Source of the DNA: a virus
Length of the DNA: 31,905 nt
IMG/VR virus record: IMGVR_UViG_3300031705_000028
Coordinates: 1-31,905 of that record
Reading direction: 5' to 3' (one strand)
The notes under the pieces are model-generated. The model saw only the letters and a list, made by a program, of their open reading frames with translations. It was not told the origin of the DNA and did no database searches. The translations under genes and the position numbers were made by a program. Shown one piece after another: positions 1 through 31,905 of this stretch; the stretch's first letter is position 1, and each line of letters opens with the position of its first letter.

Positions 1-1168
1 CACTTGATATAACTTCAGCAGAAAAGTTTATTACTGCACTGGCAGGGATAGAGATCGATGTCTCTGATGCTGCTGTTACAATACCTTTTGCATTTACTGT
101 TACGTTTGCTACTTTATTAGCTGATCCATATGCTCCTGCAGTTACACCTGATGTAGGTATAGTTACAGCACCTGCTATTACAGATAATCCTCCTGAAGCA
201 GGGAATTTAGCAATACCAGTAACTGATGTAGATGCTATTCCTATATTACTCTGAATTGTTGTCCATTGTACTAACGATGTTGCGTTATCAATTTCAGCTA
301 TGATTAAATCACCTGCTTCAACAACTTCACCAAAGAATGTACCTGCAATATCAATTGCAAATGTCCAACCTTTTGATACTGCAATAGGTGTACCCCTACT
401 ATCTAATACCGGTGTATTTGTTGCGGCATTATACCCACCTTGGTAGATTAATGCTCCCGATCCTACGATAGACGAATCTACATAGTTCTTAGTTGCTGCA
501 TCTTGAGCAGCTGCGGGATCAGCAACGTTAGTTAATTTATTGTTGTTAATATTTACATCTCCTTGAGCTACACCTAAAACGTTTAAAGGGATATCCGAGA
601 TAGCCGCTTTTCTAACAGCGTTAGATAAGTTAGAGTCACCCAATAAGATTAAATCAGCTCCTTCTGCATTACCAGACATGCTAGATGCATCTCCAATAAC
701 TCCTGATGCTGTGTAATCAATAGATACTGTTGGATTAACTGTAGATGTTCCTGTAATAACTATACCAGAACCTCCTAGAACGTTACTAACAGTTCCTGAA
801 CCATTAGACGACGCTGAGGTAATTCTACCTTGAGCATCTACTGTAATATCTGCACTTGTATAAGTACCTGGTGTAACTGATGTATCATTTAATGATGCAT
901 TTACAATAGGAACTGTTGAAGTACCTGTTATAGTAGTTGTCACAGTTGAACCTGCTGAACCATCTAAAGATATTACTGTACCTAGACCATCTAATGTGAT
1001 CCACTCCGATCCATTCCAGTATCTAATTGCTTTTACACTTGCAGTACTGTCATATATGATCTGTCCTTCACCTAGTGGCGTTGCCGGAGGTCCTGGGCGA
1101 TTTTGTATTAATACATTCTGGATCTCTAATCCAGTAAGGTTTATTGCACTTAAAAATTTAATTGCCAT
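1..1168 (-). CDS. Phage tail fibre protein, 3' end missing
   Basis: An open frame runs from the ATG at 1168-1166 to the left edge without a stop, giving about 389 residues of a longer protein. The N-terminus (MAIKFLSAINLTGLEIQNV) leads into a segment with GQIIYDS and IRYWNGSEW, typical of the start of phage fibre proteins. The middle has LTNVADPAAAQDAATKNYVD, the common fibre motif that precedes a coiled or triple-helical shaft. Two related blocks, TPGTYTSADITVDAQGRITS and a later one with VTVNAKGIVTAAS, look like fibre-shaft repeats. The protein is rich in Ser, Thr, Gly and Val and has no Cys in the part seen. It is the last gene of the minus-strand tail cluster, 27 bases after the preceding stop. 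Its role is inferred to be host attachment. The receptor-binding C-terminus lies outside the window. Confidence 0.85.
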   Translation of the reverse strand, partial: MAIKFLSAINLTGLEIQNVLIQNRPGPPATPLGEGQIIYDSTASVKAIRYWNGSEWITLDGLGTVISLDGSAGSTVTTTITGTSTVPIVNASLNDTSVTPGTYTSADITVDAQGRITSASSNGSGTVSNVLGGSGIVITGTSTVNPTVSIDYTASGVIGDASSMSGNAEGADLILLGDSNLSNAVRKAAISDIPLNVLGVAQGDVNINNNKLTNVADPAAAQDAATKNYVDSSIVGSGALIYQGGYNAATNTPVLDSRGTPIAVSKGWTFAIDIAGTFFGEVVEAGDLIIAEIDNATSLVQWTTIQSNIGIASTSVTGIAKFPASGGLSVIAGAVTIPTSGVTAGAYGSANKVANVTVNAKGIVTAASETSISIPASAVINFSAEVISS

Positions 1169-1195
1169 AGGGATAGTTGTTTATTTATATTTATA

Positions 1196-2530
1196 TTAGT
1201 TTAAAAACGCTTGTCCTGAGAATGAACTCGAGAATGTTATAGTTAACGAATTTAGATCCGTATACTCAACAGTTCCTTGCACTTGCTCACTAGATGAATC
1301 AACTGTAGAAACTGATGGGAATTTATTAAGATTATGTACAATAACCCATTCCGAACTAGGTGCTGACTGTGTAAATGTAAATGATAAATCTCCTGTTCTT
1401 TGTAGGTACTCCTCTGAGCCTCCCACCGCAGGTAAAATAAAGCTCCCTTTTAATCTAGTAACTTTTATATGTCCTCCCCAGTAACGATCGGTAGCTCCCG
1501 CTACACCACCAGAACTGATTAGTAATGTGGAAATATATTTATTAGCGGGTAAATAACCTACCCAAGAAACTTTCTTGCTTTCCCCTGAAAACACATCAGT
1601 ACTACCAAATATCTCCCATGCTGCTGGAGCTGAGTTTCTTTCTACTGTTTCGTGCCCTTCCCATGTATCTTCCTCTCGGTACGTAGCAGTCGGAAGTAAA
1701 TCAGTTGTTGAAGGCGCTATGTCAGAGTGAACCATCTGAAGAACCCAATTATTAGGGTTGGTAAGTATAAATTCTTTTGATTGTATAATAGGTGATATCT
1801 CTACTTCATAGTATCCGTCTATTGTTGGGTAAAATGCTAGCCCATCCTCAGATATCTTGATACCCATACTTTCGTCACCAAAACCAGCAGAACCTACAGC
1901 GGCACTGTGGGCCACATATGTTCCAACCACAGTGGTGTGTGATGATATTGAGTTCTTCTTGTACTTATGTAATACACTCGTTTGTTCATATGTGTTACCA
2001 GGAAGTATCCCCTTATCAATCATAAGCCAGTTATCCGCTACTGCAGAGTCTTCTCCGTTAGGCAGCATAAATAGATGGTTATAAATATCAACCGTAGTCA
2101 TATCAACCAAGCTTGCTCCCCTAAGGTCTACGTACCTGTTATCTGTTGAAGTCGTGGGACCTACAAATTTCTGGATATATGCAGCTTTATTAGGGGACTG
2201 CGTTAATGCTGTCTCTCCTAATACTGATCCAGTAGCTAAAAACATTGGTTCCACATCCGTCCAACCAGGTAATATAGCTGTAATAGCTGTTGTTACGTTG
2301 TTTGTTATAGTCTGCGTAAGTGTTGTTTGTGTAGGATCTAACGTCCATGTGAATACACCCCCTACGTAATCCCCTTGTGCCCATCTCTGTACATCAGTAA
2401 CAAAACGACGCATAGATCCGTATAACATACCAGACGTAGGAAGCTGAGCAAAAGATGCTACTGGCCCTAGTCTGTTATCTAGTGGTTGTTTTAGTTGAGG
2501 TTCTAGGTTATAATTTATTTCTACTGGCAT
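1196..2530 (-). CDS. Tail fibre/adhesin-type structural protein (444 aa)
   Basis: This is a 444-residue protein with no signal peptide or membrane segment. The N-terminal ~120 residues include QRWAQGDYVGGVFTW and TTLTQTITNNV. The middle is beta-rich (EDGLAFYPTIDGYYEVEIS). The last ~60 residues, starting near LSFTFTQSAPSSEWVIVHNL and ending TFSSSFSGQAFLN, match a C-terminal domain I recognise from many phage fibres and appendage proteins: hydrophobic HNLxKxPSV, then a D-N-x-LTITFS strand, then FSGxAxLN. It lies 4 bases downstream of the 230-aa gene and just before the long fibre gene, so all three are probably co-transcribed. The likely role is a distal tail component involved in host contact. 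The receptor and exact position are unknown. Confidence 0.7.
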   Translation of the reverse strand: MPVEINYNLEPQLKQPLDNRLGPVASFAQLPTSGMLYGSMRRFVTDVQRWAQGDYVGGVFTWTLDPTQTTLTQTITNNVTTAITAILPGWTDVEPMFLATGSVLGETALTQSPNKAAYIQKFVGPTTSTDNRYVDLRGASLVDMTTVDIYNHLFMLPNGEDSAVADNWLMIDKGILPGNTYEQTSVLHKYKKNSISSHTTVVGTYVAHSAAVGSAGFGDESMGIKISEDGLAFYPTIDGYYEVEISPIIQSKEFILTNPNNWVLQMVHSDIAPSTTDLLPTATYREEDTWEGHETVERNSAPAAWEIFGSTDVFSGESKKVSWVGYLPANKYISTLLISSGGVAGATDRYWGGHIKVTRLKGSFILPAVGGSEEYLQRTGDLSFTFTQSAPSSEWVIVHNLNKFPSVSTVDSSSEQVQGTVEYTDLNSLTITFSSSFSGQAFLN

Positions 2531-2534
2531 AACT

Positions 2535-3227
2535 TTAATATTTTATTGTGAATGTTTTAGGTCCAGAAACTATCTGCGTATCGTAATTAAGTGTATACAC
2601 TTGGTACCCTGTGGCTGTAGTTACTGTGAACATGTCTGATATAATCATTTCCATGCCATGGTTATCTACAATCCTCTTTATAGGAGCAACGCCAACGGGA
2701 GCAGCAAATATAATTCTTCCTACGGTAGCGCCGTTAGTTATTGTGTATGTTCCACCTAAAGGTCCCGCTTGTAATGTGTTTAATACAAATGATGATGGTA
2801 AAGGTAGTAAACCAAAACTAATAGAGGCTACAGATGTGATATAAATTACATCACTTATTGTAATATCTGGGTTACCCGCCGAAACTAAAAGCACAGAAGC
2901 TACTACGACGTACGTACCTCCAACTGAAGGAATATTTACAATATCATTAGTAACTGTGTTTATGGCATTTGTTGTAACAACAATACCCGATGTTACTGTC
3001 GTTACTGTGTGTGAGTCAATAGTGTACCCTGTTGGGAGGTTATATACCGAAGACGTAAAGTCAAAAGATACATCCGTGCCTGCCATTATGTTGGTACTAC
3101 TTGGAGTAGTTAATACCACAGAAGCCGAGGTGCTCGTAGATGATGGTACTGAGGGTGATCCCCCAGTAGCAGCGCCTTGTTGAGCCACTAGCTCGCTTAT
3201 TACTAAATCATATATGTTATTCTTCAT
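2535..3227 (-). CDS. Beta-sandwich (Ig-like) tail-associated protein (230 aa)
   Basis: I do not recognise a specific family. After a short N-terminal helix (MKNNIYDLVISELVAQQG) comes a Ser/Thr/Pro linker (residues ~23-40). The rest alternates hydrophobic and Thr/Val/Ile residues in the way of Ig-like or fibronectin-like beta sandwiches; two such domains are likely. The short N-terminal helix followed by a linker would suit anchoring to the tail, with the beta domains exposed. It starts 5 bases after the stop of the 1702-aa tail protein and ends 4 bases before the next gene, so it belongs to the tail operon. An accessory adhesin or tail decoration is the best guess from context. The start ATG follows a TTAATTAA-type leader. 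Confidence 0.65.
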   Translation of the reverse strand: MKNNIYDLVISELVAQQGAATGGSPSVPSSTSTSASVVLTTPSSTNIMAGTDVSFDFTSSVYNLPTGYTIDSHTVTTVTSGIVVTTNAINTVTNDIVNIPSVGGTYVVVASVLLVSAGNPDITISDVIYITSVASISFGLLPLPSSFVLNTLQAGPLGGTYTITNGATVGRIIFAAPVGVAPIKRIVDNHGMEMIISDMFTVTTATGYQVYTLNYDTQIVSGPKTFTIKY

Positions 3228-3232
3228 GTGTA

Positions 3233-6200
3233 TTAATTAAATGAATCTATTATTGTTGTTATTACCCCCTGCACCTTTACATGGTCGTACCCTTCGTACA
3301 TAAACTTTACTCTTACTCCTTTATCTCTTACTCTTGCTCCCTCTACTGTTGCAACCTCGATATAAAGTTCATCTTCTATGTAGTCCATAGTTTGGTGTAT
3401 TATACCGAATTCTATATGGTCGAAACCCCATGTTGTGGGAAGCTGTGTTGAGACAATGATACCTAAATTATTTAGAACCTCATTGTAGTACAGCCCGGAA
3501 TCTAAAAAGCTAATTCCTATTATGTACGTCACCCCTAGGTGAACCACAAATCCTCCTGCGATACGCTCTGACTCCTCTTTGCTAATAGGTATCAGTCCAT
3601 CTGTTGATACAGAGGTGAAACACGCCGCACCGTTTATAACCGATGTAGTTATATCACTACCCACTGACTGTAGTGGCTCATGGTAACGTTTCATTAGCTG
3701 AACAGTAGAGCTATTAGTGGTTGCGAATGATTCGAAGTCCACTAGCCCATCTGCTGTTGTGTACGTTACACGCCCCGGAAATGCGTAGTTTGTAATCGCC
3801 TGCATGTTAGTTATTATTTTCTGAACGTGCGGGTCAGCAGCTAGGATAAACTCAAAGATAAATTTACCTTGGTTTCCATAAACATGACACGTAGGAACTA
3901 AATCTGAGAAATGACTCCATACGTTGTTACCGTTTATCAGGTCAAACGAGTTTAGCTTATCCCCTATGTTGAACATAATACTGGGACTGTATGATAGTCT
4001 AGACACCCACGATGCTGTCGTCTTATTATAGTACACACTAGAATACTCCCCTTTAGTTTCTGCGCCTAATAAGTGTCTTATGACTCCTTTAGATACTGCA
4101 GGATTTAACGGATCCTCTCTTGAAATCGTGGAGAACGCCTCCTCATATGTATCTAACAGGATGGGCGTCTCAGGAACTGTGTAGAAAGAAAACACTACGT
4201 CGTTAAGAACTTTATCAAAGTTACCTACAACCTTAGGCTCCAGCCCGCCTAAAGCTTCCTTGTACTCACGTATAATAGTTGAGACGTTGAAGTCACTAAT
4301 AATAGAGAATGCACCTTGAACTACGGCCCAGACTTTCCCGCTACTATAATCCATACCGTACAAAACGTCCCCTGTATTAACTATACTATATGGGTCTTTA
4401 CTCCCGTAGTTATAACTAATTATATTTAGTTTCGATCCTAGAACCTGTGCGTCATCTATATAAACAGATGCGGATCCTCCATCACCTGTAACCATTGTTC
4501 TTTCGTTGAATGGTATAATACCAACCCCGTTGGTAAACACCACTATAACAGTATTACTAACCACCTCTAACTTAACTATCGATCCAAGCTCATCACCATA
4601 GTCTCTAAAGTTAAGCCCAGAAAAATCGCTGTAGCCATTTTTAAACTCTTTTGTTATATTTGCTTTTGATACAATAACTCTGTTTCTATATCTAGAATTA
4701 CTTGTAGGGTCTGTTATATTGAACATGTGCTTCGGTAATCCTTCGTTGTACGTGTACCCAAAGTTTAATAACCTACTGTCCCCAGCCGCCTTACCTCTAA
4801 GGCTCGCAACAGACTCCATCGGGTGAAAACTTTTAGTCTTACCTGAATCCTCTTTATCCACGTCTACAAGTCTAGTGAAAATGTTAGCATTGTGCTCCGC
4901 AACCAGAGGAAACACAAAACCCTTATTTACACTTCCCGCATCTTCGTTCCCTGTATTGAATAGACTTGCATCCCCTTCTCCTGTTCCGGGCAGTCCTTTC
5001 TTTCTATAAGGCATTATACTGGCCTTACCTAGAAAGCAGTCGCCATCCAAAACTTTGATATCGGGTGATGTAACCCTACTCCACGAGAATCTCTTTGTGG
5101 CTTGCGTGTACGTGGTTCCAAATATACTCGACCCATACTTAGCTTTCCAAGCGGTCTCAGATAGTATTCCTTCTCTTCCGTTATATATTTTTGCTGTTAC
5201 ACCGAAATTAAACCCATCATGCATTCTCTTATTGAATCTCTGCATAGGTTTTGATGTAATAATTTTATTGGCTCTGTCTACTATAGTAGGATACAGATCC
5301 GAAACATGTTTAACAGTCGAAGGATATGATGCCACTAACGACGCATCATTACTAAGTGCAGCTAATAGTGGAGAGTATTGGTACCCAGTGAAGTTAACCC
5401 CTATGTAACTATTGAAGTTACACATAGATGTGTAAAATGATCCTCCAGTTTGCTTACCAGGTAATGATGCTTCTACGTGTACATTATTCTCTGCTACATC
5501 TAAAAAGTCTGTGAATGATAGCATATCAATATGCTCTAATGCACCTCTTTCGTAGTATAATGCTCTATCTGAAACAGAAGAGAAGTTACCAGGACCTGAA
5601 ATCGTTCCATCACTGATCGAGGTTGCTGTAATATTGTATGGTACATCCCATGTAGGGCCTGAGTTTGTGCATTTGGTTTCAGTGAACTGTACCGGACCAG
5701 TAAATAACATCTCTGCGGGTATAACCCCAGGAGTATCTACGGATGCACTCCCATGTGTCATTGCTTCGTATGTGTATATAGTGGGAGACTCGTGGGTTCT
5801 CTTAAATGATGATGTCTTATTTAGTCCGTCCTTTAGCGTGTACTCCTTACCTGAGAGTACATCTTTTAGAACAATAGTCTCAGCACGTAGTTCCCATAAC
5901 GTTATCTCGTGGTCTATCCCAGATGCGGCCGACCCGTCGATACCACTTGACTCCAACCCAGTCACGGATACAATATTATAATCGTCCCCGATACTTTTAT
6001 GCAGCGTGTCAGAATCGTTAATACCTGCACTTCCATCCCCAGTTATAACAGAGGGGTCTGTAAATTTTATATCTAAATATGTTTCTATATCTTTGAAGTC
6101 AGGGTATATTGTTTCTTCCTTATATCGTACAGTACAATTAACTCGTATCATACCGAACGAAGCGCCGACAGCAGGTATAACCACGTATGCAGTCATCTTA

Positions 6201-8341
6201 CCCACGGCCTTTATTTGTGTTCTACCATCACTGGGCGATCCTAGCTTATTCGCAAATGTGTGCACCGAGGTGTAGTTAAATATCTCCACAGTACCTCCGG
6301 TAGAATCGTTTATAGCGGATCCTCCAGCTTCTATATTCTTCATTACTACTGTATCCCCTAACGTCAGACCTACTTGTGTAGCATTTAACCTGGTATTAAG
6401 TTCTTCATCTAGTAGTAGTCCGTCACCGCTATAAAAGGCAAAATCCTCTCCTTTATTCTCATTGATATACAATGGCTTCGATACAACACCCTGCAACATA
6501 ACAGATTTGTTAATATTATTGAGGTTGAATTGGGACTGCAGTGATACCTCCTGTATTCTACCTGGCGCGGGAAATGTGCTCCAACCAGAGTCTAGTCGTT
6601 CCAGGTGGTTAACATTCTTTCCTATCCCTTCACATACAGGATGTACGTTTTTATTTATACTGTGTAATATATTTAATTCAAATACCTCCCTACTTGTGCC
6701 TGTGTAGTGGTTTCCCTCTGATGATACACTCTGAGTACTAGACTCGTGGTACGTGTTGGTTAGCATACCTTGGACTATACAATCCCGAACTCTTAATCTT
6801 TTTACAATAAAAAATCCTGCCGTTTCTTCCTTGAACCAGGCAGATGCGAGTAAATTAGCTACGTTTACATGAAGATGTAGTAGTTCCCCGGTTTTTAGAT
6901 CCGCATTAAGCAGCGACCTACCTTTTTTAGTTCTGAATATACCTAACCTGTTTTCGGTTGTTCCTGCTTTAAACCCGTCCAACTCATTTATTGTGTCGTA
7001 CGTATACGTAGATCCGGCCACATTATCTATACCTCTTAATGGGAACGCGGGTGATTCCCCTCGACCACCAGATAATATACATACCATAGCAAGTTCGTAC
7101 GTCTCTGAGGACCACACACCTAAGTTATAGTATAAGTTCATAGGGTCCCCATAACTCTCATCAGCGTCAACAACGTTTATACTAGATGATACCTGTGAAA
7201 TACCAACACCGGCAATAAGGTCAGCCATTCGTCTGTAGTCCGTACTTGGTGATGAGATATTACCTAGAACCAATGTTTGGTCTATTTGTATTCCTGATGC
7301 CGACTCATTGAATGATGAGAATGAAAGATTTAACATCTCCAGATCCATATCCTGAAAATCTTCGTACCCTGTGATTACTAACTCTAAACTACTACTTATA
7401 ATTGGGTATATTCTATTAATATGTTGCGCTACTACAGACTCGTTAACCTCTGAAGATACTTTGGTGATAGATACATCCAAGAATGAGTATCTAGTGTCTA
7501 AGAAGCTTAGCGCAAGTCTTATTGTCTTACCTGTGTTTTCTGTTGATGTTTGACCGAACCCATTAAAAACATGCACGGGTAAAGATGACTCTATAACATC
7601 TGTGGTGTTACCGTCTGTATCTGCGTACCTAACGTGGACTCTGTAAGACCCTCCAGGTAACGACCCTCCTGAACCTAATCCTAGGAATTCTAGGTTTGGT
7701 ACCAAGTCTGTCTTTCTAATTAATTCTGTAAGAATAAATGATGATGCCGAGTACGTATTTCCATCCGTAACTTGATCTCTATCCCCTAAGGTAACCATAC
7801 TGCCATTAATTCTCATACGACTGTTTATGATCCTAGTCGTGTTACTCTTATCTATAATAACTATATTAACTGTATCATCATAAGACGACTGTAACTCCAA
7901 TTCCAGCCTGTGACCGAAATCTGCGAAGTTAAATTTATTTGTTCTGAATGGTAGTACTCTCTGCGCGTCTAAGGTCCCACTAACACTAAAGTTGTGTAAT
8001 GGGCTGTACTTGTCCTCTAGAGGGGCTGTACCAGTTGTATTTAGTACATCCCAATCCGGCGATGGATATGTTCCTACCTCCCCTTGTAAAAAGGTACCGT
8101 CTGCGTTATATGTAGCTGATACGATGTATGCTATCTCATCTAACACCTTCACTCCGACAGGGGTGAATCCTTCAGTAAGTTTTACGCTTGTGTGAGCCCC
8201 TTTTTTATTATGTAATACGAGCTGATTGGATCCTTCGGTAATAAAAGCAGCATTAACTGCGTCCACTATTATCCCGGCTTGGTCCCCTAATTGGTTTATA
8301 TCCGAGTTTAGTTTGTTGAATGTATTAGTTACTTTTTTCAT
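3233..8341 (-). CDS. Very large tail protein, crAss-like 'muzzle'-type (1702 aa)
   Basis: This is the largest gene of the window, encoding 1702 residues. Its N-terminus contains DAVNAAF (27-33), then LTEGFTPVGVKVLDEIAYIV and GEVGTYPSPDW (87-97). This layout resembles the N-terminus of the large stump or 'muzzle' proteins of crAss-like phages, which begin with an xNAV/xNAx segment followed by a propeller-like region. The rest is a mosaic of beta-rich segments without signal peptide or membrane helices. In Crassvirales the muzzle forms the distal part of the short tail. Here the gene follows the connector genes and precedes the fibres, exactly where a tail-tip protein is expected. It overlaps the upstream 249-aa gene by 17 bases. 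The identification comes from position, size and remembered sequence pattern. It could instead be another large tail-needle or internal virion protein. Confidence 0.65.
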   Translation of the reverse strand: MKKVTNTFNKLNSDINQLGDQAGIIVDAVNAAFITEGSNQLVLHNKKGAHTSVKLTEGFTPVGVKVLDEIAYIVSATYNADGTFLQGEVGTYPSPDWDVLNTTGTAPLEDKYSPLHNFSVSGTLDAQRVLPFRTNKFNFADFGHRLELELQSSYDDTVNIVIIDKSNTTRIINSRMRINGSMVTLGDRDQVTDGNTYSASSFILTELIRKTDLVPNLEFLGLGSGGSLPGGSYRVHVRYADTDGNTTDVIESSLPVHVFNGFGQTSTENTGKTIRLALSFLDTRYSFLDVSITKVSSEVNESVVAQHINRIYPIISSSLELVITGYEDFQDMDLEMLNLSFSSFNESASGIQIDQTLVLGNISSPSTDYRRMADLIAGVGISQVSSSINVVDADESYGDPMNLYYNLGVWSSETYELAMVCILSGGRGESPAFPLRGIDNVAGSTYTYDTINELDGFKAGTTENRLGIFRTKKGRSLLNADLKTGELLHLHVNVANLLASAWFKEETAGFFIVKRLRVRDCIVQGMLTNTYHESSTQSVSSEGNHYTGTSREVFELNILHSINKNVHPVCEGIGKNVNHLERLDSGWSTFPAPGRIQEVSLQSQFNLNNINKSVMLQGVVSKPLYINENKGEDFAFYSGDGLLLDEELNTRLNATQVGLTLGDTVVMKNIEAGGSAINDSTGGTVEIFNYTSVHTFANKLGSPSDGRTQIKAVGKMTAYVVIPAVGASFGMIRVNCTVRYKEETIYPDFKDIETYLDIKFTDPSVITGDGSAGINDSDTLHKSIGDDYNIVSVTGLESSGIDGSAASGIDHEITLWELRAETIVLKDVLSGKEYTLKDGLNKTSSFKRTHESPTIYTYEAMTHGSASVDTPGVIPAEMLFTGPVQFTETKCTNSGPTWDVPYNITATSISDGTISGPGNFSSVSDRALYYERGALEHIDMLSFTDFLDVAENNVHVEASLPGKQTGGSFYTSMCNFNSYIGVNFTGYQYSPLLAALSNDASLVASYPSTVKHVSDLYPTIVDRANKIITSKPMQRFNKRMHDGFNFGVTAKIYNGREGILSETAWKAKYGSSIFGTTYTQATKRFSWSRVTSPDIKVLDGDCFLGKASIMPYRKKGLPGTGEGDASLFNTGNEDAGSVNKGFVFPLVAEHNANIFTRLVDVDKEDSGKTKSFHPMESVASLRGKAAGDSRLLNFGYTYNEGLPKHMFNITDPTSNSRYRNRVIVSKANITKEFKNGYSDFSGLNFRDYGDELGSIVKLEVVSNTVIVVFTNGVGIIPFNERTMVTGDGGSASVYIDDAQVLGSKLNIISYNYGSKDPYSIVNTGDVLYGMDYSSGKVWAVVQGAFSIISDFNVSTIIREYKEALGGLEPKVVGNFDKVLNDVVFSFYTVPETPILLDTYEEAFSTISREDPLNPAVSKGVIRHLLGAETKGEYSSVYYNKTTASWVSRLSYSPSIMFNIGDKLNSFDLINGNNVWSHFSDLVPTCHVYGNQGKFIFEFILAADPHVQKIITNMQAITNYAFPGRVTYTTADGLVDFESFATTNSSTVQLMKRYHEPLQSVGSDITTSVINGAACFTSVSTDGLIPISKEESERIAGGFVVHLGVTYIIGISFLDSGLYYNEVLNNLGIIVSTQLPTTWGFDHIEFGIIHQTMDYIEDELYIEVATVEGARVRDKGVRVKFMYEGYDHVKVQGVITTIIDSFN

Positions 8342-9074
8342 TAATGTCTTTTTTACCTCGTTTTTTATTTCGCTTGCTCTGTTTTAGCTTCTCAATAGAC
8401 CCCGCTTGTATAGAAGGGATATTGTAGAACATAACGTTACCCATATCAGATCGGTAGTAGACTACCTCACCATTTTTAATCTCCCTTAGAATCTTTTTTA
8501 TAAAGTATGATATAATTCTGGTTACGGAGCTTCCTGTGAGTTCGGGGAACTTATTTCTTAGTGTGTGTCCTGATGTTACCATAGTATGAACAGCGTTAGA
8601 CTCCATCGCATGACCGTTAACTCGACTAACCATAGCCATGTATAAATGTCTTGGGATCCTAATGTATATGTCATCCTCTCCTACACGACTCATCTTCATC
8701 ACAGGCTCTAACCCTTTGGTCTCACCGTAGTTAACCCTACCTGAGAAACCCGGAATGTGTTTATCTCTTGTCGCTGTATTAGACGGGAGATCCCATCCTC
8801 GGTACACGCGACACGCGTTATGTTTTGATAACCCGGGCATAGCGAAAGCTCCTTTACCTAGAACTGCCATAGTTAGAATTTCCGTGAAACACTCACGAAA
8901 AACTTTCGAGGCCAATTCTTCATAAGCTCTCTCGCTATATACATCCCGTAGTGTATCTCTTTTAGATATGCCCCGCTTAACGTAAACTAAGTCTCCTATC
9001 GCACTCTTATTCTCTCGTACGATTTCAGCTAGCGACGTTTTAAGTCGGTTGTGCTTATCTAAGTATGTTGTCAT
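8325..9074 (-). CDS. Tail/connector protein (249 aa) with basic C-terminus
   Basis: A 249-residue soluble protein, function not recognised from sequence alone. It contains KVFRECFTEILTMAVLGKGA (helical), a middle segment with DDIYIRIPRHLYMAMVSR, and a C-terminal stretch rich in Lys/Arg (SKRNKKRGKKDINEK) that is probably flexible. Its start overlaps the stop of the upstream gene by 4 bases (ATGA), and its end overlaps the muzzle-type gene by 17 bases, suggesting translational coupling. Position between ring-type connector proteins and the large tail protein suggests a tail assembly component. The basic tail could contact packaged DNA, but that is inference. Confidence 0.6.
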   Translation of the reverse strand: MTTYLDKHNRLKTSLAEIVRENKSAIGDLVYVKRGISKRDTLRDVYSERAYEELASKVFRECFTEILTMAVLGKGAFAMPGLSKHNACRVYRGWDLPSNTATRDKHIPGFSGRVNYGETKGLEPVMKMSRVGEDDIYIRIPRHLYMAMVSRVNGHAMESNAVHTMVTSGHTLRNKFPELTGSSVTRIISYFIKKILREIKNGEVVYYRSDMGNVMFYNIPSIQAGSIEKLKQSKRNKKRGKKDINEKSN

Positions 9075-9820
9075 ATTTTGTAGCTTGAAAAGTAAACCTT
9101 TCTGTCATGTGATGTCATTACTGATAACACCCTGTTCATTTCATTCTGTGTAATATGTTCTGGTACCTTTGTCGCTGCCATAGCCACGTCTGATTTCATT
9201 TTAATCATAGGTAGTATCTGCATAGCAGCTGGGATGTGCTTGAATACATCTCTTTGTACATCCATATAAGCTAGCCTGTAAGCAATTGCCTCCGCCTCTT
9301 TCCTATATAATGATGGGTTACCATCCATATCAGTACAAAGTCCTTTATACCCTACGTGTAATACCTGACCTATATAGATTGGGTCTACTTTTATAGAGTA
9401 CCTATCTCCTAGAGCCTCTAATGAATAAGGTATATATTCTCCCTCAGCTCTTGTTATTGTTCTTTGCTGGTGGTTGTACATCACGTTCATTCCTGATCTA
9501 GATATGAATCCTCTAACGTATGGATTACCTATACCCTGTATATCTAACCAGTCAATAGCATTGGTTTTTGAATCCCATTGATCGCCTGTACTAACGTACA
9601 AGATTATAGAAGCGTTACAAGGCAGTATAACTTTACAATCCGCCCCAACTAATGCTTTATGCATATATCGTGCTTTGTACGCGTTTCCGATTTCCTTATA
9701 AATGTTATACGCGTGTTCTATGTAGTCACCGTCCTGCATTTCGATATCAAAGTAACTTTTCAGAAGGTATCTCCCGTACATAAAGTCGTACATACCTAAG
9801 TGTGGTGCTTCTATATTCAT
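9071..9820 (-). CDS. Head-tail connector/tail ring protein candidate (249 aa)
   Basis: A 249-residue protein beginning MNIEAPHLGMYDFMYGRYLL. It has a helical N-terminal part (YIEHAYNIYKEIGNAYKARY), a beta-rich middle (CKVILPCNASIILYVSTGDQ, then DWLDIQGIGNPYVRGFISR), and a C-terminal part with KEAEAIAYRLAYMDVQRD. This general plan, a helix pair followed by a beta domain and a further helix, is common among podovirus tail-tube or adaptor proteins. In crAss-like phages several ring proteins occupy this genomic slot. It sits 1 base after the 159-aa gene and overlaps the next by 4 bases. No enzymatic motif is visible. The connector role rests on context. Confidence 0.6.
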   Translation of the reverse strand: MNIEAPHLGMYDFMYGRYLLKSYFDIEMQDGDYIEHAYNIYKEIGNAYKARYMHKALVGADCKVILPCNASIILYVSTGDQWDSKTNAIDWLDIQGIGNPYVRGFISRSGMNVMYNHQQRTITRAEGEYIPYSLEALGDRYSIKVDPIYIGQVLHVGYKGLCTDMDGNPSLYRKEAEAIAYRLAYMDVQRDVFKHIPAAMQILPMIKMKSDVAMAATKVPEHITQNEMNRVLSVMTSHDRKVYFSSYKI

Positions 9821-9821
9821 C

Positions 9822-10301
9822 TTAGTCGTTTAATTGGTTATTCAGTGTGTCTAATCCTCCGTCTCTAAGCGCTGTTGCATTCGCAATGTGTAAGCACTTA
9901 ATATGTTTCTCCACACCTTTTAGAGCTTCTTTGGTCATTATACATGATTCTTCATCTCTGATTGTACCCGAGATTTCCAAGATTTCGTGTAACATGTAGC
10001 CAAAACTCTTATCCAGGTCATTAGATTCAATCTCCTTGGCATCTTTACCTTCCTCTAGAGATACCTCTTGTTGAAGGTACTCTGACATAGTAGACAGATC
10101 TATAGTTGTTTTGTATAAGTCTACGCCCTTAGATACCCAGTAACCAGAGATCCCAGGGAATCCTTCCCTAGCGGCTACACAAGCAAACTGACGACACATA
10201 TTAGATAGTGTTATCAACTTAGGTGATATTAGACTGATGAGGTTACCTTTTTTGGTATTTCCTTTATCTTCTGTTTCTTTTAATACTTCTTCGTAGCTCA
10301 T
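9822..10301 (-). CDS. Small helical connector/tail protein candidate (159 aa)
   Basis: A 159-residue, mostly helical protein. The clearest segment is LSNMCRQFACVAAREGFPG followed by ISGYWVSKGVDLYKT, and the C-terminal half is acidic and helical (LHEILEISGTIRDEES). It has four Cys but no paired zinc-binding arrangement. The gene lies within the cluster of connector genes, 24 bases after the 241-aa gene, and its mRNA probably continues into the next gene, which begins 1 base after its stop. In crAss-like phages a protein of this size lies among the ring/tail-stabilising proteins. I assign it to that group by position only. Confidence 0.55.
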   Translation of the reverse strand: MSYEEVLKETEDKGNTKKGNLISLISPKLITLSNMCRQFACVAAREGFPGISGYWVSKGVDLYKTTIDLSTMSEYLQQEVSLEEGKDAKEIESNDLDKSFGYMLHEILEISGTIRDEESCIMTKEALKGVEKHIKCLHIANATALRDGGLDTLNNQLND

Positions 10302-10325
10302 AATGCAAATATAGTTATTATTTCT

Positions 10326-11051
10326 TTACTGTTGTGGTTGTTGTTGTGGTGCTGTCGGTTGTGTGATTAAACCATCCGCCTGTTGATTGGCTAATGGCAT
10401 AACATTCAGGCTTCTATAGTACCTTATGTACTTTTCTGTTAGTGTATTAATAATCTGAAGTTGTATCGTAGGAGGTGCTGGGTACTCTGTCTCCTCTAGC
10501 GAGTATTCCGAGATTACCTGTGAGGGATTGTCATAAATCCCCACTACCTTCATAAATTTTAATCCTATGTACGCAGACATATTGAAGAGCCATATATCCG
10601 TAAGACCTGAGTTATCGTGACTACTCAAATCTACCCAAGCAAATGGCCTGTGTCTAGTTGTCATTCTTATTTCGTGATCACGAACCTCGCTCATCCCGTA
10701 ATACACATCGATAGGATCCCTCAAGTCATTTGTACCTAAGTATAAAACAGGGGATCCTTTACCTAGCCTAGATAGTTTAGGCACACTTATAGAGGGTATA
10801 GAATCACCAGGTAAAAAGCATTCACAAGAAGCATTCATAGATCTACACTTAACAGGAACACTAGATTGTGTTTGTGCTAAACTGTTTAAATCTATTTTCT
10901 GATTTAGTGATAACGTGTATATTAGTTGTGCCCTGGTTAAGTCTATCTCGTCTATTAATTGAGCTATACTAAATTCCTGATCAGATATTGCACCAGATAG
11001 GCCATCCACTACGTGGTTCCTGATTGATGACGCTATTTCGTTGTGTGTCAT
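10326..11051 (-). CDS. Ring/head-tail connector protein, crAss-like (241 aa)
   Basis: A 241-residue protein. The N-terminal segment begins MTHNEIASSIRNHVVDGLSG and continues into SIAQLIDEIDLTRAQLIY. This resembles a protein conserved among crAss-like phages (N-terminus of the form MTxNEIAxxI...LxDEIDLxRxQLIY), which belongs to the ring proteins below the portal. The middle has three cysteines close together (CRSMNASCEC, residues ~70-79) and then VLYLGTNDLRDPIDVYYGMS. The C-terminus is Gln/Pro-rich and probably disordered (QQPQQ). It lies 8 bases after the 252-aa connector gene. A structural role at the head-tail junction is likely; which ring it would form is not decidable here. Confidence 0.65.
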   Translation of the reverse strand: MTHNEIASSIRNHVVDGLSGAISDQEFSIAQLIDEIDLTRAQLIYTLSLNQKIDLNSLAQTQSSVPVKCRSMNASCECFLPGDSIPSISVPKLSRLGKGSPVLYLGTNDLRDPIDVYYGMSEVRDHEIRMTTRHRPFAWVDLSSHDNSGLTDIWLFNMSAYIGLKFMKVVGIYDNPSQVISEYSLEETEYPAPPTIQLQIINTLTEKYIRYYRSLNVMPLANQQADGLITQPTAPQQQPQQ

Positions 11052-11059
11052 AATATTTG

Positions 11060-11818
11060 TTATTGAACAGAGTTATTAATTGCTGCGTTAGTTTGTAGTC
11101 TTGGATCCGTGAAATTCTCCAGGATCAATGTAACAGCAACCTTAATGATTTCATTACATACGTACTGAGAATACTCCATCTCTTGAGATGTATCATTAGG
11201 TAAATCGCGTTGTGTTTTGGTAAGCTCTACTATACTCGGCTTCTTAAGGTACTCTAAAGATACTGAGGTCAAGGATGTCTTATTAGTCCCACCTACGAAT
11301 ACAATCATATCTCCTTGAGGTTCTGTACCTCCCATAAAACTATGGTAAGGTCTAGTGACATCCGGTTTTAAGTACGCATTGTTTAGAACGCCGTTACCAG
11401 CATTAGCTGTCAATCTTTTTGAAACGCTATTACTCTCGAACCCTCTTGGTACACATCGAGCAGATTTAGTGGTCTTTGATGTAGTGTGTACTCCCAGCGC
11501 GTGCCAGTAGTCACTAGGCAGCTTAAACCTTATATAATCAAAACCGTACTTCTTACCCATGGTAATAGGTACAGCCGTTTCTGTATAGTTTCCTGAGTAA
11601 GCCCCATTAGATCCTGCAGGTGTAAATAACGTATCATATGTCAGTGATATCATATCATCAGACAGTTGCTGGGTTGAAGCGAACAATTGATAGCGTCTAT
11701 TAAACGATTCTTGAATAGCTTTATTTATTATGTAGTTAAAGTGCTCTAAATGTAGAGAGGGTGACTTTGTCTTTCTCTTCTCTGTTAGAATACTTGTGTA
11801 AACCTCTCTTAGTTTCAT
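11060..11818 (-). CDS. Head-completion/ring connector protein, crAss-like (252 aa)
   Basis: A 252-residue protein. The N-terminal region HLEHFNYIINKAIQESFNRR, followed by TQQLSDDM, has the pattern I associate with crAss-like connector proteins: a helix with a conserved Asn/Ala, then an Arg-Tyr, then a Q-x-x-x-DD-x-x-x-L segment. The C-terminal helix YVCNEIIKVAVTLILENFTD and the following DPRLQTN also match that family. Such proteins bind under the portal and seal the head. The ATG follows an ACTAATT leader, about 80 bases downstream of the terminator at 11899-11922, and starts the tail gene series. I see no clear Bacteroidota promoter in that gap, so the tail genes may depend on read-through or on a promoter I cannot recognise. 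Confidence 0.7.
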   Translation of the reverse strand: MKLREVYTSILTEKRKTKSPSLHLEHFNYIINKAIQESFNRRYQLFASTQQLSDDMISLTYDTLFTPAGSNGAYSGNYTETAVPITMGKKYGFDYIRFKLPSDYWHALGVHTTSKTTKSARCVPRGFESNSVSKRLTANAGNGVLNNAYLKPDVTRPYHSFMGGTEPQGDMIVFVGGTNKTSLTSVSLEYLKKPSIVELTKTQRDLPNDTSQEMEYSQYVCNEIIKVAVTLILENFTDPRLQTNAAINNSVQ

Positions 11819-11898
11819 AATTAGTATTATTATATTCCCTACCTAGAGTGCCAGTATAATTGGTCAGATCCTCCAGGTTATTATAAATTATTTTTAAT

Positions 11899-11922
11899 AA
11901 AAAAAGGGGTAGGAATAACCCC
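11899..11922 (-). terminator. Rho-independent terminator after the 341-aa gene
   Basis: On the minus strand, GGGGT and ACCCC (11918-11922 and 11906-11910) form a short GC stem with a 7-base loop, followed by a run of T. It lies 31 bases downstream of the stop of the 341-aa gene and upstream of the tail genes. Further G-rich sequence next to the stem allows alternative pairings. Confidence 0.7.
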
Positions 11923-11952
11923 ACCCCCACCTTTCAGTAATAACAAAAAGTA

Positions 11953-12978
11953 TTAAGCTATAAACAATGCTGCTGTTGTAACAGATGTTGCTTGTAATTT
12001 AACTAGTGCTTCAGTTCTTTCGTTACCTACATAAACACCTAATTTAGTAGTTAATGGATCATTTGCTTCTACTAAGATAGCTAATTTAGCTATGTTGTGG
12101 ATAGTTCCATTAGTTCCTAATTCGTTTTCATGTAAGAATAACGAGAATGCAGATGTGAACGGAGTTCCTGCTAAAGTAGAACCGTGATCTGGTGCTACGA
12201 AAGAATGGTTCTCATCATCATGACCTGCGATAGTAAACGAGATGTTTGTATAGTTACCTCTTAAGTCAACCATACTATCTACTGTATCAACACCAAAAAT
12301 ATCCGATGTTGCTGCTGTTGCCATTCTTACAGACTCCTGTAAAAATTTACCTTGACCACGTCCTTCGTAAGAATTAGTGTTAGCTGCACCACCGTTTAAA
12401 GGTAATTTAGCTTCGTATCCTAACGCAATTCCAGCTGTCATTCTTGTAAGAGTAACACCTTCTACTGTAGTATCTTCAAAACCTACTACTGACTCAACTA
12501 AGATATCAGATGTACTTGATCCTACTGCTACAGTTAATTCCATATCTGCATGGATAAATAACGCCTTGTGAGCTGCATAAGCTGCTGCTATTGCTGTTGC
12601 AATTGCTGGAAGAGTAACTGATGTTAATGGTGCTGTACCAAAAACCATACCTCTAGTCTGACCGCTGATACCAGCATGTTGTGACTGGTCTAATCTATCT
12701 CTTGTAGATCTTACCTGAATCTTAACTCCGATAGAGTCTCCAATTACAAGTCCTGTTGGTTTAACAGCCGTGAAGTTTTTAGACTCCTTAGATGCTACAA
12801 CCGCTCTAGCTAATTTGATTGCTTTGATGTTTTTCAACGGGAACGTACCATAACCTGTAATAGCCATTGTATCTGTTAACGCTGTAGGTGCTGCAATTAC
12901 TGCTCCTGCTGCATTGTAAAACAATACATCTGCACCTGTGTTTAAAACTCTAATTTTTTCTCCTGTACTAAATCCCAT
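11953..12978 (-). CDS. Abundant virion structural protein candidate (341 aa)
   Basis: A 341-residue protein rich in Ala, Thr, Val and Gly, with no Cys, Trp or membrane segment. It begins MGFSTGEKIRVLNTGADVLF, a beta-type start, and contains repeated beta-prone blocks such as KPTGLVIGDSIGVKIQVRST. Its codons favour A/T-ending forms in the same way as the capsid gene, more than the tail genes do. It has its own terminator and at least one candidate promoter, and its start codon follows TTAATTAATT. These traits point to a protein made in large amounts. Candidates are a capsid auxiliary/decoration protein or a main tail-shaft protein; the position between the capsid and connector genes fits either. 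I do not recognise the family. Confidence 0.6.
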   Translation of the reverse strand: MGFSTGEKIRVLNTGADVLFYNAAGAVIAAPTALTDTMAITGYGTFPLKNIKAIKLARAVVASKESKNFTAVKPTGLVIGDSIGVKIQVRSTRDRLDQSQHAGISGQTRGMVFGTAPLTSVTLPAIATAIAAAYAAHKALFIHADMELTVAVGSSTSDILVESVVGFEDTTVEGVTLTRMTAGIALGYEAKLPLNGGAANTNSYEGRGQGKFLQESVRMATAATSDIFGVDTVDSMVDLRGNYTNISFTIAGHDDENHSFVAPDHGSTLAGTPFTSAFSLFLHENELGTNGTIHNIAKLAILVEANDPLTTKLGVYVGNERTEALVKLQATSVTTAALFIA

Positions 12979-13027
12979 AATTAATTAAGTTGTGCCCTTC
13001 CTTTAAACCAGTATAAGAAAAGACGGT

Positions 13028-13057
13028 TTATTTTTTAAATAAAAGTAAGCTGGTGTC
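13028..13057 (-). promoter_or_regulatory. Candidate phage-type promoter (GACACCA element), minus strand
   Basis: The minus strand reads GACACCA (13057-13051), 10 bases, then ATTTAAAAAATAA (13040-13028). This resembles the GACACCA plus GTTTAAATTTACT pairs of the plus-strand early region, where the spacing is 11-12. It lies 50 bases upstream of the 341-aa gene. A rival Bacteroidota-type -7 element (TAATTTTG, 13103-13096), with a weak TTTA 18 bases further up, is also present. Either could drive the gene. Confidence 0.4.
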
Positions 13058-13110
13058 CTACTTGGTCCCAATAGTACTTAATTATTCCCGAGTATCAAAA
13101 TTAAACGCAC

Positions 13111-13142
13111 AAAAAATGCCCTAAAGAGTAATTCCTTAGGGC
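13111..13142 (-). terminator. Rho-independent terminator after the 324-aa gene
   Basis: On the minus strand, GCCCTAA (13142-13136) pairs perfectly with TTAGGGC (13124-13118), and ATTTTTT follows. It lies 25 bases downstream of the 324-aa gene's stop, so that gene probably has its own transcript end. Confidence 0.88.
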
Positions 13143-13166
13143 AACTTTAATTTATATTGTGGTTAA

Positions 13167-14141
13167 CTATTTAATAGTCTCATCCTCTTCTTCACGTAGT
13201 TCTTCTAATGATACACCCATCTCACTAAGGTATCCAGCAACATCCAACTTCTTCATTGACCCTGTGTAACCCATACCGATCGCGTGCGCTTTCATATATG
13301 CATAACTAGGTTCAATTCCACCTTCAATAACATTAGCTGTAACTGGGGTAGCTTTTATTGGTTCTTTGTAGTACCCAGGATCTGCTTCCATCTCTAGTAA
13401 TTCTAGAACATCTTCATTAGCTACTAAAAACGCTACTGCAGCACCTTCATTAGTACCTAAAACAAACTTAGAGAATCTTAGAACACCTGAGTCATCTTCA
13501 GTAATTTTACCGTCTCTTTTTGCTTTTAAATAAAGTAAGTTTATTTTCATAGACTTATCTCTATAAATATGTAGTATTTTCTTTGGTGTTTCGTCCGCAA
13601 CAGAAAATAGATACTCCTTGATTACTTCTGGGCTTTCCTTAGACATGTCTAATCCTAAAAGTAATGCTCTATTAACATAGTTAGATGTAGGATCTGCAAT
13701 GATTCTCCCTCTAGCTTCATGATTTAATTCTACGAGCTTATTAGATTTAGACGCTTCTATTCCTTCGATATGTACGTAGAAAGACGCTTTTGAACTCTGT
13801 GCTTCGTCTAATGACATTGCAACTTCTGGTGAGTGCTTAACCCAAGCCCAGTTTAATCTGTCCATAGCTTTAGATAGATCGAATATATGGCCATGACTTG
13901 CTTTGATCTTAGCATTGTGTACAGCCTCTTTAGGATCTGAACTCATCTTAACGTAGTGAGGTCTCCCCTTTTTCTCTTCTTCTGATAGGTTGGCAATACC
14001 TGCCCACCATGATGTAGTTCCATCCCAAGCAGGTTCTATCCAAACTTCTACCTCTTTATTAATACTTCTAAGCTCTATGATTTTATCACTCATAGTACCG
14101 TTTTCCATCTGTTCGATGTCATCTATATTGTTACCACGCAT
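13167..14141 (-). CDS. Unknown protein (324 aa) transcribed separately between capsid and structural genes
   Basis: I do not recognise this 324-residue protein. It is soluble, acidic and rich in Lys/Glu, with Trp-rich segments near the N-terminus (EPAWDGTTSWWAGIANL). A central helical region contains YVNRALLLGLDMS and KKILHIYRDKSMKINLLYLK. The C-terminal ~35 residues (KKLDVAGYLSEMGVSLEEL, then an acidic tail) look like a small helix-extension-helix or SAP/Rho-N-like module, which would suit nucleic-acid or protein binding. The gene has its own promoter (14165-14194) and lies between two strong terminators, so it is regulated separately from the capsid protein. The start at 14141 was chosen because the ATG directly follows ATATTAATT; a downstream Met at residue 17 (MSDKIIEL) is the alternative. 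An abundant capsid-associated or internal protein is possible. Confidence 0.55.
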   Translation of the reverse strand: MRGNNIDDIEQMENGTMSDKIIELRSINKEVEVWIEPAWDGTTSWWAGIANLSEEEKKGRPHYVKMSSDPKEAVHNAKIKASHGHIFDLSKAMDRLNWAWVKHSPEVAMSLDEAQSSKASFYVHIEGIEASKSNKLVELNHEARGRIIADPTSNYVNRALLLGLDMSKESPEVIKEYLFSVADETPKKILHIYRDKSMKINLLYLKAKRDGKITEDDSGVLRFSKFVLGTNEGAAVAFLVANEDVLELLEMEADPGYYKEPIKATPVTANVIEGGIEPSYAYMKAHAIGMGYTGSMKKLDVAGYLSEMGVSLEELREEEDETIK

Positions 14142-14164
14142 AATTAATATTTTTTGTTACCCTG

Positions 14165-14194
14165 CAATATTAATCATAATATATGAGTTAACAA
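14165..14194 (-). promoter_or_regulatory. Bacteroidota-type promoter for the 324-aa gene
   Basis: The minus strand reads TTG (14194-14192), 19 bases, then TAATATTG (14172-14165), one mismatch from TAnnTTTG. The predicted start of transcription is near 14160, about 20 bases before the ATG. The TTG sits at the end of the capsid gene terminator's T-run. Confidence 0.6.
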
Positions 14195-14220
14195 CAAAAA
14201 AGCCCTGGAAAACCAGGGCT
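14195..14220 (-). terminator. Strong rho-independent terminator after the major capsid gene
   Basis: On the minus strand, AGCCCTGG (14220-14213) pairs perfectly with CCAGGGCT (14208-14201) across a four-base T loop, and six T follow. It lies 27 bases after the capsid gene stop. It is the cleanest terminator in the window and would end the long terminase-portal-capsid transcript. Confidence 0.93.
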
Positions 14221-14247
14221 TTAATATTAATTATATTTCTTTTATGA

Positions 14248-15663
14248 TTAGAAAATAACAGCTTCCTCTAAGATAAATGCTGCATAAGGGTTAAAAATAA
14301 CCGCTCCTGAGTATCCCATTAATCCGTAAGCACCACCGTGAGTCATTGATGAAACAACACCACTTGATTTACCGTTGTCTCCACCCATTCCGTGTAAGTT
14401 ACCTGAAATTAAATCAGCTCCCTCTAACGTGAACATTGAAACATTTGGCGAACCTGTTACAGTATCAGCAGACGTATCTAAAAAGATTCCGTAAGCACCA
14501 TTTGGTTTCCATGAAGATAATGATCTATCTGGCATGAAGTTTAATGTATTACCTTGGAATGTGTAAGAATTGAAGTCTCCACCAACTTTTACAGTATCTC
14601 CTGCAGCTTTCGAGTAGAAAGAAGCTCCTTCACCATTTGGCATGAAGTTTAATCCTGATCTCATTAATCTACCAACTAATGTGTAAAGTCTTTCGTTACA
14701 GATAACTGCGTAGATGTTTCCTTTAGATTTAGTCGATTGATCTCTCATAGACTGCATAACGTTATCAAAAATATCCGCTGTTAATACAGAGAACGAATAT
14801 TTGTTACAACATCTTTCGATTTGTGTAATAACACCGTCTCCCATAGGGATATCTCTACCGTCTTCTTCTTGATCTAAACACTTACCATTGATATCGTAGT
14901 TAGTTTCAGAAAATAAACTTGAGTTCTCTCTAGTTTCTAAAAATGCATCTAAACACATTTTCTCTTTTTCATTTAATTTACAGTATGCATCTTTGTTCTT
15001 AAGATCATCTCCTTGTAATAAGTAAACATCTTGTAAGATAGCAGCAGAACCTGAATACTCAATCTCTTCTCTGTGAAGAGTTAAATAATTTCTGTGTAAT
15101 TCTGTGTTAGTTGTATATCTTCTATACCCCTTAGTCGACATTTCTGGGTGATGATTAGAAATGTATCTAGTGCTTTTACCTTTAGCAGCAAAAGCTAAGT
15201 TAATACCTCTTGTAAGAGAGTTACCTGTAATAACTACAGTATAATCCCAAACCTTAGTAGTAAGCTTTACTGGCTTTCTAGTAACTCTTAACATTTGACC
15301 GTTCTCTAAAGCGAAAACATCATGCTTGTTAAAATATTTTTCTTCTAACTTAATAGAAACAGGTAGTTTCCCTACACCTGCACCAGAGATATCTCCAACA
15401 ATCTTCACCCTTTTGATTTTATTCGGGTTAACTTTCCACTGCATACTCATAGAGTTGATAGGAGTGAATGAGTTAGGAGCTTGTTTTTTGTTATAGTATA
15501 CATTGATCAACGCTTCTGTTAAAGTAGTAATTGATAAATGGTCATACATAGTAACCACTGTGTTTAACATGTGGGGCTTATTACCTAACATTGTCCCCAT
15601 GTTTTGAATTGTAACTGTATCAGAAATATTCTGGTGGACAGTTGATTGGTCAATAATTCTCAT
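14248..15663 (-). CDS. Major capsid protein (471 aa)
   Basis: A 471-residue protein directly downstream of a probable scaffold gene and two positions before the end of the head cluster. Its size is close to that of crAss-like major capsid proteins (about 490 aa). It has an N-terminal helical arm (MRIIDQSTVHQNISDTVTIQ), a segment with NPNKIKRVKIVGDISGAGVG, and a C-terminal region rich in Gly/Ala/Phe/Tyr (GGAYGLMGYSGAVIFNPYAA). Codon choice is more strongly biased than in neighbouring genes, and a strong terminator follows at once, both expected of the most abundant virion protein. An HK97-type fold is inferred from the phage type and was not derived from a visible motif. The start at 15663 follows an AATAATAAATAT leader without Shine-Dalgarno sequence. 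Confidence 0.82.
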   Translation of the reverse strand: MRIIDQSTVHQNISDTVTIQNMGTMLGNKPHMLNTVVTMYDHLSITTLTEALINVYYNKKQAPNSFTPINSMSMQWKVNPNKIKRVKIVGDISGAGVGKLPVSIKLEEKYFNKHDVFALENGQMLRVTRKPVKLTTKVWDYTVVITGNSLTRGINLAFAAKGKSTRYISNHHPEMSTKGYRRYTTNTELHRNYLTLHREEIEYSGSAAILQDVYLLQGDDLKNKDAYCKLNEKEKMCLDAFLETRENSSLFSETNYDINGKCLDQEEDGRDIPMGDGVITQIERCCNKYSFSVLTADIFDNVMQSMRDQSTKSKGNIYAVICNERLYTLVGRLMRSGLNFMPNGEGASFYSKAAGDTVKVGGDFNSYTFQGNTLNFMPDRSLSSWKPNGAYGIFLDTSADTVTGSPNVSMFTLEGADLISGNLHGMGGDNGKSSGVVSSMTHGGAYGLMGYSGAVIFNPYAAFILEEAVIF

Positions 15664-15741
15664 ATATTTATTATTTGTTTATTTTTCGGGTTTCCCCTTT
15701 TGTTTATACAATAAGTACTAAATTTTTTCTAGACTGCAAAA

Positions 15742-16776
15742 TTATTTAGCGTGTAATTCTTCTAAAGTCATCTTTTTAGGTGAATTTGATACCGCTACTG
15801 GTACTTTAGTCCCCCTAGAGATATGTGTTTGTGGTGTTCCAGGAACTCCTCTTAACGCTGCTTTCTTTCCTGCCGTATATGCATCTGCTTCTCTCTTAAT
15901 GTAGTAAGCCTCCATAGTATCGATAACTCCGGGGCCTTTGTTATACATCCAAGCAGCTGTAAATAATTTCTCCGGGTCTTTCATAGCCTCCATGAATGCT
16001 GATGTTCCACCCTCACCTACAGGAAGTATCTCACCTAAGATCTCCTCCTTCATCGAATCATCTAATTCCCATGAAGCAGCTGATGTCATATTATCCACAG
16101 CGGTAACAACATCAACCATCGCCTCGTTGGTAATGGCAGTCTCTTTATTGAAGTGGTCGTTCTTTCTCTCTAGAACAGATGCTTTTTGAGTAGATATGAA
16201 CTTTTCTCTTACAGTCTTTACTACACTATCGTAAACAGATGTTTTCTTGAGTTCCTCTATCTCAGCGAAGATATCTTCATCTGATTTTGTAGCATCCGCT
16301 TCTACCATAGATATAAACATTATATCCTCCGGAGAGAGCGTCTGATAATCTGTCGCGTCATAATCACCCATAACCTTATCCATATCCGTTTTGGCTGTAG
16401 ACCTGGCATCTGCTTGATCATTAATAAAATCCTCCGGGGTTTTACCACTCGCTTGGATATCTGCCATAAGTGCTTGGTACTCTTTAGGCACACTAGTATC
16501 GTCTACATTCTTAACTAGAGATGTAAGTACGTTGTATTTTGTTTCTTCATCTAACTCATCGAATGGTACACTTTGTACCTCCCCGTCAGGACCTGCAAGA
16601 TCAATTAAACTCTCTCCTATACCGAAATCGGATAAGAACGAGTCCATACCATCTACTATGGAAGGTTCTCCGGGTACCGGGTCTACCACTGGTTCTGGTG
16701 TAGCCGCCGCTACAGGCGTCTCTACTACTGGATCAATGTTTTCTTGTGATGCGTGTAAATCGTCTAATGATTGCAT
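15742..16776 (-). CDS. Probable capsid scaffolding protein (344 aa)
   Basis: A 344-residue, strongly acidic and largely helical protein immediately upstream of the capsid gene. Residues ~15-45 are Pro/Val/Glu-rich and look disordered (TPEPVVDPVPGEPSIVDG). Residues ~100-240 contain long charged helices (SDEDIFAEIEELKKTS). The C-terminus is basic (KVPVAVSNSPKKMTLEELHA), as expected for the end of a scaffold that binds the shell protein. No Ser-His-Asp protease arrangement is visible, so a fused prohead protease is unlikely. Position, composition and helical content together support scaffolding. The protein would help shape the procapsid and then leave or be retained inside. The gap of 78 bases to the capsid gene contains a GGGG-AAA-CCC mini-hairpin. 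Confidence 0.7.
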   Translation of the reverse strand: MQSLDDLHASQENIDPVVETPVAAATPEPVVDPVPGEPSIVDGMDSFLSDFGIGESLIDLAGPDGEVQSVPFDELDEETKYNVLTSLVKNVDDTSVPKEYQALMADIQASGKTPEDFINDQADARSTAKTDMDKVMGDYDATDYQTLSPEDIMFISMVEADATKSDEDIFAEIEELKKTSVYDSVVKTVREKFISTQKASVLERKNDHFNKETAITNEAMVDVVTAVDNMTSAASWELDDSMKEEILGEILPVGEGGTSAFMEAMKDPEKLFTAAWMYNKGPGVIDTMEAYYIKREADAYTAGKKAALRGVPGTPQTHISRGTKVPVAVSNSPKKMTLEELHAK

Positions 16777-16814
16777 AATTTTTTGTTTTTACTGTTATTA
16801 CTGAAAGGTTAATA

Positions 16815-17240
16815 TTATAAGTCGGACTCAACACTAGGTCTTAAGTGCATAGCTCCATCAATGTACGCCCCGTACCAAACAGCTTTCTGCCCTCCTAGTA
16901 CTGTTACGGATGTATTTAGAGCCGGTAATGCACCTGCTGTGAATATGAACGTTGGTGTAAAGGTAAAGATTTTTGGTGATGTATTGTTAGAATTATCTAA
17001 AACTAACCAGTGAAGTGATCTATCTTCTGCGTTTATAGGCGCATTAAACGTCACGGGGATCGTATTACCTACAGGTACCACGTATTCCACTCTAGTGTGA
17101 TCATACATTAAGTTTAGTGTAACTGAAGTGTTACCGTCTAGAATCATAACCCTTCTACTGTCCGTATCAGGGTCTTGAAATACTCTCATTGCGTCTTTAT
17201 TCCCCGGTGTCTGACCTAGGATGTTGTTAATTATAGGCAT
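16815..17240 (-). CDS. Beta-rich structural protein (141 aa), possible head fibre/decoration
   Basis: A 141-residue protein with no Cys and only two Trp. After MPIINNILGQTPGNKDAMR it continues as a series of beta-prone blocks (RRVMILDGNTSVTLNLMYDH, then YVVPVGNTIPVTFNAP). This looks like a single jelly-roll or beta-sandwich domain. It sits between the 110-aa protein and the scaffold, in the region where crAss-like phages keep head fibre and auxiliary capsid proteins. It starts 1 base after the 110-aa gene's stop. A head decoration or fibre role is inferred from fold type and position. The family is not recognised. Confidence 0.55.
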   Translation of the reverse strand: MPIINNILGQTPGNKDAMRVFQDPDTDSRRVMILDGNTSVTLNLMYDHTRVEYVVPVGNTIPVTFNAPINAEDRSLHWLVLDNSNNTSPKIFTFTPTFIFTAGALPALNTSVTVLGGQKAVWYGAYIDGAMHLRPSVESDL

Positions 17241-17241
17241 A

Positions 17242-17574
17242 TTATTGTATAAATGGTGTGTCTGCTGACACTGGTTTGTTATGGTAATCTGTTAAGTCTA
17301 TAGGAGGTATACATCCATCGGCGCACTTAACACGACCTATTATTTTCTTCATACATCTCCTTAAAGATTCATTCTCAAGGGGACTACTATTATCGTCATT
17401 AGATAGTGACTCTACAATACCTGACAACATAACACTCGCGGTATATAGGTAATCTAGATCCGGGCTATTACCTTTGAAAGGCTCAAGCTTAGCTAGAGTA
17501 CATTGGATACCCGCCACCACGCTGTTCGCGGTAAGGATATCCACTATATAATCATCTGTAAATCTTACTAACAT
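17242..17574 (-). CDS. Small virion-cluster protein (110 aa), unknown
   Basis: A 110-residue protein of unknown function. The N-terminal two-thirds are helical (VDILTANSVVAGIQCTLAKL, then YLYTASVMLSGIVESL). The C-terminal third holds three cysteines (RRCMKKIIGRVKCADGC). Its start overlaps the end of the 361-aa gene by 7 bases, implying coupled translation. The upstream protein also ends in a Cys-containing helical region, so the two may interact, but that is only inference. Confidence 0.55.
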   Translation of the reverse strand: MLVRFTDDYIVDILTANSVVAGIQCTLAKLEPFKGNSPDLDYLYTASVMLSGIVESLSNDDNSSPLENESLRRCMKKIIGRVKCADGCIPPIDLTDYHNKPVSADTPFIQ

Positions 17575-18653
17575 TTTCCACCTGAATTACATTCTTTCAT
17601 AACTAAGTCACATACGTCCCTAGCCGAGATAAGAATATTCGATGCATCATGGAACATACCAGAGTTAAACTGAGTCCAAGCACCTAAACGCTTCTGCATT
17701 AGTTTTATATACATACTTATCTTACTTTGTCTAAATGCCCCCGATTCACATTCGTTACAGTCTTTCAACAACTCGCTTCTAATAGCCTTGTTTATACCTA
17801 TTGTAACTAAATGTTGGCTCTCAATAAACCATATAGGGTCGTCAACCATAGCTTGACCTAAATTCGTCTTCATCAAATCTTGCCATTCATCGAATGACGG
17901 CGATGCTTTCCAGTTAGTATCATCAGGTCTGGGAGTCAAATCAGGTCCAGATGTAGGTACTTGAATAGTTCCCCCAACACCCGTGATATTAATATAGAAT
18001 TCCTCTTTTGCAGGCCAATACACAATATCACCTTTAGACGCTCCGTTTACTGGTGGGTTAGTGTATAACCATGTTTTAACAGCACACACGTAAGATGTGT
18101 ACCATCCGTCTGTATATATCTTACTTCCCACTAAATTAGCCGGTGTAACCGCGAAATAGTGAGGGGCATGATGAAACGCCGTGTATGTGGACGTACCAGG
18201 AGTTAGCATTGAGCCAACACTTAAGTAGTTTTTAACTATCGTGTACCCGTGAGAGTGAATATAGTCGGCAGTTTGGTACTGGTCTATATCAGTAAAATCT
18301 TGGATCCCGTTAGGCATTGTGTACGTGCTAGGGTTATAAATCCATTCATTAGAGTTGTTGAACCCTGGGATCTGATTTATGTCTGGCCCATTACCCGACT
18401 CTATAATAACTGTCTCTAATAGTTTCCCTGTTGGGCAGCTCTTACCGTTATACGTAAGGAAAGTCTTTTTAACAATATCAGTACCTAGCTGGCCAGGTAG
18501 TATAGAGTAATTAAGATTATGATCTACTAGCGATAGGTTCCCCGCATCCGCGTCCCATGTTAGAGATGTAGTCTCCACTCCGGGCGTTACACGGTATACA
18601 GGATCTTTTAATCCTCCACTAGTGCTTACTGTTTCTACTGTTCTGATATCCAT
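17568..18653 (-). CDS. Structural protein (361 aa) with a possible carbohydrate-binding module
   Basis: A 361-residue protein between the portal and scaffold genes. The N-terminal half is beta-rich, with many Tyr, Asn and Gly. Around residues 210-250 there is KGDIVYWPAKEEFYIN, then a Pro-rich stretch and DDTNWKAS. The spacing of GD-x-V-x-Y, the aromatic strand and the final Trp recalls small chitin/cellulose-binding modules (CBM5/12-like). The C-terminal ~100 residues are helical with a Cys pair (CNECESG) and several Met/Leu heptads. A head fibre or capsid-surface protein that could bind sugars would fit. The evidence is pattern-level only. The ATG lies 1 base after the stop of the 46-aa gene. 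Confidence 0.5.
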   Translation of the reverse strand: MDIRTVETVSTSGGLKDPVYRVTPGVETTSLTWDADAGNLSLVDHNLNYSILPGQLGTDIVKKTFLTYNGKSCPTGKLLETVIIESGNGPDINQIPGFNNSNEWIYNPSTYTMPNGIQDFTDIDQYQTADYIHSHGYTIVKNYLSVGSMLTPGTSTYTAFHHAPHYFAVTPANLVGSKIYTDGWYTSYVCAVKTWLYTNPPVNGASKGDIVYWPAKEEFYINITGVGGTIQVPTSGPDLTPRPDDTNWKASPSFDEWQDLMKTNLGQAMVDDPIWFIESQHLVTIGINKAIRSELLKDCNECESGAFRQSKISMYIKLMQKRLGAWTQFNSGMFHDASNILISARDVCDLVMKECNSGGKC

Positions 18654-18654
18654 G

Positions 18655-18795
18655 TTAATCCTTTTTGTACTGGTTTATAAACCTTTTTATATTCTCTATT
18701 GATCCGAAATGCTTTATCCACACCCGGTTGAAGATCTGCTGCTCATTCACAGTCACAACAGTCTTACTGTTTAGTTTAATCTTGAATCGTTTCAT
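18655..18795 (-). CDS. Small basic protein (46 aa) hidden between portal and 361-aa genes
   Basis: A 46-codon frame fills the space between portal and the 361-aa gene. It begins MKRFKIKLNSKTVVTVNEQ and ends with FINQYKKD. The ATG at 18795-18793 overlaps the portal stop as ATGA, and its TAA is 1 base before the next ATG. This tight fit on both sides is the best evidence that it is a real gene. The product is basic, with a beta-type start followed by a helix (QIFNRVWIKHFGSIENIKRF). The function is unknown. It may be a small portal- or capsid-associated protein. Confidence 0.65.
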   Translation of the reverse strand: MKRFKIKLNSKTVVTVNEQQIFNRVWIKHFGSIENIKRFINQYKKD

Positions 18796-21143
18796 TGTAA
18801 TTCGTTTCTTATCTCCGCTGCCTTACCCGAACCTTCTTCCATCTGCTGTTCCTCAAGCTCAAGAAGCTTATCCGTCTTTTCAACATCAGCCGCTAGTTTA
18901 TTATCATCTGTCTCTTTTCTATCGTTGTAGTGCTTTTCTTTGATATCAAGCATTCTCATCTTAACCTCGATCTCCTTAGATTTGAAGTCATCTCTTTGTT
19001 GTTCCAGCTGGTTTATCTTATTAGTAAGCTTAGTTATCTCTTCAGCTGTTGCCTCGCTTTGTTGGATAGACTGATCTACTTGTTGCTGTAATTGTGATGT
19101 TGTATCATTAAGTAGCCTTTGTGCTGTCGCACTGCCTTCTACCATATCAATTATAGCTTTAGGAGAATCCTCCATTATAATCTTAACCAATACATCCGAC
19201 TCTATTAAATTGGACTGTATCAACTGAGGCACTGCCTCGGTGATCCTAAGTAGTTTCTTCTTATCTTCTGTGGAGTCTGTTACGTAAACATTAAAATCTG
19301 TATAACAAAAATCCTCCGCCCTGATGTCAAAATAGACTTGTGAGTCGCCTAGGATGTAATAACCACGCTTTCCCTTTTTATATGATATCTTAGCTGCGTT
19401 AATAAAGTCACCTATTGTGTGTTCCTGTACTTGTGTCATTAAACTAAATAAATCTTTAGTCATTAACGACACATTCCTTTGACCCATCTTAACGTTACTA
19501 ACGGCATCTCTAACCTCAGTAGCTTGGTACATGAACCTATTTATACCTGAAAGAACATCTGCCTCTCGTTGTATACCCTCTAGTACCATCTCCAGCTGTT
19601 GTAGACTTGCACCGTCAAGTGAAGATGCATATGTCCCATATTGTTGAAACAATTCTGCCCCCGGCTCAGTAGGATCATAAAGTTCCATACCCTGCTTCTT
19701 GTAGAATTGGAATGCCATTAATCTTTCTGTAAATGTGTCTCCTAACGCTTTCGGTATAGCGGCCATATTTATTCTAGATCCACTCACACCTGCATTAGCT
19801 ATAATGTTATCCCTAAAAAATCTTACAATGTCAGACATATCCTGACAATCTTTAAGTGCTAAAGCTGCTGAATAAGGGTTTCCCCCTCTAGCGCCATACT
19901 CAAAACCATTGTAAGATAGTGTACAGCTCCAAGGCATTCCCTCACTCCTAGATACGTTTTTACTCCTACCTAGGTTGATGTATACATCAGAATCTATACG
20001 GATACCTTCGTACCTGTCTAGTCTCGCGGCGGTATTCTTTACAGTACCTAAACCTGATCTATTCTTTTTATCGTACTCAGATACATTATCCTTGTCTTTA
20101 TGTGTTATAGATTCTACCGTTTGGTAATCATCCTTATCTTCCTCGTTTACCTCTATGAAGTTGTTCGCTAGGAATTCTACATGATGCACAGCGTGCAGAT
20201 GCTGTCCGGACGTTCCCTGACCTCCCTCTACTGCTGCATTACCTGTAACCCTAACACCTACTCGTTGTTGGTTTGCTCTAGATAATGATAACCTAGAACT
20301 AAGTGCTTCTTTATCTTGGTCACTTAAAGTGTGACCCCACTGACTTAGAACCTCTGATGTAGATAGATATTCGATATGAACAGCGGCTGTAGCGTTTGGT
20401 TTATTACCTGTAGATAAGAACTGCTCCCCCGTCTTTTTGTTAGAAAAGAAATTCTCTGGTCTAATCACTGTAAGCTCTGGATCCAACCCAACTCTCTCAA
20501 CACCTATTTTATAATACCCCTCACCAGCCATTAAAACATCCATAAAGAATAGTTTCATTTTCTGTTTAAAGTTTATAGTTGTGTCAAGACGTAAGAATTT
20601 AATTAAACTTCCTGCTGCCTTATCAAATCCAGACATAAATCCTTTGTCTATTTCTGCATCGAACGCCGCGAGCTTTTTAGTTACACGCTCTGAGTATGTC
20701 TTGTTCCCTTCCTTGTCTTCTGTACCGTCTAATAGTGTTCCTTCTAACTCACTTAAGAAGAAGTCCATTTTCGCTGATACCTTCTCTGCTACCTTAGCGT
20801 CCTCCGAAATACCTATAGACTCGTTATCCGACACACTTAGTGCGTACGTGTAAGTCTCTTCTAATAGTATTCCCAGTAATATATCTATCCTAGGTTTTAC
20901 CAAGGATACCATCTTCACAGATATGGGTGTAGAAATACCAAAAACCTCTTCTAGGTAATTGAATTCCTCTGAGTCCCTTATACCACTATACAGATTTCTC
21001 GCTGTATGTATGTGGGGTTTAGCTATAACTAAAGTATTTATGTAGTGATCTACATTGTTCTTCAGGTACGTAAAATCGTTCTTCTGTGCCTCAGTAAATT
21101 TAGTGTCGTCAGTATAATGACGTGTGCCGTTATGCTCGTTCAT
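18792..21143 (-). CDS. Portal protein, crAss-like size (783 aa)
   Basis: A 783-residue protein placed between the GroES-like/terminase genes and the head genes. The size matches portals of crAss-like phages (about 780-800 aa). The first ~450 residues have alternating helices and strands, including VKPRIDILLGILLEE, an aromatic portal-type wing start, and ENFFSNKKTGEQFL. Residues ~560-600 contain SGINRFMYQATEVRDAVSN, matching the portal stem/clip region where a helix precedes QRNVSLMTKDLFSLM. The last ~117 residues (667-783) form a long coiled coil rich in Gln, Glu and Lys, probably the barrel inside the capsid. Portals form the dodecameric ring through which the terminase drives DNA. The identification rests on size, architecture and neighbours. 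Confidence 0.82.
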   Translation of the reverse strand: MNEHNGTRHYTDDTKFTEAQKNDFTYLKNNVDHYINTLVIAKPHIHTARNLYSGIRDSEEFNYLEEVFGISTPISVKMVSLVKPRIDILLGILLEETYTYALSVSDNESIGISEDAKVAEKVSAKMDFFLSELEGTLLDGTEDKEGNKTYSERVTKKLAAFDAEIDKGFMSGFDKAAGSLIKFLRLDTTINFKQKMKLFFMDVLMAGEGYYKIGVERVGLDPELTVIRPENFFSNKKTGEQFLSTGNKPNATAAVHIEYLSTSEVLSQWGHTLSDQDKEALSSRLSLSRANQQRVGVRVTGNAAVEGGQGTSGQHLHAVHHVEFLANNFIEVNEEDKDDYQTVESITHKDKDNVSEYDKKNRSGLGTVKNTAARLDRYEGIRIDSDVYINLGRSKNVSRSEGMPWSCTLSYNGFEYGARGGNPYSAALALKDCQDMSDIVRFFRDNIIANAGVSGSRINMAAIPKALGDTFTERLMAFQFYKKQGMELYDPTEPGAELFQQYGTYASSLDGASLQQLEMVLEGIQREADVLSGINRFMYQATEVRDAVSNVKMGQRNVSLMTKDLFSLMTQVQEHTIGDFINAAKISYKKGKRGYYILGDSQVYFDIRAEDFCYTDFNVYVTDSTEDKKKLLRITEAVPQLIQSNLIESDVLVKIIMEDSPKAIIDMVEGSATAQRLLNDTTSQLQQQVDQSIQQSEATAEEITKLTNKINQLEQQRDDFKSKEIEVKMRMLDIKEKHYNDRKETDDNKLAADVEKTDKLLELEEQQMEEGSGKAAEIRNELQ

Positions 21144-21150
21144 CTACAGA

Positions 21151-21711
21151 TTACTTTTTAAATGTGAATAGCGCTTGGTGATCGTGCAGTACCTTAAGTC
21201 TGTCTGCAATTAAATCACCTGAGTAGGGGTCAAACGCGATGTTATCTCCTACAACTAGTTTAGTAACTTTCTCTCCTACAGACACAACAGTCCCTCTTTG
21301 GGTTGCTTGATCTCTCGGGTTCGCTGCTGAATCATCAAAAACACCGTCTCTTACAAGACCTTCTTCGTGTATTTCAATCAACACTCTATCCTCTGTAGGT
21401 TGAATTTCTTCCTTCTTCATATTGTAAATATCTTTTACTTTTGCTAATACCATAGGAGTTCTTAAAACTTTAGTTAAATAAGAATCTGTATCTATATGGT
21501 AACCAGAAAGTTGGTTTATAATAACCTGGTCTCCCGGGATATATGATTTATCGCCACAACTTAAGACACTTCCCATATAATAGGCTGAGTGTAACTTGTT
21601 AGCAACAGGCGCATCACCGATAATAACCCCACCTTCCTCAGTTGGAGTCTTAAGAATTTCTACTACTGTGTGATCGCCTAAAGCAACCACGGAATCTTTA
21701 TTTATCGACAT
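21151..21711 (-). CDS. Tandem GroES-like co-chaperonin (186 aa, two Cpn10 domains)
   Basis: The 186-residue protein contains two GroES/Cpn10-like domains in a row. Domain 1 (residues ~7-93) has LGDHTVVEI, a mobile-loop segment EEGGVIIGD (GGVII at 27-31), then GSVLSCG and IPGDQVIIN. Domain 2 (~101-186) has IQPTEDRVLIEI, RGTVVSVG (139-146), VVGDNIAFDPYSG and a terminal ALFTFK strand. These align block by block with E. coli GroES (PLHDRVIV, GGIVL, RGEVLAVG, VGDIVIF, DILAIV). In domain 2 the mobile loop reads RDGVFDDSA, so the GG-hydrophobic motif that contacts GroEL is lost. T4 gp31 is the classic precedent for a phage GroES homologue used in capsid folding. Position between terminase and portal, upstream of the capsid gene, suggests the same job with host GroEL. 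Confidence 0.85.
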   Translation of the reverse strand: MSINKDSVVALGDHTVVEILKTPTEEGGVIIGDAPVANKLHSAYYMGSVLSCGDKSYIPGDQVIINQLSGYHIDTDSYLTKVLRTPMVLAKVKDIYNMKKEEIQPTEDRVLIEIHEEGLVRDGVFDDSAANPRDQATQRGTVVSVGEKVTKLVVGDNIAFDPYSGDLIADRLKVLHDHQALFTFKK

Positions 21712-21772
21712 ACGTTATAATTTTCTTGTTTTTACAATGATACTAAATATAAGGCAACTGGAGAAATATTTA

Positions 21773-24055
21773 CTAAACATTCTCCCATGTCACTCCACCA
21801 TGCTCATTAAATCGTTTAGCCATGTCAGATACCATGTTAGCTTTAGCGTCCTGAACACGTTTAATATTGTTAGGGATCTCTCCACGTCTTTTTATCCCGT
21901 TTTCATCTTTATATATACCGAATAATTTAAACCCAGACGCTGAGGTCTCCACTGGGGGTTTAGCTACAACAACTAAATCCTCATCTAGTAATTCACAAAG
22001 ACCCATAGCTATGACTAAATCGGAGGGTGTTCTATTCTCTCTATTGTACGCCTGTAACTGTGTTAAGGCTTCTGGAAACCAAATGTCGCTACAATTATCA
22101 TTTATGTAATCAGCTACTTTCTGATCTTGATAATCTATGATCCCTGATCCTGTGGTAGTACCTATCAATGTTGACGCTTTCTTCTTATCTGTTTTCGGTA
22201 GGTTTATAGCTGTTCTACGAGCGAATTTATGTAGAAACCCTTCGGATTCAAAGTATATTTTTATACCCACCTTAGTGAATTCCAGGTTTATCTGTGCATT
22301 AAAGTACATAGAAAGTTTTAGTGTATTCTCCCAGTCATCCCTAACGTTGTTAGATCTTTTATTATAAAGACCTACGTATATATTAGATGTTGTACTGAAA
22401 TAACTTCCCTCTAGGAACCTCTTCTTAACCATAGCACAAAGCTCTGATCCTGTAGTAGAGTTGGTGGCCGCGGAAGAATCCGAGTTACCTTGATCTATAC
22501 TATCACATCCTATAATGTACAGATTCTCTATTGGATTAGGGTATTTATCAGGGTTGGTCAACCATACAGGATGCTCCATTATCTTCATATCCCCCACGTT
22601 ACTGTCCTCCCATTTAACTCCAAGTCTTTCTCCGTTAGGTCCTTTAACCCAAGTAAGAAACCCTCTAATAGGTTTAGACACTTCATCCTCAGTACCAAAC
22701 TGTATTTTAGACTGCTGTGTAGCTATTTTATCTTGATCAAATATGTTTGATCCGTTTTGCATAAACATCTCTGTTGGATTAGTTGGGTACTCCTGTACTT
22801 CCCCCATATATGCAACGGCGTCTGATTTCACCGCTTTTCTTTTAGCTGCTGACGTTAGTAGTGATTTAGTGATGTCCGGTGTTCCTGTTCTCTCCCAATG
22901 ACCCGCCATCTTAAGTTGTACTGGTATAAACGCACCACAACCACGATCACCCATCTCTGGCCAATCGTTTACCTTTAGTATATTGTACGCATCAGGGTTA
23001 GTGAATACATCACGAGCCTCGTCGTTATTAACAGACCCTCCTGTCCCAGTATATAGCACGGTACATTTTTTGTACGTACCTCCAATGAACCACGAACCCT
23101 TACTCCCGGCGATAACCCCTTTAAGATTACCTTTATGTGTTTTAGGTGGAAACGCTGCGAACTCCTCTATATGCTGAATATTTGGTCTACTACCTCTTGT
23201 TTTATCTGTACTCTTATCGTAAATAATTTTTTCTATAAGAGATTTATACCCTCGTTTCTTCTCATCACCGCTGGAATCTATAAACGTTTCACCAGATAGT
23301 TTCTTATCTCCTGTATCCGAAATTCTTTTATGTTTTAATGGGGGATGTTTCTCCTCTACAAGATCTAAACAATCCACCACTTTTCTCCATGCCTCATTGG
23401 TCATGTGTGAGTCTGTACTCGTCACTAACGTGTGAGTCTTCTTAAATATTCTGTAATATTGGTCTATGATAGATATAATCGCGTACGACTTACCTATACC
23501 CCTGGAACCCATTAGAGCAAAATCCTTTCCTGTTAATATAGCTTTATAGATCAAATCAAATATGTACCTGTCTATTGTGCAGTACGTTGGACTTCCCATA
23601 ATTTCACCTAAAGGCTTTCCGTTTTTATCCGATTTGATAACAGGGAAAACGAATAGATTAAGCCAGTACATGTAGAGCGGATTATAATACTCGTCATCTA
23701 TCCACACACCGTGCTTGCAGTACTTAAGTATTTCCTTGTAAAAATCAAGCATCTCCTCAGAGTGCTCATCAACATTAGGTCTATCGGCCCAGGCGCGTAG
23801 CTTTTTAGGTAATTTCCTGAACACCAGGTAATCAGCAAGTCTTACTTCCTCTTCTCCAGTCCATACGCCGGTTAAGCGCTCCGAACTATTAGTTACGTCG
23901 AAGGTATCATTATATACTCTACCATTCTCACGCTTTAAAAAGTCTAGGTCAAACCTGTCGTACTTATTTACCGCTCTTATAGTATACTTTCTTTTGGGCC
24001 CGTTTAAGGTTTCCCCAATCGTTTCGTCCAATTTACTCATCTTTATCCTCCTCAT
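21773..24055 (-). CDS. terL: Terminase large subunit (760 aa)
   Basis: The motor that packages DNA into the procapsid and cuts concatemers. The ATPase part has Walker A GSRGIGKS (183-190) and Walker B IQHIEEFA (293-300), whose Glu pair supplies the catalytic residue. The nuclease part has LYIIGCDSIDQG (D518, D521), an acidic residue in QINLEF (E592) and PSDLVIAMGLCELL (D679), consistent with the RNase H-like metal site of terminases. The length agrees with crAss-like terminases. The start at 24055 overlaps the upstream gene by 23 bases; a second Met at residue 6 (MSKLDETIG) would shorten the overlap and is equally plausible. It is followed by the GroES-like and portal genes on the same strand and partners with the portal. 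Confidence 0.95.
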   Translation of the reverse strand: MRRIKMSKLDETIGETLNGPKRKYTIRAVNKYDRFDLDFLKRENGRVYNDTFDVTNSSERLTGVWTGEEEVRLADYLVFRKLPKKLRAWADRPNVDEHSEEMLDFYKEILKYCKHGVWIDDEYYNPLYMYWLNLFVFPVIKSDKNGKPLGEIMGSPTYCTIDRYIFDLIYKAILTGKDFALMGSRGIGKSYAIISIIDQYYRIFKKTHTLVTSTDSHMTNEAWRKVVDCLDLVEEKHPPLKHKRISDTGDKKLSGETFIDSSGDEKKRGYKSLIEKIIYDKSTDKTRGSRPNIQHIEEFAAFPPKTHKGNLKGVIAGSKGSWFIGGTYKKCTVLYTGTGGSVNNDEARDVFTNPDAYNILKVNDWPEMGDRGCGAFIPVQLKMAGHWERTGTPDITKSLLTSAAKRKAVKSDAVAYMGEVQEYPTNPTEMFMQNGSNIFDQDKIATQQSKIQFGTEDEVSKPIRGFLTWVKGPNGERLGVKWEDSNVGDMKIMEHPVWLTNPDKYPNPIENLYIIGCDSIDQGNSDSSAATNSTTGSELCAMVKKRFLEGSYFSTTSNIYVGLYNKRSNNVRDDWENTLKLSMYFNAQINLEFTKVGIKIYFESEGFLHKFARRTAINLPKTDKKKASTLIGTTTGSGIIDYQDQKVADYINDNCSDIWFPEALTQLQAYNRENRTPSDLVIAMGLCELLDEDLVVVAKPPVETSASGFKLFGIYKDENGIKRRGEIPNNIKRVQDAKANMVSDMAKRFNEHGGVTWENV

Positions 24056-24623
24056 TAAAATGACCTGACTCTATAGCAGAAGAAGATCTTCCACCTCTAA
24101 TACGTCCTGCGCCCTGTATTTGGCTCGCTGTCTTAATAGATGCTAGTTTGTACGTGGCGTATTTATTTATTTGTGCTGCGAAACTATCTAGTATCTTATC
24201 ATTAGATACAAACTTCTCTATAGCCCCCGTTTCATCAACTACAGTATGAATAACCGGTTTAGTTCGTGCTAATAGAGCTCTAATCTCATCTATTTTATCA
24301 TCGAACGTATTTCCTCCTCTTTCTACAGCGGTTTCATTGAAAAAGTTGTAAGCATTGAATCCTTCATGAATATGTTCCACCTCTTCTTTGGTGAAAACAT
24401 TATTTTTCCCAAAGACCCTGTTTTCTGATTTCTTCTCTTTGATCAGGAAGTCTACATTAGAGTACGGATTATCTGTGGATAACTCACAGCAGTAGAATAT
24501 ATGTAATAACATGTCCATACCACGACCCCCAGGATACTTGTCCAAGATACTAGTGAACTCCTTCATAAGTACTACGGATTTATCAAGTACTATTTTACCT
24601 CTGCTTAATGTAAACTTTAACAT
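24033..24623 (-). CDS. Candidate terminase small subunit (196 aa)
   Basis: A 196-residue protein directly upstream of and overlapping the large terminase gene by 23 bases. This is the usual place for the DNA-recognition subunit. The N-terminal part contains MKEFTSILDKYPGGRGMDML and an aromatic stretch HIFYCCELSTDNPYSNVDF. The centre is helical and charged. The C-terminal ~40 residues are Gly/Ser/Arg-rich and acidic at the end (RIRGGRSSSAIESGHF), like a flexible tail. A clear helix-turn-helix is not visible, so the assignment is by position and is tentative. The ATG follows the Bacteroidota-type promoter at 24646-24677 by about 20 bases. Confidence 0.45.
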   Translation of the reverse strand: MLKFTLSRGKIVLDKSVVLMKEFTSILDKYPGGRGMDMLLHIFYCCELSTDNPYSNVDFLIKEKKSENRVFGKNNVFTKEEVEHIHEGFNAYNFFNETAVERGGNTFDDKIDEIRALLARTKPVIHTVVDETGAIEKFVSNDKILDSFAAQINKYATYKLASIKTASQIQGAGRIRGGRSSSAIESGHFNEEDKDE

Positions 24624-24645
24624 ATGTGTATATTAGTGATTCCGC

Positions 24646-24677
24646 CAAAGGTAATCATAATATTAATAAAAAGCAAA
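24646..24677 (-). promoter_or_regulatory. Bacteroidota-type promoter for the terminase-portal-capsid operon
   Basis: The minus strand has TTTG (24677-24674), 20 bases, then TACCTTTG (24653-24646), a full match to TTTG-N~20-TAnnTTTG. Transcription would start near 24640, about 17 bases before the ATG at 24623. The -33 element directly abuts the hairpin of the preceding terminator. Confidence 0.75.
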
Positions 24678-24695
24678 GAGGGCCGTTAAGCCCTC
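24664..24695 (-). terminator. Rho-independent terminator after the 629-aa gene
   Basis: On the minus strand, GAGGGC (24695-24690) pairs with GCCCTC (24683-24678) across a 6-base loop, followed by TTTGCTTTTTATT. It starts 7 bases after the 629-aa gene's stop. Confidence 0.85.
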
Positions 24696-24701
24696 CTGAT
24701 A

Positions 24702-26591
24702 TTATTTTTGTGTCATAGCCTTACCGGATCCGGTAGCCAATGTAACGCCTACTATAGCTTTGTATATATTGGGGTTACTCATACTGAATTTACCATTGTT
24801 CCCAAGCATGGATTTTGGTATATTGGAGTAAGGTGCTACCTGTATCTCTCCGGTTGCAAGAAAATCCCTCCCAGGTTGAATACTACCATTACCTCTATGT
24901 TTACCCAATGCTGCCTCTAATTTTCTATGATCTTGGAATATCTGTTCCTGAAGCTGTCTACGCTGTACTTCTGGTAATCTAACCTCCTTTGCCGTCTTGT
25001 TCATAAAGCTAAGTTTCTTGTGCATGTACTCCTGTAATTGTAGCCCATCTACTTGTTTAGTATTAGAGTTGTGGTATAAGGAATATAGTGTGCTTTCTGG
25101 GTTATATTTGCTCTTTTGCATATATACTCCTGCGTATGACCTCTCAGGAGAGGAGTATACACCCCTACCTAGTAGTTCACCTCGTGGCGCTGTGGGATCT
25201 GTATGTAAGCCTGTTTGGTGAGTAAACGAATCAAATTTATTTTTGGATCCATGGAAGTTAGTCTGTATATTACCTTTAGCATCACGAACAGGGTTGGGGA
25301 AGGCTTTAGCAAAATTTCTACTTCTCTGCTCAACAAACTGTGCTTTAATCGCCTCACTAGGGGACATTGTTACCCCATGCGAACTTAGATCCTCAATAGT
25401 AGGGCTACTGCCTTTAAATGTACTACCATCAGCGTTCTTCATCCAGGTACCATCAGCCTTAGCAACAGCCTCGATCTCTCCGTACTCCCTAAGTAATGGT
25501 TTGTCGTTTAAGATCTCTTTATTCCATTTACCCCAATCTAGTGAGGTTTCTGGTATCTCTGATCCCTTAGGCAGTGACTTATACTTGCTGGAAGGTTTAT
25601 AATCTGTCACATCTTTATACCACTTATTCCACTCTGGTAATGTTTGTGGGGGTGTTTTTACAGCCTTAGGCGTTAACATCCCTCGTCTACGCTTTAGTAA
25701 GTCATAGTATGGGTTTTTTGCTACAAACTCAGGTGTTAGGTGTCTGGGGGTACTACTTTTAACTACACCTTTAACGCTATTTAAGGGCGCCTTTACGTCG
25801 CGGACAAACTTCAGGTTATCATAATAAGCCTTTTGATTTCTTAGCTTCTTTGTTAAGAACCCTGGTACTGCATCTACAGCCTCATCTAATGCGATGTCTT
25901 TGACTGTCTCTTTAGCTAACTTATTCCTATACGCTTTAGCAATTATAGCTTTACGACTTCTATTAGCTATTACCTTCCACGCTGTGCTCGCAAGTGCTGC
26001 AGGAGGCACAAAGGGTATTGCACCCATTAAATTTACTACACCCCCTACGACATCCCCCTCTTTAAACGAATCGTGAGATTTAAACCCATGATCAGCCCAA
26101 GAATAGGGGTTTATCACCTCTAGTACACTAGTAAGCATATTGTCCTCATCAACAAGTCCAGAGTATTGTAAGGGGTTAGCCCACTTATGTAATCTAGTTC
26201 TTTGTCTTTGATACTCAGTTAGTGGTGCGCCGGGGTTACTCATAATCGGTGTAACCATATTATTTCCATCCTCAACCATCTTTTGTCTGGCTTTCTCTTT
26301 GGCCTCCTTAGCAGTCATCTTCTTTATAATAGAAGGTTTAACTACGTGAGTACTCTCAGATCTGTTAAGTTGAGGGTCGTCCAGTTCTGGGGTATATTTT
26401 ATTGTGGGTATACTGCGAATATCTGTAGGTACCTTAACTCTAGCCTCCTCTTTGATATACGCGTGAGACGCAGATGTTAAGGGAGTCAATCTTGGTTTAT
26501 ACCTCTGCTGAGTTCCCAAAGGGGTGACTACAGCAGTTTTAGGTTTAACTGGCTCTACTACTTGGTACGTCTGTATATTTCGTTGTTTCAT
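24702..26591 (-). CDS. Virion/lysis-block protein with C-terminal ADP-ribosyltransferase-like domain (629 aa)
   Basis: A 629-residue protein of at least three parts. Residues 1-140 are basic and Pro-rich, probably disordered, beginning MKQRNIQTYQ. Residues ~150-260 hold LEVINPYSWADHGF and a hydrophobic segment (GGVVNLMGAIPFVPPAALAS) that could touch a membrane. Residues ~442-612 resemble the ART-PolyVal family of ADP-ribosyltransferases: NFHGSKNKFDSF (H447), GRGVYSSPERSYAGVY (475-490), then EIQVAPYSNIPKSMLG and NNGKFSMSNPNIYK. In that family the H, the Y/S segment and an acidic residue near the end form the NAD site; E582 is the candidate here. It follows the lysozyme-domain gene, so it may be packaged and injected. 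Enzyme activity is inference; the fold could also be inactive. Confidence 0.6.
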   Translation of the reverse strand: MKQRNIQTYQVVEPVKPKTAVVTPLGTQQRYKPRLTPLTSASHAYIKEEARVKVPTDIRSIPTIKYTPELDDPQLNRSESTHVVKPSIIKKMTAKEAKEKARQKMVEDGNNMVTPIMSNPGAPLTEYQRQRTRLHKWANPLQYSGLVDEDNMLTSVLEVINPYSWADHGFKSHDSFKEGDVVGGVVNLMGAIPFVPPAALASTAWKVIANRSRKAIIAKAYRNKLAKETVKDIALDEAVDAVPGFLTKKLRNQKAYYDNLKFVRDVKAPLNSVKGVVKSSTPRHLTPEFVAKNPYYDLLKRRRGMLTPKAVKTPPQTLPEWNKWYKDVTDYKPSSKYKSLPKGSEIPETSLDWGKWNKEILNDKPLLREYGEIEAVAKADGTWMKNADGSTFKGSSPTIEDLSSHGVTMSPSEAIKAQFVEQRSRNFAKAFPNPVRDAKGNIQTNFHGSKNKFDSFTHQTGLHTDPTAPRGELLGRGVYSSPERSYAGVYMQKSKYNPESTLYSLYHNSNTKQVDGLQLQEYMHKKLSFMNKTAKEVRLPEVQRRQLQEQIFQDHRKLEAALGKHRGNGSIQPGRDFLATGEIQVAPYSNIPKSMLGNNGKFSMSNPNIYKAIVGVTLATGSGKAMTQK

Positions 26592-26607
26592 AGTAATTTT
26601 GATATGG

Positions 26608-26635
26608 GATATAAAACAGGGGCCGAAACCCCTGT
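26608..26635 (-). terminator. Rho-independent terminator after the 181-aa gene
   Basis: On the minus strand, ACAGGGG (26635-26629) pairs with CCCCTGT (26622-26616) across TTTCGG, followed by TTTTATAT. It separates the lysozyme transcript from the 629-aa gene, whose ATG comes only 17 bases later. I see no separate promoter there, so partial read-through is likely. Confidence 0.85.
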
Positions 26636-26658
26636 ATTAAACAATCTAACTTATACGT

Positions 26659-27204
26659 TTACTCATCACCTCTTTGGTAGTAGCGTTCTTGCGCTTCTTT
26701 CATCGCAAGTTTCTCCGCTTGGATGGCTTGGTAATTCAAGGCTGCGTTCCCGCTTAGGTATCTCATCCCATTTCTCTTAGATCCTCCTGCGTAATCCGCC
26801 GGTACTACTTGGTAACTAGGTACAGGTACTCCCTTTCCTTCCCATTCTCCACGACCTATATTGGCGTGCCTCATATTTTGCTCTAATTCGTAGTTGTTTG
26901 CGTACGTACCTGTGTAGTTTTTTACACCAAACCTTGTAGCCAATGCAGGTAAGTCTCTACCACCCTCTACTGTTCCATACTGATCCGTGATATATTTTCC
27001 TATACGTTCTTCGCCTCTTAGTCTATAAGCCTCTGCTTTTGCTGCCTTCTCTTCCATTGTTAATACAGGCTGTTTACGTTTATAAGCCGCTATCTTTGCG
27101 TCTCTTTTTGCTGCTCCGGCTACTCTTGCTGCTTCTATCTGTTCTGCTGTTAATAAATCAGGAGTTCCCCCTATTTGGTACATTGCTATCTTTCTTGTTT
27201 TCAT
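26659..27204 (-). CDS. Unknown virion/lysis-block protein (181 aa)
   Basis: I do not recognise this 181-residue protein. It begins MKTRKIAMYQIGGTPDLL, which resembles the start of the 629-aa neighbour (MKQRNIQTYQ). Residues ~18-75 form a charged Ala-rich helix (VAGAAKRDAKIAAYKRKQP, then MEEKAAKAEAYRLRGEERI). The second half is Gly/Tyr/Asn-rich (NYTGTYANNYELEQ), and a final helix (KLAMKEAQERYYQRGDE) ends the protein. In crAss-like phages small proteins beginning in this style occur near lysis or virion cargo genes, but I cannot name it. It starts 24 bases after the lysozyme-type gene and ends before a terminator, so the two share an mRNA. Confidence 0.5.
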   Translation of the reverse strand: MKTRKIAMYQIGGTPDLLTAEQIEAARVAGAAKRDAKIAAYKRKQPVLTMEEKAAKAEAYRLRGEERIGKYITDQYGTVEGGRDLPALATRFGVKNYTGTYANNYELEQNMRHANIGRGEWEGKGVPVPSYQVVPADYAGGSKRNGMRYLSGNAALNYQAIQAEKLAMKEAQERYYQRGDE

Positions 27205-27228
27205 ACTTTTTATGTTTACTGTTTGTTA

Positions 27229-28437
27229 TTACTTATTTGTTATTGCTCTTAATAATATTTTTCTGCTTTCTGTACGTCGTTTCATAGGTTGTTTAACACC
27301 GTTTTTGTCCTTGTACGTGGTTCTTACTTGATTTGTTGCGTTTTCCCACTCCCCTTTAGATAATAATTGGATCAAAGTTTTAAACGCACTCACAGTACCT
27401 ACATTAAATGCTATATCAGCTAGAACAGATTTAGCTCCTCCTGGAAGGTCTTTATATGGTATAGCGCTAGCGTTTCCAGCAGTTTGCTTATTATATGTCG
27501 CCTCTGATTTTGCTAGGAACTTCGCCCAATCTTTTCTTGCTAACTCATATACATCCTTATCAGACATGTTCTGATACTTAGCTATAACGTCAGCCTTCTC
27601 TGCTGCATTATACTTATGCATATCTTTAGAGCTGATCAACTGGTGACCAAACCCAACATCTAAACTACCTGCCTTTGTCTCGTACGCATTCCAAGTACCA
27701 TTCTTTCTGCCCGTTAAAGATGATGTCTCCTGGAACAATGTATTCCTAAACGCGTCATCTGTAGTTGAGTTTAAACCCAATCCTTTCGGCTCACGGAATG
27801 AATTCATTAAAGCGGATGCATAATCCCCTTCCCCTGTGTATATTGTACCATCCATAAGCTTAGCACCTAGTGCTCTTGCCTGTTCCTTTAACTTAGTAGT
27901 TGCAGGATCCAACACTTCAACAGTACGTGACATATTCTTAGCCTTAACCTTATCAGGGATATTCTCGATCTCCACATCTTCCTCTAGGTCTTCCTCGTCT
28001 ATAAGTGTGACAGGTGCATGGATTACTTCCACTGCTTCCTTAGACTCTACCTCCGGTTCAGCGTCAGTTGTTTCTGCCTCCGCGTCGTCCTCTATATAGA
28101 AATTCTTAGCTCCTGCTATAGTTAGTCCCATATCATGTCTTGCCCTTGCTTTTCTAACTAATGGATTATGAAGGATTCCGTTCCCTCCATACTCTGAATT
28201 ATGTAGTTGTGCACTAACAGACAAACCATTAGGATCAACAGCTCCAAACTCACCAGTACTATCATCGATAGTGTACCTAGCACCACTCTTCTGAACCGTA
28301 TCGATCCCATCCAAACTCGCTAAAGTCAGAGTACCTCTACGAGTATACGCCTCCTTGTCAACATCATACATAGTCTCATCCTCTCTTAAAGAGTTTCTAT
28401 ATGCCTCAACATCGATATTTCTAACCTTTTTCTTCAT
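27229..28437 (-). CDS. GH24-type lysozyme with a long N-terminal extension (402 aa)
   Basis: The C-terminal half (about residues 205-402) looks like a phage T4-type (GH24) lysozyme that cuts peptidoglycan. NTLFQETSS (E237) corresponds to the catalytic Glu. AYETKAGSLDVGFGHQL (251-267) corresponds to the T4 block ending in TIGIGH, with E253 or D260 as the second acidic residue. DIAFNVG (341-347) and RRTESRKILL (388 onwards) are the usual C-terminal lysozyme helices. The first ~200 residues are unlike endolysins: a segment with IDDSTGEFGAVDPNG and then a very acidic stretch (115-160, VTLIDEEDLEEDVEIENI). There is no signal peptide. A virion-associated lysozyme that opens the wall at infection, or an endolysin with an unusual head, are the alternatives. 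It overlaps the 64-aa gene as ATGA. Confidence 0.75.
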   Translation of the reverse strand: MKKKVRNIDVEAYRNSLREDETMYDVDKEAYTRRGTLTLASLDGIDTVQKSGARYTIDDSTGEFGAVDPNGLSVSAQLHNSEYGGNGILHNPLVRKARARHDMGLTIAGAKNFYIEDDAEAETTDAEPEVESKEAVEVIHAPVTLIDEEDLEEDVEIENIPDKVKAKNMSRTVEVLDPATTKLKEQARALGAKLMDGTIYTGEGDYASALMNSFREPKGLGLNSTTDDAFRNTLFQETSSLTGRKNGTWNAYETKAGSLDVGFGHQLISSKDMHKYNAAEKADVIAKYQNMSDKDVYELARKDWAKFLAKSEATYNKQTAGNASAIPYKDLPGGAKSVLADIAFNVGTVSAFKTLIQLLSKGEWENATNQVRTTYKDKNGVKQPMKRRTESRKILLRAITNK

Positions 28438-28628
28438 GTATATTGTATTTTATACTTATCCCACTTTGTTTCTGCTTCCTCAACTGGTGACACCTTCCTT
28501 CTATACTTATCACGTATATTCTCTGGCTGCTCCCTCTGCTGACTCTTCACACCCATATTTACTTTAGGTGCATCAGAATATGTCTCCATACGCCCATCAT
28601 TCAATTTGTGTAGATCGTTTAAATTCAT
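28434..28628 (-). CDS. Small basic protein (64 aa), first gene of the minus-strand module
   Basis: A 64-codon frame beginning MNLNDLHKLNDGRMETY and ending ETKWDKYKIQYT. It is highly charged and probably mostly disordered. The start at 28628 is preferred over an upstream TTG because a -7 promoter element ends only 4 bases before it, so the transcript would start at or next to the ATG. The stop overlaps the start of the lysozyme-type gene (ATGA), indicating coupled translation. The function is unknown. Confidence 0.6.
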   Translation of the reverse strand: MNLNDLHKLNDGRMETYSDAPKVNMGVKSQQREQPENIRDKYRRKVSPVEEAETKWDKYKIQYT

Positions 28629-28632
28629 CAAG

Positions 28633-28663
28633 CAAATGTACTTAAATTAATCTTAATATCAAA
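28633..28663 (-). promoter_or_regulatory. Bacteroidota-type promoter giving a probably leaderless mRNA
   Basis: The minus strand has TTTG (28663-28660), exactly 19 bases, then TACATTTG (28640-28633), a perfect match to the Bacteroidota consensus. The ATG of the 64-aa gene begins at 28628, about where transcription should start, leaving no room for a leader. Confidence 0.8.
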
Positions 28664-28714
28664 TAAGTTAGTAATTTCAGGATACACGTCACCTATAACC
28701 CCTGCAGTATAGCA

Positions 28715-28725
28715 GGTGAGGCATC
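28715..28725 (+). repeat. 11-base repeat GGTGAGGCATC, copy A
   Basis: GGTGAGGCATC is repeated exactly at 29085-29095. Here it overlaps the right arm of the CCTGC/GCAGG hairpin (28701-28716). Both copies lie in the divergent region between the two minus-strand promoters. Confidence 0.6.
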
Positions 28726-29084
28726 ACATAACCTTTAATATAGAATACAAAAGCCTCTAACTTTCATACACTGTAATAAGTATATAACATGAGCTCTGAT
28801 CTAAAGCATTTGTGCCCCTGACCTGTACAACACAGGTATATAGTCTCGATAGCACAGACATATATTTCTCACTCTACAATTATTCAGTTTTCGGCATCAG
28901 CCTTATCTGCAGGTGCTGAGTCATTAGGTGTAAATGATACTCAGTCTTATTATCGTAGTCTTTAAATCAGTAAATAATAGAGAGGCTTTTATCCAGTGTT
29001 TTATACGGACTTACTGTAGATCCTACCTCCCTAATGTCCCTCACACACCCATAAACAGGCATAAGTAGTCAAACTACTCCCCAG

Positions 29085-29095
29085 GGTGAGGCATC
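29085..29095 (+). repeat. 11-base repeat GGTGAGGCATC, copy B
   Basis: Exact match to copy A at 28715-28725, 370 bases away in the same orientation. It follows CCCCAG and sits next to the CCCAG/CTGGG inverted repeat just downstream of the distal minus-strand promoter, so it could be an operator or an RNA structural element. Confidence 0.6.
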
Positions 29096-29125
29096 CCAGG
29101 TAGCTTACCATATCTGATAGCTGGG

Positions 29126-29158
29126 CAAATGTAGACAATATATTTATAGTTAAGCAAA
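29126..29158 (-). promoter_or_regulatory. Distal Bacteroidota-type promoter with an A/T-rich upstream element
   Basis: The minus strand has TTTG (29158-29155), 21 bases, then TACATTTG (29133-29126), the same -7 sequence as the promoter at 28633. Long runs of A on that strand lie just upstream (about 29159-29180), which would suit an UP-type activating element. The transcript would run through the structured region towards the 64-aa and lysozyme genes. Confidence 0.65.
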
Positions 29159-29256
29159 AATTTTTATTTTTTTTTACGCAGAAAATAATTTTATTTTTGT
29201 GATAGGCATAAAGGGGCACATAGTTGAGACACCCCCCTATGTTTTTCTTGGGGAAC

Positions 29257-29322
29257 GACACCACTTTTTCATAATTCCTCCTGGAGAATTGACACCATTC
29301 CATTGCCATGTTTAATTTTACT
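29257..29322 (+). promoter_or_regulatory. Partial copy of the GACACCA early-region element
   Basis: GACACCA occurs at 29257-29263 and again at 29291-29297. The second is followed after 12 bases by GTTTAATTTTACT (29310-29322), one base different from the 13-base block of the two full copies. A small palindrome (AATTC..GAATT, 29274-29291) lies just before it. Read as a sigma70-like promoter it gives TTGACA, 17 bases, TTAATT. It would drive the plus-strand genes from 29507. A Bacteroidota-type TATATTTG at 29388-29395 is an alternative. Confidence 0.5.
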
Positions 29323-29506
29323 TGTATTCAGTCGGTGATGACTCGCTTTGTATCTGCTACTTGTACTATACTTACTCCTGGTATTAATATATTTGAGACG
29401 AGCATGGCTGAACATACTGATTCAACATCCTATCATATAATAATATCTACCCACTAAGTACCCACCCCCCTTAATATTTAATTTAAACTAAACAAAATAT
29501 ACGATC

Positions 29507-29794
29507 ATGAAAAACATTACAATTAGTACTCGCCCCTTCTCTGCATTAACTTCTACAAACGTGGTAGCTACTGCTATACTATCTGCATCAGACGTACAAA
29601 ATCCTGACATGTACACAGAGGTTTTGACTTCTTATATAGTAACATCTCTATTCCCTAATACTCCTATTGACTTAGCTCTTGACAGAGCTATCGATATGCA
29701 GGATGCTCATATGTACATAGACGCTTGCAACTCTACTAATGCTATAAACATATACCGTGAGCTGTATAAATGTGAGTACGACTATGCAGTATAA
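29507..29794 (+). CDS. Unknown small protein (95 aa), first plus-strand gene
   Basis: A 95-residue acidic protein beginning MKNITISTRPFSALTSTNV. The rest is mainly helical (DLALDRAIDMQDAHMYIDA, then INIYRELYKCEYDYAV). There is no signal peptide, membrane segment or known motif. The ATG follows an A/T-rich leader (TTTAATTTAAACTAAAC) without Shine-Dalgarno sequence. It is the first gene after the divergent promoter region and is probably expressed early in infection. A host-takeover role is possible but nothing in the sequence shows it. Confidence 0.6.
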   Translation: MKNITISTRPFSALTSTNVVATAILSASDVQNPDMYTEVLTSYIVTSLFPNTPIDLALDRAIDMQDAHMYIDACNSTNAINIYRELYKCEYDYAV

Positions 29795-29818
29795 TATGAT
29801 GTCCAATTAACATTACTT

Positions 29819-29919
29819 CCCCTCGCTGCGCTCGGCACTGAGGGTTTGCTTGACTAATGACACCACAGATGGCCCTGTTTAAATTTACTAGAACACATTA
29901 ATAGGTTGTGGCTTACCAC
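29819..29919 (+). promoter_or_regulatory. Repeated multi-part intergenic element, full copy 1
   Basis: This contains CCCCTCGCTGCGCTCGG (29819-29835) with a CCTC/GAGG inverted repeat, GACACCA (29859-29865), an 11-base gap, GTTTAAATTTACT (29877-29889) and AGGTTGTGGCTTACCAC (29903-29919). The last part folds as GTGG-CTTA-CCAC and ends 8 bases before the ATG at 29928. The same parts recur in order at 31573-31712. The most likely reading is a terminator-like hairpin for the upstream gene, then a phage promoter, then an mRNA-leader hairpin controlling the downstream start. Confidence 0.7.
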
Positions 29920-29927
29920 TATATATT

Positions 29928-30416
29928 ATGAAACATTCAAGAGAAGTACTAGTCGCCGTAGTAACCGCGGACGATTTAGCAGTGTATAAGTATGGTTACG
30001 GACTTGATAAGTCACAAGAATATTGGTGGGAAGACGCTCAAAAGGATGAGCTATGTCCCCTAGATATGGGCACTGAGTATACTGTGTTAGGTATATCAGT
30101 ATCGGATACAGGTACCAAGGTAACCCTAGAAGGATACGCTGAACCCGTTAGTCTAGAGCACCTTCATATAGTTAAGCGTGATATGGAACGTAGGTCGCGT
30201 GAGGCTTATAGTTCTATAGACGTGGCTACTATAACAGCTGAACTATCCAAGACACAAGGAAGTCTATTAGAAGTGTGGGATATCCTGGATACCAACAGGT
30301 ACAAAGACTTTAGTAATGGTCTACTATCTGAATCTGTGATAGGTTTAGATATACCTAGTATCCCAATCAATACACTACTATGTACGTCTCCGTTCATTAA
30401 CGAGCTATACATTTAA
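29928..30416 (+). CDS. Unknown early protein (162 aa)
   Basis: A 162-residue acidic protein, not recognised. The first ~85 residues look like a small beta domain (VLVAVVTADDLAVYKYGYG, TEYTVLGISVSDTGTKVTLE, then EPVSLEHLHIVKRD), perhaps an SH3-like barrel in which the EPVSLEHL strand closes the fold. The remainder is helical (TITAELSKTQGSLLEVWDIL) and ends FINELYI. The start follows the leader hairpin of element copy 1 by 8 bases. No catalytic motif is seen. Probably a soluble early-region regulator or host-interaction protein, by position only. Confidence 0.6.
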   Translation: MKHSREVLVAVVTADDLAVYKYGYGLDKSQEYWWEDAQKDELCPLDMGTEYTVLGISVSDTGTKVTLEGYAEPVSLEHLHIVKRDMERRSREAYSSIDVATITAELSKTQGSLLEVWDILDTNRYKDFSNGLLSESVIGLDIPSIPINTLLCTSPFINELYI

Positions 30417-30423
30417 TATCGAA

Positions 30424-30441
30424 ACACAGGTCACACTGTGT
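30424..30441 (+). other. Inverted repeat ACACAG/CTGTGT before the membrane-protein gene
   Basis: A perfect 6-pair stem with loop GTCACA, 7 bases after the preceding stop. There is no T-run after it, so it is more likely an mRNA structure or operator than a terminator. It contains the upstream GTG that could extend the next gene, which argues for the later ATG as start. Confidence 0.5.
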
Positions 30442-30470
30442 CTAACGCGTTGGCAAACGTTACTGATGAG

Positions 30471-30713
30471 ATGCCACTAAACGGTCATGTACGTACCATG
30501 AACAATCAAATGAAACTATTAATCAGATTATTATCAGCCTGGTCTATCTATGTATTCACGTACATAATGACATACAAAGGAGAGGACTCAATACTACTAG
30601 CATTACTGTTACTATGTACTATACTCTACTCTGTGCTAGCCGTACGTAAACATGCCGTACAAACTAGACCTAGACCTCAAAGCATGAAGAACAAATGGTA
30701 CCCTAAATTGTAA
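30471..30713 (+). CDS. Small two-helix membrane protein (80 aa)
   Basis: An 80-residue protein with two predicted transmembrane helices: about residues 16-35 (LLIRLLSAWSIYVFTYIMTY) and 40-58 (ILLALLLLCTILYSVLAV). They are joined by a short charged turn (KGEDS), with a basic C-terminus (RKHAVQTRPRPQSMKNKWYP). A GTG at 30438 would add 11 residues, but it lies inside a hairpin, so the ATG at 30471 is preferred. Both ends would sit in the cytoplasm. Small proteins of this shape include class II holins and inner-membrane exclusion or takeover proteins. The distance from the lysozyme gene makes the holin role uncertain. Confidence 0.6.
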   Translation: MPLNGHVRTMNNQMKLLIRLLSAWSIYVFTYIMTYKGEDSILLALLLLCTILYSVLAVRKHAVQTRPRPQSMKNKWYPKL

Positions 30714-30716
30714 GAT

Positions 30717-30854
30717 ATGAAAAGGTATCAGTTAAAAGTTACGAGAGACGGTCTTTCGATAACAGTAATACAGCATGCTGAAACGCACTGGCATGCTGTA
30801 GCCTTAACCCAAGGTAAATATGTAGGTGCAGTAGTAGAACTAATAAAACGATAA
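30717..30854 (+). CDS. Small protein (45 aa)
   Basis: A 45-codon frame with a good start, 3 bases after the previous stop, and the next gene's ATG 5 bases after its own stop. It begins MKRYQLKVTRDGLSITVIQ and ends GAVVELIKR. The pattern suggests a single small beta-hairpin domain with a His-rich middle (QHAETHWHAVA). No Cys and no membrane segment. The close spacing on both sides supports a real gene in an early operon. The function is unknown. Confidence 0.6.
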   Translation: MKRYQLKVTRDGLSITVIQHAETHWHAVALTQGKYVGAVVELIKR

Positions 30855-30859
30855 ACGTT

Positions 30860-31243
30860 ATGGGATTTCAAATAAGAGATGCAAAAGGTGAAGCAATAGC
30901 TATCAACACCTTAGACAAAGAGATAGCAGTACTATGGGGAGTTGAATATCACCCCAAGAACTATGCGGTAGAAAACAGCAGGGATCACTACCCTGATACT
31001 GTGAATGGTAGTATAGATTACGCTGATCAACCTAATTGGTATGATAAGATAGGGTATAAAATCCACTCTCAAGGACTATCAATCCAAGGGGTAATCAATG
31101 ACTACAAGGAAGTTATGGTAGATCACCTGGGTAAGAAGTACAAAGACGGGTCTGTTATTACACTCGAGTCTATCTACCCAAAGGTCATGTTGTTACTAAA
31201 CACATGGTTGAATAAAGGATACACGGCACATCAAGTGGATTAA
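30860..31243 (+). CDS. Unknown early protein (127 aa)
   Basis: A 127-residue protein beginning MGFQIRDAKGEAIAINTLD. It continues with IAVLWGVEYHPKNYAV, then an aromatic segment (DQPNWYDKIGYKIHSQGLSI), and ends in a helix (SIYPKVMLLLNTWLNKGY). I recall hypothetical proteins of this general type in phages of Bacteroidota but cannot name a family. It closes the early operon that starts at 29928 and is followed by a terminator at 31252-31281. There are no membrane segments, and its role is not evident. Confidence 0.65.
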   Translation: MGFQIRDAKGEAIAINTLDKEIAVLWGVEYHPKNYAVENSRDHYPDTVNGSIDYADQPNWYDKIGYKIHSQGLSIQGVINDYKEVMVDHLGKKYKDGSVITLESIYPKVMLLLNTWLNKGYTAHQVD

Positions 31244-31251
31244 CATCAGTA

Positions 31252-31281
31252 CCCCGTGGGATATACTCACGGGTTTTCTTT
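31252..31281 (+). terminator. Rho-independent terminator of the early operon
   Basis: CCCGTG (31253-31258) pairs with CACGGG (31268-31273), and TTTTCTTT follows at once. It ends the transcript of the 162-aa to 127-aa genes 9 bases after the last stop. Confidence 0.85.
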
Positions 31282-31317
31282 AAGTACAAAAAGGTGGTGG
31301 CTAACACTAAAGATATC

Positions 31318-31560
31318 ATGAGCAAGAGAAAAAGAATGAGTACAGAGGCTACATTAGTAGCAAAGACTTACAACCCAAAGAAAAGAGTATCAGTTCCTAA
31401 CCCTGTAAAGAAACTGATAGATGCTCAAGTACAGGATAGAATCGATAGAGTGACTGCACACGCGGATAAGGTAGAACACCTTAAAGATGTATTCTTCTTC
31501 AATGGTAGGATAAGATCCATACTAAGACGTGAGCACTTAGTCTTATTCCCTTCTCACTAG
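31318..31560 (+). CDS. Small basic protein (80 aa)
   Basis: An 80-residue, very basic protein beginning MSKRKRMSTEATLVAKTYN and continuing PKKRVSVPNPVKKLIDAQV, then a charged helix (DRIDRVTAHADKVEHLKDVF) and a short end (RREHLVLFPSH). A GTG at 31294 could add 8 residues, but the ATG at 31318 is the more usual start. The basic N-terminus suggests nucleic-acid or ribosome contact, but no DNA-binding motif is recognisable. It follows a terminator closely and precedes element copy 2. Confidence 0.55.
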   Translation: MSKRKRMSTEATLVAKTYNPKKRVSVPNPVKKLIDAQVQDRIDRVTAHADKVEHLKDVFFFNGRIRSILRREHLVLFPSH

Positions 31561-31572
31561 GCTTGAAGTATA

Positions 31573-31712
31573 CCCCTCGCTGCGCTCGGTAGTGAGGTTA
31601 TTGAGGCGATCGACACCATGTTGTAGCCCTGTTTAAATTTACTTGGATTATGTCTCATCCCAAGTATCTTATCATCGAGACTTATTAAACCTTATAGGTC
31701 GTGACTTACCAC
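31573..31712 (+). promoter_or_regulatory. Repeated multi-part intergenic element, full copy 2
   Basis: CCCCTCGCTGCGCTCGG (31573-31589) is identical to copy 1. The stem here is longer: CCTCGCT pairs with AGTGAGG including one G-U. GACACCA (31612-31618), 12 bases, then GTTTAAATTTACT (31631-31643) is followed by an ACTTGG/CCAAGT hairpin (31641-31662) absent from copy 1. AGGTCGTGACTTACCAC (31696-31712) folds as TCGTG/CACGA and ends 11 bases before the ATG at 31724. It would drive the gene running off the right edge. Confidence 0.7.
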
Positions 31713-31723
31713 GAAAATTCGCT

Positions 31724-31905
31724 ATGGCAAAATTAACTTTAAGTGCAGGATTTAGTTCAGAACAAATCCTTTCAGCTACTCCTTCTACATCGGTAAAAGG
31801 AACAACTTTTGATGCTCAAGAATCGTTATCATTCTTAAGAGCTACCTCTGAAACAAGAGGCGAAGGTACTAATGCTTATGAAGTGTTAGAGACTGAGTAC
31901 CTTTC
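31724..31905 (+). CDS. Early or highly expressed protein, 3' end missing
   Basis: An open frame from the ATG at 31724 to the right edge (about 60 residues visible): MAKLTLSAGFSSEQILSA, then DAQESLSFLRATSETRGEG and NAYEVLETEYL. The product is not recognised. Its codons look like those of the capsid gene (A/T-ending, strongly biased), which suggests heavy expression. It is preceded by a full copy of the repeated promoter-like element with the leader hairpin. A DNA-binding or replication protein made in bulk would fit, but this is inference from a fragment. Confidence 0.65.
   Translation, partial: MAKLTLSAGFSSEQILSATPSTSVKGTTFDAQESLSFLRATSETRGEGTNAYEVLETEYL

Follow-up and report, generated by a model that had tools for sequence, protein, structure and literature searches.

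What might a phage gain from a co-chaperonin chain that carries two GroES domains head to tail, and why should the gene lie between those for the large terminase subunit and the portal? The question is raised by a viral record of 31,905 nucleotides (the whole stretch of DNA that was analysed, hereafter the window), which the presence of a capsid gene and of a crAss muzzle protein gene, the latter at 3233-8341, marks as a fragment of a crAss-like phage. The open reading frame concerned is genuine, running on the minus strand from an ATG start to a TAA stop and encoding 186 amino acids, and its setting is as follows:

21151..21711, minus strand: tandem Cpn10 (Cpn20-like) gene, 186 aa, assigned by Pfam, profile and predicted fold
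21773..24055, minus strand: terL, the upstream neighbour (phrog_6681, E 1.5e-55)
18792..21143, minus strand: portal gene, the downstream neighbour (phrog_6547, E 4e-37)
14248..15663, minus strand: major capsid protein gene, the proposed substrate, 471 aa (Crass_capsid PF23898, E 1.3e-18)
21728..21745, minus strand: conserved non-coding motif TAGTATCATTGTAAAAAC, just 5′ of the start codon of the tandem gene

As the tandem gene shares its strand run with terL and portal, with the start of the portal gene 7 nt past its stop, it is probably co-expressed with the head genes. The non-coding motif in front of it is the window variant of TAGTATTATATAAAC, which we found between terL and the next gene in related loci (L113:3008-3022, L226:3290-3304, L229:4997-5011 and L231:6998-7012), which is also kept in loci that lack the tandem gene and have portal directly after terL, and which in L228 occurs in its exact form at this gap and nowhere else; it is a possible promoter or RNA processing site. 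On the same strand, at 24702-26591, the window encodes a protein of 629 aa that, close to its C-terminal end, weakly matches an ADP-ribosyltransferase of the polyvalent-protein type (ART-PolyVal, E 0.005, under the cut-off).

The product of the open reading frame consists of two Cpn10/GroES domains in a single chain, referred to below as D1 and D2:

21424..21711, minus strand: D1, Cpn10 barrel, residues 1-96 (GroES HMM; AlphaFold2 model of D1 alone)
21154..21414, minus strand: D2, Cpn10 barrel, residues 100-186 (PF00166 27.5 bits alone; GroES HMM 22.6 bits)

The Pfam Cpn10 family PF00166 matched the whole protein in two stretches (E 1e-9; 38.7 bits against a cut-off of 21.1), and in the genome record it gave two hits, at 21208-21405 and 21439-21690. 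Submitted by itself, the C-terminal half exceeded the cut-off and the N-terminal half fell under it (16.7 bits, E 0.0077). As a test against chance we built a GroES HMM from 69 Bacteroidota GroES sequences and that of E. coli, which scored D1 at 13.4 bits and D2 as listed above, values reached by none of 1,945 shuffled D1 and none of 1,899 shuffled D2 sequences. An HMM built from the alignment of tandem proteins described below and compared with PDB sequences returned Cpn20 over its whole length (E 4.3e-17), followed by GroES/Cpn10. The preliminary description of this DNA had proposed a tandem GroES, and since profiles match both halves, rather than one half only, that proposal stands.

The predicted fold agrees. 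Given an alignment of the seven distinct tandem proteins of the clade, AlphaFold2 modelled the whole protein with a pLDDT of 81.5 and a pTM of 0.77, the weakest stretch being residues 25-41 in the first mobile loop, where low confidence would be expected of a disordered loop. The top solved matches of this model in Foldseek were Chlamydomonas Cpn20 and Cpn23, at full length (7ekq), and VIA-align superposed 162 residues on Cpn20 with a Z of 12.9 and an rmsd of 3.5. Modelled alone, D1 (pLDDT 80.8) had only Cpn10/GroES proteins among its best matches, with a Z of 9.3 and with T4 gp31 at 8.0, while D2 gave Z values of 8 to 10 against GroES structures. The structure prediction suggested at the outset thus returned a predicted Cpn10 fold both for the whole protein and for D1 by itself.

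Relatives of the protein emerged only through its neighbours. A search of viral contigs with the single protein found none, and a match at E 0.3 to a 4.1-kb Listeria phage record was weak and taken as chance. A single TerL query likewise returned no relatives, so that alignment queries were needed: an alignment of the window TerL with that of L113, the closest relative then known (44% identical), recovered a clade of 12 loci from uncultured crAss-like phages. Nine of these (L223 and L225-L232) carry a tandem Cpn10 between terL and portal, so that the same fusion, which the preliminary description proposed to seek beside terL and portal in crAss-like genomes, is now known from nine further contigs. 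Their tandem proteins are 199-251 aa long (186-251 aa with the window) and all score above the Pfam cut-off; removal of identical copies left six distinct sequences, seven with that of the window. The D2 domains of L225 and L231 gave no Pfam match when submitted alone, whereas each whole protein is matched in two stretches, and we read this miss as a filter effect, the unfiltered GroES HMM scoring both at 21-29 bits. An alignment of the tandem proteins, used as a query in its turn, returned two loci, both already known, and tblastn with three of them (window, L230 and L225) against 50,697 phage records brought up no credible relative. Bacterial genomes scanned with TerL in search of a host gave no match.

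In the remaining three loci of the clade (L113, L114 and L224) about 50 nt separate terL from portal and there is no Cpn10 at the site. Because the TerL tree places them inside the carrier clade, at a node with L225 and L226-L231 supported at 100/99, the simplest account is that an ancestor gained the gene and that these loci later lost or relocated it, with 22% of bootstrap trees permitting a single change for the absence of the gene; the same three loci imply that the gene is dispensable or mobile. Where it is kept, both domains are under purifying selection, dN/dS between L226 and L229 being about 0.15 (0.060/0.402), with 0.18 for D1 and 0.13 for D2. In several crAss-like relatives the terL frame itself is broken by homing-endonuclease-like ORFs, recognised by eye from motifs such as YWLGFLYADGN:

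L004:5382-6314, L117:5215-5997 and L176:5472-6317: homing-endonuclease-like ORFs within terL, by-eye motif

Among five divergent members, the D1 domains of different genomes are 31% identical and the D2 domains 32%, and D1 and D2 of the same protein share 21-32%. In a tree of single domains the D1s group together (89/93), as do the D2s (78/77), which suggests that a single duplication preceded the splitting of the clade; with domains this short (~90 residues) the support is modest. Distant crAss-like phages encode a separate single-domain Cpn10, upstream of terL in the loci inspected, often with an N-terminal extension of ~75 aa and mostly matching Pfam under the cut-off. Twelve of these formed a closed branch (100/100) with the tandem domains outside it, and we have accordingly ruled out an origin of the tandem gene by duplication or fusion of that family. 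Nor was it copied recently from a tandem gene of the host, since 148 Bacteroidota genomes yielded single-domain GroES only, including two matches in long open frames that on checking were both single GroES. The ~75-aa extension is apparently helical in the single-domain proteins near terL of L088, L091, L093, L101, L106 and L108-L112. A different chaperone component is found in L242-L245 (G036, G029, G035 and G037), crAss-like records of 169-177 kb that encode a full-length GroEL (PF00118, E 5e-52 to 2e-61).

The contact of a co-chaperonin with GroEL is made by the mobile loop, and the two loops of the window protein differ:

21589..21648, minus strand: mobile loop 1, residues 22-41, TPTEEGGVIIGDAPVANKLH, tripeptide V-I-I (loop alignment; low model confidence)
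21298..21360, minus strand: mobile loop 2, residues 118-138, GLVRDGVFDDSAANPRDQATQ, tripeptide V-F-D with an acidic third position (loop alignment)

In loop 1 the GGVII first described occupies residues 27-31, and the hydrophobic tripeptide is intact. Loop 2 does carry the DGVFDDSA noted earlier, at residues 122-129, and departs from the GGIII that prevails in this region of a Bacteroidota GroES panel; to call its GroEL-binding motif lost, however, overstates the case, as V and F stay (2/3 hydrophobic) and the third residue alone is acidic. The tripeptides of the other tandem proteins (D1 / D2) are I-F-D / I-Y-D in L223, L-I-V / I-V-V in L225, L-F-M / I-I-T in L226 and L229, I-F-M / I-I-M in L231 and L-V-V / I-Y-I in L230. 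Five of the seven distinct proteins are thus hydrophobic in both loops (3/3 throughout, save for 2/3 in D2 of L226 and L229), and the suggestion that only alternate loops touch GroEL finds no general support. A lost motif is at most confined to the window and its sister L223, and because L223 has the motif in both loops it looks, from the sequences, like a shared, lineage-specific variant, DG[IV][FY]D[DN], rather than a loss in one domain.

A second feature, absent from the preliminary description, is the roof. In the window protein the roof segments are 6 and 8 residues long, whereas E. coli GroES has 17 and 46 Bacteroidota GroES have a median of 12. L223 is the only member measured whose D1 roof is not short, and the D2 roof of L225, L226 and L231 has 14 residues. 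The mobile loops span 22-24 residues, compared with 20 for the same segment of E. coli GroES. Because both halves of the window protein are without most of the roof hairpin, the shortening points to an open dome like that of T4 gp31.

We propose that the tandem protein is a phage co-chaperonin whose rings cap the host GroEL for the folding of phage structural proteins, a reading, with GroEL binding inferred, to which we give a probability of roughly 0.7. Three or four chains would assemble into a ring with six to eight domains, and this ring would cap one ring of the seven-fold host GroEL, D1 making contact by way of its V-I-I mobile loop and D2 by way of its V-F-D loop, which would be weaker or retuned. 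An open dome would suit large or slow-folding phage structural proteins, for example the 471-aa capsid protein. Even-numbered rings appear workable, because joined GroES rings of 6-8 domains function with GroEL (PMC5780408) and Plasmodium Cpn20, mostly a tetramer, takes the place of GroES in E. coli (PMC3542282).

Other arrangements and other partners have to be weighed against this. The retuned D2 loop, which in the window and L223 reads DG[IV][FY]D[DN], would allow the tasks to be split, with D1 acting on GroEL while the D2 loop binds another partner or spares GroEL sites; alternatively, three phage chains and one host GroES subunit would make up seven domains, a mixed ring like the plastid Cpn10/Cpn20 hetero-oligomers, by which the phage would remodel the host's own lid. 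Versions of this kind seem to us doubtful. The fold might instead have been reused, independently of GroEL, in a chaperone of virion assembly or packaging that acts directly on the terminase, portal or capsid proteins, and the place of the gene between terL and portal would fit such a role, as would the acidic third residue in loop 2 of the window and in both loops of L223, which weakens the classical GroEL contact. In most members, however, the tripeptides of both loops are hydrophobic, the mobile loop has the predicted flexibility of a co-chaperonin loop, and T4 gp31 offers the precedent of a phage co-chaperonin that acts with GroEL (PMC6318259), so that we judge a role free of GroEL unlikely.

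If GroEL is the partner, it might be one encoded elsewhere in the phage's own genome rather than the host's. The window is a 32-kb piece of a genome, and 4 of 32 records searched encode a GroEL, all of them large crAss-like relatives; yet none was found in the window or in the contigs of the tandem clade, which reach 64 kb, and most large relatives are without the gene, which makes a phage-encoded partner quite unlikely. A weaker rival, which we consider very improbable, is that the tandem protein caps or inhibits the host ClpP and so shields phage proteins from proteolysis, in the manner of Chlamydomonas Cpn11/20/23. In the protein's best structural match, 7ekq, Cpn20 and Cpn23 are bound to ClpP, the co-chaperonin complex is reported to occupy one axial side of the Clp core (PMC8889267), and that article cites a paper whose title announces an inhibition of proteolysis. 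The match is nevertheless uninformative about the partner, because 7ekq holds the solved Cpn20-type chains that a sequence search also returns, and we found no feature specific to ClpP binding in the phage protein. Capping of the host GroEL therefore remains our preferred reading.

A literature search for tandem phage co-chaperonins found none, and on that search the double-GroES layout has until now been described for the Cpn20 of plastids and apicoplasts. A phage GroES is not itself new in this group, since single-domain Cpn10 is already annotated there (for example in cr6_1). A conserved phage version would add a further setting for two questions: why a lid of 2n domains serves a seven-fold chamber, and whether changes of the lid (fused subunits, reduced roof, altered loops) are driven by capsid folding. 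It would also tie head assembly in crAss-like phages to the folding machine of the host, and the small protein is suited to reconstitution with Bacteroidota GroEL.

Several known proteins invite comparison. Phage phi18:3 of Cellulophaga and its relatives (Pachyviridae) encode gp96, annotated as co-chaperonin GroES and, at 200 aa, of similar size; like the tandem gene it belongs to a phage of Bacteroidota, it aligns in Foldseek along its full length, and its gene lies two genes upstream of terL. It differs in that the C-terminal half alone matches Cpn10 by sequence, and we have set it aside as a proven tandem relative because the N-terminal half does not; no profile relation between gp96 and the tandem clade was detectable. 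A GroES of 200 aa is also present in Cellulophaga phages phi13:2, phi19:3 and phi46:3, and these proteins may be similar to the tandem protein, that of phi18:3 perhaps being a second, independent two-domain form. Phi18:3 (L248) has two GroES genes, at 31108-31362 (84 aa) and 41458-42060 (200 aa). Among public viral proteins, BFVD also contains some whose two-domain fold is similar, for example A0A516LTQ1 (183 aa). The single-domain Cpn10 of crAss-like phages (L003/L088, L013/L091) resembles the tandem gene in lying near terL, but has one domain, often the N-terminal extension, and a branch of its own.

T4 gp31 is closer in its proposed role. It has no roof loops, has longer mobile loops and is essential for the folding of gp23, a 56-kDa protein whose folding these features are thought to aid (PMC6318259). 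The window protein shares with it the character of a phage co-chaperonin, the reduced roof, the longer mobile loops and a proposed role with the capsid, whereas gp31 is a heptamer of single domains and the window protein has two fused domains per chain. In architecture the nearest counterpart is the Cpn20 of plastids and apicoplasts (Chlamydomonas Cpn20 in 7ekq, Arabidopsis Cpn20/21, Plasmodium Cpn20), which likewise has two Cpn10 domains head to tail. Both kinds of protein fall within about 190-250 aa, they match over their full length in profile and fold, and the same mismatch of six or eight domains with seven is expected for the phage protein. The latter, known here from sequence and model, would work like Cpn20 but is not classed as a plastid Cpn20: it is ~20-24% identical to the Chlamydomonas protein, its roof is short in both halves, and, unlike the plastid proteins, it is encoded by a phage within a run of head and packaging genes and begins directly at D1, with no transit peptide.
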